A stretch of 64,000 bases of DNA. Origin: an uncultured Shimia sp. Lineage in GTDB: Bacteria; Pseudomonadota; Alphaproteobacteria; Rhodobacterales; Rhodobacteraceae. Of the stretch, positions 1-64,000 are shown one piece after another. Positions within the stretch are counted from its first letter, which is position 1. Each line of letters starts with the position of its first letter. Location of the stretch: contig NZ_CANLRL010000002.1 in NCBI RefSeq assembly GCF_947493595.1, positions 1-64,000 of the forward strand, in the 5' to 3' direction. Made by a program: the position numbers and the translations under genes. A model generated the notes under the pieces. The model did not search any database and was not told the DNA's origin. It was given only the letters and a program-made list of their open reading frames with translations.

Positions 1-443
1 CAACCCAGCCGCAAGCGCTTTTTTCAACTTTCTGCAAAAACACGCCAACTTTCTACAAAACTCAACAATATCAACACCCTAAACAGAACACCCCCGCAAC
101 CAAAAACAAGACAAACACACAATCACAGTAAACAAATCACCCACAACACTACTTATCCACAGACTCAGACCAGACTCACCAAAGACTCACACCGCAACAC
201 CCAAACAAGCGCCCAAATCCACGTCGGTAATACGTCGGTATCGCAACTGTATTACGGAGGTGCGGAAATACGGAAGAAACAAGGACCTTTCGGAAAGGTG
301 AAGGCTGCGGGCGGTGGGGGGAAGGCACCTGGAGGCTGGCGTAAGGCGATCAGTCAATTTGACCTCTCCTCCCCCTTAAGAGGCTTTTGTTTGACCACAG
401 AGCCATTAGTCTGCCCACGAACCCCGACCCAAAGGAACACACT
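1..443. other. A/C-rich, G-poor intergenic leader
   Basis: No convincing gene before the hydrolase at 444. The first 180 bases hold only about 14 G against about 65 C, an extreme strand asymmetry. A 9-base direct repeat ACGTCGGTA lies at 221-229 and 232-240. A small perfect hairpin (ACCTTT, loop CGG, AAAGGT) lies at 285-299. The function is unknown; it may be an untranslated leader or a structured single-strand region. Confidence 0.6.
153..161 (+). promoter_or_regulatory. Perfect DnaA-box sequence TTATCCACA
   Basis: The 9-mer equals the high-affinity DnaA box consensus and lies in the G-poor tract. It is a single copy, without the box cluster expected of an origin, so its role is uncertain. 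Confidence 0.3.
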
Positions 444-2108
444 TTGACCTGGCTGCGCCGATTGATCTTCCACTTCTCACTTCGCAGCTTCCTGCTTGGG
501 CTGTCGTTCTTTGCCGCCTCCATGACACCCTCACTCATCCCACGGGGCGCCACCGAACAGGGCATCCTTGGGGGGCTGCTCATTGCAATTGGGTATTTGC
601 TAGGGCAGTCCGTGAGCCTGACCTGGCAAGCCGCCGATTTGCCGCGCCTAACAGGACGGCTTGGCAAAGCCTTTGACGGGGTGCTCTCCCTTTGCGTGGT
701 CGCGCTGACCCTCTGGATCCTGATCTACAGTCTGGAATGGCAAAACGAACTGCGCGGCAAAATGGGCATGGACGTTGTGGAGGGGCGCCACCTGCTAAAG
801 CTGACGACGCTGACCACACTCACCTTTCTGTCGCTTTATGCAGTCGGGGCTTTTGTGGCGATGCTGTTCCATTGGGTGCGGGCCCGTTTTTATCGGATCA
901 TGCCACCGCGCCGGGCCAACGTCCTGGGGGTGCTCACGGTGGCAGCCATTCTGTTTGTGGTGACGCGCGACGGGATTTTTGATCGGGTCGTGGCGTCACT
1001 GGATCAGAGTTACGAGACCGCGCAGGAGTTGTTTGACGTGGCCCCGCCCCTGCCCCCCTTTGATTATCAATCTGGGTCAACAGTCTCGCTGATCGATTGG
1101 GCCGCAATGGGACAGCCGGGACGAGACTTTGTTTTGAGTGGGCCGGATGCCAAGGCGATCTCCAACTTCACCGGCAAACCCGCAAAAGAGCCACTGCGCG
1201 TTTACGTGGGGCGGGCAAATGGCGAGACCCCGCGGGAGCGTGCGGAATTGGCCTTGGCGGAATTGATCCGCGTCGACGCCTTTGAGCGAGACGTTCTCAT
1301 TGTCACCAGCCCAACCGGCACCGGCTGGATGGATCCGGGGTCTCATGATCCGGTGGAGTATATGCACAACGGCAACATCGCCACGGTGAGTGTGCAGTAT
1401 TCCTATTTGCAGTCGCCTCTGGCGCTGATCCTGGAAACCCGTACCGGGTTGGATCAGGCCACAGCGCTTTTGGAAGTGGTGCACGACTATTGGTCGGGTT
1501 TGCCAAAGGACAGCCGCCCTCGTCTGTATGCCCATGGGCTCAGCCTTGGGGCGTGGTCTTCGATGTATGCCACCAACCTGTTCCGCCTGCTGGATGATCC
1601 GATCAATGGGGCGTTTTGGGCCGGCCCACCTTTCCCCTCGCGATTCTGGCATAGCATTCAGATGGCACGCAACGCGGACAGCCCTTGGGTTCTGCCAGAG
1701 GTCGGGCGAGGCTCGCTGGTGCGTTATGCCAACCATGTTCATGATGCCTCTGACGCGCCGCGCGCGTGGGGGCAAATGCGGATTGCCTTTTTGCAGTATT
1801 CCAGCGATCCGATTGTGTTTTATGAACCGCGCTCTCTTTGGCGAGCGCCGCCGTGGATGAACGATCCTCCGGCGGAGGATGTCTCGCGGCACCTGGTGTT
1901 CATTCCCATTGTAACCCAGTTTCAATTGGCGCTTGATATGGCGCTGTCGTTTGGCGCACCTCCCGGCCATGGCCACGCCTATTATGCCCGCGATTATATT
2001 TCGCCTTGGGCCGAGGTCACCGCACCGGAGGGATGGACCCGCGAAGACACCAAGCGATTGCGCGCCCATTGTGACCTTGGGGTTGGGCTAGGCTGTCGCA
2101 ATGATTGA
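444..2108 (+). CDS. Membrane-anchored alpha/beta hydrolase family protein (Abhydrolase_9 type)
   Basis: Likely a membrane-associated serine hydrolase of unknown substrate. The N-terminal third has several hydrophobic segments and the family-typical TPSLIPR stretch. The C-terminal half is an alpha/beta hydrolase domain with nucleophile motif GLSLG (Ser about residue 367) and late acidic/His residues (GHGHAYY). I chose the TTG at 444 because AAAGGA sits about 6 bases upstream; an in-frame TTG at 387 would add 19 poorly conserved-looking residues. It stands alone and converges on msrQ. The match to the two-domain Abhydrolase_9_N/Abhydrolase_9 architecture is from memory of the family; the substrate cannot be read from the sequence. 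Confidence 0.75.
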   Translation: MTWLRRLIFHFSLRSFLLGLSFFAASMTPSLIPRGATEQGILGGLLIAIGYLLGQSVSLTWQAADLPRLTGRLGKAFDGVLSLCVVALTLWILIYSLEWQNELRGKMGMDVVEGRHLLKLTTLTTLTFLSLYAVGAFVAMLFHWVRARFYRIMPPRRANVLGVLTVAAILFVVTRDGIFDRVVASLDQSYETAQELFDVAPPLPPFDYQSGSTVSLIDWAAMGQPGRDFVLSGPDAKAISNFTGKPAKEPLRVYVGRANGETPRERAELALAELIRVDAFERDVLIVTSPTGTGWMDPGSHDPVEYMHNGNIATVSVQYSYLQSPLALILETRTGLDQATALLEVVHDYWSGLPKDSRPRLYAHGLSLGAWSSMYATNLFRLLDDPINGAFWAGPPFPSRFWHSIQMARNADSPWVLPEVGRGSLVRYANHVHDASDAPRAWGQMRIAFLQYSSDPIVFYEPRSLWRAPPWMNDPPAEDVSRHLVFIPIVTQFQLALDMALSFGAPPGHGHAYYARDYISPWAEVTAPEGWTREDTKRLRAHCDLGVGLGCRND

Positions 2109-2136
2109 GGACACAGCCCTCTCGGCCACCTGACCT

Positions 2137-2754
2137 CTAGGCGACCTGACGTTTGGCCGGTTGCGCGGCGCGTTTTTTGGGCAATTTGCGGAACGCAATC
2201 AGGCCGATCACCACACCAAGGTAGATGTAAGGCTCATATTCAAAACCTTTGGTCTGCATGATGTAGTGCACACCGCCCAGCGCGACGGCGAGATAGGTCA
2301 GCTTGTGTAACTTACGCCAGCGCGGGCCAAGCTTACGGATCGACAGGTTGTTTGAAGTGATCGCTAAAGGCAGCAGGATTACCAAGGAGATCATGCCGAC
2401 AATGATGTAGGGGCGTTTGACGATGTCTGCCCAGACTTGCGAGAGTATCTGCACGTCCAGAACCATCCAGACCAGGAAGTGAAGCAGGATGTAGAAGAAA
2501 GAAATCACGCCCAGCGCCCGGCGCCAGCTCAGAAAGTTGAGCTTGGTGAACCGACGCAAGGGAGTGACCAGAAGGACCGCGATCAGCACCTGAAGGCCAA
2601 CTTTGCCCAGCGCGTGCTCCATGGCTTTCACAGGGTCCACACCCAAGCCGCCGGTAAAGCCCGCGTAAAGTAACCAAACCGGATAGGCTGCCCCGATCAG
2701 ATAGAGCAGCCAGTTGGGCGTTTTGCGCACGAGGGTGTTTACGGTGTCGATCAT
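2137..2754 (-). CDS. msrQ: Heme-binding membrane subunit MsrQ of the periplasmic methionine sulfoxide reductase
   Basis: MsrQ (YedZ family) is an inner-membrane b-heme protein that passes electrons from the respiratory chain to MsrP. The 205-residue protein has about six hydrophobic helices, with conserved histidines in YILLHFLVW and GGVHYIM typical of the ferric-reductase-like fold. The ATG at 2754 gives the usual length (MIDTVNTLVRK start); longer upstream starts would run into the preceding small gene. It is the last gene of msrP - small Cys-rich gene - msrQ, with only 2 bases between it and the small gene, so it is surely cotranscribed. Confidence 0.9.
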   Translation of the reverse strand: MIDTVNTLVRKTPNWLLYLIGAAYPVWLLYAGFTGGLGVDPVKAMEHALGKVGLQVLIAVLLVTPLRRFTKLNFLSWRRALGVISFFYILLHFLVWMVLDVQILSQVWADIVKRPYIIVGMISLVILLPLAITSNNLSIRKLGPRWRKLHKLTYLAVALGGVHYIMQTKGFEYEPYIYLGVVIGLIAFRKLPKKRAAQPAKRQVA

Positions 2755-2756
2755 CG

Positions 2757-2972
2757 TCAGCCTTTGCAGCAGTTTTCGCCCTGTTGGATCGGCGGGCAGG
2801 GCACATCGCCATAGGAACAAAAGACGCAACAATCCCCGGCCTTGGGGCGCAACACCACGCTGCAGCCCCGACACTCCAAAAAGTACTGACAGGCATCGGT
2901 GGGCATCTCAAATGCCTGAACATGTCCACAGGTTGGGCAAGTCAGAGTGGAGGTGAGGATGGCTGCGCGCAT
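2757..2972 (-). CDS. Small cysteine-rich GDCCxxC-motif protein
   Basis: A 71-residue protein with two zinc-ribbon-like pairs (CPTC near residue 12 and CRGC in the middle) and a C-terminal GDCCVFCSYG signature followed by CPPIQ. This resembles the conserved GDCCVxC small-protein family, some members of which are selenoproteins; here the position reads Cys. The function is unknown; the paired cysteines fit metal binding or thiol chemistry. The gene starts 4 bases after the msrP stop codon and ends 2 bases before the msrQ start, so it is made together with the methionine sulfoxide reductase system. The start at 2972 (MRAAILTS) is preferred over the in-frame codon at 3038, which would overlap msrP. 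Confidence 0.8.
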   Translation of the reverse strand: MRAAILTSTLTCPTCGHVQAFEMPTDACQYFLECRGCSVVLRPKAGDCCVFCSYGDVPCPPIQQGENCCKG

Positions 2973-2976
2973 GGTC

Positions 2977-3879
2977 TTAGTAGTTTTTGCGCAGGTCCAT
3001 GCCGTCGTAAAGGCCGGCGACCTCTTTCTCATAGCCATTGAACTTCAAGGTTGGGATGCGTTTGGCAAAGAAGCCGCCGCCAATCGGGCGCTCAGAAGCC
3101 TGTGACCAGCGGGGGTGGTCCACCTCCGGGTTCACGTTGGAATAGAAACCGTATTCACCGGGGATGGATTTGTTCCAGCTGGTGGGCGGCTCTTTGTCCG
3201 TCAGCGTGATGCGCACGATGGATTTGATCGACTTGAAGCCGTATTTCCATGGCACCACCAGACGGATCGGCGCGCCGTTTTGTTTGGGCACGTCTTTGCC
3301 GTAGATGCCTGTTGCCATCAGGGTGAGCGGGTGGTTGGCTTCGTCCAGGCGCAGGCCTTCGACATAGGGCCAATCCAGGAAAGGCGAGTTTTGGCCGATC
3401 ATCTCCTTTGGGCGGTAAAGCGTTTCAAAGGCTACATATTTAGCGGAGGATTGCACGCCCGCGAGGTCCAAGAGGTCTTTCAGTTCAAAACCGTTCCACG
3501 GCACCACCATCGACCAGGCCTCGACACAGCGGAAGCGGTAGATGCGCTCCTCAATGGTCATTTTGGAGAGGATGTCGCCAAGCGCGTAGTCGCCGGGGCG
3601 GTCGACCAGACCGTCGATCTTGATGCTCCAAGGCTTGGTGGTCAGGCGGTGGGCGTGTTTGGCGGGGTCTTCCTTTCCGGTGCCGAACTCATAGAAGTTA
3701 TTGTACTGCGTGATGACGTCAAAATCGGTCGGGGTGAGATCGGTGGCGGCCTGTGCTTTGGGCGCAAGGGCTGCGAGGCCGAGACCGGCCATGCCGGCCA
3801 TGACCTGGCGGCGGTTCAGATAGGCGGACTTCGGGGTCACGTCGTCATTTGTGAGGTCATTGGTCCAGCGGTGCGCCAT
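2977..3879 (-). CDS. msrP: Periplasmic methionine sulfoxide reductase catalytic subunit MsrP
   Basis: Molybdopterin enzyme that reduces methionine sulfoxide in exported proteins using electrons from MsrQ. The 300-residue protein has a Tat signal (NRRQVMAG, Arg23-Arg24, then a hydrophobic stretch ending AQA), then the sulfite-oxidase-type Mo cofactor domain with the Mo-ligand cysteine in [11 protein letters not shown] (Cys118). [13 protein letters not shown] is another conserved family segment. The length is standard for the family. First gene of the three-gene msr operon. Its upstream region on the left-running strand is 3880-4054 and holds a G-rich hairpin repeat. Confidence 0.95.
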
Positions 3880-3998
3880 GTGGGGTCTCTCCTATTGCGT
3901 TGAGATCGTGATAGCGCAGGTGTGATACGTGACGCCACACACAGGGGCTCACGATGGTGTGCGGCGATTGTAACGTTTGGCCCGCGTGGGGGGGGAGG

Positions 3999-4050
3999 CG
4001 TGGGGGCCAGCCCCCACACCCCCGGGATATTTTTGGCCAAATGAAGAAAA
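3999..4050. repeat. Intergenic hairpin plus GGGATATTT repeat
   Basis: A perfect hairpin GTGGGGG / CCCCCAC (4000-4006, 4011-4017) is followed by CCCGGGATATTTTTGGCC and then CAAATGAAGA. The core GGGATATTT recurs at 44740-44748 and, inverted, near 39630. It lies between the glutamate synthase-like gene and msrP and may serve as a transcription end for the former. Confidence 0.5.
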
Positions 4051-4054
4051 GACG

Positions 4055-5551
4055 TTACATCGCGCCGGGGCGGGGGAAGACTTCGTTCATCGGCACGGAG
4101 CGGCCATTGGGTTGGACGAGGCGCACGTGGCGGCGGCGAAGTTTACGGGGCTCGGACACGCCGACGGAGTGGGCGATGACCTCGACCTCTTTCACCAGCG
4201 CCTGGGCATAACGCGCCACGCGGGGAGCTTTGCGGTCCACAACCAGGCCTTTTTGGAAACGCGGATCGTGGGTGGTGATGCCGGTGGGGCAGGTGTTTTT
4301 GTTGCATTTGAGCGCCTGGATGCAGCCCAGCGCAAACATGAAGCCACGGGCGGAAACCACGAAGTCTGCTCCAGCGGCAAGTGCCCAAGCGATGTCGCCG
4401 GGATTGACCAGCTTACCTGAGGCAATCAGACGGATCCGGTTGTGCAGTTCAAACTCGTCACGCAGATCTGCGACCAGAGGCAGCGCCTCACGCACAGGCA
4501 TGCCCACCAAGTCCATGAGCGGCATGGGCGCCGCGCCGGTGCCACCTTCGCCGCCGTCAATGGTGATAAAATCCGGGGCCATGTCAGCACCACGGCGCGA
4601 GATGGTTTCAAACAGTTCACGCATGGTGCTTTCTGCGCCAACCACGGTTTTGATGCCCACGGGTTTGCCGGTGACACCGCGGATATGGGCGAGGAAGTCC
4701 AAGAGGTGGTCAAAGTTGTCGATCTCGCGGTGACGGTTGGGAGAGATGCCATCCTGACCCACCTGAAGCCCGCGGATATTGGCAATCTCTTCGGTGACTT
4801 TTTCACCCGGAAGGATGCCGCCTTTGCCGGGCTTGGCCCCTTGGGCCATTTTCACCTCGAACATGCGGATACTGTCATGGCTGGCAATTTCACGTAGTTT
4901 GTCATCATCCAGCCCACCCTCTGCATTGCGCACGCCAAATTTGGCGGTGCCAATTTGGTAAACCAGATCACAGCCGCCCTCGTAGTGGAACGGGCTGACG
5001 CCACCCTCACCCGTGTTGAGCCACACACCCGCCTGCGCCGCGCCATGGCTAAGTGCCTGCACTGCCGGTTTGGACAAGGCGCCGTAGCTCATGCCGGAGA
5101 TGTTGAAAAACGAGGGTGCCAGATAGGGTGTGCGAGTGGTGGGGCCAATCAACAGCGGCTCAGATTTGGCATATTCGTCGTCCAGCGGCGGGAACGGGTC
5201 ATTCACAAAAATTGGTGTGCCCGGCACATTGAGATTGCGGGTGGAACCAAAAGCAATGGTGTTGGATTTGCCCGCCCCTGCCCGGCCAACCCATTCGCGT
5301 TGGGCGCGGTTGAACGGCAGCTCCTCACGGTCCATGGCGAAGAAGTACTGACGAAAGAACTCGCCCAGTTCCGAGAAAATGTGGCGGAAGCGGCCAATGA
5401 CCGGATAGTTGCGCCGGATGGCATCTTCGGTCTGTCTGCGGTCGATGACAAAGAGAACACAGGCGACCACCACCAAGAGCGCAAAGATCAGCACAAACGT
5501 CAGACCAAGGAACTCCACCACATCAAAGGCTGTTTCCATTGTGCTTTCCAT
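4055..5551 (-). CDS. FMN-binding glutamate synthase-family protein, membrane-anchored
   Basis: Contains the glutamate synthase large-subunit synthase domain (FMN barrel) without amidotransferase domain. One hydrophobic helix at about residues 12-38 anchors it, followed by the barrel with SGMSYGALS, GEGG, DGGEGGTGAAP and SARGFMFALGCIQALKC. The cysteine run CIQALKCNKNTCPTG matches the 3Fe-4S ligand pattern of glutamate synthases. 498 residues is usual for these stand-alone forms, often annotated as glutamate synthase family or GltB2. No small-subunit gene adjoins it, so the electron donor and the true reaction are open. ATGs at 5551 and 5539 are both possible starts. Confidence 0.85.
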   Translation of the reverse strand: MESTMETAFDVVEFLGLTFVLIFALLVVVACVLFVIDRRQTEDAIRRNYPVIGRFRHIFSELGEFFRQYFFAMDREELPFNRAQREWVGRAGAGKSNTIAFGSTRNLNVPGTPIFVNDPFPPLDDEYAKSEPLLIGPTTRTPYLAPSFFNISGMSYGALSKPAVQALSHGAAQAGVWLNTGEGGVSPFHYEGGCDLVYQIGTAKFGVRNAEGGLDDDKLREIASHDSIRMFEVKMAQGAKPGKGGILPGEKVTEEIANIRGLQVGQDGISPNRHREIDNFDHLLDFLAHIRGVTGKPVGIKTVVGAESTMRELFETISRRGADMAPDFITIDGGEGGTGAAPMPLMDLVGMPVREALPLVADLRDEFELHNRIRLIASGKLVNPGDIAWALAAGADFVVSARGFMFALGCIQALKCNKNTCPTGITTHDPRFQKGLVVDRKAPRVARYAQALVKEVEVIAHSVGVSEPRKLRRRHVRLVQPNGRSVPMNEVFPRPGAM

Positions 5552-5610
5552 GACTGGCTCCCTTCTGGCGCGTTGGGCTTAAAGTGGAGCGTCCAAGTGA
5601 GAAGGGCAAG

Positions 5611-6010
5611 TCACGAATGGGCAACAGCTGCATGAGGGAGGTGCAACAATTTCGGGAGCTTGGCCATGTCGTCAAACAAGGCGTCACAGATTGGCGCAAG
5701 GCGGATCGGATCGGTATCAGCGACATAGCCAAATGTGCGCGTGCCAGCGGCTTTTCCAGCTTTGGCTCCTGACGGGTTGTCCTCGACCACGACACATCGC
5801 GCCGGTGCGGTATTGGCCAGTTTGGCAGCATGCAGATACACATCCGGTGCAGGCTTAGGCGCAGGCACATCTTCGAGGGAGTAAATACCGCCAGCAAAGC
5901 GTTCCATGAGACCGCACGCCAGCCATGGTGCCACCTACAAAGAGGGCGGCGATTTTCTCCGATGGCAACGAAAGGCCGCCTGTAGCGAGGTTTTCCTGAA
6001 AACGCCCACT
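5611..6010 (-). pseudogene. Remnant of a HAD-family phosphatase with an internal deletion
   Basis: Residues encoded by 5934-5611 match the C-terminal half of a HAD hydrolase of the phosphoglycolate phosphatase type: IYSLEDVPAPKPAPDVYLHA, then VVVEDNPSGAKAGKAAG and CDALFDDMAKLP. Just upstream, in a different frame, 6003-5935 encodes an N-terminal HAD piece (ENLATGGLSLPSEKI, then LFVGGTMAGV). The two pieces abut without the roughly 60 residues that should join them, and the catalytic DxDGT start region is missing. A deletion plus frame change explains this. It is downstream of nothing obvious and upstream of the glutamate synthase-like gene. It should not yield an active enzyme. Confidence 0.75.
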
Positions 6011-6180
6011 CGAGTTTTTGGCTATCGCCGTTGTGAGACTTCGTAAACAAATGGGGTGTCACCCGTTCTCGATGGCTGTTCCTTCACATACATCCTTTAC
6101 TTTGCAAGACCCAGAGTGGCAGGCTAGCAAACATTAAACACAGGCGTCCCAACCAACTCTTCCAGATTTCAGGTGGCTCC

Positions 6181-6939
6181 ATGACAGCACGGAATGCGAC
6201 ACTTCGGACGAACCGGCTAGGTGTGCTGGCTTTGATGCTCTTTTGCTGCCAAAGTCTGACTGCCCAAGAAAACGCGTCTAATCCACTTGCAGCTGTCAAC
6301 AACACAGACCTGCGATTCAAATCTCTTGACCTGGGCAAGGGAGCAGACAAACAGGATGCCTACGTTGACGGCGCCTACATGCTGCGCCCTGATCTAAAAC
6401 TGAAATATGAATTGCACTACAATTCAACAAACGCGTCAGGATCCCGCGAAACCAGCTTTGAAAAAGTTGGCGTCAAAGCGATTTACTTTCCAAGCGAGAG
6501 AAAGCTCAATGAAACTTGGGGGATGCGCACGGCGGTGGGACTGGAGTGGATCTATGACCTCGGTGAAGCGGGCACCGGAATTGGCCCCGGCGCAGATCAA
6601 TTGGCACCTTTCGCAGGGGTCGCTTTGGCCAATTTGAACACCGGCCTAACACTAATTCCGCTGGTTCAGCACTTTGCGTCCTACAATGGCAGCACAGATA
6701 TAAGCCAAACCTCCGCGCGCCTGATTGCATTACAACCTTTTGCTGACACATGGTGGATCAAGGCCGATCTAAAGCTTCCCTACAATTGGGAAAACGAGAC
6801 ATGGCCAGCCTCGGCAGAGGTGCAGCTGGGCAAAAATCTCAGTGACGGCGTGGCCCTTTATGGGGATGTGTTGGTTGGGCTGGGCAAAGACCGCACATTT
6901 GACAAGGGCATCGGCGTGGGCTTGCGCTTCAAGTATTAA
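6181..6939 (+). CDS. Probable outer-membrane beta-barrel protein of unknown function
   Basis: The 252-residue product starts with a signal peptide (hydrophobic core LGVLALMLFC, cleavage likely after SLTAQ). It continues with alternating polar/aromatic strands (LKLKYELHYN, GMRTAVGLEWIYDL, TWWIKADLKLPYNW, GVALYGDVLVGLG) and ends in the aromatic RFKY. This pattern fits an outer-membrane barrel that ends in a C-terminal aromatic residue. I do not recognise a specific family; phenol-pathway MetA-like transporters are a loose comparison. It is a single-gene unit followed by a strong hairpin. Confidence 0.6.
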   Translation: MTARNATLRTNRLGVLALMLFCCQSLTAQENASNPLAAVNNTDLRFKSLDLGKGADKQDAYVDGAYMLRPDLKLKYELHYNSTNASGSRETSFEKVGVKAIYFPSERKLNETWGMRTAVGLEWIYDLGEAGTGIGPGADQLAPFAGVALANLNTGLTLIPLVQHFASYNGSTDISQTSARLIALQPFADTWWIKADLKLPYNWENETWPASAEVQLGKNLSDGVALYGDVLVGLGKDRTFDKGIGVGLRFKY

Positions 6940-6982
6940 TATACTGAGCCAAGGCCAATTTTTACTCATTCAGGAACTTGAA

Positions 6983-7005
6983 AGGGCGGAGATTTTCTCC
7001 GCCCT
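6983..7005. terminator. Bidirectional hairpin between the barrel gene and clpB
   Basis: A perfect 9-bp stem AGGGCGGAG / CTCCGCCCT with a 5-base loop lies between two convergent genes. The flanking T-tracts are short, so termination strength is uncertain. Confidence 0.6.
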
Positions 7006-7024
7006 CTTAGTGCTATGAGACGGC

Positions 7025-9640
7025 TTAATGCACGACGGCATCATCCGGTTTTGGATTTTCGCTGCTGCCAACACGGTCGCCGATCAGCAGGCCTTCAGCG
7101 CCAGCTGAGACCGGCACGGTGTCGCCGTCTTTGATATCGCCAGCCAGCAAAGCTTCGGCCAGCGGGTTTTGCAAGGCCCGTTGCATCACACGCTTCAGAG
7201 GCCGTGCACCAAAGACCGGGTCGTAGCCTTCGTCCGCCAGCCACTGCTTGGCACCTGCGTCCAGCTCAAGGCCAATCTTGCGACCAGCAAGGCGCTTTTT
7301 GAGGCGCGCAAGTTGGATGTCGACGATGCCGTCCATGTCCTGCCGCCCCAGACGGTCAAAGATGATGGTCTCGTCCAGACGGTTGAGGAACTCCGGCCGG
7401 AAATGGGCGCGTACGGCGTCCATCACGTCACGACGCGCGTCAGAAGCGTCCGCGCCGTCTGGCAGTTGGCTGAGCGCCTGCGCGCCGAGGTTGGACGTCA
7501 GGATGATCAGCGTTTGCTTAAAGTCCACCGTGCGGCCCTGGCCATCGGTCAGCACACCATCGTCGAGCACCTGCAAGAGCACGTTGAAGACATCCGGATG
7601 GGCCTTTTCGACCTCGTCAAACAGCACCACCTGATAGGGGCGACGGCGTACGGCCTCGGTCAGAACACCACCTTCGTCATAGCCGACATAGCCGGGAGGC
7701 GCGCCGATCAGACGGGCAACCGCGTGTTTCTCCATGAACTCGGACATGTCGATGCGCACCATGGCGTTGTCGTCATCAAACAGGAACTCGGCCACAGCTT
7801 TGGTCAGCTCAGTTTTCCCTACACCGGTTGGCCCCAAGAAGAGGAAGCTGCCCAGTGGGCGGTTTTCATCGTTCAAGCCCGCACGGGCACGGCGCACCGC
7901 GTTGGAAAGCGCGGTCACGGCGGAGTGCTGGCCAATCACGCGGCGGTGCAGGTCATCCTCCATGCGCAGAAGTTTTTCGCGTTCGCCTTCGAGCATTTTG
8001 GAGGTCGGGATACCGGTCCAACGCTCAACCACTTGTGCGATCTGCTCCGGGCGCACAGCCTCTTCAACCGTCACTTCGCCTTCGGCGCTTTCCGCCTCTT
8101 CGAGCTTCTTCTCCAGATCCGGGATCACGCCATAGGCCAGCTCCCCCGCGCGGGCGAGGTTGCCTTCGCGCTTGGCGATGTCGAGGTCTGCGCGGGCCTG
8201 ATCGAGCGCTTCTTTGATGTCACGCGCACCGGCCATCTTATCCCGACCCGCTTGCCATTTGGCGGTCATCTCAGCGGAGCGGTCTTGCAGGTCCGCAAGG
8301 TCTTTTTGCAAGGTTTCCAGACGGTCCTTTGAGGCCGCATCATCCTCAAGCTTCAGCGCCTCTTCCTCGATCTGCAATTGCAGGATCTGACGATCAAGAG
8401 CGTCGAGTTCTTCGGGTTTGCTGTCCACTTCCATGCGCAGGCGGGAGGCAGCCTCGTCGACGAGGTCAATGGCTTTGTCCGGCAGGAAACGGTCGGTGAT
8501 GTAGCGGTGACTCAAAGTGGAGGCCGCAACCAGCGCCGCATCGGAGATGCGCACACCGTGGTGCAGCTCATACTTTTCCTTGATGCCGCGCAGGATGGAA
8601 ATGGTGTCCTCCACAGTGGGCTCTTCCACCACAACAGGCTGGAAGCGACGGGCCAGGGCCGCGTCTTTTTCCACGTATTTGCGGTACTCATCCAGCGTGG
8701 TCGCACCGATACAGTGCAGCTCGCCGCGGGCGAGCGCAGGCTTGATCAGGTTGGCCGCATCCATCGCACCTTCAGATTTACCCGCACCGACAAGCGTGTG
8801 CATTTCGTCAATAAAGAGGATGATTTCGCCGGCCGCCTCCGTGACTTCAGTCAGGACCGCCTTCAGACGCTCCTCAAACTCACCTCGGTATTTGGCGCCC
8901 GCGATCAGCGCGCCCATGTCGAGCGCCAGAAGCTTCTTGTTGCGCAGGCTTTCCGGCACGTCGCCGTTCACGATGCGCAGCGCCATGCCTTCGGCAATTG
9001 CGGTTTTACCAACGCCCGGCTCCCCGATCAAAACAGGGTTGTTTTTGGTGCGACGGCTCAGAACCTGCATGGCGCGGCGGATTTCATCGTCCCGGCCAAT
9101 GATCGGGTCAATCTTGCCTTCGCTGGCGCGTTCGGTCAGGTCCTGGGCGTATTTCTTCAACGCCTCATAGCCATCCTCCGCCGACGCACTGTCAGCAGTG
9201 CGGCCTTTGCGGATGTCATTGATCGCAGCGTTCAGCGACTGCGCGGTCACATTGCCGCCGTCCAGCGCGTCTTTGGCTTTGGATTTCACCATCACCAGCG
9301 CCATTAGGATACGCTCCACCGGCACAAAGCTGTCGCCCGCCTTTTTGGCAAGCGCTTCGGCCTCTGCCAGCACTTTGGCAGTTTTATTGTCCATGTAGGG
9401 TTGGCCGGTGTCGCCAGATACCTGCGGCAGCTTACTGACCGCTGTATCCACTGCTTCGCGCACCATTTGTGGCGCGCCACCAGCACGGGTGATCAGATTG
9501 GCCGCCAGCCCCTGATCATCGTCCATCAAAGCTTTTAGAATGTGTTCGGGCACCAAGCGCTGGTGATTTTCCCGCATCGCAATGGTCTGCGCAGCCTGAA
9601 TGAAACCGCGGGACCGTTCCGTGAACTTGCTCAAGTCCAT
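7025..9640 (-). CDS. clpB: ATP-dependent disaggregase ClpB
   Basis: Hexameric AAA+ chaperone that, with DnaK, pulls polypeptides out of aggregates in the cytoplasm. The 871 residues show an N-terminal Clp repeat domain (1-145), a first AAA module with Walker A GEPGVGKT at 206-213 and IDEMHTLVG, a coiled-coil middle domain (about 400-530), then a second AAA module with GPTGVGKT near 608, [13 protein letters not shown] and the C-terminal small domain ([11 protein letters not shown]). The length is typical. It is transcribed alone; 9641-9895 upstream holds its promoter but I could not pick a clear heat-shock promoter. Confidence 0.97.
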
Positions 9641-9798
9641 GGCTATCTCTCCTTCTTGTAAGCGCCCGGTTCAGATGTGGCGCCCGCTTTGCGGCACGCC
9701 TCGATTGTGGGCCTCAAGCATGATGTGGGCAACAGCGCGAAATGAATCAAGATGTCACGGCTGGAAAATCGAGTGCTTTTGAAGGGTTGCTCAGGTCA

Positions 9799-9820
9799 GT
9801 GCGAAAATGGTGCGAAAATT
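9799..9820. repeat. Tandem 11-base repeat
   Basis: GTGCGAAAATG (9799-9809) is directly followed by GTGCGAAAATT (9810-9820), about 80 bases before the small gene at 9896. It could be a tandem binding site. The rest of the 255-base gap between clpB and that gene shows nothing else clear. Confidence 0.4.
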
Positions 9821-9895
9821 CCCCTAATTTGAGACAAATTTCGCCCTATTTCGGAATCACAGTGCTCCAAAGAGCAGACAAGAAAGGGCCGCACC

Positions 9896-10156
9896 ATGCA
9901 TGTGACCGAGATTCAGATTTCAAACCCAACTTACCGTCAAACCTTGGGCGAGTTGTCCGCTGTGGTCAGCCTCAGCGATGCCTCCCGCGACGTGCGCCTG
10001 CTTTGCGCCGTCCCTGCGGAAGAAGCGCGCCCTAAAGGCGCGGGGCGTTTGGCGTTGATCAAAGAAGCGCTGCGTCAGCTGAGCCGGATGCCGGAAATCC
10101 GCGCAGGCCGCGAAGAGCTGTCCTTTGCGCCGGGTGTCTACCCCAGCGAGGGTTAA
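9896..10156 (+). CDS. Small conserved-type protein of unknown function
   Basis: An 86-residue soluble protein with no signal or membrane segment. It has a basic middle (EARPKGAGRLALIKEALRQ) and a C-terminal FAPGV segment. The start ATG at 9896 follows a GAAAGGG ribosome site. I do not recognise the family. Codon use matches its neighbours. It is followed 36 bases later by the membrane methyltransferase-like gene and may share its transcript. Confidence 0.55.
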   Translation: MHVTEIQISNPTYRQTLGELSAVVSLSDASRDVRLLCAVPAEEARPKGAGRLALIKEALRQLSRMPEIRAGREELSFAPGVYPSEG

Positions 10157-10192
10157 CTGGACAGCAAGGCGGTCTTTGGACAGACTGTCTGT

Positions 10193-10894
10193 ATGGCCAG
10201 ATTAGAAGAAATCCGCATGCGCTCCACATGGCGTGACATGCTTGAAGGTCAGCCCCAACATTTGGGGCTGATTGTGTTTTTGTGGCTCGGCGCCACGGCG
10301 GTGGTGATGCCCTCACCTGACGGACAGAGGTTTTTGGGCCTCACGGCGCAGACCTGGGCGGTTACCAGCATCGGCCTCGCAATCCTGCATCAAGTGATTG
10401 TGGCGTTTATCTTTCGCGTAGAATTACACCGCAATCTGGTCACGCGCCTGCACGGAGACGCCGATCTTGCCGTTTGGACACGGATTTTTCTGCCGCTTTT
10501 GGCGGCACGACCGATCACAATCCTGATCACGGGGTTGGCGGACGATGTGCCCATTGGAACGCCACAGTGGCTCAATATTGGTCTGGGGCTGATCTTTGTG
10601 TCCGTGGCGATTTACGGCATGCATTCGGTGCTGACCCATTTCACCATTCGCCGCGCGGTGGGGGGCGATCATTTCCGCGAAGAGATTGCCGCCCTGCCGT
10701 TGGTCACAGATGGCATTTTCAAATACACCTCCAACGCCATGTACGGACCGATCTTTTTGGGGCTTTGGGGTATTGCGCTGCTGTGCAACAGTTGGAACGC
10801 CTTGGTCGTGGCCGCGTTTCAGCATGTTTTCATCTGGGTGCATTACTATTGCACCGAAAAGCCGGACATGGAGTGGATCTACGGCAACCGCTAA
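10193..10894 (+). CDS. Isoprenylcysteine carboxyl methyltransferase-like membrane protein
   Basis: A 233-residue protein with about five to six hydrophobic segments. The C-terminal block (NAMYGPIFLGLWG, a hydrophobic stretch, then HYYCTEKPDMEWIYG) follows the layout of the ICMT/PEMT membrane methyltransferase superfamily, in which the last helices bind S-adenosylmethionine and the substrate is a lipid or a prenyl-cysteine. The usual RxxxEE-type acidic pair is not clear, so catalytic activity is unproved. The start could be ATG 10193 or ATG 10217. It is followed by pyrF after 74 bases on the same strand. Confidence 0.55.
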   Translation: MARLEEIRMRSTWRDMLEGQPQHLGLIVFLWLGATAVVMPSPDGQRFLGLTAQTWAVTSIGLAILHQVIVAFIFRVELHRNLVTRLHGDADLAVWTRIFLPLLAARPITILITGLADDVPIGTPQWLNIGLGLIFVSVAIYGMHSVLTHFTIRRAVGGDHFREEIAALPLVTDGIFKYTSNAMYGPIFLGLWGIALLCNSWNALVVAAFQHVFIWVHYYCTEKPDMEWIYGNR

Positions 10895-10968
10895 GCCTTG
10901 CGGCACTGGGCGCACGGCGCTAGAAGGCAGACGTTTGCTTTGCCCCTAGATAGCCCGGAGATACCGCC

Positions 10969-11667
10969 ATGACCGCTGATGACCGTCTGATTGTAGCCCT
11001 CGACGTCCCTAACATCCTGCACGGCCAAGAGCTTGTGGGACAGATTGGTGATGCGGTGAGTTTCTACAAAATTGGCCTGGGTATGCTGACCGGCGGCGGA
11101 TTGGCTCTGGCCAATGAGCTGAAGCAGGAACAGGGCAAGCGTATTTTTCTGGATATGAAGCTGTTTGATATTGGCGCCACCGTTGAGGCTGCGGTGCGTG
11201 GCCTGGCGCAGTTTGATCTGGATTTCCTGACCGTGCATGGCGACCCCCACGTGGTGGCAGCGGCCAAAGAAGGCGCGGCGGGCAGCAATCTGAAAATTCT
11301 GGGTGTGACCGTGCTGACCTCACTGGATCGCGGCGATCTGGACAACTGTCTGATCAAAGACGGGGCCATCCCTGATCTGGTGACCGAGCGCGCGGGCAAA
11401 GCGTTTGAAGCCGGTGCGGACGGTGTGATTGCCTCCCCTCAAGAGGCGGCCATGATCCGGGCGCTTCCCGAAGCCGAGGGCCGCTTGATTGTGACGCCAG
11501 GCGTGCGTCCAACCGGCGCTGCGCTGGGGGACCAGAAACGGGTGGCAACTCCAGCGAGCGCAATCAAAGACGGCGCAGACCACATTGTAGTGGGCCGCCC
11601 AGTTTGGACTGCGGAAGATCCGCGCCAAGCGGCACAGGCGATTGTGAGCGAACTGGCGACGCTTTAA
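10969..11667 (+). CDS. pyrF: Orotidine 5'-phosphate decarboxylase
   Basis: Converts OMP to UMP, the last step of pyrimidine synthesis, in the cytoplasm. The 232-residue TIM barrel begins LIVALDVP and carries the catalytic charged network LDMKLFDI (Asp62, Lys64, Asp67), then TVHG and the phosphate-binding end VTPGVRP plus IVVGRP. Length and motifs are standard. The start ATG 10969 is the usual one. Its stop codon overlaps the stop of the convergent Nudix gene inside a TTAA palindrome. Confidence 0.96.
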   Translation: MTADDRLIVALDVPNILHGQELVGQIGDAVSFYKIGLGMLTGGGLALANELKQEQGKRIFLDMKLFDIGATVEAAVRGLAQFDLDFLTVHGDPHVVAAAKEGAAGSNLKILGVTVLTSLDRGDLDNCLIKDGAIPDLVTERAGKAFEAGADGVIASPQEAAMIRALPEAEGRLIVTPGVRPTGAALGDQKRVATPASAIKDGADHIVVGRPVWTAEDPRQAAQAIVSELATL

Positions 11668-12143
11668 GCGCAGGCCGCCATCGGCAGCATGAAGTTGTTT
11701 GGGTTTTCCGGATGTGTATCGGCGAGAAAATCGGCGAGACGTGTCTGGAAATGCGGGATGCCTTTCGCGTGGGTGAGATACTCACGCGGCGACATCAGTT
11801 TGATGCGCTGACCCTCATCACCTAGCACAATGTGCTGTTCCATCTCCGCCGGCAGTTGCGCCGCAAAGAACCACGTAAAGTGATCTTGCCGCTGATAGCG
11901 GCGGGCCCAGATCACGTCATGTTCTGACAGGGTCAGGCCAATCTCTTCTTCGGTCTCACGCAACGCACAGGTCAGCGCGGCCTCATCGCCTTCGCGCCCG
12001 CCACCGGGAAAATCCCAGTAATCCGGCCAAGGAATGGTGGGGATGTCATCACGCAGCACCGACACCAGCTTGTCTCCGACAAACACAATCAGCTTGGAGC
12101 CGCGATAAGCCCTGTCAGGGAAATTTGGGAATGCTATAGTCAT
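11664..12143 (-). CDS. Nudix hydrolase
   Basis: Hydrolyses a nucleoside diphosphate-linked compound; the substrate is unknown. The Nudix box is complete: GGGREGDEAALTCALRETEE followed by EIG. I place the start at ATG 12143 because GGAG lies six bases upstream; ATG 12149 and longer forms are possible but would run toward or into the divergent dinB start. The protein is 159 residues, usual for the family. It is convergent with pyrF and divergent from dinB, whose start is only 25 bases away, so the two promoters must overlap the opposite coding sequence. Confidence 0.88.
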   Translation of the reverse strand: MTIAFPNFPDRAYRGSKLIVFVGDKLVSVLRDDIPTIPWPDYWDFPGGGREGDEAALTCALRETEEEIGLTLSEHDVIWARRYQRQDHFTWFFAAQLPAEMEQHIVLGDEGQRIKLMSPREYLTHAKGIPHFQTRLADFLADTHPENPNNFMLPMAACA

Positions 12144-12168
12144 TGCCATCTCCACAAGAAGTAAACCA

Positions 12169-13422
12169 ATGCCAGCAGTATGCCGCGATTGTCTTAACGA
12201 ATTGGAAACCACAAAAAGGTGTCCACATTGTGGCAGCCTGCGTGTGACCTCTCATCCTGAGCTGTTTGAGCTGTCTATCGCGCATATGGATTGTGATGCG
12301 TTTTATGCAAGTGTCGAGAAACGCGATAACCCGGAGTTGATCGACAAGCCGGTGATTATTGGCGGCGGCAAACGCGGGGTCGTGTCCACGGCCTGTTATG
12401 TGGCGCGTATTCGCGGGGTGCGCTCTGCCATGCCGATGTTTCAAGCGCTGAAGCTTTGCCCCGATGCGGTGGTGATCAAGCCGCGTATGGAAGTTTATGT
12501 CGAGGTCAGCCGCGCGATCCGCAAGATGATGGATGAGATGACGCCTGTGATTGAACCTTTGTCGCTGGACGAAGCGTTTTTGGACATGACCGGCACCGCC
12601 AAGCTGCATGGCGCACCGCCAGCGGTGATGCTGGCACGACTTACAAAGCGCATGAAAGATGAGTTGGGCGTGACAGGTTCAGTGGGGCTGTCCCACAATA
12701 AGTTCCTAGCCAAGGTCGCCAGCGATCTGGACAAGCCGCGCGGGTTTTCGGTGATTGGCAAGGCGGAAACGGATGATTTTCTCCGCGATAAACCCGTGCG
12801 GATGATCTGGGGCATTGGGCCGGTGGCACAGGAGAATTTGGAGCGGGCGGGCATTCGCACGTTCACCGACCTGTTGCGCTGGGACCAAGAAGACCTGATA
12901 GCGCGGTTTGGCAACACTGGGTATCGGTTGTGGCATCTGGCGCGGGGACAGGACCGGCGCAAAGTGTCCGCACATGCGCCGATGAAAAGCATCAGCAACG
13001 AGACCACGTTTTTTGAAGACACCGCCAGCGCGGACATTCTGGACGGGCATTTGTGGCGGTTGTCTGAAAAGGTCAGCGACCGCGCCAAGGCCAAAGATTT
13101 GGCCGGGCGTGTGGTGACGTTGAAGTTGAAGCGGGCGAACTTCTCGTCGATAAGCCGGCGGGTGAGCCTGCGTGATGCGACGCAGATGGCGGACACGCTG
13201 TATCGCACCGCACGAGGACTGTTTGATCAGGTGGGGGATGAAGGGCCATACCGGTTGATTGGCGTTGGTCTGGCCGATCTGGTGTCGGCGACACAGGCAG
13301 ATTTGTCAGGCGATTTGCTTGACCCTCAGGCAGAGCAACGCGCCAAGGCGGAGCGCGCCACCGATGCCATTCGCGAGCGCTTTGGCTCAGACGCGATCCT
13401 CAAAGGGCGGGCCATGCGCTAG
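12169..13422 (+). CDS. dinB: DNA polymerase IV (Y-family) with N-terminal zinc-finger-like extension
   Basis: Error-prone translesion polymerase. Catalytic acids are in IAHMDCDAFYASVE (Asp41, Asp43) and LSLDEAFLDM (Asp134, Glu135). The finger/palm (30-240), HhH thumb (WGIGPV) and little-finger domains follow, for 417 residues. The first 22 residues carry CRDC and CPHC (Cys5, 8, 18, 21), a probable zinc-binding extension not found in E. coli DinB but seen in some alphaproteobacterial forms. It lacks an obvious C-terminal clamp motif of the E. coli type. Its stop overlaps that of the convergent CDF gene in CTAG. No LexA-type box was recognised upstream. Confidence 0.93.
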   Translation: MPAVCRDCLNELETTKRCPHCGSLRVTSHPELFELSIAHMDCDAFYASVEKRDNPELIDKPVIIGGGKRGVVSTACYVARIRGVRSAMPMFQALKLCPDAVVIKPRMEVYVEVSRAIRKMMDEMTPVIEPLSLDEAFLDMTGTAKLHGAPPAVMLARLTKRMKDELGVTGSVGLSHNKFLAKVASDLDKPRGFSVIGKAETDDFLRDKPVRMIWGIGPVAQENLERAGIRTFTDLLRWDQEDLIARFGNTGYRLWHLARGQDRRKVSAHAPMKSISNETTFFEDTASADILDGHLWRLSEKVSDRAKAKDLAGRVVTLKLKRANFSSISRRVSLRDATQMADTLYRTARGLFDQVGDEGPYRLIGVGLADLVSATQADLSGDLLDPQAEQRAKAERATDAIRERFGSDAILKGRAMR

Positions 13423-14363
13423 CCCATGCCTTCTGGCCAGCGGCGGGGGTATTGCGAGATACACAACAGCACGTCGGCACCGGGCAGCACCTTGCGCACA
13501 TCGGCAATCATGGTGAGGTTGAGGTTATCGACCTGCTCCGGTGTGATCGCCTGTTTTGGGTTGTAATAGACACTGACGGTGTAAGTGCGGCCAAGCTTCA
13601 CCACCGACATATCAACAAAGTCACCTGGCAGGTCTGCCACCGAAGCCCGCAAAGCGCGGCGCGCTTTGGCGATGATCTCCGGCTGCGCCGTGACGCCAAG
13701 CAATTCGCCCATGCCGCCCCCCAAATCGCGCAGAACCTGACGCACAGCGACCAGACAGAGGAAGAAGACCACAATGCTGTCGCCAATCGGCGCAATGGGG
13801 GCCAGAACGCCATCCCCAAAGACATAGATCATGCCGAGGCCCAAGGCTGTGGCAACCGTCATGAAGCCGTCGATGGCGGCGGCTTTGCTTTCCAGCTTGA
13901 GAATTTCGCTGACCTCGCCGGTTTTCTTATAGGTGTGACGGTGCAGGGCCCAGAGGCCAAAACAGGTGGCGCTGATCACTAAAAAGTAGATCAGCATAGG
14001 CTCATAGTTCAGCGTTGGGATCGCCTGACCTTGAATGTAGTTGAGGATGTTCATCACCGCCGATCCGCAGGCAAAGAGGATCAGGCCAATCAATGACAGC
14101 GAGCGGAAGGTGACAAACACCGCCTCATCTGCCGCATAGCCCAGCGGACGGAAACGGTCCGGGGCGGCGTCCACATTCTGGCTGATCTTGCGGCCAATGA
14201 AGGCCGAGGTGAAGGCGATCAGTGAGAACAGACCATCCATCATGATGGCGGTGGAGTTGGACATAATCGCGGCCAGCACCCCTGCCCCGCCCATAAACAG
14301 GCTGCCGGCCATGGCGATGGAAAGCGCGCGCATCTCGCGGGTTTTGATGGTTTGTGCGTCCAT
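13419..14363 (-). CDS. Cation diffusion facilitator-family transporter with atypical metal site
   Basis: An inner-membrane CDF-type exporter of 314 residues: six hydrophobic helices (about 15-215) and a C-terminal cytoplasmic ferredoxin-like domain. Family members swap divalent metal ions for protons using Asp/His residues of helices 2 and 5. Here helix 2 reads STAIMMDGLFSLIAF, so one Asp remains but the His/Asp at the following turn are Phe/Ala. Helix 5 reads SKAAAIDGF, lacking the usual His four residues before Asp. The canonical tetrahedral Zn site is therefore incomplete and the substrate may differ. It stands alone, convergent with dinB. Confidence 0.8.
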   Translation of the reverse strand: MDAQTIKTREMRALSIAMAGSLFMGGAGVLAAIMSNSTAIMMDGLFSLIAFTSAFIGRKISQNVDAAPDRFRPLGYAADEAVFVTFRSLSLIGLILFACGSAVMNILNYIQGQAIPTLNYEPMLIYFLVISATCFGLWALHRHTYKKTGEVSEILKLESKAAAIDGFMTVATALGLGMIYVFGDGVLAPIAPIGDSIVVFFLCLVAVRQVLRDLGGGMGELLGVTAQPEIIAKARRALRASVADLPGDFVDMSVVKLGRTYTVSVYYNPKQAITPEQVDNLNLTMIADVRKVLPGADVLLCISQYPRRWPEGMG

Positions 14364-14425
14364 GGCGGGTCCTCACCTATCGTGTTCCCGCCAAGATAGT
14401 GCATGGCGGGCGGTTTGCGAGAGGC

Positions 14426-15109
14426 TTAGTAGACAAAGGGGATCAGTTTTGCGGTTTTCGTAGCATAAGCATCAAACTCCGCGCCGTAGCGTTGGGACAG
14501 ATAGGCGTCCAAACCCGGAATGTGAAAGAAGACGAAGCCAACGGTCATGAACAGCGGGATTACAAAGGCAAGCCAGGAGGTTGTGAGCAAAGCCCAACCG
14601 GTGAACAGCACCATGTCGCCGAAGTAGTTGATGTGCATGGAATGTTTGAACAATCCACCGGTGTAGCAGCGGCCTTTGCTCTCGGGGCGTTTCTTCCAGA
14701 TCAAGCGTTGCAGTTCGGAGCTGGTGTTGAGGTAGGAGCCAAGGGCAATCAGTCCCATCGCCAACATGTCCATGCCGCCAAAGGGCACCGCTGTGTCCCT
14801 GAATATACCTGCCCCCAGCAGCAGGAAACCAATTTCAAACAAGGCCATAAAAGCGGACAGTCCGAGGGCTTCCAAGAGGTCCACCTTGCGTTTGAGCAGG
14901 ACAAACAGCGTGATCATGTGCCTCAGGAAATAGAGCACCACGCAAGCGGCCAATAGTTTGGCGCGGGCTGTGTCTGCCCACTCCAGCGCAAAAGCCAACC
15001 AAAGGCAGAGGCCGACAATACTGCCGTGCAGGGCGGCAAAGATCAGCTTGGGTACGAAGGAGCGATCATGGGCGCGGTCGACCCCACCGGTGGTTGCGGA
15101 AGATGACAT
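14426..15109 (-). CDS. DUF1295/isoprenylcysteine methyltransferase-like membrane protein
   Basis: A 227-residue multi-pass membrane protein with about six helices. The motif HSMHINYFGDMVLFTGWAL and the C-terminal DAYLSQRYGAEFDAYATKT recall the steroid-reductase/ICMT fold (DUF1295), where NYFGE-like residues line the cofactor pocket. No substrate can be named. The start ATG 15109 follows AAAGG with good spacing; an in-frame start at 15148 is less likely. The gene is divergent from the TetR gene at 15331, and the TetR operator at 15242-15264 sits in the shared region, so it may be part of that regulon. Confidence 0.6.
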   Translation of the reverse strand: MSSSATTGGVDRAHDRSFVPKLIFAALHGSIVGLCLWLAFALEWADTARAKLLAACVVLYFLRHMITLFVLLKRKVDLLEALGLSAFMALFEIGFLLLGAGIFRDTAVPFGGMDMLAMGLIALGSYLNTSSELQRLIWKKRPESKGRCYTGGLFKHSMHINYFGDMVLFTGWALLTTSWLAFVIPLFMTVGFVFFHIPGLDAYLSQRYGAEFDAYATKTAKLIPFVY

Positions 15110-15241
15110 TGAGGGACCTTTCAAAACAGACATCCAAACGCGCGACACCCGTCCTCGATCTTACAGAGGATGCCAACCGACACAGCACAGGCCAGCACGA
15201 CTTCGAGGCGGAAGAGAGGTGGAGTGCGCGTTGGGAACATC

Positions 15242-15264
15242 TTTTTAGACCATCTGGACGAAAA
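15242..15264. promoter_or_regulatory. TetR operator copy 1
   Basis: A 23-base imperfect palindrome: T-run, then AGACCA-TC-TGGACG, then A-run. It is the same sequence plan as 15306-15328 and 16465-16487. It lies between the divergent membrane gene (15109) and the TetR gene (15331). Confidence 0.65.
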
Positions 15265-15305
15265 CAATTTCCTCCTAGACCTCAGTAGGGAGACGTGTCA
15301 AATAG

Positions 15306-15328
15306 TTTTTAGACCAAATGGACGAAAT
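15306..15328. promoter_or_regulatory. TetR operator copy 2, abutting the regulator's start codon
   Basis: T-run, AGACCA-AA-TGGACG, then A-run. It ends two bases before the TetR ATG, so binding here would block its own transcription or early elongation. The spacing from copy 1 is 64 bases start to start. Confidence 0.65.
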
Positions 15329-15330
15329 AA

Positions 15331-15816
15331 ATGCCGAAGATTGTAGATCATGATGCCCACCGCGTCGATTTAGCGCTGCGCGCAGCTTCCTATTTTTCCG
15401 AACATGGCTATGGGGGCGTGAGCATGCGCAAAGTGGCCACCCATCTGGGCGTGTCCAAATCGGCGCTCTACCACTACTTCCCCACAAAAGAGGCCCTGTT
15501 TCTGGCCTGCACAAAAGAGGTGATGAAATCTGTAGCTGTTCCGCAGATTGGCGGCGCCTCACAGGAGGTCAAGTTACAAGCGTTAACCGAGGCTATGGCA
15601 TCGGATTTTGGCAGTGAAATGGCATTGTTGTTTGACTACCTACGCGGCAAATCGGCGGCAGAGATCGCCCAAGATGAGGCAATGCAACTGTCAATGACAA
15701 CCCACCATGCGGTGGTGGCGGAGATTGTCGGCGAGGAGGCAGCACAAGAGACGATGGAGCGCATGATGGGGCGTCTGTTGATTGGGTATTTAAGTGGTCA
15801 AATCAACGACATCTAG
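15331..15816 (+). CDS. TetR-family transcriptional regulator
   Basis: A 161-residue repressor-type protein. Residues 10-57 form the TetR helix-turn-helix (AASYFSEHGYGGVSMRKVA, then HLGVSKSALYHYFPTKEAL), and the rest is a short all-helical ligand domain. At 161 residues it is shorter than most TetR proteins (about 190-210), so the ligand domain is compact. Two copies of a 23-base palindrome precede the gene and a third precedes the convergent gene 15813-16400, which points to autoregulation and control of that membrane protein. The two genes meet tail to tail through a CTAG stop overlap. The inducer is unknown. Confidence 0.88.
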   Translation: MPKIVDHDAHRVDLALRAASYFSEHGYGGVSMRKVATHLGVSKSALYHYFPTKEALFLACTKEVMKSVAVPQIGGASQEVKLQALTEAMASDFGSEMALLFDYLRGKSAAEIAQDEAMQLSMTTHHAVVAEIVGEEAAQETMERMMGRLLIGYLSGQINDI

Positions 15817-16400
15817 TCTGGCTGATAAGGCTCTTCTCGAAGTACGTGGCTAATTAGAATTTTGTAGTAGAGCATGGGCAGGAACCACTGCACTTCCTGC
15901 GGCGTTTCAAAAAGATAAAGCGATAAGAACATCGCTACCACAAACAGGAAGCTCGCTATTGGCCGCTGAAGGTACAGCGGCATGGTCAAGATTGCGGCGC
16001 TGAACCCAAACAGCACCACAAACACACTGCCAATCCAAAGCAAATCCAGATCCATAAACGCCCATCCAAACAATGCGGTTTGCGCAACGTGCATCGCCAC
16101 GAAACCAAGATGCTGTTTGATCCCTTGGCCTTCGCGGAAAAACCATCTCTTGGCCGTGGAAGTTGCGTTGGTGATCACCCCACCCATCATATCGACCGCC
16201 AACACTGCGATCACCACGAACTGCGCCACTGACCATCCGAAGTCCAACACCAAACCGGCGAGCAACACGATGGCACCAAATCCAAAGGGCAGATACAACT
16301 GGAGCGCCTTTTCTGCGGGGGTTGCGCCTGGACCAATCAGCCCATCGATCACCCCAGCAATCCCTTTGCGTTTTTGCGGCAGATCCCAACTGATTTTCAT
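15813..16400 (-). CDS. Membrane protein of unknown function, probable TetR target
   Basis: A 195-residue protein with roughly five or six hydrophobic helices (for example LYLPFGFGAIVLLAGLVL, FVVIAVLAVDMMGGVI and IGSVFVVLFGFSAAILTM). It has no signal sequence and no motif I recognise. Polar, possibly functional residues sit in the DMMGGVITNATST and MHVAQTALFGWAF segments. A TetR operator copy lies about 65 bases upstream of its start, and the tail-to-tail TetR gene carries two more, so its expression is probably induced by the TetR ligand. It could be a transporter, a lipid-modifying enzyme or an immunity-type protein. Confidence 0.65.
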   Translation of the reverse strand: MKISWDLPQKRKGIAGVIDGLIGPGATPAEKALQLYLPFGFGAIVLLAGLVLDFGWSVAQFVVIAVLAVDMMGGVITNATSTAKRWFFREGQGIKQHLGFVAMHVAQTALFGWAFMDLDLLWIGSVFVVLFGFSAAILTMPLYLQRPIASFLFVVAMFLSLYLFETPQEVQWFLPMLYYKILISHVLREEPYQPD

Positions 16401-16464
16401 GGTTTTGGCTCCATTCCAAAAGATGACCCGCTACACTTAGGTAGACCTTGGGGCTGCTTCAATC

Positions 16465-16487
16465 TTTTTCGACCACCTGGACTAAAA
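16465..16487. promoter_or_regulatory. TetR operator copy 3, upstream of the membrane protein gene
   Basis: T-run, CGACCA-CC-TGGACT, then A-run. It matches the two copies before the TetR gene at all central positions except the two-base spacer and the outermost bases. It lies upstream of the gene that starts at 16400. Confidence 0.65.
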
Positions 16488-16502
16488 AATTTCACTCACC
16501 CC

Positions 16503-16533
16503 AAAAGAAAAAGCCCGCCGCAAGCGACGGGCC
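16503..16533 (-). terminator. Intrinsic terminator of importer A operon
   Basis: Read on the minus strand, stem GCCCGTCGC / GCGGCGGGC (one G-T pair) with a two-base centre is followed by TTTTTCTTTT. It lies just after the stop of the PaaK-like gene. Confidence 0.85.
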
Positions 16534-16577
16534 TAGCCGAAGCGCCAATGCTGGCGCCGGGCTCAGGGGAAGAGGGG

Positions 16578-17798
16578 TTAGTCGTATTTGCGCTGATCTT
16601 CGATCACGATGCCGTCTTTGGGCAGGCTGCCCGGCGCGACGATCTCAATCTTGCCTTTGAGTTTCAGCGCGTCCGCCACGGAGGCACCGTATGCGGCCTC
16701 ATCGCCGCCGGGGCTTTCGATTTGGACGGTCATCACATCCATCTCACCTGCGCGGGTGGCAATCACGCGGGCCTTGGTGACCTCGTCGTGTTTCGCCACA
16801 AGCGCTGCCACCTGCTCGGGGCGGACAAACATGCCTTTGATCTTGGCGGTTTGATCGGCACGGCCCATCCAACCTTTGATACGCATGTTGGTCCGCCCGC
16901 ACGGGCTTTGCCCAGGGAGGATGGCGGAGAGGTCGCCAGTGGCAAAACGGATAAGCGGGTAGTCTGGATTGAGTGTGGTCACAACCACTTCGCCCACCTC
17001 GCCGGGGGCTACCGGAGTGCCCGTGCCGGGGGTGACAATTTCCACAATCACACCTTCGTCGATGATCATGCCTTCCATCGCTTCAGATTCATAAGCGATG
17101 GAGCCAAGATCGGCCGTGCCGTAGCCCTGCAGACAGGTGATGCCGCGATCGGCGTATTCCTGACGCAAGCTTGGGAACAACGCGCCGCCGCCTACGGTGG
17201 CTTTGGTGATCTTGAGTTTCTCACCCATCTCCTCGGCCTTATCGAGGATGATTTTGAGGTAGTCCGGCGTGCCCGCGTAGGCGGTGGTGCCAATGTCAGC
17301 CGCCGCGCGGACTTGCATTTCGGTCTGGCCAACACCCGCTGGCAGCACCTTGGCGCCCACGGCGCGCGCGCCGCTTTCAAACATCATGCCCGCCGGGGTC
17401 AGATGGTAGCTAAAGCAGTTGTGCACGATGTCATTCGCGCCAATGCCTACCGCGTGCAGCACGCGGCCAAAGCGGAACCAATCCGAGGTGTTGCCACCGG
17501 GTTCATAGATCGGGCCAGGGGATTGGAACACATGCGCAATGTTGGGATTGCTGAGATCGGCAAAGCCACCAAGCGGGCCGCTGGCCTTCTGCGCCGCACC
17601 CAGTTCGGATTTGCGTAGGACCGGCAGATTGGCAAGGTCGTCCACCGAGGTCACCTTGGCCGGAGCAGTGTCTGCCAGAGAGGCCGCAAAACCTGGTAAT
17701 TGTTTGGCCCGTGCGATCTGTGCCGGCAAAGAAGCGGCCAGATCAGCGGCGCGCTGATCGGCGCTGCGGGTTTCCAAATCGTCAAAAAAGCGGCTCAT
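16578..17798 (-). CDS. Phenylacetate-CoA ligase-family AMP-forming enzyme (PaaK-like)
   Basis: Probable acid-CoA ligase: adenylates a carboxylic acid and transfers it to CoA. The 406-residue protein has the short PaaK layout: TSDWFRFGRVLHAVGI, GTTAYAGTPDYLK, CLQGYGTADLGSIAYE, and the late RIKGWMGRADQTAKIKGMFV hinge region. The N-terminal phosphate loop is not the usual SSGTTG (region FQSPGPIYEPGG), which makes the substrate and even the activity less certain. The start at ATG 17798 (MSRFFDDLE) is preceded by AAGGA. It is the last gene of the importer A operon, followed by a strong terminator, so its product probably acts on the imported acid. Confidence 0.8.
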   Translation of the reverse strand: MSRFFDDLETRSADQRAADLAASLPAQIARAKQLPGFAASLADTAPAKVTSVDDLANLPVLRKSELGAAQKASGPLGGFADLSNPNIAHVFQSPGPIYEPGGNTSDWFRFGRVLHAVGIGANDIVHNCFSYHLTPAGMMFESGARAVGAKVLPAGVGQTEMQVRAAADIGTTAYAGTPDYLKIILDKAEEMGEKLKITKATVGGGALFPSLRQEYADRGITCLQGYGTADLGSIAYESEAMEGMIIDEGVIVEIVTPGTGTPVAPGEVGEVVVTTLNPDYPLIRFATGDLSAILPGQSPCGRTNMRIKGWMGRADQTAKIKGMFVRPEQVAALVAKHDEVTKARVIATRAGEMDVMTVQIESPGGDEAAYGASVADALKLKGKIEIVAPGSLPKDGIVIEDQRKYD

Positions 17799-17947
17799 GT
17801 GATGCCATCCTTTGTGGTCCAAAGCCGTATCAAGCGGCCAAAGTCTTCCTATGCGCCCGCCAATTTGGGGGGCGCGGTGGGGTATGTCTGCCCGATAGGT
17901 TTGGGCGGGGTGGCGCGCCGATCTGCGCGCCGAAAATTTGCGGCGTT

Positions 17948-18766
17948 TTAGCTCAGCCAACGCTTACGACGGCGATAAGAGCGCACATCACGGAAGGATT
18001 TCCGCCCGTCGTCGCTCATACCGAGGTAGAATTCTTTTACGTCAGGGTTTTCGCGCAGCTCATCGGCCGGGCCATCCATCACCACACGGCCGCTTTCCAG
18101 AATGTAGCCGTAATGCGCAAAGCGCAGGGCGACGTTGGTGTTCTGTTCGGCGAGCAGGAAGGTGTTGCCTTCTTTTTCGTTCAGATCTTTCACGATGTTG
18201 AAGATCTCTTCGACCAGTTGTGGCGCCAGACCCATGGAGGGTTCATCAAGCAGAATGCACTCCGGTTTACTCATCAGCGCGCGACCGATGGCAACCATCT
18301 GTTGCTCACCACCAGAAGTATAGCCCGCCTGAGATTTGCGACGTTCTTTGAGACGCGGGAAGTAGTTGTAGACCATTTCGAGGTCAGCGGCGACATCGCC
18401 ACCGCTGCGGGTATAGGCCCCGGTCAGCAGGTTTTCCTCAACGGTCAGGTGTTCAAAACAGTGACGACCTTCCATCACCTGGATCACGCCCTTTTTCACC
18501 AGCGACGCCGGGTCCAATTCCGCAATGGGCTCGCCACGATATGTGATGGAGCCTTTGGTCACCTCGCCGCGCTCAGAGTGCAGCAGGTTGGAGATGGCCT
18601 TCAGCGTGGTGGTTTTGCCTGCGCCGTTGCCGCCCAGCAATGCGGTGATACCGCCTTTGGGAACCGCAAGGCTCACGCCTTTGAGCACGAGGATCACGTG
18701 GTTGTAGATCACCTCGATGTTGTTGACCTCCAGAAGGGTCTCTTGGGTGCGACCAGCGTCAAGCAT
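17948..18766 (-). CDS. livF: Branched-chain-type ABC importer ATPase LivF (importer A)
   Basis: One of the two ATPases of a HAAT-family importer. Walker A GGNGAGKTT near residue 46, signature TSGGEQQM (family usual LSGGQQQ), Walker B CILLDEPSMGLAP, H-loop AEQN. 272 residues, with an unusual basic C-terminal tail after the standard YLG end (KSFRDVRSYRRRKRWLS). It follows the binding-protein gene in the operon, separated by a 12-bp hairpin. The gene symbol marks family membership; the substrate need not be an amino acid. Confidence 0.9.
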   Translation of the reverse strand: MLDAGRTQETLLEVNNIEVIYNHVILVLKGVSLAVPKGGITALLGGNGAGKTTTLKAISNLLHSERGEVTKGSITYRGEPIAELDPASLVKKGVIQVMEGRHCFEHLTVEENLLTGAYTRSGGDVAADLEMVYNYFPRLKERRKSQAGYTSGGEQQMVAIGRALMSKPECILLDEPSMGLAPQLVEEIFNIVKDLNEKEGNTFLLAEQNTNVALRFAHYGYILESGRVVMDGPADELRENPDVKEFYLGMSDDGRKSFRDVRSYRRRKRWLS

Positions 18767-18796
18767 GTGCGTTGTCTTTCATCTCACGTTCTAGGG

Positions 18797-18825
18797 TGTC
18801 CCGGCCGGTGCGCCCGGCCGGGACA
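18797..18825. promoter_or_regulatory. 12-bp G+C hairpin between binding protein and LivF genes
   Basis: A perfect inverted repeat TGTCCCGGCCGG / CCGGCCGGGACA with a TGCGC loop. No T-run follows in the direction of transcription, so it is more likely an RNA-stabilising or partial-attenuation stem that raises binding-protein message over ATPase message. Confidence 0.65.
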
Positions 18826-18841
18826 AAGGTTTCAAACAGGC

Positions 18842-20125
18842 TTACTTACAGCCCATTTCGATGTTGTTTTCAGACGCATATGCGTTGGAATCTTCCGCGA
18901 TCAGCGCGCCGATCACTTCCTGGTCGGTTTCTGCAAAGTCAGAGATCAGGGACCAAGTCTGGCTGTCCGCATCCCACTGGGTCACACCAACGAGGCCTGG
19001 GCCACCGTGGTTTTCACAGGACACGTCAAAGGAAGGACCAAAGTTTGGCATACCCAGCGCGGCCATCTTCTCTTCGGTGATGGACAGAGCTTCCATACCG
19101 TCACGCATCTGGCCGGCGTTGATGTCCGCTACGCCGTGGATTTCCTGAGCGGTTTTGGCCGCTTCAGCTGCGAGCATCGCTGCATACATGCCACGGTTGT
19201 AGAGAACGTTGCCGATCTGATCGCCTGCGCCCGCTGCTTTGCCAGTATCCACAACGTGTTTCTGGATGTCGTCAAAGATTGGGAAGTCGCGGCCCACATT
19301 GTGGAAGGTCAGCGCTTTGTAGCCGTTGGCTTTGGCGCCTGCGGACAGAACGTCATGCTCCGCACCGGACCACCAGATGCCGATGAAGTTTTCCATTGGG
19401 AAGCGGATGTTGGCAGCTTCCTGAATGGCAACCTGGTTCATCACACCCCAGCCCCACATCAGAACGGTGTCTGGCTTCTCACGACGGATCTGCAGCCACT
19501 GAGACTTCTGCTCCTGACCAGGGTGGTCAACAGGCATCAGGCTCAGTTCAAAACCGTGCTTCTTCTGCAGCTCTTCGAGCGTGCGGATTGGCTCTTTGCC
19601 GTAAGCAGAGTTGTGATAGACCAGCGCAATTTTGTGGCCTTTCAGGTCGCCGCCGTTTTCAGCCAGCAGGTAGTTCACCGCACCGGACGCACCGTTCCAG
19701 TATGTGCCTGGGTAGTTGAAGGTGTGGCTGAACACTTTGCCGTTTGCAGCAGAAGTACGACCGTAACCCATGGTGTGCATTGGGATGTTGTCAGCGGTGG
19801 TTTTTGGGATCAGCTGATAGGTGATGCCAGTGGACAGCGGTTGATATACCAGCGCGCCTTCGCCTTTAGTGGATTCGTAGCATTCCACACCTTTTTCGGT
19901 GTTGTAGCCGGTTTCACATTCCAGCAGGCGGGTTGGAACGCCGCCGATGCCGCCATCACGCTCGTTGAGCAGGGTGAAATAGTCGGCATAGCCGTCTGCA
20001 AACGGGATGCCGCCTGCTGCGTAAGGGCCGGTGCGGTAGCTCAGGGATGGGAACACAAGGTCCGCCATTGCTGGGGCTGCTGCCATTACGGCCGCTACGG
20101 CCATCGTTGCAAATTTAGTTTTCAT
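18842..20125 (-). CDS. Periplasmic substrate-binding protein of importer A
   Basis: A 427-residue solute-binding protein of the branched-chain amino acid / amide type (HAAT). Signal peptide MKTKFATMAVAAVMAAAPAM, then the type I periplasmic fold (PYAAGGIPFADGYADYFTLL, IALVYHNSAYGKEPI, DTVLMWGWGVMNQVAI). The start ATG 20125 follows GGAGG. Neighbouring ligase genes suggest that the ligand is an organic acid, possibly aromatic or fatty, rather than an amino acid; this is inference. The gene is flanked on both sides by G+C hairpins, typical of highly expressed binding-protein messages. Confidence 0.88.
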   Translation of the reverse strand: MKTKFATMAVAAVMAAAPAMADLVFPSLSYRTGPYAAGGIPFADGYADYFTLLNERDGGIGGVPTRLLECETGYNTEKGVECYESTKGEGALVYQPLSTGITYQLIPKTTADNIPMHTMGYGRTSAANGKVFSHTFNYPGTYWNGASGAVNYLLAENGGDLKGHKIALVYHNSAYGKEPIRTLEELQKKHGFELSLMPVDHPGQEQKSQWLQIRREKPDTVLMWGWGVMNQVAIQEAANIRFPMENFIGIWWSGAEHDVLSAGAKANGYKALTFHNVGRDFPIFDDIQKHVVDTGKAAGAGDQIGNVLYNRGMYAAMLAAEAAKTAQEIHGVADINAGQMRDGMEALSITEEKMAALGMPNFGPSFDVSCENHGGPGLVGVTQWDADSQTWSLISDFAETDQEVIGALIAEDSNAYASENNIEMGCK

Positions 20126-20162
20126 CGGGGTTTTCCTCCCATGGTTAGTCCGATGTTGATTG

Positions 20163-20182
20163 CCGGGGCCTCCCCGCCCCGG
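20163..20182. promoter_or_regulatory. Hairpin between LivM and binding-protein genes
   Basis: A 7-bp stem CCGGGGC / GCCCCGG with a six-base loop lies just upstream of the binding-protein start. It could define a processed 5' end. Confidence 0.45.
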
Positions 20183-20204
20183 AATGGTTGGCTCTGGCCC
20201 CGCC

Positions 20205-21281
20205 TTAGTGCGGGAAGGGCCACAACCGCAGTTTCTGTTTCGCCACGCGCCAGAGTTGGGCAAGGCCGTGTGGTTCCAGGATCAGGAACATGATGATCAG
20301 GCCGCCAACAATCACAAGCTGCAAATGCGCCACGATGTCAGTGGGCCAGCCGAGCATGTCCACGCCAACCACTTTCAACACCACCGGCAGCAGCACCAGG
20401 AAGGCCGCGCCTGCGAAGGAGCCGAAGATGGAGCCCAGACCACCAATGATGATCATGAAGAGCACGAGGAATGATTTGGTGATGCCAAAGGCCTCGCCAA
20501 CTTCTACCGCGCCTAGATAGAGCGCAAAGAACAGCGCGCCGGAGATGCCAACAAAGAAGCCCGACACAGCAAAAGCGGAGATCTTGGCTTTCAGCGGGTT
20601 CACACCAATGATTTCAGCCGCAATGTCCATGTCGCGAATGGCCATCCATTTCCGGCCAGCCATGCCGCGTGTCAGGTTGCGCGCGATGAGGGCGCTGAGC
20701 ACAAGGAACACAAGGCAGAACAAGTATGTTGCCCAGGATTCAGTGTTTGGACCGGTCACCGGAATGCCAAAGACCATGCGCTCTGGCGCGTTGATCTGAC
20801 CGGAGGCGGAGTAGTTGTAGAACCACGGCACCCGGTTGAAGAGCCACACCAGGAAGAACTGCGCCGCTAGTGTTGCCACCGCGAGATAGAAGCCTTTGAT
20901 GCGCAAGCTTGGCAAGCCAAAGAGAACACAGACCAGTCCGGTGATGCCGCCAGACAGGATCACGTGGAAGAAGATGTTCACCTCCGGAAAGGAGGTCATC
21001 AGTTTGTAACAGGCATAAGCGCCCACGGCCATGAAACCGCCGGTGCCAAGCGACACCTGACCACAGTAGCCCACAAGAATGTTCAGGCCGATGGCCGCAA
21101 TCGAGTAGATCAGGAACGGCAGCAGAATGGCGTTGGCCCAGTAATCATTGATCACAAACGGGATCACCAGAAAGGCCACAACCAGAGCAAGGTAGTATCC
21201 CACGCGGTCAATCTTGATCGGGAACGTCTGGTTGTCAGCCGAGTAGGTCTTTTTGAAATCGCCAGCTTCACGATAGAACAT
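20205..21281 (-). CDS. livM: Branched-chain-type ABC importer permease LivM (importer A)
   Basis: A 358-residue inner-membrane permease with about ten helices and the LivM hallmarks: LNILVGYCGQVSLGTGGFMA, WMAIRDMDIAAEIIGVN (the EAA-like ATPase contact) and FMIIIGGLGSIFGSFAGAAF. It pairs with LivH to form the pore. Its ATG overlaps the TGA of the preceding 85-residue gene by one base, indicating translational coupling. Confidence 0.93.
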   Translation of the reverse strand: MFYREAGDFKKTYSADNQTFPIKIDRVGYYLALVVAFLVIPFVINDYWANAILLPFLIYSIAAIGLNILVGYCGQVSLGTGGFMAVGAYACYKLMTSFPEVNIFFHVILSGGITGLVCVLFGLPSLRIKGFYLAVATLAAQFFLVWLFNRVPWFYNYSASGQINAPERMVFGIPVTGPNTESWATYLFCLVFLVLSALIARNLTRGMAGRKWMAIRDMDIAAEIIGVNPLKAKISAFAVSGFFVGISGALFFALYLGAVEVGEAFGITKSFLVLFMIIIGGLGSIFGSFAGAAFLVLLPVVLKVVGVDMLGWPTDIVAHLQLVIVGGLIIMFLILEPHGLAQLWRVAKQKLRLWPFPH

Positions 21282-21538
21282 CAGGCGGTCTCCTCGTTGT
21301 ATTCTTTTTCAAGGTGGGACCGGTCCGCCCGGTTCCGAGGTTTTGCATAGCCGGAGGTTTCCGCGTCGCGGGCCAGCCGGAAGAAGGTCCAGATCCCAAG
21401 CAGACCACCAAACGCTGCCACCAGGGCGGCCGTGGTCAATTCTTCCGGGCGGGAGACATCACCGGTGAAGGCGAGGTATCCAAAGACCCAGAAGCCGGAC
21501 CAGGCGATGACGTTTAAGAGGGCGATCAGCTTGGACAT
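21281..21538 (-). CDS. Small two-helix membrane protein inside importer A operon
   Basis: An 85-residue protein with two hydrophobic helices (LLNVIAWSGFWVFGYLAF and TTAALVAAFGGLLGIWTFF) followed by a charged tail (DAETSGYAKPRNRADRSHLE). It starts 4 bases after the LivH stop, and its own stop shares a base with the LivM start, so it is made together with the permeases. It has no recognised family and is not a usual Liv subunit. It could be an accessory or regulatory subunit of the pore. The start ATG 21538 (MSKLIALLN) is the only one that avoids overlap with LivH. Confidence 0.7.
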   Translation of the reverse strand: MSKLIALLNVIAWSGFWVFGYLAFTGDVSRPEELTTAALVAAFGGLLGIWTFFRLARDAETSGYAKPRNRADRSHLEKEYNEETA

Positions 21539-21542
21539 GTAA

Positions 21543-22571
21543 TCAGACCCGCTCGATAATCTTTTCGCCAAACAGGCCTTGGGGCCGGAAGACGAGGAAG
21601 ACGAGGGCAAGCACATAGGCAAACCAGTTCTCGGTTGCGCCACCAAGGTTGATCACGCCGCCAAAACACTGACCGATGCCAAAGCAATATTCGAACATCT
21701 TCTCACCGACACCAATGATCAGACCGCCGACAATGGCGCCCGGGATCGAGGTAAAGCCACCCAGCATCAGAACCGGCAGAGCTTTCAGCGCGATCAGGGA
21801 CAGCGAGAACTGCACGCCCGATTTGGCGCCCCACATGATGCCTGCGACCAGTGCCACAAAACCTGCAAGAGACCAGACCAGAACCCAGATGAAGTTCAGG
21901 GAGATGCCCACAGACAGCGCCGCTTGGTGGTCATCCGCCACAGCGCGCATGGCACGGCCCTGTTTGGTGTATTGGCTAAATGCGACCAGCGCGATCACCA
22001 AAACGATGGCAACCAAAGTTGCGGTGATGTCGAGGTTGTCGATGAAGAAACCCACGCCCCAGGCGTTGTAGGCGGCATCGTCAATCGCCAGGTTCATGCC
22101 CTGTGGCAGGCACAGCTCGCCCGGCAGACAGAAGGTCAGCGTTTTGATCTCCGAGTTCCACATCAGGTCCGCAAACCCTTCGAGGAAATAAGCCAGACCA
22201 ATGGTGGCCATGAAGAGAATGATTGGCTCCTGCCCCACCAAATGACGGAACACAAAGCGTTGCACGGCCCAGGCCAGCAGGATCATCACACCCACGGTGA
22301 GGATCAGCGCAAAGGCCGAGGAAATGTTCCACCCAAAGGTGTGCACATGGGTGCCGAAGATCGCGTTGATCAGGTGGGCAAACGGCACTTGGCCGTTCTG
22401 AATGCCCACAAGAGTCATCGCGGCAAACAGCGCCATCACACCCTGAGCAAAGTTGAAGATGCCGGAGGCTTTGTAGATCAGCACGAAGCCCAGCGCCACG
22501 AGCGCATAGAGCACCCCGGACATGAGGCCGTTGGTGAAGACCTCCATCGCAAATACGAGTTGTTCAGGCAT
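21543..22571 (-). CDS. livH: Branched-chain-type ABC importer permease LivH (importer A)
   Basis: A 342-residue permease with about eight helices. Motifs ALGFVLIYKASGIFNFAQG, AMRAVADDHQAALSVGI and GGFTSIPGAIVGGLIIG are the LivH signature segments. An insertion around residues 75-100 and 150-175 (including a CLPGELCLPQG stretch with two cysteines in a periplasmic loop) makes it about 50 residues longer than the LivH of importer B. Next genes upstream and downstream are importer subunits. Confidence 0.93.
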   Translation of the reverse strand: MPEQLVFAMEVFTNGLMSGVLYALVALGFVLIYKASGIFNFAQGVMALFAAMTLVGIQNGQVPFAHLINAIFGTHVHTFGWNISSAFALILTVGVMILLAWAVQRFVFRHLVGQEPIILFMATIGLAYFLEGFADLMWNSEIKTLTFCLPGELCLPQGMNLAIDDAAYNAWGVGFFIDNLDITATLVAIVLVIALVAFSQYTKQGRAMRAVADDHQAALSVGISLNFIWVLVWSLAGFVALVAGIMWGAKSGVQFSLSLIALKALPVLMLGGFTSIPGAIVGGLIIGVGEKMFEYCFGIGQCFGGVINLGGATENWFAYVLALVFLVFRPQGLFGEKIIERV

Positions 22572-22612
22572 CGCTCACGCCTCCGATTTTAGCTTTCAGA
22601 TCAAAGAGGGGC

Positions 22613-23434
22613 TTAGTCATGTGCCACCCCCAGATAGGCGTCGATGACGTCTTGGTTGTTGCGCACTTCGTCTGGGGTGCCGTCGCCGATCTTTTTGCCG
22701 TAGTCCATCACCACAACCCGATCAGAGAGGTCCATCACCACGCCCATGTCGTGCTCAATCAGCGCGATGGTGGTGCCAAACTCGTCATTCATGTCGAGGA
22801 TAAAGCGGGACATGTCCTCTTTTTCCTCAACGTTCATGCCCGCCATGGGTTCATCCAGAAGCAGGATAGAAGGTTCCGCCGCCAAGGCGCGCGCCAGTTC
22901 AACACGTTTCTTCAAGCCATACGGCAGACGGCCAACCGGGGTTTTGCGGATCGCTTGAATCTCAAGGAAGTCGATAATTCTCTCAACTTTCTCGCGGTTC
23001 TCAACCTCTTCGCGCTCGGCTTTGCCTTTCCAGATGGCTTGCTCAAACATGTTGGCTTTCATCTGGCGCAGGCGGCCGGTCATGACGTTGTCCAAAACGG
23101 TCATGCCTTCAAACAGCGCGATGTTCTGGAAGGTCCGGGCGATGCCCTGTTCCGCCACCTGATACGGCTTCATCGGCGGACGCTTGGCGCCTTTGTACCA
23201 AACTTCACCTTCCTGCGGCACGTAGAAGCCGGAGATCACGTTCAGCATCGAGGATTTACCCGCGCCGTTTGGACCAATGATCGCGCGGATCTCGCCTTCG
23301 CGGATGTCAAAGCTGATGTCGGTGATCGCTTTCACACCACCAAAGCGCAGCGTGATGTTTTTCATTTCCATCACAGTCGGGCCAATGGTGCGGCCGTCTT
23401 CTGTGACGTAGCTGTCGTTGCTCATGTCATTCAT
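22613..23434 (-). CDS. livG: Branched-chain-type ABC importer ATPase LivG (importer A)
   Basis: Second ATPase of importer A, 273 residues. Walker A GPNGAGKSS near residue 56, GIARTFQNIALFEGMTVLDN typical of LivG, a degenerate signature LPYGLKKRVELARAL, Walker B ILLLDEPMAGM, H-loop EHDMG. Its ATG overlaps the ligase TGA by four bases (ATGA), so ligase and transporter are translated together. ATG 23425 is an alternative start. Confidence 0.93.
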   Translation of the reverse strand: MNDMSNDSYVTEDGRTIGPTVMEMKNITLRFGGVKAITDISFDIREGEIRAIIGPNGAGKSSMLNVISGFYVPQEGEVWYKGAKRPPMKPYQVAEQGIARTFQNIALFEGMTVLDNVMTGRLRQMKANMFEQAIWKGKAEREEVENREKVERIIDFLEIQAIRKTPVGRLPYGLKKRVELARALAAEPSILLLDEPMAGMNVEEKEDMSRFILDMNDEFGTTIALIEHDMGVVMDLSDRVVVMDYGKKIGDGTPDEVRNNQDVIDAYLGVAHD

Positions 23435-25587
23435 TCCGCTGCTATCTTGCTGGCCATGGGCGCAACTTTGGCGTCGCGCAACTCAAGCGTTGCACTGATC
23501 GAACCTTTGCGGCCGTCCTCATAGGTCACTTCGGTATTGGTCGAGACGCTGGTGGAGCCGTCATAGAGACCATCCACAAGATCCTTGAACTTGTCCGCCA
23601 CAATCACACGGCGCACCTTTCGGGTCCGGGTCATTTCGCCATCATCCGCATCCAGTTCTTTGTGCAGAACCAGGAAGCGATGGATCTGGCAACCTGCCAG
23701 CATCGGGTCATCCGCCACAGAACGGTTGACGGCCTCAACGTGCCCTTGAATGCTGTCGAGCACCTTCGGGTGACCGGCCAGTTCCTGATACGAGGCATAG
23801 GCGATGTTGTTGCGTTCCGCCCAGTTGCCCACCGCCGTCAGGTCGATGTTGATGAAAGCCACACAACGGTCCTTGCCATTGCCAAACAGCACGGCCTCAA
23901 GGATGTCCGGGTAGAACTTCAGTTTGTTCTCAACATACTTTGGCGCAAACATGGAACCATCGGCCATTTTGCCAACGTCCTTGGCGCGGTCGATGATGCG
24001 CAGGTGGCCGCTTTTCTCTTCAAAGAAGCCCGCGTCGCCAGTTGCCACCCAACCTTCCGCATCCTTGGTGGAGGCGGTGCTTTCCGGGTTGTTGTAATAC
24101 TCCACAAACGTGCCTGGGCTGCGGTAGAAAATCTCGCCATTGTCGGCAATTTTGATTTCCACGTCCGGGCTTGGCACACCCACAGTGTCCGCGCGCACTT
24201 CGCCATCCGGCTGCGCCGTGATGAAGACGGTGGCTTCGGTCTGACCGTAGAGCTGCTTCAGGTTGATGCCCAAAGACCGGTAGAATTCGAAGATTTCCGG
24301 ACCAATCGCTTCACCAGCGGTGTAGCCCACACGCACACGGCCAAAACCAAGCGTGTCTTTTAACGGACCGTACACCAACACGTTGCCCATGCGGTACTTG
24401 AAGTAATCCCGCAGGTTGCCACGATAGAGGTTCAGCAGAATTGGATCTTTGGCCTTGAAGTGCTCGCGTGCCTTGCTGCCGTAACGCAGCTTGGTGAAGG
24501 CCATGCGGATGCCGTTTTCCACGATGGTTTCCATCGCAAAGCCAATACCCATCGCATAGCGGAAGGCATTTTTCACGCGGCGCTTCATGTCTGGCTTGGC
24601 CAAGCTGCGCTTGGGCATGCCGTATTTCTCACCAGTGGTTTTGGCGAAGTCCATGAAGTGATGGAACAGCGCGTATTTCAGATCACCGCTGTCTTCCATG
24701 CGGATCATCACATTGGTCAGCGATGTTTCAAAAATCCGCGGTGGCGCGAAATAGTATGTTGGCCCAATTTCGCGCAGGTCGGTCATCATGGTTTCCGCCG
24801 ATTCCGGGCAGTTCACGCAGAACCCACACCAGTAGGCTTGACCCACAGAGAAGATAAAATCGCCAACCCAAGCCATCGGCAGGTAAGACAGAATTTCTTC
24901 GTCCCCTGTCAGGCTGTCAAACTCGGACGAGTTCTTGGCGCTTTCGATCACGTTACGGTTGGAGAGCACCACACCTTTGGGTTTGCCGGTGGTGCCGGAA
25001 GTGTAGAGCATGACACAGGTGCTGTCATAGTCGAGCTTCTCACGACGTTCTTTCAGCTCACCAATCAATTCATCATGTGCTGCGCGGCCTTGGGCCTGAA
25101 TGTGGCTGAACTCGTGCAGCTGACGGTGGTCATATTTCCGCAACCCGCGTGGGTCGATGTAGACCATGTGCTCAAAGGTGTGCAGCTTGTCCTGGATCTC
25201 AATGATCTTATCGACCTGTTCCTGATCCTCAACAATGGCGTATTTCGCGCCACAGTGGCCCAGGATGTATTCCATCTCTTCGGCGGCACTGTCGTTGTAG
25301 ACCGGTACCGGAACCGCACCCACGGATTGGGCGGCAACCATCGACCAATAGAAATACGGGCGGTTGCGCCCGATAATGGCGACAAAGTCACCTTCTTTTA
25401 CACCCAGATTGATCAGACCAAGCGCCAGCGCTTCGATCTCTTTCTCGGTCATTGCCCAAGTCCAGGTCTGCCAGATCCCGAACTCTTTCTCCCGGTATGC
25501 ATCTTTGTCTGCAAACTGGGCGGCGTTCCGCTGCAACAGCGCCGGAATGGACGCGAGTCCCCCGGTCGCCTGTGACGACTGTGCCAA
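23431..25587 (-). CDS. Long-chain acyl-CoA synthetase-type AMP-binding ligase (importer A)
   Basis: First gene of the importer A operon, 718 residues. It adenylates a carboxylic acid and joins it to CoA. Motifs: P-loop LYTSGTTGKPKGVV near residue 195, YGQTEATVFITAQPDG, YYNNPESTASTKDAEGWVATGD and a C-terminal lysine-rich R-x-x-K end domain. The length exceeds 650, typical of the bacterial ligases that accompany HAAT importers. Coupling to livG by ATGA overlap argues for activation of the imported substrate immediately on entry (vectorial acylation), which is inference. The start GTG/ATG region MAQSSQATG follows a GGGAGG ribosome site. Confidence 0.9.
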   Translation of the reverse strand: MAQSSQATGGLASIPALLQRNAAQFADKDAYREKEFGIWQTWTWAMTEKEIEALALGLINLGVKEGDFVAIIGRNRPYFYWSMVAAQSVGAVPVPVYNDSAAEEMEYILGHCGAKYAIVEDQEQVDKIIEIQDKLHTFEHMVYIDPRGLRKYDHRQLHEFSHIQAQGRAAHDELIGELKERREKLDYDSTCVMLYTSGTTGKPKGVVLSNRNVIESAKNSSEFDSLTGDEEILSYLPMAWVGDFIFSVGQAYWCGFCVNCPESAETMMTDLREIGPTYYFAPPRIFETSLTNVMIRMEDSGDLKYALFHHFMDFAKTTGEKYGMPKRSLAKPDMKRRVKNAFRYAMGIGFAMETIVENGIRMAFTKLRYGSKAREHFKAKDPILLNLYRGNLRDYFKYRMGNVLVYGPLKDTLGFGRVRVGYTAGEAIGPEIFEFYRSLGINLKQLYGQTEATVFITAQPDGEVRADTVGVPSPDVEIKIADNGEIFYRSPGTFVEYYNNPESTASTKDAEGWVATGDAGFFEEKSGHLRIIDRAKDVGKMADGSMFAPKYVENKLKFYPDILEAVLFGNGKDRCVAFINIDLTAVGNWAERNNIAYASYQELAGHPKVLDSIQGHVEAVNRSVADDPMLAGCQIHRFLVLHKELDADDGEMTRTRKVRRVIVADKFKDLVDGLYDGSTSVSTNTEVTYEDGRKGSISATLELRDAKVAPMASKIAAE

Positions 25588-25643
25588 ATTCTCTTCCTCC
25601 CTTAAGCCCGCCGGAACGGGCCAAAATCGCGCAAGCGATTCTC

Positions 25644-25657
25644 CACCTCTAGTGGTG
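25644..25657. promoter_or_regulatory. Near-palindrome upstream of importer A ligase
   Basis: CACC-T-CTAG-T-GGTG is symmetrical except at one position on each arm and lies 57 bases before the ligase start. It is a candidate operator. No regulator is identified. Confidence 0.3.
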
Positions 25658-25744
25658 CGTGTTTCACCCTGTTGGTCAACTTTTTCTTAAAGTTTTCCCA
25701 ATCCTTACGAATTGTAACAAGCTGCAATTCGCCCTTTCCGCACC

Positions 25745-25755
25745 CCCAAATTGGG
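25745..25755. promoter_or_regulatory. Palindrome CCCAAATTGGG before the hybrid kinase
   Basis: A perfect 11-base palindrome 30 bases upstream of the kinase ATG, in the region shared with the divergent importer A operon. It could serve the response regulator encoded downstream. Confidence 0.3.
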
Positions 25756-25785
25756 TGTTAGCGATAGTGTAGAAGGAGAGCCGAG

Positions 25786-27696
25786 ATGGAGCGAGCCGCA
25801 GCCACCCAGGCCATGACCGTTGCCGGTCTGAACCTGATCAAACAGGCGATGTCGATTTACGACAGCGATCTGAAACTGGTGGTGGCCAATGCCCGCTTTC
25901 GCGAAATGTTTTCCATTCCGCGCGTGCTGTCCCAACCGGGGGCACCGTTTTCAGAAACCATCCGCTTTCTGATTGAGAACGGCGAATATGGCGATGTACG
26001 TGATGAAGACAAAGAGGCCTTCATCAAAGAGCGCGTCGACCGTGCCTTAAATTTTGAAGCGCATTACTTTGAGCGCAAACGGGCAGACGGCCGCTGGGTC
26101 TCTGTCGAAGGCTCGCCCCTGCCCGAAGGCGGCTGGGTGGCGGTCTACACCGATATCACCTCCACCAAACGACAAGAGGCGTTGCTGCGCTCCCGTTCTG
26201 AGGAGCTGTCGGATCAGTTGCTGCAATACGCCGAGGAACTGTCCGCCACCAACCGCGAGTTGGAGGCCACGGTACAGACACTGGAAGAAGTGAAGCGCCA
26301 GCTGATGGACAGCGAGGCACGGATGCGGCTGACAGCAGAAATGATGCCGGCTCATATCGCGCACGTGGGACCAGATCGGCTTTACACCTATTCGAACCGC
26401 CGCCTGAGTGCGGTGATCCCGGGGCGTCCGTCAGACATTGTCGGTATGCACGCCAGTGAAGCCTTGGGGGACGACGCCTACAGCCATATCAAGCCACATA
26501 TGGACAAGGCCTTCAGAGGCGAACCGTCGGTGTTTGAGTTTAACGAACACCCCAGCACACGGCGCATTCGCGCGGCATTTACACCAGATGACAACGAGGG
26601 CGCTGCCCGTGGCGTCTACGTGTTGTCGATGGACGTGACCGAAGAAACCCAAGCCCGAGTGGCTTTGCAGCAAACCCGGCGCCGGGAAATTGCCGCACAG
26701 ATGACCAGCGGCCTGGCACATGATTTTTCCAACCTGCTGACGATTATTTTAGGCACACAAAGTCGGCTGCAAAAAATGAACCTGCCTGAAGACGCCAGCG
26801 CATTGATCGAAGCGACCTTGGGTGCAGCACGGCGCGGCGGTACATTGCTGGACAACCTCGCCAATGTAACCGGGCCTCGGGTCCCCAAACTGGCGCCAAC
26901 AGACATGACCAGCTTCCTGTCCGAGCTGGAAACCTTGGCGCAGCCGACGGTTGGGGAAGAGGTTGCGCTGATCATTGAGAACAGCATTCCAGACGGCGCG
27001 GTGTTGCTCGATCCGGCGATGTTACACGACTCGCTGGTGAACCTGTTGTTGAACGCGGCCCATGCCTGCGGTCAGGGCGGCACCATCCTGTTGATCGCCG
27101 AGCTGATGCAGAACACCTGGGTGCAGTTCACTGTACGTGACACCGGTCCGGGGTTCTCAGACGCGGCGCTGGAACATGCGCTTGATCCGTTCTTTACCAC
27201 CAAAGGCGCAGATGGCTCCGGCCTGGGTTTGGCGATGGTCTATGACATGACCAAGCTGGTGGGTGGCGACATCAAAGTGACCAACACCGAGACCGGAGGG
27301 CAGGTGGTGCTGCGCTTGCCGCTGCGGCGTGCGGTACAGGATTCCACCCCCGGCTTGGCACTGCTGGTCGAGGACAACCCGGACCTGCGCGGGCTGATCC
27401 GCGATATGCTGACCGACATGAAGCACACGGTGATCGAGGCCGCCAGCGTCGACGAAGCTCGCGTGTTGCTGGATCAGGTGCCGGATATCACACTGGTGCT
27501 GTCTGATATTTCACTGGAGGGCGACGCCACCGGCGTGGACCTGATCCGCGAATTGGGGCGCGACCGCGTGCCGACCTATCTGATGACCAGCTTGCCCCAG
27601 AGCCATGATCTCTATATCGAAGGCGCCGCGCGTGCGCCGGTGCTGCCCAAGCCCTTTACCGCTGCGCAGCTTGACCAGTTTCTGCATCCGAAGTGA
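25786..27696 (+). CDS. PAS hybrid sensor histidine kinase with C-terminal receiver
   Basis: A cytoplasmic sensor of 636 residues without membrane helices. PAS domain at about 15-130, coiled coil at 130-178, second PAS at 180-290, HisKA-type phosphoacceptor in TSGLAHDFSNLL (His312), ATPase domain with NLLLNAAHA (Asn423), DTGPGF and GSGLGLAMV, then a receiver domain (about 524-636) with phosphoacceptor Asp574 in VLSDISLEG. It belongs to the group of kinases with H-D-F-x-N-L boxes. It is divergent from importer A and overlaps or abuts the OmpR-type regulator, its likely partner. The signal is unknown. Confidence 0.88.
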   Translation: MERAAATQAMTVAGLNLIKQAMSIYDSDLKLVVANARFREMFSIPRVLSQPGAPFSETIRFLIENGEYGDVRDEDKEAFIKERVDRALNFEAHYFERKRADGRWVSVEGSPLPEGGWVAVYTDITSTKRQEALLRSRSEELSDQLLQYAEELSATNRELEATVQTLEEVKRQLMDSEARMRLTAEMMPAHIAHVGPDRLYTYSNRRLSAVIPGRPSDIVGMHASEALGDDAYSHIKPHMDKAFRGEPSVFEFNEHPSTRRIRAAFTPDDNEGAARGVYVLSMDVTEETQARVALQQTRRREIAAQMTSGLAHDFSNLLTIILGTQSRLQKMNLPEDASALIEATLGAARRGGTLLDNLANVTGPRVPKLAPTDMTSFLSELETLAQPTVGEEVALIIENSIPDGAVLLDPAMLHDSLVNLLLNAAHACGQGGTILLIAELMQNTWVQFTVRDTGPGFSDAALEHALDPFFTTKGADGSGLGLAMVYDMTKLVGGDIKVTNTETGGQVVLRLPLRRAVQDSTPGLALLVEDNPDLRGLIRDMLTDMKHTVIEAASVDEARVLLDQVPDITLVLSDISLEGDATGVDLIRELGRDRVPTYLMTSLPQSHDLYIEGAARAPVLPKPFTAAQLDQFLHPK

Positions 27697-27704
27697 GCCC
27701 CGCC

Positions 27705-28409
27705 ATGACCGCCCCGCTTGTCACCATCCTGGACGATGAACCGGAAATCCGCATGATTTTGGCGGACGCTTTGGAAGACGCGGGCTTTCGCACCATGGCG
27801 TTTTCCCGCGCTACCGAATTTGAAGCGGCGCTCAAATCCACCACGCCGGATGTCTGTCTCGTGGACCTAGGATTGCCGGACAAAGACGGCTTGTCGCTGG
27901 TGCATCGCCTGGCGTTGGAGCTGGGCGCGGCGGTGATCATCATTTCGGGCCGCGCGCAAGTGCAGGACCGGATCACCGGGCTGGAGCTGGGCGCGGATGA
28001 CTACATCATCAAGCCGTTTGACCCGACCGAAGTGGTGGCACGCGTTCGCGCGCGGCTACGCAAAGAAAAAACCGTCGCGCCGGTGGCCGCCAACACCGCC
28101 GTGTTCAACGGCTGGACCGCCTTTTTTGACCGCTACGTGCTGGTGGATGAAAATGGTGCTGAAACCACCTTCAGCCATGCGGAAGGCGAAGTCCTTCGGC
28201 TGTTCTTAGACAGCCCCAAACGCTTGATCAGCCGCGCGCAGATGCAGGAGTCTTTGGGGGGCGCGGCTGGCGAAAGCTTTGACCGGGCCATGGATGTGCG
28301 GATTTCCCGCCTACGCACCAAGCTCAAGGAAGATCCAAAAAACCCGCGTCTTATCAAAACCATCTACGGCGCAGGCTATATCTTTTTGGGTGATGTGACC
28401 TGGCAGTAA
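27705..28409 (+). CDS. OmpR-family response regulator
   Basis: Receiver domain (1-120) with DDEPE, phosphoacceptor Asp54 in VDLGLPDKDG and Lys in IIKPFDP. The C-terminal winged helix (about 140-234) has RAMDVRISRLRTKLKEDP, then the IYGAGYIF end. The ATG at 27705 lies just after the kinase stop; a GTG at 27693 would overlap it. Tight linkage indicates one signalling unit. Position between two acid-import clusters suggests one of them as a target, which is inference only. Confidence 0.9.
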   Translation: MTAPLVTILDDEPEIRMILADALEDAGFRTMAFSRATEFEAALKSTTPDVCLVDLGLPDKDGLSLVHRLALELGAAVIIISGRAQVQDRITGLELGADDYIIKPFDPTEVVARVRARLRKEKTVAPVAANTAVFNGWTAFFDRYVLVDENGAETTFSHAEGEVLRLFLDSPKRLISRAQMQESLGGAAGESFDRAMDVRISRLRTKLKEDPKNPRLIKTIYGAGYIFLGDVTWQ

Positions 28410-28494
28410 CCCGCTGTATTTACACAGCAGCTGCAAAATCGACACAATATGTAGCCAAATGCCGCAAAATAAGGTATGTCTGTGGATAGGTGGT

Positions 28495-28670
28495 CGCCAG
28501 AGCGCCCAGGTTGAATCCTCCTTCCAACCTGTGTGGCGCGGGCACATCCACTCACGGAAGGGCCGCGGACTTTTTAGGGACAGGCGCGCGGTCTTTATGG
28601 GGACTGTGCAAGAACAAGTTCACTCCCGCCTTCCCCGCAGACCAGACCATCGGCTGCGGGGAATTTTTCT
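28495..28670 (+). ncRNA. Candidate structured small RNA with anti-Shine-Dalgarno loop
   Basis: The 452-base gap 28410-28861 has no good gene. Within it, a stem AGGTTG / CAACCT (28508-28513, 28525-28530) exposes an 11-base loop containing CCTCCTT, which equals the anti-Shine-Dalgarno end of 16S rRNA. The stem is embraced by GCGCC / GGCGC. A further CGCGG / CCGCG pairing follows, and the whole ends in a perfect 10-bp terminator hairpin. This fits a terminated regulatory RNA of about 170 nt. A 6S-type RNA is an alternative I could not confirm. The 5' end is a guess. Confidence 0.4.
28631..28668 (+). terminator. Intrinsic terminator of the candidate small RNA
   Basis: A perfect 10-bp stem TTCCCCGCAG / CTGCGGGGAA with a 13-base loop, directly followed by TTTTT on the plus strand. 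No protein gene ends nearby, which is the main reason to suspect an RNA gene. Confidence 0.85.
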
Positions 28671-28861
28671 GTATGCTCAGAAAACTGGACGCCCCTGCCA
28701 CAAACTGAAGGTGAGCTTCGCGCCCAGTGTGACGGATGGCTCGCGAGGTTTGTCTGACCGCTTTGCCCTTGTTGAAGTTAATGCACCCGTAGGACTATTC
28801 GGGCTGTGCCGCCTAATTCGGCTTTGCGCACAAGTCGAATTGAACTATCCATTCTGTCAGT

Positions 28862-29422
28862 ATGCGACGTCCAAATGCACTATATATCCTGACTGCGACA
28901 GCAGTAATGTTCTCGCTTTTTTTGGGACTTTTCCTATTAACGCGGACGGGTTTACCCACAGCTGATGTCGTTGCTCAGCAGGCAGCGAGCCGACCAATTA
29001 TCCAAGTTGACGCATTCAGTCCTGGTGACGTAGAGATCCTTTTGCTTAATAGCCGCAGGGTGGTTGTCTGGAGACGCAATGAGGCTGATAGGATCCTTGC
29101 AGCAAGCCAAAACGCACCAGAAGAATGGCAACATCACGATACAAGAATTCTCGGAAAGCCCAAGCCTGTCTTAGCGGATGACGCAAATTTGACGTTGAAC
29201 GAAGAATGGTTCTTTGCTTTGGCGGAGTTTTCCAACCCGTATCAATACCTGTTGCTGAGAGCAGGCGACTTTGAGGGCTTCTTCGAAGGACGGTATGCTA
29301 CCCACTTTGACTTAGCAGGGCGTGTCAGAAAAGGCCGCGGCAGTAAGAACCTTACCGTCATAGAAGCCGAGTATGTCGATGACGGGAAAGGCATACAGCT
29401 TTTTCTGAATGGAAAACCTTGA
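28862..29422 (+). CDS. Membrane-anchored Rieske-fold-like protein lacking all iron-sulfur ligands
   Basis: A 186-residue protein with one N-terminal membrane helix (about 7-26) and a periplasmic domain. By eye it follows the Rieske subunit of the bc1 complex (PetA): the hinge PTADVVAQQA, strand VVVWRRNEAD (PetA IFIRRRTEAD), EEWFFAL (PetA EWLVMW), GDFEGFF and HFDLAGRVRKG (PetA HYDSAGRIRKG). Yet box 1 CTHLGC is FSNPYQ (123-128) and box 2 CPCHGSH is EGRYATH (142-148). The protein contains no cysteine at all, so it cannot bind a 2Fe-2S cluster. It is intact and in frame with normal composition, so it looks like a repurposed paralog rather than a wreck. The resemblance is from memory of PetA sequences. 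No ribosome site is obvious before ATG 28862. Function unknown. Confidence 0.65.
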   Translation: MRRPNALYILTATAVMFSLFLGLFLLTRTGLPTADVVAQQAASRPIIQVDAFSPGDVEILLLNSRRVVVWRRNEADRILAASQNAPEEWQHHDTRILGKPKPVLADDANLTLNEEWFFALAEFSNPYQYLLLRAGDFEGFFEGRYATHFDLAGRVRKGRGSKNLTVIEAEYVDDGKGIQLFLNGKP

Positions 29423-29527
29423 AGCCAAAATTCACGTACAGGTAGCGAATTGGTTCTTCGTCCACTCACCGTAAATGTGCGCCCTGGCTATGTAAAGCTT
29501 TGGCCATGTGGGCAAAAGCTGACATGC

Positions 29528-29561
29528 AAAAAGGCTCCCGAAAACCTCCGGGAGCCTTTTT
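29528..29561. terminator. Bidirectional intrinsic terminator
   Basis: Stem AAAAAGGCTCCCG / CGGGAGCCTTTTT with an eight-base loop gives a T-run in both directions. It lies 18 bases after the stop of the importer B binding protein and also downstream of the Rieske-like gene. Confidence 0.9.
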
Positions 29562-29579
29562 ATCTTGCTGACAGACGCC

Positions 29580-30734
29580 TTACTTCACAGCAACCGTCTT
29601 CCAACCGCCGTTTTCCACCACAGAAATCACCACGTCATCCGCGCCGCGGTGGTCGTCAGCACCATAGGTGGTCTGCGAGCCGGTGAGCTCGTCCATATAG
29701 TCCAGCGTCTCCATGGCGGCGATGAAGCCTTCGTGGGTCAGCTCAGGACCGGCGGCCTCCAAGGCACGCACCAGCGTGTCCGCTGCGGAGTAACCCAGCA
29801 TGGCAAAACCGGACGCAGGCTGATCAAACTTGGCTTTGTAATCGGCAATGAACTTACCCGGCACCGGATCCGCTGCCCGTGCATAAAGATCCTGCCAGCC
29901 GGATGCGGCATACAAACCATCGGTCACACCGCCCGGCACCATCGCCACCGGCTCCAAGAAGCCTGCGGAGGTGTTGAGGAATTTCACATCGGTCCAGCCC
30001 AGTTTCTTGGCGGAGCCCACCACGGTGATACCCTGACGCACGCCAAGCGCCATGGTGATCACATCACACCCGGCGGCTTTGTGTTTGCCAAGAGAGCCAA
30101 CAAAATCCAACTCATCCGGCTTGTGTGTGGTTTCGCTGGCCATGGTCAGGCCCATGCTCTCCGCAAGGTCTTTGGTGGACTCGGCAATCTCTTTGCCAAA
30201 GTCAGACGGGATATACATGGTGCAGAGGTTTTTGGCCTCAAACTCTTCCGCAAGGTATTTCGCGCCAACCTGCACTTGGTCGTAGTAGCTTGAGAACCCA
30301 ATGAATTTATTGTCCATCGGCTCCTGCAGCATCTGCCGCGCTGCCGAGAGCGGGCCGACATTTGGAATGCCTTTGGGATCGAGCAGTTTGAAGCCTGCCA
30401 CGTTCATAGGCGTGCCCAAAGACAAAAGCATGGCAAAGGCTTTGTCGCGGTTCAGAAGCTTGTTGTAGCCCTGCATCGCGCGCGGGATCTGGTAGCCGTT
30501 GTCCTCCACAACAAACCGGATCTGACGCCCGTGCACTCCTCCGGCGGCATTCACCTCGTCAAAGCGCATGTTGGCGCCGTTGACCGCCGGAACGCCCACC
30601 GCAGCAAAGATGCCGGACAGATCGTTTACGGACCCAATCACCACCTCGCCATCGCTCACGCCTTGCGTGTCCGCAGCGACCTGGGAAGCCAGCGCCGCCG
30701 CGCCAACTGCCATTGCAGTCGTCAGTTTCTTCAT
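29580..30734 (-). CDS. Periplasmic substrate-binding protein of importer B
   Basis: A HAAT-type binding protein of 384 residues. Signal peptide MKKLTTAMAVGAAALASQVA, then VVIGSVNDLSGIFAAVGVPAVNGANMRFDEVN, typical of the Peripla_BP_6 fold, and MLGYSAADTLVRALEAAG near the end. It has no close relationship to the importer A binding protein by eye. Last gene of the importer B operon, after the ligase, with a 7-bp hairpin in the 47-base gap and a strong terminator behind it. Confidence 0.9.
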   Translation of the reverse strand: MKKLTTAMAVGAAALASQVAADTQGVSDGEVVIGSVNDLSGIFAAVGVPAVNGANMRFDEVNAAGGVHGRQIRFVVEDNGYQIPRAMQGYNKLLNRDKAFAMLLSLGTPMNVAGFKLLDPKGIPNVGPLSAARQMLQEPMDNKFIGFSSYYDQVQVGAKYLAEEFEAKNLCTMYIPSDFGKEIAESTKDLAESMGLTMASETTHKPDELDFVGSLGKHKAAGCDVITMALGVRQGITVVGSAKKLGWTDVKFLNTSAGFLEPVAMVPGGVTDGLYAASGWQDLYARAADPVPGKFIADYKAKFDQPASGFAMLGYSAADTLVRALEAAGPELTHEGFIAAMETLDYMDELTGSQTTYGADDHRGADDVVISVVENGGWKTVAVK

Positions 30735-30753
30735 AGTTTCCTCCCGTTTGAAG

Positions 30754-30770
30754 TGTGGTCTGGGGCCACA
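30754..30770. promoter_or_regulatory. Hairpin before the importer B binding-protein gene
   Basis: TGTGGTC / GGCCACA (one G-T pair) with a three-base loop in the short gap between ligase and binding-protein genes. It resembles in position the hairpin before the importer A binding protein. Confidence 0.45.
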
Positions 30771-30781
30771 TGATTTTGAGC

Positions 30782-32674
30782 TTAGTACATTTCCTCTATG
30801 AGTCCCGCGTGTTTCTTCTCCACAAAGCTGCGCTTGAGCTTCATGGTCGCGGTTAATTCTTCATCCTCCGCCGTCAGCAAGACGTTGATCAGGCGGAATT
30901 CCTTGATCTGTTCCACCCGCGCGAACTCCTTGTTCACATCGTCCACCTCACCTTTGATAAGGTCCACCACATCTTGAGCGGCACAGAGCGAGGCAAAATC
31001 CGAGAACGGCACTTTGCGGTCCTGGGCGTATTTCTCCACATTTTCCTGATCGATCATAATCAGGCAGGTCAGATATTTGCGTGCGTCCCCAATCACCACC
31101 GCATCAGAAATATAGTGGCTGAATTTCAGACGGCTTTCGATCTCCGCCGGGGTGATGTTTTTACCGCCAGCGGTGATGATGATGTCCTTGAGACGCCCGG
31201 TGATGGTGACAAAACCGTCTTCGTCCAGCTTGCCCACGTCACCGGTGCGCAGCCAACCATCCTCGGTGAAGGTCTCCGCCGTTTTCTCATTATTGCGCCA
31301 GTAGCCTTGGAAGTTGTTCAACCCAAAGGTCTGAATTTCGCCGTCCTCTGCAATGCGCACCTGAAAGCCCGGCACGGCTTTGCCCACGCTGCCCAGCTTG
31401 TTGTCGTCCGGCAGGTTGATTGAGGCGAGCCCGGCGTTTTCGGTCATGCCGTAGCCTTCGAGAAGCTGCACACCAATCGCCCAATACCAGCGGATCAATT
31501 CCGGGCTGATCGGGGCCGCGCCTGTGCCGCCCCGGCGCATTTTGTCCATACCCAACATTCGGCGCAGGTTGCGCAACACAAGGAAATCCCAGAGCGCGTA
31601 ATTGAGCTGCACACCTGTAGGCACAGGTTTGCGTTCCAACAGGTAGTCCGCCCGCTTGAGCCCCGCCTTGACCGCGAGGTTGAAACACAACCGCCCAATC
31701 GGCGTGGCTTCCTGCGCCAACACCAGCACGCGGGAGTAGATCTTCTCCCACACCCGCGGCACGGCGGTGAAATGCGCGGGCGAGATTTCTTGCAGGTTGT
31801 CAAAAACCGTCTCTGTGCTTTCGGCAAAATTCACCGTGGATTTGCCCGCGATCGGGAAATAGGCGGACACGTTGCGTTCTAGGATATGGCAGAGCGGCAA
31901 GAAACAGAGCTGTTCATCCTTGTCCATGGTTGGCAACGCATGAGCGCCGGACACACAGGCGGCAATCACGTTTTCCTGAGACAGCATTGCGCCTTTGGGC
32001 ATGCCGGTGGTGCCGGAGGTGTAAATCAGCAGGCCAGTGTCTTCTGGCTTGGCCTTTTTAATTTCTTCTTCAAAGACCCCGTGGTTTTCGGCCTCATAGG
32101 CACGCCCGGTTTCATAAAGCTCATCGAGAAACACACATTTGTCATGGCGCAGGTCATGCAGGCCGTCTTGGTCCAAGATGATGACCTTCACCACATGGCT
32201 GGCCTGGTCCTCGATCTCCAGAAATTTGTCGAGCTGCTCATCGTTTTCCACAAACAGAAAGCGACTGCCGCTGTCGCGTAGCAGGTACTCCAACTGACTG
32301 GCGCTATCGGTGGTGTAAACGCCAGAAGCAATGCCGCCGACACATTGGATGCCCATGTCTGCATAGAGCCATTCCTTGCGGTCTTCCGCGAGAATCGAGA
32401 CCACTTCCCCCCGTTCCAGCCCCAAGGCGCGCAGGCCAAGGCCAATCCATTTGGCGTGGTTCCAGTAGTCGGCCCAGGAATAGCTTTGCCAAATGCCCAG
32501 GTCTTTTTCACGGTGCGCAGTGCGGTCGCGCAGCTGCTCACACCGTTTTTGAAACAGGCCCACAACCGTATCACAACCGTCCACCAGCGCAGGTTTCTGC
32601 CCCGGCGTCGCAGAGACAATCACGCCGTTGATTTCAATCTGCTCAGGCGGCTGGGTTGTGCTTTGAATGTTCAT
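30782..32674 (-). CDS. Long-chain acyl-CoA synthetase-type AMP-binding ligase (importer B)
   Basis: A 630-residue acid-CoA ligase. P-loop LLIYTSGTTGMPKGAML around residue 190, EGYGMTENAGLASINLPDD, WLRTGDVGKLDEDGFVTITG, and the Lys-bearing end GGKNITPAEIESRLK. The start ATG 32674 (MNIQSTTQ) follows GGGGAGG; an upstream in-frame ATG at 32698 would overlap livF. Related to, but shorter than, the ligase of importer A. It sits between livF and the binding protein, so import and CoA activation are genetically linked here too. Confidence 0.92.
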   Translation of the reverse strand: MNIQSTTQPPEQIEINGVIVSATPGQKPALVDGCDTVVGLFQKRCEQLRDRTAHREKDLGIWQSYSWADYWNHAKWIGLGLRALGLERGEVVSILAEDRKEWLYADMGIQCVGGIASGVYTTDSASQLEYLLRDSGSRFLFVENDEQLDKFLEIEDQASHVVKVIILDQDGLHDLRHDKCVFLDELYETGRAYEAENHGVFEEEIKKAKPEDTGLLIYTSGTTGMPKGAMLSQENVIAACVSGAHALPTMDKDEQLCFLPLCHILERNVSAYFPIAGKSTVNFAESTETVFDNLQEISPAHFTAVPRVWEKIYSRVLVLAQEATPIGRLCFNLAVKAGLKRADYLLERKPVPTGVQLNYALWDFLVLRNLRRMLGMDKMRRGGTGAAPISPELIRWYWAIGVQLLEGYGMTENAGLASINLPDDNKLGSVGKAVPGFQVRIAEDGEIQTFGLNNFQGYWRNNEKTAETFTEDGWLRTGDVGKLDEDGFVTITGRLKDIIITAGGKNITPAEIESRLKFSHYISDAVVIGDARKYLTCLIMIDQENVEKYAQDRKVPFSDFASLCAAQDVVDLIKGEVDDVNKEFARVEQIKEFRLINVLLTAEDEELTATMKLKRSFVEKKHAGLIEEMY

Positions 32675-32688
32675 GATCCTGCCTCCCC

Positions 32689-33465
32689 TTATCGCCACGT
32701 TTTCTTGCGTTTCCAGCGTCGCTCACCGCGCGCGCCGGTCTCCTGATGCCCGAGGTAAAAGGCTTTGATGTCCTCGCTTTCCATCAGGCGCTCGGCGGTG
32801 TCGTCCATCACGATCCGGCCAACTTCCATCACATAACCTACATCAGCGAGGTCCAATGCCACTTTAGCGTTTTGCTCTACCAGCATCATGGTCACACCTT
32901 CGTCTTTGTTCAGGCGTTTGAGGATCGCAAAAATCTCCTGAACCAACAGAGGCGACAGGCCGAGCGATGGCTCATCCAACAACATGATTTTGGGCCGCAG
33001 CATCAGACCGCGCCCAATGGCGAGCATCTGTTGTTGCCCACCAGACAAGGTGCCGGCCTCTTGGTGACGCCGTTCGGCAAGGATGGGGAAATAATCAAAG
33101 ACCATCTGCCGGTCTTTCTCGATCTCCGCCTTGTCGCTGCGGGTATATGCCCCCAGCGAGAGGTTTTCACCCACCGTCAGAAGCGGAAACACCTCGCGAC
33201 CTTCGGGCACATGCACGATGCCTTGGCCCACCACTTTGTGCGGCTCCATGCCTTGGATTTCCCGGCCCTCAAACACCACCTGGCCCTTTTCAGGGTCCAT
33301 GATGCCGGAGATGGTTTTGAGCAGAGTCGACTTGCCCGCGCCATTGGCGCCCAGCACGGTCACCACCTGGCCTTTTTCCACCTTCAACGACACGCCGCGA
33401 ATAGCCATGATTGGGCCGTAGAAGCTCTCTATGTTCTTGATATCAAGCACTGTTTCGCCCATCAC
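32689..33465 (-). CDS. livF: Branched-chain-type ABC importer ATPase LivF (importer B)
   Basis: A 258-residue ATPase. Walker A GANGAGKST near residue 40, signature LSGGQQQM (canonical, unlike importer A), Walker B IMLLDEPSLGLSP, H-loop VEQN. The C-terminus ends in a basic GERRWKRKKTWR tail that recalls the basic tail of the importer A LivF. Its ATG overlaps the livG TGA by four bases. Confidence 0.94.
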   Translation of the reverse strand: MMGETVLDIKNIESFYGPIMAIRGVSLKVEKGQVVTVLGANGAGKSTLLKTISGIMDPEKGQVVFEGREIQGMEPHKVVGQGIVHVPEGREVFPLLTVGENLSLGAYTRSDKAEIEKDRQMVFDYFPILAERRHQEAGTLSGGQQQMLAIGRGLMLRPKIMLLDEPSLGLSPLLVQEIFAILKRLNKDEGVTMMLVEQNAKVALDLADVGYVMEVGRIVMDDTAERLMESEDIKAFYLGHQETGARGERRWKRKKTWR

Positions 33466-34232
33466 GCTGCCCCCGCGCCAAGGTAGGCCTCAATCACCGC
33501 CGGATCAGATTGCACCTGCTGCGGTGTGCCTTCGGCCAGCTTGGCCCCATCGGCCAGCGCCAGAACACGGTCGGACACGCCCGAGACCAGCCCCATGTCG
33601 TGCTCCACCATCAAAACGGTGATGCCCATCTGTTTGCGGATGTCATCAATCCACCAGCGCATGTCCTGCGTTTCCTCAACGGACAGACCGGAAGCCGGTT
33701 CATCCAACAGCAAAAGCCGCGGCCCAGACGCCAGCGCACGGCCCAGTTCCACCACCTTGCGCACCCCATAAGGCAGCCCGGCGATCATCTTGTCGCGGTA
33801 GGGCTGAAGGTCGAGAAAATCGATGACCTCTTCAACAGCCTCCCGATGACGTTTTTCTTCCTGCCGCACTTTGGGCGTGAACAACATCTCCTGCACCAAG
33901 TTCGTAGTGCGATGGCGATGCCGTCCGACCAGCAGGTTCTGCAACACTGTGGCATGGTCAAACAGCTCGATATTTTGAAAGGTACGTGCGATGCCAAGAT
34001 CGGCCACGGAATCCGCGTTGCGATCCAAAAGGTTATGGCCGTCAAAGGTGATCGAGCCGGCGTAGGGATTATAAAACCGCGAGATCAGATTGAAGACCGT
34101 CGATTTCCCCGCGCCGTTGGGGCCGACGATGGCGTAGACCTCGCCTTCCTCAACCGAAAACGTCAGATCATTCACCGCAACCACGCCACCAAACTTGAGC
34201 GTCGCGTTGTTGATTTCCAGCAGATTGCTCAT
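33462..34232 (-). CDS. livG: Branched-chain-type ABC importer ATPase LivG (importer B)
   Basis: A 256-residue ATPase: Walker A GPNGAGKST, GIARTFQNIELFDHATVLQN, signature LPYGVRKVVELGRAL, Walker B LLLLDEPASGL, H-loop EHDMG. ATGA overlaps on both sides couple it to livM upstream and livF downstream. Confidence 0.94.
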   Translation of the reverse strand: MSNLLEINNATLKFGGVVAVNDLTFSVEEGEVYAIVGPNGAGKSTVFNLISRFYNPYAGSITFDGHNLLDRNADSVADLGIARTFQNIELFDHATVLQNLLVGRHRHRTTNLVQEMLFTPKVRQEEKRHREAVEEVIDFLDLQPYRDKMIAGLPYGVRKVVELGRALASGPRLLLLDEPASGLSVEETQDMRWWIDDIRKQMGITVLMVEHDMGLVSGVSDRVLALADGAKLAEGTPQQVQSDPAVIEAYLGAGAA

Positions 34233-35314
34233 CTCAAACGCTCCGTCTTCAGGTAGCTCTTCTGGCGCTTGAACATGTCTTTGCGCGCAAAGGGGAAGAG
34301 CTCAAACCAGATGCGGATTTTCATCCAACGGCCGTAGATACCCATCGGCTCAAACAGGATGAAGAGGATCAGGATCATACCAAAGACGCCGGTTTCCAGA
34401 CCCGGAATGGCCACGGAGCCGCCGCCGATCAGGTCTTTGGTCATCGACAGGAACTGCGGCAGGAAGGCCACCACCACCGCGCCAAAAAATGCCCCGTGGA
34501 TCGAACCCAGACCGCCAATCACAATCATCATCAGAAGGGTGATGGAGATCACGATGGAGAAGGTCTCGTTGTTGAACGCACCAGCATAAAAACCCATGAG
34601 CGCGCCTGCCAAACCGGTGATCGCACAGGAGATGCCAAAAGCCGCCGCTTTGGTGCGCGCGATATGCACCCCCATGGCGGTGGCTGAAACTTCACTGTCT
34701 CGCACCGCCGCCATGGCCCGCCCCAAGGGCGAGCGCAGCAGGTTGCGATAGGCAAGCGTGCAGAGAATCGTGACGGCCAACACCAGCCAATAGAAACGAT
34801 CCGGCGTGGTCCAGCGCTCGATCTCAATGCCAAAGATAGTGATCATCGGAGCAAACTTGCCCGACACGCCATCGGTGATCGGCTCCATCAGCACAATGAT
34901 GTCGTCGGCTAGAATGGACAGCGCGATGGTCGCAATGGCGAGGTAGATACCGTGCAGGCGGATCGCGGGGATTGCGATGATGGTGCCCACCACACCGGTC
35001 AGGATGCCTGCCGCCGGAAAGGCAATCAGGAAGGGCCAGCCCTGCTCCATGAAGATGATGCAGGAATAGCAACCCAGCGCCAAAAAGGCCGCGTGGCCAA
35101 GGCTGGCCTGGCCGGTTTGTCCGGTCAAAAGCATTAGGCCTAGGCCCGCGATGGCCCAGATCAGAACGTTGGTGACTTCACCGAGGAAGAAGTCATCCAT
35201 TAGCCACGGTAGGGCCACCGCGATCACAATAAGCGTTGCATAGACAAAGAAGCTCCACCAGTCGGGAAAGAGCCGGATGTCGTGTTCGTAGGAGGTTTTG
35301 AAATGTATCCGCAT
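34229..35314 (-). CDS. livM: Branched-chain-type ABC importer permease LivM (importer B)
   Basis: A 361-residue permease of about ten helices. LMLLTGQTGQASLGHAAFLA, AMAAVRDSEVSATAMGVH and LMMIVIGGLGSIHGAFFGA are the family's conserved blocks. A C-terminal cytoplasmic tail rich in Lys/Arg (RKDMFKRQKSYLKTERLR) extends beyond the usual end. It is 3 bases from livH and overlaps livG by four bases. Confidence 0.94.
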   Translation of the reverse strand: MRIHFKTSYEHDIRLFPDWWSFFVYATLIVIAVALPWLMDDFFLGEVTNVLIWAIAGLGLMLLTGQTGQASLGHAAFLALGCYSCIIFMEQGWPFLIAFPAAGILTGVVGTIIAIPAIRLHGIYLAIATIALSILADDIIVLMEPITDGVSGKFAPMITIFGIEIERWTTPDRFYWLVLAVTILCTLAYRNLLRSPLGRAMAAVRDSEVSATAMGVHIARTKAAAFGISCAITGLAGALMGFYAGAFNNETFSIVISITLLMMIVIGGLGSIHGAFFGAVVVAFLPQFLSMTKDLIGGGSVAIPGLETGVFGMILILFILFEPMGIYGRWMKIRIWFELFPFARKDMFKRQKSYLKTERLR

Positions 35315-35317
35315 CGC

Positions 35318-36193
35318 TCAGACCTTCTTGATCCGGACCTGCGAGAACAGGCCATGCGGGCGGAACACCAACACAAACAGCAGCAGCGTGTAGGGTGCGA
35401 TCTGGCTATAGCCTGCCGGGAAGTAGCGAGAGGCAAAAGGTTCGATCACGCCAACAATCAGCCCGCCCATCAGCGCACCGGGCAAAGAGCCAAACCCGCC
35501 GATCACAGCCGCGGCAAAAGCCTTGATGCCCAGAAGTCCTGCGTTGGGGTCAATTGCGCCTTTCGAGGCAAAAAGAATACCCGCCACCGCCGCGACAGCC
35601 CCGGAGAGCCCCCAGATCATGCCCTGCACGCGTTTTACCGGAATGCCCATGAAGTAAGCTGCCATCTGGTTCTGACTTGCAGCCTGCATCGCCAAACCAA
35701 GCTTAGTGCGCTGGAAGAACTGATAGAGGAAGTAGGTGAGCAACACGGTCACAACAATCACCGCAATGTCCGCCATGCCCAACACCACACCACCGATGTT
35801 GAAGTCGCCAATCGCCAGTGGGCTTTCCAGCGTTTGCGGCTCATGGCTCCAGATCACACCGGCCACAAAGCGGATGACAAAGCCCAATGCGATGGTGAGG
35901 ATCACCACCGCCGTCTGACTTTGGCCAAACAAGTGGCGCAGCACAAAGAAGTCGAGCAAATAGCCCAGCACCGCCATAATGGCGATCGACAAAGGTGCAG
36001 CAACCCAGAACGGCAACCCCACATAGTGGGCGTTTGTCAGCCCCAAACACACAAAGGCGCCGAGCATCATGAAATCGCCCTGGGCGAAATTCACCTGTTC
36101 GGTCGCCTTGTAGATCAGCACGAAGCCAAGCGCGATCAAGCCGTAGACACAGCCATTCGCAAGCCCGCTGACGAGCAGTTGCACAACTTCCAA
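35318..36193 (-). CDS. livH: Branched-chain-type ABC importer permease LivH (importer B)
   Basis: A 291-residue permease, about eight helices, with ALGFVLIYKATEQVNFAQG, AMQAASQNQMAAYFMGI and GGFGSLPGALMGGLIVG. First importer subunit of the B cluster. The 158 bases before it (36194-36351) separate it from the acyl-CoA dehydrogenase genes and may hold a second promoter; I see no clear motif there. Confidence 0.94.
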   Translation of the reverse strand: MEVVQLLVSGLANGCVYGLIALGFVLIYKATEQVNFAQGDFMMLGAFVCLGLTNAHYVGLPFWVAAPLSIAIMAVLGYLLDFFVLRHLFGQSQTAVVILTIALGFVIRFVAGVIWSHEPQTLESPLAIGDFNIGGVVLGMADIAVIVVTVLLTYFLYQFFQRTKLGLAMQAASQNQMAAYFMGIPVKRVQGMIWGLSGAVAAVAGILFASKGAIDPNAGLLGIKAFAAAVIGGFGSLPGALMGGLIVGVIEPFASRYFPAGYSQIAPYTLLLFVLVFRPHGLFSQVRIKKV

Positions 36194-36351
36194 AGTATCC
36201 TCCCGTGCCGGTTAGGACCGGCTTTTTCTATGCTCAGTCTTCGGAGCGAAGTCTTTTGCGTCAAGTCTCCATTCCCCCGCTTGCGCAAAGCTCCGTTACG
36301 TCACCTTTCCTTTTCCATACGCTGTCGTACGTTAAATCCATTCAACCCTGA

Positions 36352-37467
36352 CTAGATGCCGCGCTGCCGCAAAATCCACTCAGTGTGATAGCCCGCATCA
36401 CCCAAAAACTCGGTCAATGCGCGGTCGCGTTTCATGAACAGGCCAAGATCCATCTCATCGGTCATGCCAATGCCGCCATGCATCTGCACGCCCTCTTCCG
36501 TGGCCTGCCGCCCAACCCGCGCCATCTTGGCCTTGGCTGCACGGGTCAAGGTTTCGACCTCAGCACTGCCTTCATCCAACGCGTTCAACGCCGACGCAAT
36601 CAACGAGGAAACCTGCGCCAATTCGCAATAAAGATCTGCCGTCCGGTGTTGCAGCGACTGAAACTGTCCAATCAAAACGCCAAACTGCTTGCGGGTGCGC
36701 AGATAGTCATAGGTCTGCTCAGCCGCTGCCTTGGCGACTCCGAGCTGCTCCGCCGCCGCAATCGCGCGGCCCGCCGCCAGTGTCTTTGCCAAGACGTCTT
36801 CTGCAGTAGCCCCCTGCGCAAGAATATCAGCCTCAGCAATTGCTACATCTTCAAAGATCACAGTGGCCGCGTTGCGATGGTCCAGCATCACTTGCGGCGT
36901 ACGCGAAACGCCTGCCGCTTGGGGATCACACAGCACCAAACATAGGTCATCCCCGCGCTTGGCGGTCACGATCAAACGATCCGCAATCCCGCCATCGACC
37001 ACGAATGTTTTGCGGCCAGTTAGCGTCAATGCACCAGACGCGCCTGAAACTGTCGTGGCAATACGTTCGGGACGGTGTTTGACCGCTTCATCCATCGCCA
37101 GCGCAACCACGGCGTCACCGGTGGCAATTCTAGGCGCCCAGTTTTGGGCCATGTCGCCACCAGCCGAAGCCAGCGCGGTGCCGGCTAAGATAGCCGAAGA
37201 CACAAACGGGCTGACCGTCAAATGACGCCCCAGTTCTTCGACAATTAGACCCGCTGCACGGTAACCGAGTCCAACGCCTCCGAGGGCCTCTGGGAGCACA
37301 ATCCCCATCCAGCCCATCTCGGCCAGTTCACCCAGAATCGCGCTGTTGGCATCTTCGCCTGCCTCTCTCAACGCGCGGAACGCGGCAATGCCATGCCCAT
37401 CGCGCAAAAACCCCGCCGCAGAGTCGGCAATCAGCTGTTGGTCTTCGCTCAAGAGTTCCATGCGCAT
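36352..37467 (-). CDS. Acyl-CoA dehydrogenase-like protein, non-catalytic-looking partner subunit
   Basis: A 371-residue acyl-CoA dehydrogenase family flavoprotein. It has the usual N-terminal helical domain (GWMGIVLPEALGGVGLG), the middle beta domain (LTGRKTFVVDGG) and the C-terminal helices (TYDYLRTRKQFGVLIGQFQ, VQMHGGIGMTDEM). The catalytic glutamate segment E-G-G/T-S-E near the C-terminus, present in the adjacent gene, is absent here. It begins directly after the stop of that gene (TAG then ATG with no gap). This fits heteromeric FadE-type enzymes of steroid side-chain and branched-acid breakdown, in which only one subunit of the pair carries the base; the pairing is inference. Confidence 0.85.
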   Translation of the reverse strand: MRMELLSEDQQLIADSAAGFLRDGHGIAAFRALREAGEDANSAILGELAEMGWMGIVLPEALGGVGLGYRAAGLIVEELGRHLTVSPFVSSAILAGTALASAGGDMAQNWAPRIATGDAVVALAMDEAVKHRPERIATTVSGASGALTLTGRKTFVVDGGIADRLIVTAKRGDDLCLVLCDPQAAGVSRTPQVMLDHRNAATVIFEDVAIAEADILAQGATAEDVLAKTLAAGRAIAAAEQLGVAKAAAEQTYDYLRTRKQFGVLIGQFQSLQHRTADLYCELAQVSSLIASALNALDEGSAEVETLTRAAKAKMARVGRQATEEGVQMHGGIGMTDEMDLGLFMKRDRALTEFLGDAGYHTEWILRQRGI

Positions 37468-38646
37468 CTACCCCGGCAATTTCAAAACGGCTTTGGACAG
37501 GATCGACAACATCACCTCAGATGTGCCGCCTTCGATGCTATTGGCCTTGGAGCGCAGCCAGTCTTTGGCCGCCTGCCCCGCATCATTGGCCGCGCCCTCC
37601 CAGACCAGATCGTCACTACCGCCTGCCGCCACACGCAGACTTTGGCGGCGTTTATTCAACTCCGTCCCGAGGTACTTGAGTTCAGCCGACCGCGCGCCCA
37701 ATTCATGTCCTGCGCGCATGTAGGTGCCAGTCATGTCCAGATGTGTGTCAAAACAGATTTCATCTACCAGAAACTGTCCCAGCTCCGCGCGCAGCATGGG
37801 ATCATCCAACCGACCGGTGTCATCCAAACCAATCGCAGACATCGCATCCGCCGCGATGTCCGACTTGGCAAAAAGCGCCGAGTCCGCCGCGCCAATCATT
37901 TCCCGCTCATGGGTCAGCAAGTATTTGGCGATGGTCCAGCCTTGCCCGCGTGCGCCCACAATCTGATCTTTGGGCACTTTCACAGCATCAAAGAAGGTCT
38001 CGCAAAATGGCGAGGCACCAGAAATCAGCTTGATGGGTTTGGTCGAAACGCCCGCGCTATCCATGTCAAAAAGCAGGAAAGAAATCCCGGTGTGTTTCTT
38101 CTCATCCGGCTCCGTTCGTACAAGGCAGAAAATCCAATCGGCCTTGTCGGCATAAGAGGTCCAAATTTTCTGCCCTGTGACCTCAAAGTGGTCTCCAGTA
38201 TCCACGCCCTTGGTCTGCAACCCCGCCAGATCGGAGCCTGCGCCGGGCTCAGAGTATCCCTGACACCAGCGGATTTCACCGCGTGCAATTTGGGGCAGGT
38301 AGTGGCGCTTCTGTTCTTCAGAGCCGAACTGCAACAAGGCCGGCCCCAGCATCCAGATGCCAAAGCTTTGTAGGGGCGGCCGCGCATTGATGCGCTGCAT
38401 CTCCTCGGTCAGGACCTTTTGCTCATCCCCACTCAGACCGCCACCGCCGTAGGCTTTGGGCCAGGCTGGCACCGTCCAACCCTTGGCGGCCATGACCTCC
38501 AACCACTGCTTTTGCGCAGGCGAGCGAAACACAAACTTGCGCCCGCCCCAACAGATGTCATCCTCGCCCATTGGCGTGCGCATGTCCGCAGGGCAATTGG
38601 CCTCCAGCCACGCGCGGGTTTCGCTGCGGAATGTGTCGATCTCCAT
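37468..38646 (-). CDS. Acyl-CoA dehydrogenase, catalytic-type subunit
   Basis: A 392-residue acyl-CoA dehydrogenase: GWTVPAWPKAYGGGGL, WCQGYSEPGAGSDLAGLQT (flavin and substrate segment), KIWTSYADKADWIFCLVRT, and a C-terminal SIEGGTSEVMLSILSKAVL that includes the likely catalytic glutamate. The start ATG 38646 follows GGGAGG; an in-frame codon at 38676 is less likely. First gene of the importer B region. A TetR-type operator and a TTGACA hexamer lie upstream, and a TetR gene is divergent. It should introduce a 2,3 double bond into an acyl-CoA made by the linked ligase. Confidence 0.92.
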   Translation of the reverse strand: MEIDTFRSETRAWLEANCPADMRTPMGEDDICWGGRKFVFRSPAQKQWLEVMAAKGWTVPAWPKAYGGGGLSGDEQKVLTEEMQRINARPPLQSFGIWMLGPALLQFGSEEQKRHYLPQIARGEIRWCQGYSEPGAGSDLAGLQTKGVDTGDHFEVTGQKIWTSYADKADWIFCLVRTEPDEKKHTGISFLLFDMDSAGVSTKPIKLISGASPFCETFFDAVKVPKDQIVGARGQGWTIAKYLLTHEREMIGAADSALFAKSDIAADAMSAIGLDDTGRLDDPMLRAELGQFLVDEICFDTHLDMTGTYMRAGHELGARSAELKYLGTELNKRRQSLRVAAGGSDDLVWEGAANDAGQAAKDWLRSKANSIEGGTSEVMLSILSKAVLKLPG

Positions 38647-38705
38647 GCAAACGCCCCTCCCAAGGCCTCCGCCCATTGGGTCGGAGATTGCACCTGTGAG
38701 GCAAA

Positions 38706-38721
38706 CATACTACTGAGTATG
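38706..38721. promoter_or_regulatory. TetR-type operator CATACT-ACTG-AGTATG
   Basis: A perfect 6-bp inverted repeat with a 4-base spacer in the 130-base region between divergent genes. On the minus strand a consensus -35 hexamer TTGACA (38728-38723) stands one base before the repeat, so a bound repressor would cover the promoter spacer of the dehydrogenase operon. Confidence 0.7.
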
Positions 38722-38776
38722 CTGTCAACGGAGGCGAACTGCGCGACGTTGCGTTAATCGGATCCTGTGAGGCCCC

Positions 38777-39397
38777 ATGGCGGACACCAAATTGACAGCG
38801 ATGAGTGCCTCAAAAGCCGAGATTCTGGACGCCGCTGCCGAGGTGTTTATGCGGTTGGGAGCGGACACCGCTTCTATCGACGACGTTGCACGCCAGCTTG
38901 GGTCCACGAAGGGACGGATTTACCACCACTTCCCCTCCAAAGGCGTGCTCCTGGCCGAAGTCTGCCTGCGCGCGGCAGATTTTGTGCTGCAAAGAGTGCC
39001 GCCGGTGATCACCCCGGACGCCGCTCCAGAAGAGAACTTACGGCAGATGATCCTGACCCATATTCCCGAGGTCCTGCGCACGCTGCCCTACCACAAGGTG
39101 ATCATTCAGTCCTATGTCGGCGTGCAGCAGAAATCGACCACAGCCTTGGAGCGCGAACTGTTTGCGCAAATCCAACTAGAGCGAAAGGCATACGAAACCC
39201 TGTTTCGAGATGTACTGCAAACAGGCATGCAAGACGGCAGCTTCCGCGCGCAAAACACTTCCATCGCCCTGCAGTCTCTGCTGCTTCTGATCAACGCCCC
39301 AGTGTTTTGGTATCACCCGCGCGCAGACGAGCCAGACAGCTTTATACGTGATCTCAGCGCGCAACTGGCGGAAATGGCGCTGGCGTCGTTGCGATAG
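38777..39397 (+). CDS. TetR-family regulator of the acyl-CoA dehydrogenase / importer B region
   Basis: A 206-residue TetR protein. DNA-binding helices at about 12-60 (SKAEILDAAAEVFMRLGADT, then DDVARQLGSTKGRIYHHFPSK), followed by an all-helical ligand domain with a TetR_C-like end (NAPVFWYHPRADEPDSFI). Divergent from the dehydrogenase genes with a perfect inverted repeat between them. By analogy with similar regulators of acid catabolism, the inducer is probably the acid or its CoA ester; this is inference. Start ATG 38777. Confidence 0.9.
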   Translation: MADTKLTAMSASKAEILDAAAEVFMRLGADTASIDDVARQLGSTKGRIYHHFPSKGVLLAEVCLRAADFVLQRVPPVITPDAAPEENLRQMILTHIPEVLRTLPYHKVIIQSYVGVQQKSTTALERELFAQIQLERKAYETLFRDVLQTGMQDGSFRAQNTSIALQSLLLLINAPVFWYHPRADEPDSFIRDLSAQLAEMALASLR

Positions 39398-39687
39398 CAG
39401 GGGCCAGCCCCTCTTGGGCCACAGGCCCAATTCACCCGGGGATACTTACGGACAGTGAATGGTGGTTAACGGCAAATTAACCACCCAGAGGGTATTCTAC
39501 CTAAGCGGTACAGGCTGGGAAGCCGATGGCCGTGACTGTGAATGGCGCTCCGCTCAAGACGTAAGCATCGCGCAGTGTCGACCGGCGTGGCGAGCGGAGC
39601 GCTCCCAAGACACTCATTCATGGTCGACAAATATCCCCGCCGGAGGCTCCCACGGGTGCCTCCAACACAGGTCGTGGTGCAAGTGCG
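39398..39687. other. Gene-free interval dense in inverted repeats
   Basis: No protein gene is convincing in these 290 bases. It holds stacked hairpins: AGGGG(C) with CCCCT at 39399-39412, TTGGGCC / GGCCCAA at 39414-39430, an 11-bp inverted repeat GCGCTCCGCTC (39545-39555) with GAGCGGAGCGC (39592-39602), and TGTCGACC (39576-39583) with GGTCGACA (39622-39629). It ends with the repeat at 39628-39646. It could be an RNA, a transcription-end region for two convergent genes, or a miniature repeat element. Confidence 0.6.
39628..39646 (-). repeat. Copy of the CCTCCGGCGGGGATATTTG repeat
   Basis: The exact reverse complement of 44731-44749, a 19-base identity 5 kb away in the opposite orientation. 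It lies in the interval between the TetR and adenosine kinase genes. Confidence 0.75.
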
Positions 39688-40674
39688 TCAGCCTATCAGC
39701 CCAGCTTTCTGAAACAGCGCTTTGATGTCCGTTTCAGGCCGTGCACCATAGTGGCTGATCACTTCCGCCGCAGCGATGCAGCCCATTTTTCCCGACACTT
39801 CCAGTGACTGGCCAGTGGCCACACCGTAGAGGAACCCACAGGCAAATTGATCGCCAGCGCCAGTGGCATCCACCGGCACAATTTCATTAACGGGCACTGT
39901 GGCCTCTTCATCACCGGAAAGCAGCACCACGTCGTGACCTGAGCGGGTGCACACCACCATGCCACAGTCCTGCGCGGCCTGCTCAAGCGCGGCGCTCAGA
40001 TCGGTTTGATAGAGCGATTGCCACTCGTGTTCATTGCCAATCACAAAATCGAGTTCTTTCACCAAGCGGCGGAAATCGTCGCGGTGACGTTCGACGCAGA
40101 AAGGGTCAGACAGGGCAATGCCTGCTTTGCCGCCGCCCTCCTGGCAGAGCTTTGCAGCCCGCTCAAAGGCGGCTTTGCCTTTGGGTTTGTCATAGAGGTA
40201 ACCTTCAAGGAAAAGCAGCTGCGCCTTGCCGGCGACGCCATCGGAGACATCGTCCGGACCCACTTCAGACGAGATGCCCAGATAGGTGTTCATCGACCGC
40301 TCGCCATCCGGGGAGACAAAGATCATCGAACGCGACGTGGGCAGCTCGTCACCGTCCACCAGCGGATTCACAAAGTCAGTGCCGTCGGCCTGCATTTCAT
40401 TGGCATAAAACTGTCCCAGCGCATCGTTGCTCACGCGTCCGATAAAGCCGGTCGACAACCCAAGCGCACCAAGGCCGGCCAATGTGTTGGCCACCGAGCC
40501 GCCCGGCGCCTGTTTGCGGTTGGTCATACCGGCATAAAGCATTTCGCCGCGTTCTTTCTCAACCAGCTGCATGATGCCTTTCTGAATGCCCATCAGGTCC
40601 AGAAAACTGTCGTCAGATTGGCTGATCACGTCCACAACAGCGTTGCCGATGCCAACCACTTGGTATTGGGTCAT
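39688..40674 (-). CDS. Adenosine kinase-type PfkB-family sugar kinase
   Basis: Ribokinase-fold kinase of 328 residues, of the type commonly called adenosine kinase in this group. N-terminal GIGNAVVDVI, substrate-site GGSVANTLAGLGALG, and the catalytic PfkB signature VDATGAGDQFACGFLYG with the base Asp. It would phosphorylate adenosine (or a related nucleoside or sugar) to AMP in purine salvage. Its ATG overlaps the nth stop by four bases (ATGA), so the two are cotranscribed, though the functional link is not obvious. Confidence 0.88.
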   Translation of the reverse strand: MTQYQVVGIGNAVVDVISQSDDSFLDLMGIQKGIMQLVEKERGEMLYAGMTNRKQAPGGSVANTLAGLGALGLSTGFIGRVSNDALGQFYANEMQADGTDFVNPLVDGDELPTSRSMIFVSPDGERSMNTYLGISSEVGPDDVSDGVAGKAQLLFLEGYLYDKPKGKAAFERAAKLCQEGGGKAGIALSDPFCVERHRDDFRRLVKELDFVIGNEHEWQSLYQTDLSAALEQAAQDCGMVVCTRSGHDVVLLSGDEEATVPVNEIVPVDATGAGDQFACGFLYGVATGQSLEVSGKMGCIAAAEVISHYGARPETDIKALFQKAGLIG

Positions 40675-41315
40675 AGGTTTTTGTCCTCAAATAGGCAGAG
40701 ATCGCGGATGAGACAGGTGCCACACAGGGGTTTGCGTGCTTTGCACACATAGCGGCCGTGCAGGATCATCCAGTGATGGGCGTGGAGTTGGAAATCCACG
40801 GGAATTTGGTCTTCGATGGCGCGTTCTACCGCCACCACATCTTTGCCGGGGCAAACGCCTGAGCGGTTGCCAAACCGGAAGATATGCGTGTCCACGGCCT
40901 GCGCCGGATAACGCCACCACATGTTAAGCACCACATTGGCAGTCTTGCGCCCCACACCCGGCAGGCTTTCCAGCGCTGCGCGGGAGTTGGGCACTTCACC
41001 GCCGTAGTCATCCACAAGGATGCGGCTGAGCTTGATCACGTTTTTGGCTTTGTTGCGATAGAGGCCGATGGTCTTGATGTGGTCAATCACCGCCTCCTCG
41101 CCCAGATCCAACATCTTCTGCGGGGTATCCGCGATTTTGAACAGCTCTTTGGTGGCGCGGTTCACGCCCACATCCGTCGCCTGCGCCGACAGGGCCACGG
41201 CCACCACCAACGTATAGACGTTGACGTGATCCAGCTCTCCCACCGGTTCGGCTTCGGCGGCCTCAAACCGGGTGAAGATCTCCCGGATGGTATGATAATC
41301 AAGTTGCTTTGCCAT
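40671..41315 (-). CDS. nth: Endonuclease III (DNA glycosylase/AP lyase)
   Basis: Removes oxidised pyrimidines in base-excision repair. 214 residues: helix-hairpin-helix LPGVGRKTANVVL with catalytic Lys124, Asp142 in AVDTHIFR, and the 4Fe-4S ligands Cys191, 198, 201, 207 (C-x6-C-x2-C-x5-C) at the end. The start ATG 41315 (MAKQLDYHT) gives the usual length; the longer frame to 41384 is unlikely. It is transcribed away from dnaA. Confidence 0.96.
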   Translation of the reverse strand: MAKQLDYHTIREIFTRFEAAEAEPVGELDHVNVYTLVVAVALSAQATDVGVNRATKELFKIADTPQKMLDLGEEAVIDHIKTIGLYRNKAKNVIKLSRILVDDYGGEVPNSRAALESLPGVGRKTANVVLNMWWRYPAQAVDTHIFRFGNRSGVCPGKDVVAVERAIEDQIPVDFQLHAHHWMILHGRYVCKARKPLCGTCLIRDLCLFEDKNL

Positions 41316-42041
41316 CGGCCTGTTAATGCACGCCCCCCGCGCCGCAGGCAAGGGTCGGATCTGATCCCGTGCAGAGCAGATCAAACAGGGCGGTCAAAAT
41401 CGCGCAGGTGAGTCGAGCAAAGCCTGTGAGCGATTCCTTTTTTCTGACACGCGGCTCAGCAAACACCTGTGGCAGCGACGCAACAACCATATGTGGCCCC
41501 CCACAGTTAAAGCCAGACAAAATCGGGGTTTCAGAGCCGAGTCCAAGCCATTTTCCAATTCACATCACTGGGGGATATCCCTGTGTAAGCCTCGCCTTAG
41601 AATGGATCAAAAATAATAATAAAATCACTTTAATACAAAGACTTACATGCCTGTGGATAGATTCTTTTTGGGGAATGCCTGAGTCAAGATCGAAGTTCAG
41701 TTGCCCGCTTTGGCACCTGCTTGCTAGGTTCACTCAGCGATTCATTTCGCCTTGGGGGGAACAGACGCCGACATACGGTGGCTTGGCCATACTGGGTGAC
41801 TAGACAGACCGCGTTTTTGGGAGCGCGGTGGTGGTTGTGTCCGGGGTGTTCACCTGTTCCACAAAACTGCGCATCTGCGCACAGATAGCTTTTGCGACCG
41901 GAGAATAGGGACCTCCGGAAGGGTCGCTTATTGCTTGGTGTTTTGGCCGTTTTCGGCACCGAGGCAGATATGGATCGCGGGACAAAGGCAGAGACCGGGC
42001 ACAGTCCGGCGACTAAGACGTGTGAAGGAAAACGGGGACAG
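41316..42041. other. Gene-free region upstream of dnaA with degenerate DnaA boxes
   Basis: These 726 bases carry no convincing gene. An A+T-rich stretch (about 41605-41645, with AATAATAATAAAATC) is followed by TGTGGATAG (41652-41660), one mismatch from an inverted DnaA box. TGTTCCACA (41855-41863) is another one-mismatch box, and TGTGTAAGC (41582-41590) is weaker. A stem ACCGCG / CGCGGT lies at 41808-41829. It is probably the dnaA promoter with DnaA autoregulation; an origin is possible but not shown. Confidence 0.45.
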
Positions 42042-43424
42042 ATGACTGACGACACATGGGGCACCATCCGACAAGACCTACTCAAAACTGTGGGTCAAAA
42101 TAACTTCAAAACCTGGATTGAGCCTGTCAATTTTTCAGAGCTGAAAGATGGCGTCGCCACCTTTCATGTGCCGACCAATTTTATCGGCAATTACGTGTCG
42201 CAAAATTATGGCGACCTGATTTTGCATCAGATGAACCAAAACGGCGCCGACGTGCAGCGCATGCAGTTCAAAGTGGCGACCAAGACTTCCGCCCACCGCC
42301 CCGCACCTGCGGCCAGCGTGAAAAAAGTCAGCGCCGCCGCCGCACCTGCCGTGGCCGCTGCGACAGAAAGCAATGATGCGGGCATGACCGGCGCGCCGCT
42401 GGATGCACGTTTCACCTTTGACAGCTTTGTTGTCGGCAAACCAAACGAGTTGGCGAATGCCGCCGCGCGCCGTGTGGGCGAAGGTGGCCCAGTGACCTTC
42501 AACCCGCTGTTTCTGTATGGCGGCGTGGGCCTTGGTAAAACCCACTTGATGCACGCCATTGCCTGGGAGCTTCAGGCGCAGCGCCCCGACCTGAATGTCT
42601 TGTATCTTTCTGCCGAACAATTCATGTACCGCTTTGTGCAAGCCCTGCGCGACCGCAAGATGATGGACTTCAAAGAGCTGTTCCGCTCCGTCGATGTGCT
42701 GATGGTGGACGACGTCCAATTCATCGCCGGCAAAGACAGCACTCAGGAAGAGTTCTTCCACACCTTCAACGCGCTGGTGGACCAAAACAAACAAATCATC
42801 ATTTCGGCCGACCGTGCGCCAGGCGAAATCAAAGATCTCGAAGACCGCATCAAGAGCCGTCTGCAATGTGGTCTGGTGGTAGACCTGCACCCAACCGATT
42901 ACGAACTGCGGCTTGGCATTCTACAAAACAAGGTAGACACTTACCGCGAGCAGTATCCTGAGCTGCAACTTCAGGATGGTGTGTTGGAATTCCTGGCTCA
43001 CCGCATCTCCACCAACGTGCGCGTGCTTGAAGGTGCGTTGACCCGCCTGTTTGCTTTCGCATCGCTGGTTGGGCGTGAAATCACCATGGAATTGACGCAG
43101 GACTGCCTGTCCGACGTGCTGCGCGCCTCTGAACGCAAAGTCTCCGTCGAAGAGATCCAGCGCAAGGTGGCAGAGCACTACAACATCCGCCTGTCTGACA
43201 TGATTGGCCCCAAGCGCGTGCGCACCTTTGCCCGTCCGCGTCAGGTCGCGATGTACCTCTGCAAACAGCTGACCTCACGGTCTTTGCCGGAAATCGGGCG
43301 CCGATTTGGCGGACGTGACCACACCACGGTCATGCATGGTGTGCGCCGCATTGAAGAGCTGCGTAATTCTGACGGGCAGATCGCCGAAGACCTCGAATTG
43401 CTGCGTCGCACCCTCGAAGCCTAA
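42042..43424 (+). CDS. dnaA: Chromosomal replication initiator DnaA
   Basis: AAA+ ATPase that binds DnaA boxes and opens the replication origin. 460 residues: N-terminal oligomerisation domain (1-80, DDTWGTIRQDLLKTVGQNNF), an Ala/Ser-rich linker (83-118), ATPase domain with Walker A GGVGLGKT (160-167) and Walker B VLMVDDVQF (219-227), and the C-terminal DNA-binding signature GRDHTTVMHGVRRI. I chose ATG 42042 (usual N-terminus, GGGGA just upstream); the frame stays open to a TTG at 41892 but that extension has no DnaA character. It is followed by a terminator and then dnaN. Confidence 0.97.
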   Translation: MTDDTWGTIRQDLLKTVGQNNFKTWIEPVNFSELKDGVATFHVPTNFIGNYVSQNYGDLILHQMNQNGADVQRMQFKVATKTSAHRPAPAASVKKVSAAAAPAVAAATESNDAGMTGAPLDARFTFDSFVVGKPNELANAAARRVGEGGPVTFNPLFLYGGVGLGKTHLMHAIAWELQAQRPDLNVLYLSAEQFMYRFVQALRDRKMMDFKELFRSVDVLMVDDVQFIAGKDSTQEEFFHTFNALVDQNKQIIISADRAPGEIKDLEDRIKSRLQCGLVVDLHPTDYELRLGILQNKVDTYREQYPELQLQDGVLEFLAHRISTNVRVLEGALTRLFAFASLVGREITMELTQDCLSDVLRASERKVSVEEIQRKVAEHYNIRLSDMIGPKRVRTFARPRQVAMYLCKQLTSRSLPEIGRRFGGRDHTTVMHGVRRIEELRNSDGQIAEDLELLRRTLEA

Positions 43425-43443
43425 GCTTTTTGACCGCAAACGT

Positions 43444-43487
43444 GACCAAAACGCCGCGTCCACTGGGCGCGGTGTTTTCTTTTGGTC
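43444..43487 (+). terminator. Intrinsic terminator after dnaA
   Basis: Stem CGCCGCG / CGCGGTG, extended by AAAA / TTTT, and a T-rich tail TTTTCTTTT. It separates dnaA from dnaN transcription. Confidence 0.8.
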
Positions 43488-43595
43488 GCTTGGCGCTTGA
43501 CGCTCCTTGCGACTTCACAGACAAACCTAGGAAAAGACTTGTACCGTGTGACCACCTCGATAAGGTGCCTGTCCCGGTAATCGGAGGTTGATGGG

Positions 43596-44714
43596 ATGAA
43601 AATCAGTATTGAACGCGCCGTGCTGCTGAAAGCAGTGAGCCAAGCGCAGTCTGTTGTGGAACGCCGCAACACCATTCCAATCCTTGCCAACGTGCTGATC
43701 GAAGCCGAAGGCGACACCGTGCAATTCCGCGCCACGGACCTGGACATCGAAGTGGTGGACAAAGCCAACGCCATGGTGGAACGCGCCGGTGCCACAACCG
43801 TAGCTGCCACCACCCTGCATGAGATTGTGCGCAAACTGCCAGATGGAGCCCTGGTCACCCTGACAGACGACAGCGCCGCTGGCCGCCTAACGGTGGAAGC
43901 CGGCCGCTCCAACTTCTCGCTGGCCACCCTGCCGCGTGAAGACTTCCCGGTGATGGCCTCCTCAGAATATTCGTCCAACTTCTCGGCGTCAGCACCCGCC
44001 CTGCGTCGCCTGTTTGACAAAGCCAAGTTTGCCATCTCCACCGAAGAGACCCGTTACTACCTGAATGGCGTCTACTTGCATGTGTCCGATGGCGAAGACG
44101 GCAAAGTGCTGCGCGCGGTGGCCACCGACGGACACCGTCTGGCGCGCATCGACACCGACCTGCCGGACAGTGCAACGGACATGCCCGGTGTGATTGTGCC
44201 GCGCAAAACCGTGGGCGAGCTGCGCAAATTGCTGGACGATGACGATATGGAAATCGCCGTGTCAGTCAGCGAAACCAAAGTGCGCTTTGCCACCCCCCAT
44301 ATCACCCTGACCTCCAAGGTGATCGACGGCACTTTCCCAGACTACACCCGGGTGATTCCACAGGGAAACACCCGTAAGCTGGAAGTGGACGCCTCTGAGT
44401 TTGCCAAAGCGGTGGACCGTGTGGCCACGGTTTCCTCGGAACGCTCTCGCGCAGTGAAATTGCAGCTGGATGAAGACCGTCTGGTGTTGTCGGTGAACTC
44501 ACCGGACAGCGGCGCTGCCGAAGAAGAGCTGGTTGTGGCTTACAACGACGAGCGCCTTGAAATTGGCTTTAACGCCAAATACCTGCTGGAAATCGCAAGC
44601 CAGGTGGACCGCGAAAACGCCGTGTTTATGTTCAACTCCGCTGGCGACCCGACCTTGATGCGTGAAGGTGGCGACACTTCCGCGGTCTACGTTGTCATGC
44701 CAATGCGGGTTTGA
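43596..44714 (+). CDS. dnaN: DNA polymerase III beta sliding clamp
   Basis: Ring-shaped processivity clamp for replication and repair polymerases. The 372 residues form three homologous domains, beginning MKISIERAVLLKAVSQAQSV and ending with the conserved YVVMPMRV. FSLATLPREDFPVMASSEY and GTFPDYTRVIPQ are typical clamp segments. The ATG 43596 follows an AGGTTGATGGG leader. Second gene of the dnaA-dnaN-recF-gyrB block. Confidence 0.97.
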   Translation: MKISIERAVLLKAVSQAQSVVERRNTIPILANVLIEAEGDTVQFRATDLDIEVVDKANAMVERAGATTVAATTLHEIVRKLPDGALVTLTDDSAAGRLTVEAGRSNFSLATLPREDFPVMASSEYSSNFSASAPALRRLFDKAKFAISTEETRYYLNGVYLHVSDGEDGKVLRAVATDGHRLARIDTDLPDSATDMPGVIVPRKTVGELRKLLDDDDMEIAVSVSETKVRFATPHITLTSKVIDGTFPDYTRVIPQGNTRKLEVDASEFAKAVDRVATVSSERSRAVKLQLDEDRLVLSVNSPDSGAAEEELVVAYNDERLEIGFNAKYLLEIASQVDRENAVFMFNSAGDPTLMREGGDTSAVYVVMPMRV

Positions 44715-44730
44715 TCCGCTGACGCGGATG

Positions 44731-44750
44731 CCTCCGGCGGGGATATTTGG
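44731..44750 (+). repeat. CCTCCGGCGGGGATATTTG repeat between dnaN and recF
   Basis: Nineteen bases identical, inverted, to 39628-39646. It holds a small CCGGCGG palindrome and the GGGATATTT core shared with 4024-4032. It overlaps the region of candidate recF start codons. Confidence 0.75.
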
Positions 44751-44770
44751 TGAAAGTGAATGCCGGGCCC

Positions 44771-45877
44771 GTGTCTGAGCTGTTTCTGAAATCCCTGAGC
44801 CTGTCTCATTTTCGATCCCACAAAAAGGGCGCGCTCACCTGTGATGCGCGTCCTGTGGCCTTGTTTGGCCCCAATGGCGCGGGCAAGACCAACATCCTTG
44901 AGGCGGTGTCGCTGCTTTCACCGGGCCGTGGCATTCGCCGCGCCAGTGCCGAAGAGATGACCCGCCGACCGGAAGCCATTGGCTGGAAACTCTCCGGGCT
45001 CCTGCAAGCGACCAATCAAACCTACGAAATTGATGTGCGGTCAGAAAACGGTGCCGCGCGACAGGTGCAGATCGACAGCAAAGCTGCGCCACAGACCCAG
45101 CTGGGACGGATTTGCCGGGTGTTGTGGCTGATCCCCGCAATGGACCGTCTGTGGATCGAAGGCGCGGAGGGGCGACGGCGGTTTCTCGACCGCATGACGC
45201 TCAGCTTCTATCCGGAACATGCCGAGGCCAGCCTTGCCTATGAAAAGGCAATGCGGGAGCGCAATCGGCTGTTGAAAGAACAGATCAGCGATGCCCATTG
45301 GTATGTCGCGCTGGAACGCCAAATGGCGGAAGCGGGCGCGCGGCTGCATCAGGCACGCGAAGCCAGCGTCGAACGGCTGCTGGATGCCCAGGCGGCGGCG
45401 CAAACCGCATTTCCGGTGGCTGAACTGGAGTTGATCCAATCAGACGGCGCGATGCCGCGGACCGAGGCTGATCTGTTGGAGGCGCTGGCCGAGAGCCGGT
45501 TCCGAGACATTGCCGCCGGACGCACTCTGGTGGGACCACATCGCACCGACATGATTGGCACCTACCGCGAGAAGGGCGTGCCCGCCAAAGACTGCTCCAC
45601 CGGGGAGCAAAAGGCGCTGTTGGTATCGCTGATTTTGGCCAACGCCCGCGCTCTCAAAGACGACATTGGTGCCGCCCCCATCCTGCTGCTGGATGAGGTT
45701 GCCGCGCATCTTGATCCAGGCCGACGTGCGGCGCTCTATGACGAGATCTGCGCCCTTGGGGCACAGGCCTGGATGACCGGCACAGAGGCCGGGCTGTTTG
45801 ACGCGCTTGGGGATCGCGCACAATATGTGGAAGTGACCGATGAGGCCGGGATTTCCAACCTGTCCTCAAAGGCTTAA
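44771..45877 (+). CDS. recF: DNA replication and repair protein RecF
   Basis: SMC-like ATPase that helps load RecA at gaps. Walker A FGPNGAGKTN at about 32-41, signature CSTGEQKALLVSLILANA, Walker B ILLLDEVAAHLD. I use GTG 44771 (start MSELFLKSLSLSHFRSHK) to give 368 residues, as in relatives; TTG 44747 and GTG 44750 or 44756 lie upstream but fall in or next to an intergenic repeat. There is no good ribosome site for any of them. Third gene of the block. Confidence 0.94.
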   Translation: MSELFLKSLSLSHFRSHKKGALTCDARPVALFGPNGAGKTNILEAVSLLSPGRGIRRASAEEMTRRPEAIGWKLSGLLQATNQTYEIDVRSENGAARQVQIDSKAAPQTQLGRICRVLWLIPAMDRLWIEGAEGRRRFLDRMTLSFYPEHAEASLAYEKAMRERNRLLKEQISDAHWYVALERQMAEAGARLHQAREASVERLLDAQAAAQTAFPVAELELIQSDGAMPRTEADLLEALAESRFRDIAAGRTLVGPHRTDMIGTYREKGVPAKDCSTGEQKALLVSLILANARALKDDIGAAPILLLDEVAAHLDPGRRAALYDEICALGAQAWMTGTEAGLFDALGDRAQYVEVTDEAGISNLSSKA

Positions 45878-45904
45878 CTCAACCTGATCGTTTCACAAAA
45901 ATCC

Positions 45905-45944
45905 TTGTCATTTGCGTGACAACCGCCCCCAAACCCGATATAAA
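45905..45944 (+). promoter_or_regulatory. Probable gyrB promoter with overlapping inverted repeat
   Basis: A -35 GTGACA (45916-45921), 17-base spacer and -10 TATAAA (45939-45944) fit a housekeeping sigma promoter. A perfect inverted repeat TTGTCA-N6-TGACAA (45905-45922) overlaps the -35, so a repressor may bind there. Confidence 0.6.
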
Positions 45945-45956
45945 ATTCGCAAATGA

Positions 45957-48389
<2,433 letters not shown>

Positions 48390-48405
48390 GTTGGCACGCA
48401 AACAG

Positions 48406-48445
48406 AAAAAGGCTGGCACTCTGTAATGAGCGCCAGCCTTTTTTC
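48406..48445. terminator. Bidirectional terminator between gyrB and lipoprotein gene
   Basis: Stem AAAAAGGCTGGC / GCCAGCCTTTTT with an inner CTC / GAG pair and T-runs on both strands. It serves convergent gyrB and the small lipoprotein gene. Confidence 0.9.
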
Positions 48446-48470
48446 TATCTCTCGTCTGCTTCAGACGCGC

Positions 48471-48698
48471 TTAGCAGCCTGCCGCGTTGTTTGCGACTGC
48501 ACCACCAGCCACAGCGCCACCGGCTGTCAGGATATCTTTACCCGAGCCGCCGCCCAGCTGGTTGCCCAAGGCACCCCCAACCACGGCACCAACCACGGTT
48601 GCGCCCGCGCAGCCAACATCTTTCTCCGTCACACCACCCGCGCAAGCGGACAGAACAGCCAGACTACCAACCATCGCCGGGATCAAAATAAGTTTCAT
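48471..48698 (-). CDS. Small glycine-zipper lipoprotein
   Basis: A 75-residue exported lipoprotein: signal sequence ending in lipobox LSAC with acylated Cys19, then a glycine-zipper segment (GATVVGAVVGGALGNQLGGG) and a second Gly/Ala-rich hydrophobic stretch. It resembles OsmB-like or glycine-zipper envelope proteins. It has three further cysteines or ends (VGCAG and terminal AGC). The role is probably envelope structure or stress; unproved. Single-gene unit. Confidence 0.8.
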   Translation of the reverse strand: MKLILIPAMVGSLAVLSACAGGVTEKDVGCAGATVVGAVVGGALGNQLGGGSGKDILTAGGAVAGGAVANNAAGC

Positions 48699-48809
48699 GA
48701 AAGCACCTCATTCGTTTTTTGTTTTCCCAGCTAATATGGAGGTAAATTTCGCCGATTTCAAAGCAGCACAGGCGAAAAAGCGCCTGACCTTGCATTGACT
48801 GGCCGCTGT

Positions 48810-49721
48810 CTAGGCAATCCGCTCCGCCACATCTGCCAAAACCCGCCGAAATAGGGACTCCGCCGCAGAAAACTGCCCCTCTGTGCGCGTCATCAACCCC
48901 ACCGGGCCTTTGGTCAGGGATGTGTCAAACGGCAGCCGCACCAGTGCCCCGCTTTCCAGCTCTTTGGCCACCACCCCATTGGAGATGATCCAGACCGCGT
49001 CATTGGAGAGCGCATAGTTCCGTCCAAAGGCACCCGACACACTTTCCACTTTGGTCGCGATCTCTCCGACACCTTGTGCCACCAAAGCACGCTCCACCAG
49101 TGGGCGGATGGCCGAAGCTTCTGGCGGGAAAATCACCGGCCAGTCGCCAAGATGGTGGATGTTGGGCTGGTCGAGCAGCGGATGCCCTTTGCGCACCACA
49201 AACTCGACATGCTCGTCATAAAGCTGCGTGAAGGCAATACCTTTCATCACATCTGGCGCTCCCATGCGCCCGATCACCACGTCGAGCCGCCCTTGGCGCA
49301 ACTCCTCGATCAAATAGCCATGTGGTCCATCATGAATATGCAACGTCACATCCGGTGCCAGCTCGGTAAAAGCTTGCACCACCTCCGGCATCAACCGCGC
49401 CGCCACACTTGGCAAGGCCCCAACCGCCAGGCTGACTTTACCCGTATTTGCCATTTGCGCCACGCCATTCAGCCCCTGTTGCAAAGCCGCCAGACTCATC
49501 TGGGCAAAGTGCAAAAACACTTCACCCTGTTTGGTCAGGCTGACCCCGCCGCGATTGCGCACCAGCAGATCCGACCCGACAACCTCCTCAAGCTCCTTCA
49601 GTGTTTTGGAAATCGCCGGTTGTGTCAGATGCAGATGCTGCGCCGCTGACTTCAGACTGCTGTGCCGGACAATCTCGGCAAAGCACTGGATGTGACGGAA
49701 TTTGATGCGCCGATCGATCAT
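48810..49721 (-). CDS. pcaQ: LysR-family activator PcaQ of protocatechuate genes
   Basis: A 303-residue LysR regulator. DNA-binding domain at 5-64 (CFAEIVRHSSLKSAAQHLHL, then TQPAISKTLKELEE), coinducer domain from about 93 (VSLAVGALPSVAARLMPEVV), typical of the PcaQ/GbpR group. Family members are activated by carboxymuconate or related intermediates. It is divergent from pobA-pca, with a TAGTTG-N14-CAACTA repeat next to its start codon, as expected for autoregulation plus activation of the divergent operon. Confidence 0.9.
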   Translation of the reverse strand: MIDRRIKFRHIQCFAEIVRHSSLKSAAQHLHLTQPAISKTLKELEEVVGSDLLVRNRGGVSLTKQGEVFLHFAQMSLAALQQGLNGVAQMANTGKVSLAVGALPSVAARLMPEVVQAFTELAPDVTLHIHDGPHGYLIEELRQGRLDVVIGRMGAPDVMKGIAFTQLYDEHVEFVVRKGHPLLDQPNIHHLGDWPVIFPPEASAIRPLVERALVAQGVGEIATKVESVSGAFGRNYALSNDAVWIISNGVVAKELESGALVRLPFDTSLTKGPVGLMTRTEGQFSAAESLFRRVLADVAERIA

Positions 49722-49746
49722 AGTTGATGCCCATTTTTAGCAACTA
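49721..49746. promoter_or_regulatory. LysR-type inverted repeat TAGTTG-N14-CAACTA
   Basis: Perfect 6-bp arms 14 bases apart in the 90-base pcaQ-pobA intergenic region, touching the pcaQ start codon. The likely PcaQ site, inferred from position. Confidence 0.5.
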
Positions 49747-49811
49747 AATCCAACAAACGCTCATTTTACTTTTCACTTTTACAAAGTCAAACTGCCAACA
49801 GGAGGAACCTC

Positions 49812-50981
49812 ATGCGCACTCAGGTTTGCATAATCGGCGGCGGGCCGTCGGGACTTTTGTTGTCACAACTGCTGCACCGCAAGGGCATCGACAGCATCGT
49901 ACTTGAGCGAAAGACGCGCGACTACGTGCTCGGCCGAATCCGCGCAGGCATATTGGAAACCGGCTTTGTCGACTTGATGCGCGAGGCCGGTGTTGGCGCA
50001 CGCATGGATGCCGAAGGCTTTACGCACAACGGCACGGTGATTGCCTATGGCGAAGAAGAGTTTAGTATCTCCTTTCACGCACACACCGGCAAAGACGTTA
50101 TGGTCTACGGCCAGACCGAACTGACCCGCGATCTCTATGACGCGCGCGAAGCCGAGGGCGGCAATCTGGTGTTCAATGTCGAGGATGTGGTGATCCACGA
50201 CGCCAAAAGTGACGCGCCTTATGTGATCTATCATGTGGACGGCACCGCACACCGGATCGACTGTGACTACATCGCTGGCTGTGATGGCTTCCACGGCGTC
50301 AGTCGCCAGACCATTCCCACGTCCGTGCGCCGTGAATATGAAAAGGTGTATCCCTTTGGCTGGCTTGGCGTGCTGTCCGAAACGCCCCCCGTGCATGACG
50401 AATTGATCTACAGCTGGTCAGAGCGCGGCTTTGCCCTCTGCTCCATGCGCAACGCCAACCTCAGCCGCTACTACATCCAATGCGCGCTGAGCGACTCGCC
50501 CGACGATTGGAGCGACAGCGCTTTCTGGAGCGAACTCAAACGCCGCATTCCGAGCCGCCACGCAGAGGCCCTGGTGACCGGCCCATCCATTGAGAAATCT
50601 ATCGCGCCGCTGCGCAGCTTTGTGACCGAACCGATGCGCTGGGGCCGTTTGTTTCTTTGTGGTGATGCGGCCCATATCGTGCCGCCCACCGGCGCGAAGG
50701 GTCTGAACACCGCTGCCTCTGACATCTATTACCTCTACCACGGCCTCGTGCAGGTCTATCAGGACAAGGACACCGCTGGCATCGACGCCTATTCCGAAAA
50801 GGCGCTGGCACGCATCTGGAAGGCCGAGCGGTTCAGCTGGTCCACCACCAATCTGCTGCACCGCTATCCGGATCAGTCCGAGTTTGATCTGAAGATGCAA
50901 CGCGCCGAGATCGACTTCCTGCGCAGCAACGACGCCGCGCAAAAAGTGTTTGCCCAAAACTATGTGGGCCTGCCCTACTGA
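49812..50981 (+). CDS. pobA: 4-Hydroxybenzoate 3-monooxygenase
   Basis: FAD enzyme that converts 4-hydroxybenzoate to protocatechuate with NADPH and O2. 389 residues: GGGPSG dinucleotide fold at 9-14, LERKTRDYVLGRIRAGILE, the DG motif IAGCDGFHGVSR, and the late FAD motif CGDAAHIVPPTGAKGLNTA. Length and motifs fit PobA closely. Strong ribosome site AGGAGG before ATG 49812. First gene of the six-gene catabolic operon, so 4-hydroxybenzoate and protocatechuate are handled together. Confidence 0.96.
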   Translation: MRTQVCIIGGGPSGLLLSQLLHRKGIDSIVLERKTRDYVLGRIRAGILETGFVDLMREAGVGARMDAEGFTHNGTVIAYGEEEFSISFHAHTGKDVMVYGQTELTRDLYDAREAEGGNLVFNVEDVVIHDAKSDAPYVIYHVDGTAHRIDCDYIAGCDGFHGVSRQTIPTSVRREYEKVYPFGWLGVLSETPPVHDELIYSWSERGFALCSMRNANLSRYYIQCALSDSPDDWSDSAFWSELKRRIPSRHAEALVTGPSIEKSIAPLRSFVTEPMRWGRLFLCGDAAHIVPPTGAKGLNTAASDIYYLYHGLVQVYQDKDTAGIDAYSEKALARIWKAERFSWSTTNLLHRYPDQSEFDLKMQRAEIDFLRSNDAAQKVFAQNYVGLPY

Positions 50982-51005
50982 TGGGCCAGACAAAGGAGAC
51001 ACACT

Positions 51006-51377
51006 ATGTCTGACAAATTCGCCACCGGCATGGAGGTCCGCCGCAAGGTTTTGGGTGACGCCCATGTCGATCGGGCAGAGGCCAACAAAACCGCGCTGGA
51101 CGCGCCATTCCAAACCCTCATCACCGAAGGTGCCTGGGGCACGGTTTGGGCCAGTGACGCCATCAGCCTGCGGGAACGCTCCATGCTGACCCTGGCCTTG
51201 CTCGCGGCCACTGGCAACTTTGACGAAATCCCGATGCACATCCGCGCCACCGCCAACACCGGGGCCAGTCAGGAAGACGTGATGGAAGTGTTTCAGCACG
51301 TCGCGATTTACTGTGGTGTGCCCAAAGCCAACCACGCCATCAAACTGGCAAAACAGACCTTTGCAGAGATGGGCTGA
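51006..51377 (+). CDS. pcaC: 4-Carboxymuconolactone decarboxylase
   Basis: Decarboxylates gamma-carboxymuconolactone to the enol-lactone in the protocatechuate branch. A 123-residue AhpD-fold protein with RRKVLGDAHVDRAE, TEGAWGTVWA and AIYCGVPKANHAI. Starts 24 bases after pobA with AAAGGAG before the ATG. Single-domain PcaC, not the PcaL fusion with PcaD. Confidence 0.95.
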   Translation: MSDKFATGMEVRRKVLGDAHVDRAEANKTALDAPFQTLITEGAWGTVWASDAISLRERSMLTLALLAATGNFDEIPMHIRATANTGASQEDVMEVFQHVAIYCGVPKANHAIKLAKQTFAEMG

Positions 51378-52142
<765 letters not shown>

Positions 52143-52144
52143 GC

Positions 52145-52765
52145 ATGGTGCAGAAGCTCGACTACCTCAAAGAAACCCCCTCCCAAACGGCTGGGCCATA
52201 CGTGCACATTGGCCTCGCCCCCGGCGCGGCGGGGTTTGACATCTACGCGCGCGAACTTGGCTGGGACATCGCCGGCCCCAACGCCAAAGGTGAGCGTATT
52301 CGCATCGAAGGTCTGGTGATCGACGGCACCGGCAGTCCGGTAAAAGACGTGATGCTGGAGACTTGGCAGGCCAATGCCGAGGGCATTTACCCACATCCAG
52401 AACAGGCGGGCGAGACCGAAGAAGGCTTCAAAGGCTGGGGCCGCGTGATCACCGATTTTGACACCGGCGAATGGGGTTTTGACACCATCAAACCGGGGCC
52501 GGTCATGGGCCGCAACGGACAACTGATGGCGCCACATATTTCGCTCTGGATTGTGGCACGCGGCATCAATGTGGGCCTGAACACACGGCTCTATTTTGAT
52601 GACGAGGCGGAGGCCAACGCCACTGACCCTGTGCTCAACGTCATCGAATGGGAAAACCGCCGCGCCACATTGATTGCCAAACGTGAGATGCGCGACGGCT
52701 CCCCCGATTACCGATTTGACATCACGCTTCAGGGCGACAATGAAACCGTCTTCTTTGACATCTGA
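52145..52765 (+). CDS. pcaG: Protocatechuate 3,4-dioxygenase alpha subunit
   Basis: Partner subunit of PcaH, 206 residues, same beta fold without the iron ligands (PSQTAGPYVHIGLAPG, ETWQANAEGIY, APHISLWIVARGIN). The ATG at 52145 lies 2 bases after the pcaH stop, with GGAGG inside the end of pcaH. Translation of the two subunits is probably coupled. Confidence 0.95.
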   Translation: MVQKLDYLKETPSQTAGPYVHIGLAPGAAGFDIYARELGWDIAGPNAKGERIRIEGLVIDGTGSPVKDVMLETWQANAEGIYPHPEQAGETEEGFKGWGRVITDFDTGEWGFDTIKPGPVMGRNGQLMAPHISLWIVARGINVGLNTRLYFDDEAEANATDPVLNVIEWENRRATLIAKREMRDGSPDYRFDITLQGDNETVFFDI

Positions 52766-52810
52766 CTTTCGCCCGCGTTTTTTGAACGTGGCCATTCAAA
52801 CGAGATCACC

Positions 52811-53644
52811 ATGAGCAAACCCTGCATCCTGTGCTGCGCCATCACTGGCTCCGTGCCCACCAAAGCGGACAATCCTGCTGTGCCGACAACGGTCACTGAG
52901 CAGATCGAAAGCAGCCACGCCGCCGTGGAGGCAGGCGCGTCGATCATCCACGCCCATGTGCGCAACGACGATGAAACGCCGTCCAGCGATCCGGAGAGGT
53001 TTGCCCTGCTCAAAGAAGGGCTGGAAAAACACTGCCCCGGCGTGATCATCCAATTCTCCACCGGCGGACGCTCTGGAGCAGGTCAGGCGCGTGGCGGCAT
53101 GTTGCCTTTGCGCCCGGATATGGCATCGCTCTCTGTCGGCTCCAACAACTTCCCCACGCGGGTCTATGAAAACCCGCCGGAGCTGATCTCCTGGCTCTCC
53201 AGCGAGATGCAGACGTATGAAATCACACCAGAAATCGAGGCTTTTGACCTGAGCCATATCCTGCAAGCCATCCGTCATCATGAGACGGGCACGCTCTATG
53301 GCCAACTCTACGTGCAGTTTGTCATGGGTGTGAAAAACGCCATGCCGGTGGATCGCGAAGTGTTTGAGTTCTACGTGAAGATCATGCAGGAACGTGCGCC
53401 CAATGCCGAATGGTGTGCGGCGGGCATTGGCGCGGCGCAAATCACCGTAAACGAATGGGCGATTGCCGCAGGTGGCCACACCCGGGCCGGATTGGAAGAC
53501 AACGTACGTCTGGACCGCAACACGCTGGCACCCTCCAACGCCGCCCTGATCGCACGCGCCGCAGAACTGTGCGAGAAATACGAGCGGCCCGTCGCCACGC
53601 CAGCGCAAGCGCGTGAAATCCTTGGCCTGCGTGCCGTAACCTGA
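52811..53644 (+). CDS. Beta-keto acid cleavage enzyme (BKACE, DUF849 family)
   Basis: Zn-dependent TIM-barrel enzyme of the family that condenses a beta-keto acid with acetyl-CoA and splits it to acetoacetate and a CoA ester. 277 residues. Zn ligands in IIHAHVR (His47, His49), TGGRSGAGQARGGML, VGSNNFPTRVYENPPE, and the C-terminal GGHTRAGLEDNV with the conserved Glu. Within a pca operon the natural substrate is probably 3-oxoadipate, giving succinyl-CoA plus acetoacetate and bypassing PcaIJ and PcaF. This is inference from family chemistry and context. No strong ribosome site precedes ATG 52811. Confidence 0.88.
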   Translation: MSKPCILCCAITGSVPTKADNPAVPTTVTEQIESSHAAVEAGASIIHAHVRNDDETPSSDPERFALLKEGLEKHCPGVIIQFSTGGRSGAGQARGGMLPLRPDMASLSVGSNNFPTRVYENPPELISWLSSEMQTYEITPEIEAFDLSHILQAIRHHETGTLYGQLYVQFVMGVKNAMPVDREVFEFYVKIMQERAPNAEWCAAGIGAAQITVNEWAIAAGGHTRAGLEDNVRLDRNTLAPSNAALIARAAELCEKYERPVATPAQAREILGLRAVT

Positions 53645-53656
53645 TCGGTCCCTGTC

Positions 53657-54724
53657 ATGAACCCGCTCACCCACGCGTCTCACCTGTTTGGCCCGCTGTT
53701 CTCGGATCCAGAGAGCGAGACGCTTTGGGACACCGCGCGGTTTATCGACGGGTTTATCCAGTTTGAGCGGGCTTTGGCCAAAGCACTCGCTGAGGCTGGT
53801 GTGGTCGACCACACAATCGTGGCGGAGGCGGTGGAAGACATCAATAGCTTCCAACCGGACCTCGCGAGGATCGCCGAAAGCGTAGTCCAGGACGGCCTGC
53901 CCGTGCCGGAGTTTGTGCGCCAACTCAAAGCCCACACGCGACCTTCCGCGCTCCCAGCCATCCACACCGGTGCCACCAGTCAGGACCTGATCGACACGGC
54001 GGTCTCGCTGATCCTGCGCGACGCAAATGCGCGGTTTGAGGCGCAGATCGCAGGCCTGCTGACAGCGCTCGACGCGCTCACGGACACATGGGGCAACGCC
54101 ACCATGATGGGCCGCACCCGCATGCAGGCCGCTTTGCCTATCTCGGTGTCAGACCGCATTGCCACTTGGCGCAGCCCGCTTGCGCGTCACAAAACCCGCC
54201 TAAAAACGCTGCGCCCGCAAGTCGAAACCCTTCAATTTGGCGGCCCGGTTGGCAATCGCGCCAGCCTTGCACCACACGGCGATGCCGTCGCCGCTTCGCT
54301 GGCCAAAAATCTCACCCTCTCCAATCCGGACCGCGCCTGGCACGCCACGCGTGAGAGGCTGACCGACTACGTCAATTGGCTCTCAATGGTCACCGGCAGC
54401 TTGGGCAAGATGGGGCAGGACTTGGCTCTGATGGCACAACAAGGCGTGGACGAGGTGAAGTTCTGCGGCGGCGGCACCAGCTCTGCCATGCCGCACAAAC
54501 AGAACCCGGTGCGGGCCGAGTTGCTGGTCACCTTGGCGCGCTACAACGCCACACAACTTCCCGCCATGCACCACGCCCTAGTCCACGAACAGGAACGCTC
54601 CGGTAGCGCGTGGTCACTGGAATGGATGGTCTTGCCCGCAATGGTCACCACCACCGCCACAGCCTTGCGTCACGCCGACAATCTTATCCAAAGCATTGAG
54701 AGTATGGGGTTATCTGCACCTTAA
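53657..54724 (+). CDS. pcaB: 3-Carboxy-cis,cis-muconate cycloisomerase
   Basis: Cyclises the PcaGH product to gamma-carboxymuconolactone. A fumarase/aspartase-fold enzyme with HTGATSQDLIDTA and the signature GGGTSSAMPHKQNP (about 272-285). At 355 residues it is about 90 shorter at the C-terminus than the Pseudomonas enzyme (about 450), a form that occurs in this bacterial group as I recall it. Last gene of the operon, 12 bases after BKACE. The gene order places it after the enzymes it feeds. Confidence 0.93.
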   Translation: MNPLTHASHLFGPLFSDPESETLWDTARFIDGFIQFERALAKALAEAGVVDHTIVAEAVEDINSFQPDLARIAESVVQDGLPVPEFVRQLKAHTRPSALPAIHTGATSQDLIDTAVSLILRDANARFEAQIAGLLTALDALTDTWGNATMMGRTRMQAALPISVSDRIATWRSPLARHKTRLKTLRPQVETLQFGGPVGNRASLAPHGDAVAASLAKNLTLSNPDRAWHATRERLTDYVNWLSMVTGSLGKMGQDLALMAQQGVDEVKFCGGGTSSAMPHKQNPVRAELLVTLARYNATQLPAMHHALVHEQERSGSAWSLEWMVLPAMVTTTATALRHADNLIQSIESMGLSAP

Positions 54725-54736
54725 GACATTGAAGTC

Positions 54737-55330
54737 TCAAAACTCAAACGTCAGCTGCAGGTGTTTGATCTTACCGGTGATGTCTTCGATGGGGCATTTC
54801 AACCGTTCCTCAGCCAACAGCACAACTTCAGCTGCCGCCCGCGCATCTTCGCCTGCGTCGTGGTGATGGAACTCCAGTCCCAGCGCCTTTTTTAAATGGC
54901 CAAGCCCATGTCCACCATTGCCGCGAAACTCCGGCCAGGCTTTGCGCGCGATTTTTACACTGTCCGCCCATTCCATCTTTGGCCCATTGAGCCCCGCCGC
55001 GCGACAGGCCGCCGTGATGGCTTTCTGATCAAAACTGCTGTGTTGCACCATCAAATTGCGTGACAATAGTGGCAACATCTTTGGCCACGCATGCGCAAAC
55101 GTGGGCGCTTCCCGCACCGTACGTGCATCAATGCCAGTCAGCTCGGTGTTGAACGACGCAAAGTCCTGATCCGGGTTGATGTAGGTGGAAAAGGTCTCAA
55201 TCCCGCCATCGCGACGTACGCAAGCCAGACCAATCTGACTAATCGAAGCCGCATCACGGTTGGCAGTCTCCACATCCAGCGCAATGAAACGGAACAGACC
55301 ATCCGGCAAAGGCGCATCAGGCAGGAACAC
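54737..55330 (-). CDS. DnaQ-like 3'-5' exonuclease
   Basis: DEDDh exonuclease domain of 197 residues: FIALDVETANRD (ExoI Asp-Glu), VQHSSFDQKAI (ExoII Asp), and HHHDAGEDARAAAEVVL (ExoIII His-Asp). It could proofread or trim DNA or RNA ends; it is too short to tell from polymerase III epsilon or RNase T relatives. The start at 55330 is a GTG with GGAGG upstream. Convergent with pcaB. Confidence 0.85.
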   Translation of the reverse strand: MFLPDAPLPDGLFRFIALDVETANRDAASISQIGLACVRRDGGIETFSTYINPDQDFASFNTELTGIDARTVREAPTFAHAWPKMLPLLSRNLMVQHSSFDQKAITAACRAAGLNGPKMEWADSVKIARKAWPEFRGNGGHGLGHLKKALGLEFHHHDAGEDARAAAEVVLLAEERLKCPIEDITGKIKHLQLTFEF

Positions 55331-55443
55331 AGCGTGCCTCCTGTCTCTGCTTTGCTTTCACTGTCAAACCGTTGCGCAACATATCTTTGTCTTGTGCCTA
55401 TGCCCACTTGCGGGCCGGGACCGCCCCTATGCCAGCTTAGCGC

Positions 55444-55476
55444 AAAAAACAAAAGGCCGCCCAAACAGGGCGGCCT
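55444..55476 (-). terminator. Terminator of the RND efflux operon
   Basis: On the minus strand, stem AGGCCGCCC / GGGCGGCCT with a five-base loop is followed by TTTTGTTTTTT, 24 bases after the permease stop. Confidence 0.9.
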
Positions 55477-55499
55477 CTCAATTGTGGTGATGTGACGTG

Positions 55500-58400
55500 T
55501 TAGGCGGGCACCGCCGCAGCCGCCGCTTTCTTCTCCCGCCGTTCTTCTTTGCCAAAGAACACCAGGTAGAACACCGGCGCGGCGATCAGAGTCAGCACGG
55601 TGGCAAAGGCCAAACCGCCCATGATGGTGATCGCCATCGACACAAAGAACGCATCGGTCAAAAGTGGTGCCATGCCAAGGATGGTTGTGACCGCCGCCAG
55701 CATCACAGGCCGCAGACGCGACACGCTGGCTTTCACAATCGCCTCCCGCATCGGCAGGCCTTCCTCGCGCACAAAGTCGATCTCTTCGACCAGCACAATG
55801 CCGTTTTTGATCAACATGCCCGACAGGCTCAGCAGGCCGAGCAAGGCGGTGAAGGTAAACGGCATATCCGTGCCCAGAAGGCCAATCACCACACCGTTCA
55901 CCGACATTGGCACCAACAGCCAGATGATGATCGGTTGGCGGATGGCGTTGAACAACAGAACCGAAATCAGCACCATGATGAGCAAGCTCATAGGCAACTG
56001 TTTTCCAAGGCTTTCCTGTGCCTCCGAGCTGTTCTCCAACTCACCGCCCCATTCCATCTTGTAGCCAACCGGAATGTGCATGCCCTCAATCGCCGCCGTG
56101 ACCTCCGTCTGCACCTGCGCGGCTGTCAGGCCAGAGCGGATATCCGCGCCAACTGTGATGGTCGCCACGCGGTCGCGGCGGTGCAGAAGCGTGTTTTGCG
56201 TCTCATGCACAAAGCCATCGACCATCTGCTCCACCGGCACAAAGCTGTTGGAGGTTGTGGAATAGACCACCTGATCAACCAGCCCAAAGGCCCCGTCTGG
56301 CTGACGCCGCAGAATGATCGGAATCAACCGCTCGTTTTCGCGGAACTGACCTGTTGTCAGACCGTCTGTTGAAAACTGGAACATATCGGCGATGTCTTCG
56401 CGATCCACACCAGCGGTCTGTGCCCGCTCGGTGGCGTAGATTGGCTTAATCACCAATTCCTGTTCCCGCCAGTTGGTGCGCACGCTGGTGATGTTGTCGG
56501 TGGTTTCGGTCAAAACCTGCGCCGCCTGTGTCGCCAATTGGCGCAACACCACCGGATCACTGCCAGAGAATCGCACCTGAATCGGATCCCCCCCACCGGG
56601 GCCAAAGACCAGACGTTTGGTGCGGAACTCGCCTTCAGGCAGGGCACCCGCGCCAAAGGTCTCTAGGTCCTTTTGCAGCGGTGGAATGGCCTCCAAGTTC
56701 TCTGCCCGCACAATGATATGGCCATAGCTCGGGTTTGCCTTCTCAGACTCATAGGTCAGCATAAACCGCGTCGCGCCCTGCCCGACAAAAGTGGCGTAGC
56801 TCACCACATCGTCGCGCTCATCAAGCCAGTCTTCAAGCAGCTCCATCTGCGCTGACGTGGTTGCAATTGGCGTGCCCTGCGGCAGCTTATAGTGCACAAA
56901 AAACAGCGGCGTGTTGCTGTCCGGGAAGAACTGCTGCTTCATCAGGCCAAAACCCGCATAGCACACCGCCGTCACGGCGATCAGACCAACAATCACCAAC
57001 CACCGCATCTTTAGCGCCAGCCGCAGACTTGCCCCATACATGCGGAAAATCAGCCCGCCATAGGCATCACTTTCACCGCCTGTGCCTTGCTTAAACAGGT
57101 AGTGACCCAGCATCGGAGTCACGGTCAGTGCCAGCACCCAGCTTAGCAAAAGCGAAATGCCAATCACCGCAAACAGCGAGAACAGGAATTCCCCTGTTGC
57201 ATCGGGGCTCAGGCCAATGCCAGCAAATGCCATGATGCCAATAATCGTCGCACCAAGCAGCGGAATCTGGGTTTTGCCGGACGCTTCATCCGCGGCTTCG
57301 CGGCTGTTTTTGCCCTGCAACATGGAGATCTGCATACCCTCAGCAACCACAATCGCGTTGTCCACCAACATGCCCATCGCAATGATCAGCGCGCCCAGCG
57401 AAATCCGTTCCATCTCGATCGAGAAGAACCCCATGAACAGGAAGGTTCCCACAACCGTCAGGAACAGGGTCACCCCCACCACCACGGCCGCACGCCAGCC
57501 CATGAAGATCGCCAGCACCGCCACAACAATGGCCACCGACATGGCGAGGTTTACAAGGAAGTCGTTGGAGGCTTTCTCCACCACCACGTGCTGTTGATAG
57601 ATCGGATGCAGTTCCACACCGGCAGGAATATCCCCCGCCATCTGCGCCAGCTTTTCGTCCACGCGTTTGCCAACCACCACAATGTTTTCCGTGGCAATGC
57701 CCGCCACGCCCAAGGTGAAGGCCTCTTCGCCGTTGTAGCGAATGATCTGACGCGGATTGTCGACCCGGTCGCGGAACACGCGGCTGGTGTCCACAAGGTT
57801 CACAACCTTGCCGTCTTGCCCCAATGACAGACCGGCAATCTCAGACACTGTGTCTGAGCCATCTGGCCGCATGATGCGTGTGCGCGCGGCACCTGTGGTC
57901 ACCGTCCCGGCGGCATTCACCGCATCAGCATTGGCAATGGCGCCCGCAATGGCGTTGAGCGAAATGTTCTGGTTGACCGACAACGCCAGGTCCGGCTCTA
58001 CAAAAATCGCCTCTTCTGGCAGACCCTGAATGTCCACATCTGCCACACCATCCACGGTGAGTAACTCGCGTCGCAAGAAGGTCGCCAGCTCGTGCTTTTC
58101 CGCATCCGAAAATCCCTCGGCGGTCACGCCGAGGAAAATGCCAAACACATCACCAAAGCTGTCATTCACCAAAGGTGTTTGGACTCCATTGGGCAAATGC
58201 CGTCCGGCATCCGCCACCTTGGCCCGCAGACGTGTCCAAACCTCCGGTAGCTCGGTGCCGTCATAAGTCGATTTGATGTGTACATCGATCTGCGACACAC
58301 CGGGCTGGTTGATCGAGGTGATGTAATCCACCTCTTCCATTTTCTGGATGGCGGATTCCAAAGGTTCAGACACCTCGACCGCCACCTGCTCCGATGTGGC

Positions 58401-58565
58401 CCCGGGGTATTGGGTAACCACAACCGCCTGTTTGATGGTGAAGGCCGGATCCTCCAGCCGCCCCAAGTTCAGAAAACTAATGCCGCCGCCTATCAGGAAG
58501 ATCAGCATGATCATCCATGTATAGATCGGTCGATCAATGGATCCGCGTGCAATATTGACCATCAC
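55500..58565 (-). CDS. RND-family multidrug efflux permease (HAE1/AcrB type)
   Basis: An inner-membrane proton-driven exporter of 1021 residues with the twelve-helix, two large periplasmic loop plan. GALIIAMGMLVDNAIVVAEG carries the helix-4 Asp and LSLSGMLIKNGIVLVEEID the second-half counterpart. The second Asp of the classical DD pair is Asn, as in several subgroups. It partners the adaptor gene 9 bases upstream. No outer-membrane TolC gene is near. Substrates cannot be told; a MarR regulator heads the operon. Confidence 0.93.
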   Translation of the reverse strand: MMVNIARGSIDRPIYTWMIMLIFLIGGGISFLNLGRLEDPAFTIKQAVVVTQYPGATSEQVAVEVSEPLESAIQKMEEVDYITSINQPGVSQIDVHIKSTYDGTELPEVWTRLRAKVADAGRHLPNGVQTPLVNDSFGDVFGIFLGVTAEGFSDAEKHELATFLRRELLTVDGVADVDIQGLPEEAIFVEPDLALSVNQNISLNAIAGAIANADAVNAAGTVTTGAARTRIMRPDGSDTVSEIAGLSLGQDGKVVNLVDTSRVFRDRVDNPRQIIRYNGEEAFTLGVAGIATENIVVVGKRVDEKLAQMAGDIPAGVELHPIYQQHVVVEKASNDFLVNLAMSVAIVVAVLAIFMGWRAAVVVGVTLFLTVVGTFLFMGFFSIEMERISLGALIIAMGMLVDNAIVVAEGMQISMLQGKNSREAADEASGKTQIPLLGATIIGIMAFAGIGLSPDATGEFLFSLFAVIGISLLLSWVLALTVTPMLGHYLFKQGTGGESDAYGGLIFRMYGASLRLALKMRWLVIVGLIAVTAVCYAGFGLMKQQFFPDSNTPLFFVHYKLPQGTPIATTSAQMELLEDWLDERDDVVSYATFVGQGATRFMLTYESEKANPSYGHIIVRAENLEAIPPLQKDLETFGAGALPEGEFRTKRLVFGPGGGDPIQVRFSGSDPVVLRQLATQAAQVLTETTDNITSVRTNWREQELVIKPIYATERAQTAGVDREDIADMFQFSTDGLTTGQFRENERLIPIILRRQPDGAFGLVDQVVYSTTSNSFVPVEQMVDGFVHETQNTLLHRRDRVATITVGADIRSGLTAAQVQTEVTAAIEGMHIPVGYKMEWGGELENSSEAQESLGKQLPMSLLIMVLISVLLFNAIRQPIIIWLLVPMSVNGVVIGLLGTDMPFTFTALLGLLSLSGMLIKNGIVLVEEIDFVREEGLPMREAIVKASVSRLRPVMLAAVTTILGMAPLLTDAFFVSMAITIMGGLAFATVLTLIAAPVFYLVFFGKEERREKKAAAAAVPA

Positions 58566-58573
58566 CCGCGCCC

Positions 58574-59626
58574 TCAGTTGCCAAAGCCGACAAAGCGGCG
58601 CACTGCTTGGCCGTTGGTCAAGGCGCCGCCACCGGTGAGCACAATCTCGTCGCCGTCACTCAGCCCCGCATTGATTTGCACCATACCTGCCGTGGCAGGT
58701 TCACTTTGCACCGCCACCCAAGTCACTTTGCCTTCGTCGCCACCTTTTGGGTCAAACCGCATCACGCCGGTTGCGCCGCTGTCATCCACAACAATGGCTG
58801 TAGGGGGCACGATAATGCCGGTGGATGGCTCTGCTGCGGTCACAGTCACCGTCACCGACGACCCTGGCAGGATCACCTTGCCCTCCGGCGGCGTCATGCC
58901 AAAGGTGATGCGGAAGGTCTGCCCAACACTGCTGGTCTCCGCGTCAAACTCACGAATTTGCAGATCAAACTCTTCGTCATTACCGGGAAAGCGCGCCTTG
59001 ATCGTCACGTTCTGCTCGTTGCCTGCCCGCTGGAACAGGATCTCCGGCACATCCACTTCAATGCGCAATTCGCTTAGATCGTGAATACGCACCACCGGGC
59101 TACCAGCGCTCACAGTGGTGAACAGTTCCACATTGCGGCTAGACACCAAGGCATCAAACGGCGCTTTCAACGTCGCATGGCGCAGCGACCATTCCGCATT
59201 TTTCACCGCGATCTGCGCCAATGACGCCTGCGTTTCTGCATCGTCCAACGTCACCTGACTCACGGTGTTGCCGCGCAGTTTGTTGAGGCGTTCTACCGTG
59301 CGATCTGCTTGTTCTTTCTGCAAAATCGCCTGATTGAGTTGCAGTTCAAAGATCTCCAGATCCAGCCGCGCAATCACGTCCCCTTCGCCGATGTTCAGAC
59401 CTTCGGTCACCGGAAAATCCACAATCTGACCGCCCACCTGAAACGCCAGATCCACCGATTGGCGCGCTTTCACTTGACCAAAAAACTGCCGTTCAAACGG
59501 CACCGGCGCTTCGCTCACCACCATGAGTTTCACCGGTTTCAACACATCCTGAGCAAGCGTCGCCGCGGCGCCTGTCATAGAGAGCAGCGCCACCGTGGCG
59601 CATAGTTTTCCAAACTGTTTCAGCAT
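58574..59626 (-). CDS. RND efflux periplasmic adaptor subunit
   Basis: A membrane-fusion protein of 350 residues. Signal sequence (KLCATVALLSMTGAAATLA), barrel-sandwich hybrid around 45-200 (VNVGEGDVIARLD-like GLNIGEGDVIARLDLEI), an alpha-hairpin coiled coil (QLNQAILQKEQADRTVERLNK within 110-150), and the beta-barrel and proximal domains. It overlaps the marR stop by seven bases, so it is translationally coupled. Confidence 0.92.
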   Translation of the reverse strand: MLKQFGKLCATVALLSMTGAAATLAQDVLKPVKLMVVSEAPVPFERQFFGQVKARQSVDLAFQVGGQIVDFPVTEGLNIGEGDVIARLDLEIFELQLNQAILQKEQADRTVERLNKLRGNTVSQVTLDDAETQASLAQIAVKNAEWSLRHATLKAPFDALVSSRNVELFTTVSAGSPVVRIHDLSELRIEVDVPEILFQRAGNEQNVTIKARFPGNDEEFDLQIREFDAETSSVGQTFRITFGMTPPEGKVILPGSSVTVTVTAAEPSTGIIVPPTAIVVDDSGATGVMRFDPKGGDEGKVTWVAVQSEPATAGMVQINAGLSDGDEIVLTGGGALTNGQAVRRFVGFGN

Positions 59627-60090
59627 TCTTTTTCCTCCAAACGCCCAGCCGCAACGGCACCGGGCATGGCTTTCACGGCCAACTTGGCAAATTGGGAGAT
59701 TTCTTCGACACTCATACCGGATATTTCACGGAACCTCAGTTTCACCCCGTCCATCAAACAGGCCCGCGCCTCCACGCCACGGGGGGTCAGCTCCAACACC
59801 AGCGCCCGCCGGTCTTTGGGATCGCGGGTGCGCTGAACCAGACCACGCGTTTCCAGCGCGTCCGCCACGGGCGTGATTGCGGACGGAATACAAAAGGTAT
59901 CTTCCGCCAACACCCCCATGCGCTTGGGTCGATCCATAAACACCAGTATCCGCCGCTCCATTTTAGACAGAGGTGGATCAAGATTGATGTCCTCAAGCTC
60001 TGCCTCAATCTGGTTGAACAGAGCAAAGACACCAATGATCGCCAAAAATTCATCCGGCAGATCGGTGTTGGAGAATAAGTCGTCGGGCAC
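59620..60090 (-). CDS. MarR-family regulator of the efflux operon
   Basis: A 156-residue winged-helix regulator. Recognition region CIPSAITPVADALETRGLVQ and wing RDPKDRRALVLELTPRG, flanked by dimerisation helices. It heads marR-adaptor-permease, so it probably represses its own operon and is released by a ligand that the pump exports. A single cysteine near residue 77 and the terminal cysteine could sense oxidation; speculative. Confidence 0.9.
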   Translation of the reverse strand: MPDDLFSNTDLPDEFLAIIGVFALFNQIEAELEDINLDPPLSKMERRILVFMDRPKRMGVLAEDTFCIPSAITPVADALETRGLVQRTRDPKDRRALVLELTPRGVEARACLMDGVKLRFREISGMSVEEISQFAKLAVKAMPGAVAAGRLEEKEC

Positions 60091-60360
60091 GCGCGAATCC
60101 CTGAGTTACTTCAGTTTATGAAATATCCAAATACAGAAGCTTTGTGAACAAACAAGGGGCGCTGACACAAATAACCGACAAGTCACTTACATCAATTCAC
60201 CTTGTTTCTCAGGAACCTGCCGGCTTTGCCAAGACACAGCGATCACAGAAAAATCGCAAAAATTTTATTAGAAGTCAGAGCGTTACGCAGCCATCCGAGT
60301 GATTAAATTAACACTGTCACGCTATCTCTACCCCACGAAAGATTAAGTGGTGCGTGAACT
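60091..60360. other. Divergent regulatory region between marR and hybrid kinase
   Basis: 270 bases without a gene. Inverted copies of AACAAGG (about 60147) and CCTTGTT (about 60202) are the only repeats noticed. It should contain the promoters of both divergent units. Confidence 0.4.
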
Positions 60361-62637
60361 ATGGTGGCAGACCCGGGACAACAATTGCGGCACACAGCAA
60401 AGGTGGCGGCACGTCAGCGCAGCCTGTTGGCCCAGTATGCCTCCGAACGTGTGCGCGCCTTTAAACAACGGGCCGTGATCTATTGCCTGGGCGCACTCAT
60501 GGTGATTTTGGCCACCGGCCCGGTATTTGGCAGCTGTGCAACCGCCATGCTGATTTTTGGCGAAGCTGTCGATATGTGGGTGTTGCGCCGAATTCCCGCG
60601 CGCTTACGCGCTGGGGAAAGCCAGATTCTTTTGACGCGCGCGGCCATAACAAGCGGCGCATTCCAGTCCATCTGCATGTTCCTTGCCACGACACTTTATG
60701 TCGTGGTTGTCGGCAAAGACGCCTCCATTATGGGCGTCGCCGGTGTGCTTGGCATGGGCATTGTCAACGGCGCCTTGATCCTGCCAACCATCCCCAAGCT
60801 CGCCATCTTCAAAATGGGCCTGTTTGTGTTCACGCCGCTATTCCTTCTTGTGCTTCAAGCCATCCGTTTTGGTGGCGAAATGGCCATGCCGCATCTCAAT
60901 GTGCCCGAGTTGATGGTGGTCATCAGCATGGGCTACATGTGCTTTTCCTTTGTCAAATCCGGCGTCGACAATTTCCGCAAAACAGAAGCCCTGCAAAACA
61001 GCCAGGAAAGCCTGACCGCCGCCAATGACGCCTTGAGCAAGCACCGCAATGAATTGCAGCGTTTGTCTATGGTGGCCCGCAAAACCAATGATGCGGTGAT
61101 CCTCTCCAATCCGAAACACGAAATCGAATGGGTCAACGAGGCGTTCACCACCCTGACCGGCATCCCCGCCAAAGACATCATTGGCAAACCCACCAGCCTG
61201 CTTGCGCAGCTCACAAATGCGGACACCGATATCGCGCAGAAAGTCGCCAAAGCCATACGCGGTGACAACGATGCCAAAATCGAAGTGCGTCACAAAATTG
61301 CAGACGGGCGTGAGCGGTGGGGTGAAATGCAGATGCTGTCTGTCAAAAACGCCGATGACGCGGTCGATTTTTACGTGACCATTGCGCGTGACATCACCGC
61401 CACCAAGGAGCATGCCATGAGCATGCGCAAGGCCCGCAAGGCCGCCGAAGATGCAGCCCGGACAAAGACCGACTTCCTCGCCAACATGAGCCACGAAATT
61501 CGCACCCCGATGACCGGCATCATCGGCATGGCAGATCTGCTGTCGGAAACCGAACAATCCCCGGAACAGGCGGACTATACACAGACCATTATTGGCTCCT
61601 CCCGCAGCCTGCTGACCATCATCAACGATATTTTGGACCTGTCCAAACTGGACGCAGGCAAGCTGCAGATCACCAACAACACCTTTGATACGCGCACCTG
61701 TTTTGAAGAAACCCTGCGGCTGTTGGAACCCAGTGCTTACAACAAGGGCCTTGGATTAAATCTGACCGTTGCAGAAGATGTGCCGAAACATTTGTTTGCC
61801 GACGATGTCCGTGTCCGCCAAATCGCAACCAATATCATTGGCAACGCCACCAAATTCACCGAATTTGGCAAGATCGACGTCAAGGTCTGGATGGACGGTG
61901 TCGAGGCCACGGACTCGATGACCCCGATGACCTTGAACTTTTCGGTGGAAGACACCGGTATTGGTATCCCCGAAGACAAGCTGAGCGCGATATTTGAGGA
62001 ATTTACACAAGCCGAAACCTCAACCACGCGTCGATTTGGCGGCACGGGTCTGGGCCTCAGCATTTGCCGCATCCTGACCGAACGCATGGGCGGGGAAATC
62101 TCCGTGACCTCTGTATACGGACAGGGATCGCGCTTCCTTGTCAGCTTGCCGGTGGAGCTGCCACCGCACGGCGCATTGCCAGATGACGTCAAGACGCCAT
62201 TGGCGACAGACTATGACGCAATTGATTTGACCGGTCTCAACGTCTTGGTCGCGGAAGACAACAAAACCAACCGCGTGTTGATAGCAAAGTTGTTGGAAAA
62301 ACTGCCGATCACCCTGCGCTTTGCCGAGGACGGGTTTGAGGCGGTGGACGCCACGCTGGAAACACCGCCAGATCTGATCTTTATGGATATGTCGATGCCC
62401 AAGATGAGCGGCATTGAGGCCACCGAAGCCATCCGTGCCAGCGACGTGATCCAACCACATATTGTGGCGCTCACCGCCAATGCTTTTGAAAATGAAAAAC
62501 GCGCCTGTCTGGCTGCGGGCATGGATGATTTCCTCACCAAACCAATCCGCCGTGCGGATTTGGTCACGTGCCTGCAGCGCCACGTGGCACGCCAAAATGC
62601 GCCAACTTCTGCGGTGCAGACCGCACTCCAAGCTTAG
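60361..62637 (+). CDS. Membrane hybrid sensor histidine kinase with PAS and receiver domains
   Basis: 758 residues. N-terminal membrane region with about five or six helices (40-200), coiled coil (205-235), PAS domain (236-345), HisKA with FLANMSHEIRTPM (His378), ATPase domain with NIIGNATKF, DTGIGIPED and GGTGLGLSICR, then a receiver domain (625-740) with Asp676 in IFMDMSMPK and Lys in FLTKPI. No response regulator adjoins, so it may relay to an unlinked phosphotransfer protein. The signal is unknown. The ATG 60361 lacks a strong ribosome site. Confidence 0.92.
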   Translation: MVADPGQQLRHTAKVAARQRSLLAQYASERVRAFKQRAVIYCLGALMVILATGPVFGSCATAMLIFGEAVDMWVLRRIPARLRAGESQILLTRAAITSGAFQSICMFLATTLYVVVVGKDASIMGVAGVLGMGIVNGALILPTIPKLAIFKMGLFVFTPLFLLVLQAIRFGGEMAMPHLNVPELMVVISMGYMCFSFVKSGVDNFRKTEALQNSQESLTAANDALSKHRNELQRLSMVARKTNDAVILSNPKHEIEWVNEAFTTLTGIPAKDIIGKPTSLLAQLTNADTDIAQKVAKAIRGDNDAKIEVRHKIADGRERWGEMQMLSVKNADDAVDFYVTIARDITATKEHAMSMRKARKAAEDAARTKTDFLANMSHEIRTPMTGIIGMADLLSETEQSPEQADYTQTIIGSSRSLLTIINDILDLSKLDAGKLQITNNTFDTRTCFEETLRLLEPSAYNKGLGLNLTVAEDVPKHLFADDVRVRQIATNIIGNATKFTEFGKIDVKVWMDGVEATDSMTPMTLNFSVEDTGIGIPEDKLSAIFEEFTQAETSTTRRFGGTGLGLSICRILTERMGGEISVTSVYGQGSRFLVSLPVELPPHGALPDDVKTPLATDYDAIDLTGLNVLVAEDNKTNRVLIAKLLEKLPITLRFAEDGFEAVDATLETPPDLIFMDMSMPKMSGIEATEAIRASDVIQPHIVALTANAFENEKRACLAAGMDDFLTKPIRRADLVTCLQRHVARQNAPTSAVQTALQA

Positions 62638-62946
62638 CGCAACACGCTCACTTTGACTTACACACAACACCGCTGAAGCGCAGCCAATGGGCTGCGCGCG
62701 GGCCTCGCGCCATTCCTAGAGCTCCCACTCCAAGCGCGCCTTCAGGGCACTGAGAGCCTTGCACCTGATGTGGAAATACCCCTCCTCAGCGCCCGCCGTA
62801 CACAAACACCGCACCTTATTTCTTGCATCTGCTGCGCCCCATCCGGTTGCTATGCGACGGTGCCGTGCTCCTCCCAAAGATCGCCAAACAGCAAAAAGGC
62901 GGCATGCCCTAACATACCGCCTCTCGCGCCTGTCTGTTTAACGGGC
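62638..62946. other. Intergenic region, no gene seen
   Basis: About 310 bases between the hybrid kinase and flgI. Apart from the terminator near its right end, nothing coding or repetitive was recognised. Confidence 0.5.
62893..62922 (-). terminator. Intrinsic terminator after flgI
   Basis: On the minus strand, stem AGGCGGTATG / CATGCCGCCT (one G-T pair) with a six-base loop and a following TTTTTGC tail. Confidence 0.8.
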
Positions 62947-64000
62947 TTAGCGCACTATGAACTCTGCATGCAGGGCTCCGGCCGCTTTGATGCTCTTGAG
63001 GATGTCGATCATGTCACGTGGAGCCACGCCCAGTGCATTCAGACCTTCGATGACTTCACTCAACGAAGTGCCCATCGGCACCTCCGCCAGGCCAATGCCC
63101 TCGTCCTCTTCAATGCCCGCCTCGGTGCGCGGCACCACCACGGTTTCGCCACTAGCAAACGGGTTGGGCTGCACCACCAGCGGGGTTTCCTGAACCCTCA
63201 GGGTCAAACCACCTTGCGACACCGCCACCCGAGATATTCGGACATCGTCGCCCATCACAATTGTGCCGGAGCGTTGATCAACCACCACACGGGCCTTGCG
63301 TTCGGGCTCCACCGAGATGTTCTCAATCTGGCTCAAAGCATGTGCCGGAGAGGCCTGATTGGTGCGGTCAATGTCCACCTGAACGGTGCCCGCATCCAGC
63401 ATCAGCGCCACACGGCGACCATAACTGCGGTTGATGGCTTCCTCAATCCGGTTGGCTGTGGTGAAATCCGGTTCCCGCAACGCCAGACGCATGTTGGTCA
63501 GCGTGGAAAAATCGAAGTCGATCTCTCTCTCAATGCGGGCACCAGAAGGGATCACACCCGACGTTGGCACACCCTTGACGACGCCACCGGCCTCGCCTTC
63601 GGCAGACACGCCCCCTGCGATCACTGTGCCCTGGGCAACTGCGTAGATCTCACCATCGGCCGCATTCATCGGTGTCATCACCAATGTGCCGCCCAAAAGG
63701 CTCTTGGCATCGCCAATCGCCGAAATGGTCACATCCACCGTGCCGCCTGCACGGGCAAAGGGCGGGAGTGTTGCGGTCACAAACACCGCCGCCACATTTT
63801 TGGGACGCATATTCTCGCCGGTGATATTCACACCAAGGCGTTCAAGAATATTGCCCATAATTTCTTCGGTAAACGGCGCATTCCGCAGCCCGTCACCGGT
63901 TCCGTTCAGGCCAACCACCAAACCGTAGCCAACCAGATCATTGCCTCGTACACCGTCAAATTCTACCAGATCTTTGATCCGGATCGGCGCTGCTGCTGCC
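62947..64000 (-). CDS. flgI: Flagellar P-ring protein FlgI (5' end outside window)
   Basis: Forms the periplasmic P ring around the flagellar rod in the peptidoglycan. The reading frame continues through the right edge (RIKDLVEFDGVRGNDLVGYG before VVGLNGTGDGL), so the signal peptide and first residues are cut off; about 351 residues are present. PFARAGGTVDVTISAIGDA, LLGGTLVMTP and the C-terminal LNALGVAPRDMIDILKSIKA are typical. It implies a flagellar cluster to the right. Confidence 0.96.
   Translation of the reverse strand, partial: AAAAPIRIKDLVEFDGVRGNDLVGYGLVVGLNGTGDGLRNAPFTEEIMGNILERLGVNITGENMRPKNVAAVFVTATLPPFARAGGTVDVTISAIGDAKSLLGGTLVMTPMNAADGEIYAVAQGTVIAGGVSAEGEAGGVVKGVPTSGVIPSGARIEREIDFDFSTLTNMRLALREPDFTTANRIEEAINRSYGRRVALMLDAGTVQVDIDRTNQASPAHALSQIENISVEPERKARVVVDQRSGTIVMGDDVRISRVAVSQGGLTLRVQETPLVVQPNPFASGETVVVPRTEAGIEEDEGIGLAEVPMGTSLSEVIEGLNALGVAPRDMIDILKSIKAAGALHAEFIVR

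Follow-up and report, generated by a model that had tools for sequence, protein, structure and literature searches.

A cysteine-free paralogue of the bc1 Rieske protein in Rhodobacteraceae and its possible role at the bc1 complex

What can a Rieske protein do once every ligand of its cluster has been replaced? The question is raised by one gene in the window, by which we mean the whole stretch of DNA analysed here, 64,000 nucleotides from an uncultured Shimia sp. The preliminary description of this stretch had taken the gene for an intact, repurposed paralogue of the bc1 Rieske subunit (PetA). We call the family to which it belongs NL-A.

Results

The window gene and its protein

The reading frame was intact as described, and the translation bore out the absence of cysteine. 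The gene and the parts of its protein are as follows.

28862..29422, + strand: NL-A pseudo-Rieske coding sequence; frame open, ATG start, 186 amino acids, no cysteine
28874..28948, + strand: N-terminal helix (residues 5–29), the membrane anchor of the Rieske fold, from the AF2 model and alignment with full-length bc1 Rieske chains
28955..28975, + strand: hinge or neck P-T-A-D-V-V-A (residues 32–38), retained from PetA, from the majority-residue alignment
29228..29248, + strand: former cluster box 1, FSNPYQY (residues 123–129); ligand Cys, ligand His and disulfide Cys all substituted
29285..29305, + strand: former cluster box 2, EGRYATH (residues 142–148); ligand Cys, ligand His and disulfide Cys substituted, the substitutes being conserved (E 48/49, Y 44/49, R 43/49)

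The claimed resemblance to the bc1 Rieske subunit over most of the length was confirmed by phmmer, whose best match among PDB sequences was the Rhodobacter sphaeroides subunit 2qjp_C (residues 5–175, E 2.4e-8); the bc1 Rieske subunits of Paracoccus and mitochondria were matched as well. Among profile models, TIGR01416 (NCBIfam) reached E 4.4e-4 and 20.3 bits, far under its cut-off of 97.4 bits, and a Pfam scan of the protein up to E 10 gave no match, PF07791 (Imm11) included. The Rieske Pfam model, searched against the window's own genome, did not recover the gene.

The structure predicted with AF2 is a Rieske fold, as the preliminary description had supposed, and aligns with full-length bc1 Rieske chains. 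That is, the fold of a functional bc1 Rieske protein, with its N-terminal membrane helix and hinge, is predicted to be present, and helix 5–29 may insert in the membrane; box 1 (C-x-H-x-G-C) and box 2 (C-x-C-H) are absent. In the alignment, the ligand columns C132, H134, C152 and H155 (numbering of the trimmed L007 row) hold F, N, E and Y, and the two disulfide cysteine columns hold Y and R, in agreement with the substitutions first reported. We regard it as close to certain that the protein is a paralogue derived from the bc1 Rieske subunit, without the cluster. The base composition, which had been called normal, is not: GC3 of the gene is 0.48 versus 0.71–0.73 in three flanking genes, and lies at 0.42–0.52 at the other seven NL-A loci.

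Conservation and selection within NL-A

A search of 5.8 billion proteins with the window protein as query returned 53 homologues at E <= 1e-3 (54 members with the window protein), 46 of which were aligned and are 50–91% identical to it; the Rieske resemblance is therefore not a matter of chance. Cysteine is absent altogether from 43 of the 53. Columns were counted over 49 rows, window included, five proteins (P0006, P0021, P0022, P0033 and P0053) being omitted for length. The ligands C, H, C and H have given way in most of these rows to F (44), N (33), E (48) and Y (44), and the disulfide cysteines to Y (38) and R (43). Ligand loss is thus common to the aligned family: neither cysteine column holds a cysteine and box 1 holds no histidine, with one stray histidine at a ligand column of box 2. 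Since the substitute residues are themselves conserved, the pattern speaks for selection on a new tip. Rows named to genus come from Shimia, Ruegeria, Actibacterium, Cochlodiniinecator and Pelagimonas. A Rieske protein is defined by its cluster, and the sequences do not support the names under which databases list some of these ligand-free proteins, 'Rieske (2Fe-2S) protein' and 'iron-sulfur subunit' (as in P0046 and P0012).

The dN/dS ratio was measurable in 7 of the 28 pairs formed by eight NL-A genes, the other pairs being saturated or nearly so. The six pairs that can be formed from the window gene, L037, L038 and L039 gave 0.15–0.31, and L040–L042 gave 0.22. No stop codons were found within the matches in four NL-A genomes, and the homologues did not prove to be random fragments with stops. 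A reading as pseudogene was rejected on these ratios in the measurable pairs together with the conserved substitutes.

A sister family and the origin of both

The window's genome encodes a second ligand-less Rieske paralogue, missed in the preliminary description, which represents a family that we call NL-B.

L006 1465-2040 = G000:C1:752401-752973, − strand: NL-B paralogue of the window's genome

Over all 69 NL-B rows the ligand columns hold N/D, G, D and Q/R, and the disulfide pair is kept (69/69 and 67/69). Fifteen NL-B rows entered the column comparisons and 60 (58 different) the Tat and linker tests. Named genera are Ruegeria, Tateyamaria, Roseobacter and Marinibacterium, plus one 'Hyphomicrobiales bacterium'. 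A divergent ligand-less relative (L012, G078:C22:31647-32195) has the disulfide pair and lacks the ADV hinge; it forms a long branch of unsure placement. The 69 NL-B rows include P0120, a close twin of L012. NL-B and a 178-amino-acid gene of no Pfam family adjoin an SLT-type transglycosylase gene in just two (G000 and G308) of 17 loci searched, of which 17 one was truncated.

Two trees were computed. The first, with boxes included, held 18 of 54 NL-A rows, 15 of 69 NL-B rows, L012, 21 canonical PetA and 13 PetA from other orders; for the second, the two box regions were removed, L012 was omitted and the 13 other-order PetA served as root. The 18 NL-A rows (99/98) and 15 NL-B rows (97/97) formed one clade (100/100), which was recovered with boxes included, L012 then falling within it. 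This clade joins Rhodobacteraceae PetA against PetA from other orders (98/100). Its nesting inside Rhodobacteraceae PetA has weak support (80/85), and it may possibly be sister to them instead; the NL branch is long (1.84 changes per column), which makes the attachment point unsure. The simplest history suggested by the sequences would be a single petA duplication with loss of all four ligands, followed by loss of the disulfide in NL-A. Canonical PetA, NL-B and NL-A then form a natural series on one fold: cluster and disulfide, disulfide only, and neither. All three members are present in the window's genome, which makes it a place to ask how a Rieske fold stays together once the cofactor is gone.

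Retained and lost positions

The scoring used the 100 PetA columns with at least 90% conservation, a column counting as kept if the NL majority residue matches. The 46 canonical comparison rows were fetched as best matches to the NL families, so the canonical set leans towards these. Of the 22 columns in the cluster loops and Pro loop NL-A keeps 2. It keeps more elsewhere in the head, with 24 of 48, and in the hinge, with 6 of 8 (Fisher p 0.001 against the loops in both cases). Of the membrane helix it retains 4 of 19 columns, and of the columns before the helix 1 of 3. Most small Gly/Ala positions of the PetA helix are gone, which, with so few helix residues kept, means that NL-A may not fit the Rieske slot. 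NL-B keeps 8/22 loop, 22/48 rest-of-head, 5/8 hinge, 6/19 membrane-helix and 0/3 pre-helix columns; its loss is not significantly selective (hinge versus loops p 0.24, rest of head versus loops p 0.60). The tip of the Rieske head is the part that contacts cytochrome b.

The hinge stands out in the alignment: its P, A, D, V and last A are each carried by the majority of rows in all three sets (canonical, NL-A, NL-B). In NL-A the linker is better conserved than the membrane helix (permutation p 0.012), which would be odd for a passive tether, and is not more conserved than the head (p 0.41). In NL-B it is not more conserved than the helix (p 0.91) or than the head. The Tat motif RRxF[LIV] was found in 45 of 46 canonical rows, in none of the 49 NL-A and in none of the 60 NL-B rows. 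A twin-arginine pair without the F occurs near the N-terminus in 23/49 NL-A and 4/60 NL-B rows; with the bare pair retained in some rows, Tat export may still occur.

Genomic sites and a variable slot

NL-A was found at eight different sites: that of the window (which is also that of L037), L038, L039, L040, L041, L042, L043 and L074, an IMG/VR contig. Seven of them, all but L074, were compared. Besides NL-A itself, the only matches across these sites were pairs at 27–39% identity, and a recurring operon partner was rejected for the seven, L038 contributing just 258 bases upstream. The window site is laid out as follows.

27693..28409, + strand: response regulator (Pfam Response_reg, Trans_reg_C), left flank of the slot; site backbone, outside the gene unit
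28410-29580, no strand: variable cargo slot between the response regulator and the LivK-type gene, from congener comparison
28633..28668, + strand: conserved hairpin (28633-28662) with T-run, resembling a terminator or the 3' end of a small RNA, at the left edge of the slot, from congener alignments
28749..28861, + strand: upstream stretch common to the window and the L038 NL-A, which lies at another genomic site; blastn match from −113
29423..29468, + strand: downstream stretch common to the window and the L039 NL-A, to about +46
29529..29562, no strand: inverted repeat and T-run where the downstream gene ends, forming the right edge of the slot, from sequence and congener alignment
29580..30734, − strand: LivK-type periplasmic binding protein (Pfam Peripla_BP_6), right flank of the slot

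About 113 bases upstream (with L038) and 46 downstream (with L039) are common to different sites, which suggests that the gene carries its own leader along when it moves. The upstream stretch probably carries a promoter; a consensus scan of it found no sigma-70-like site. At L040 of Actibacterium lipolyticum, a look-alike of a tRNA 3' end was seen by eye upstream of NL-A (about 9680-9710), where ARAGORN called none.

The slot had gone unnoticed before. Every one of the 25 genomes of the genus has the response regulator; the LivK-type gene is visible together with it in 9 of 25 fetched loci. Two of these nine slots hold NL-A (G000, the window's genome, and G313), five hold other reading frames without match to NL-A, and two are near-empty, with 306 and 376 bases between the flanking genes. 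Matched by coordinates, G313 is Rhodobacteraceae bacterium Alg238-R152 and G317 is Shimia thalassica, with which the search tool groups the window's genome in one genus. The G314 slot carries an Imm11 immunity gene (L056 2552-3214, − strand; Pfam, 38.7 bits versus a cut-off of 22.1), and two other slot frames had no Pfam match above cut-off. The hairpin region (28560-28668, folding z −2.47) is highly conserved after the response regulator in congeners and matches no Rfam family. The hairpin is present in congeners that lack NL-A and therefore belongs to the site. It is the candidate small RNA behind which the preliminary description had placed the gene; NL-A is a lone gene in this slot. The hairpin sequence recurs further downstream, after another reading frame, in L062 and L063, with a variant in L059.

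On L074, positions 398-6854 upstream of NL-A carry CAP12/TIR-like, HNH, PD-T4-7-like and Septu PtuA/PtuB genes; the CAP12/TIR-like gene falls just under its Pfam cut-off (24.6 versus 24.7 bits).

Distribution and the company of PetA

Among genomes sampled over the family, NL-A occurs in 4 of 295 and NL-B in 2 of 290 (G000 and G193), counts that derive from score gaps and from reading the best fetched loci. Each was found in 3 of the 25 genomes of the genus. A third strong match to NL-B, in G078, is the divergent L012. A class-level search covered 385 genomes, 154 of which had a match at E <= 1e-15, and 30 loci were fetched; the 79 best reading frames read, several loci repeating, comprised 71 with both boxes and 8 without both, and all 8 came from genomes of the window's family or genus. 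A distant ligand-less protein may lie among the weaker matches. NL-A is thus an accessory gene, absent from most genomes, a point that the preliminary description had not noticed, and bc1 can therefore do without it.

A PetA complete with both boxes was found in 10 of 10 tested genomes carrying NL-A, NL-B or L012, and a normal bc1 complex with which the protein could come into contact is therefore probably present. Co-occurrence with petABC had been proposed as a check; in the window's genome an intact canonical petA adjoins the cytochrome b gene. G193, which also has NL-B, carries a second PetA with both boxes (G193:C25:6554-7054, L165), 62% identical to the PetA of the window's genome. Cytochrome b was not found in any of the 8 fetched NL-A loci (11–21 kb each; L038 begins 258 bases before the gene), and at none of them is NL-A encoded with petB/petC.

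We also looked for both families on mobile elements. NL-A matched none of 50,697 phage records; it gave one weak plasmid match (Tistrella, 28% identity, 77% covered) and lies on one IMG/VR contig (L074), putatively viral. A reading as phage or plasmid gene was rejected on these results. NL-B had no match in viral contigs. One NL-B protein, P0054, matched 30 plasmid records annotated as petA, with at most 34.9% identity in the 20 listed, and a second NL-B protein had no plasmid match. The annotated plasmid genes come from Sulfitobacter, Roseovarius, Ruegeria and others, and are probably ordinary PetA.

Discussion

The idea of a repurposed, ligand-free Rieske-fold paralogue has stood up: the predicted fold, the clade of PetA ancestry, the conserved ligand loss, the purifying selection in measurable pairs and an intact PetA elsewhere in the genome all agree with it. 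As to function, the role first suggested for it, that of a structural, regulatory or decoy partner of a respiratory complex, is possible. Our preferred reading, to which we give a probability of roughly 0.4, is that the cysteine-free protein is a stand-in without redox activity, which binds to the normal bc1 complex of its host and modulates it. NL-A would be membrane-inserted, its head lying in the periplasm; having no cofactor to fold in the cytoplasm, it would no longer require Tat. Through the retained hinge it could still meet cytochrome b or c1. Unable to take an electron from quinol, it would, once in the complex, either hold or slow turnover or stabilise bc1, and so be a natural dominant-negative or stabilising subunit.

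Contact of such a stand-in with bc1 is favoured by the retained hinge and by the normal PetA that every tested genome encodes. Further points in its favour, as far as sequences can tell, are the near whole-length relation to the bc1 Rieske subunit, the placement with PetA (98/100), the selective loss of the loops and the disappearance of the Tat motif. Against it would count the helix (4/19 kept), the loss of the tip that touches cytochrome b, the non-significant pattern in NL-B and the lack of cytochrome b nearby. The altered helix, the lost tip and the accessory setting speak against NL-A simply replacing PetA in the Rieske slot; a scaffold or a decoy is then conceivable as well. A wider version, which we offer with some doubt, is that roseobacters trade a pseudo-Rieske protein, born once from petA, that docks on bc1 or acts as its decoy, as a transferable brake on respiration or a shield against a toxin or phage protein that attacks the Rieske subunit.

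An alternative with a smaller but real chance is that the Rieske fold was kept as a scaffold, a membrane-tethered periplasmic adaptor whose new conserved tip binds an unrelated partner, with no contact to bc1. The old cluster site, refilled with conserved residues (F 44/49, E 48/49, R 43/49, Y 44/49), fits this, as do the largely vanished helix residues of PetA and a lone gene at eight unlinked sites without cytochrome b near. A free scaffold, however, would not need the hinge P-x-A-D-V-x-A, whose majority residues persist in both families, and no recurring neighbour at the seven sites compared offers itself as the partner.

A little less likely than the scaffold is a role in immunity or defence, with NL-A as an orphan Rieske decoy that would absorb what is aimed at the real Rieske protein, be it a toxin, a phage product or an inhibitor. 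In that case the gene would hint at weapons against bc1 that are not yet known. The gene is patchy and accessory with deviating GC3 (0.48 versus 0.71–0.73 in the flanks), the same slot carries the Imm11 gene in G314, NL-A follows the Septu pair and the PD-T4-7-like and CAP12/TIR-like genes in L074, and an LmuA-like gene lies about 8 kb from it in L040. But among the neighbours scanned, defence-type genes showed up at just 2 of 8 sites. In a PADLOC scan of 14 neighbours from 5 sites, 4 congener slot genes and the NL-A copy of L074, this copy matched 0 families, and the SspA/DndA match near L039 is a class-V aminotransferase, presumably a SUF cysteine desulfurase.

That the tip binds a different cofactor or metal is very improbable: a conserved E142, a frequent N125 (33/49) and a kept H148 lie near the old site, but they are not known to form a metal-binding set, and NL-B differs widely at these positions (N/D, G, D, Q/R). 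A decaying petA copy heading for loss, to which lost catalytic residues, patchy presence and an in-frame deletion of about 20 residues in the G053 copy might point, is hardly credible given dN/dS of 0.15–0.31 in the 7 of 28 unsaturated pairs, matches free of stops in four genomes and the same substitutes across 49 rows.

Among known systems, the closest is the bc1 Rieske protein itself (PetA; TIGR01416, PF00355), with which NL-A shares near whole-length homology, the predicted fold, the N-terminal helix, the hinge and the head core. Unlike PetA, NL-A lacks the cluster ligands, the disulfide, the consensus Tat motif and a nearby cytochrome b, scores under the TIGR01416 cut-off and has no Pfam match. 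Among the matches listed from open-licence PMC papers, no title named a stand-alone ligand-free bc1 Rieske paralogue. The Imm11 gene (PF07791) of a congener occupies the same chromosomal slot, with no sequence or fold relation to NL-A shown.

Ligand loss has precedents. PMC10715153 describes a 'deranged' Rieske protein in Acidocella that is without three or four ligands and keeps its disulfide pair, its cytochrome b being deranged too, and suggests that this bc1 may persist for a structural role in stabilising Complex I. By that description the loss of ligands is shared, and the disulfide pair is kept as in NL-B; in contrast, NL-A and NL-B are extra paralogues beside a normal PetA (both boxes in 10/10 genomes), and NL-A has lost the disulfide pair as well. 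In the NirD of Bacillus bataviensis, the small subunit of assimilatory nitrite reductase, two cluster-ligand residues are substituted according to PMC3475470, versus all four ligands and the disulfide in NL-A.

Second Rieske genes are known from Rubrivivax, with exchangeable Rieske subunits (Ouchane 2005, as cited in PMC4013037), and from Mesorhizobium loti, with a further gene besides the usual one (PMC6256036); these are extra copies as here, and by their titles they are Rieske subunits or Fe/S proteins, not ligand-free ones. Yeast bc1 incorporates a Rieske protein that has no cluster (Graham and Trumpower 1991, as cited in PMC3119413), which, like the Rubrivivax case, is a precedent for the stand-in reading. 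Finally, the helix of subunit IV in R. sphaeroides lies across the Rieske and cytochrome c1 helices (PMC10041115), which indicates that accessory partners of the Rieske helix exist.
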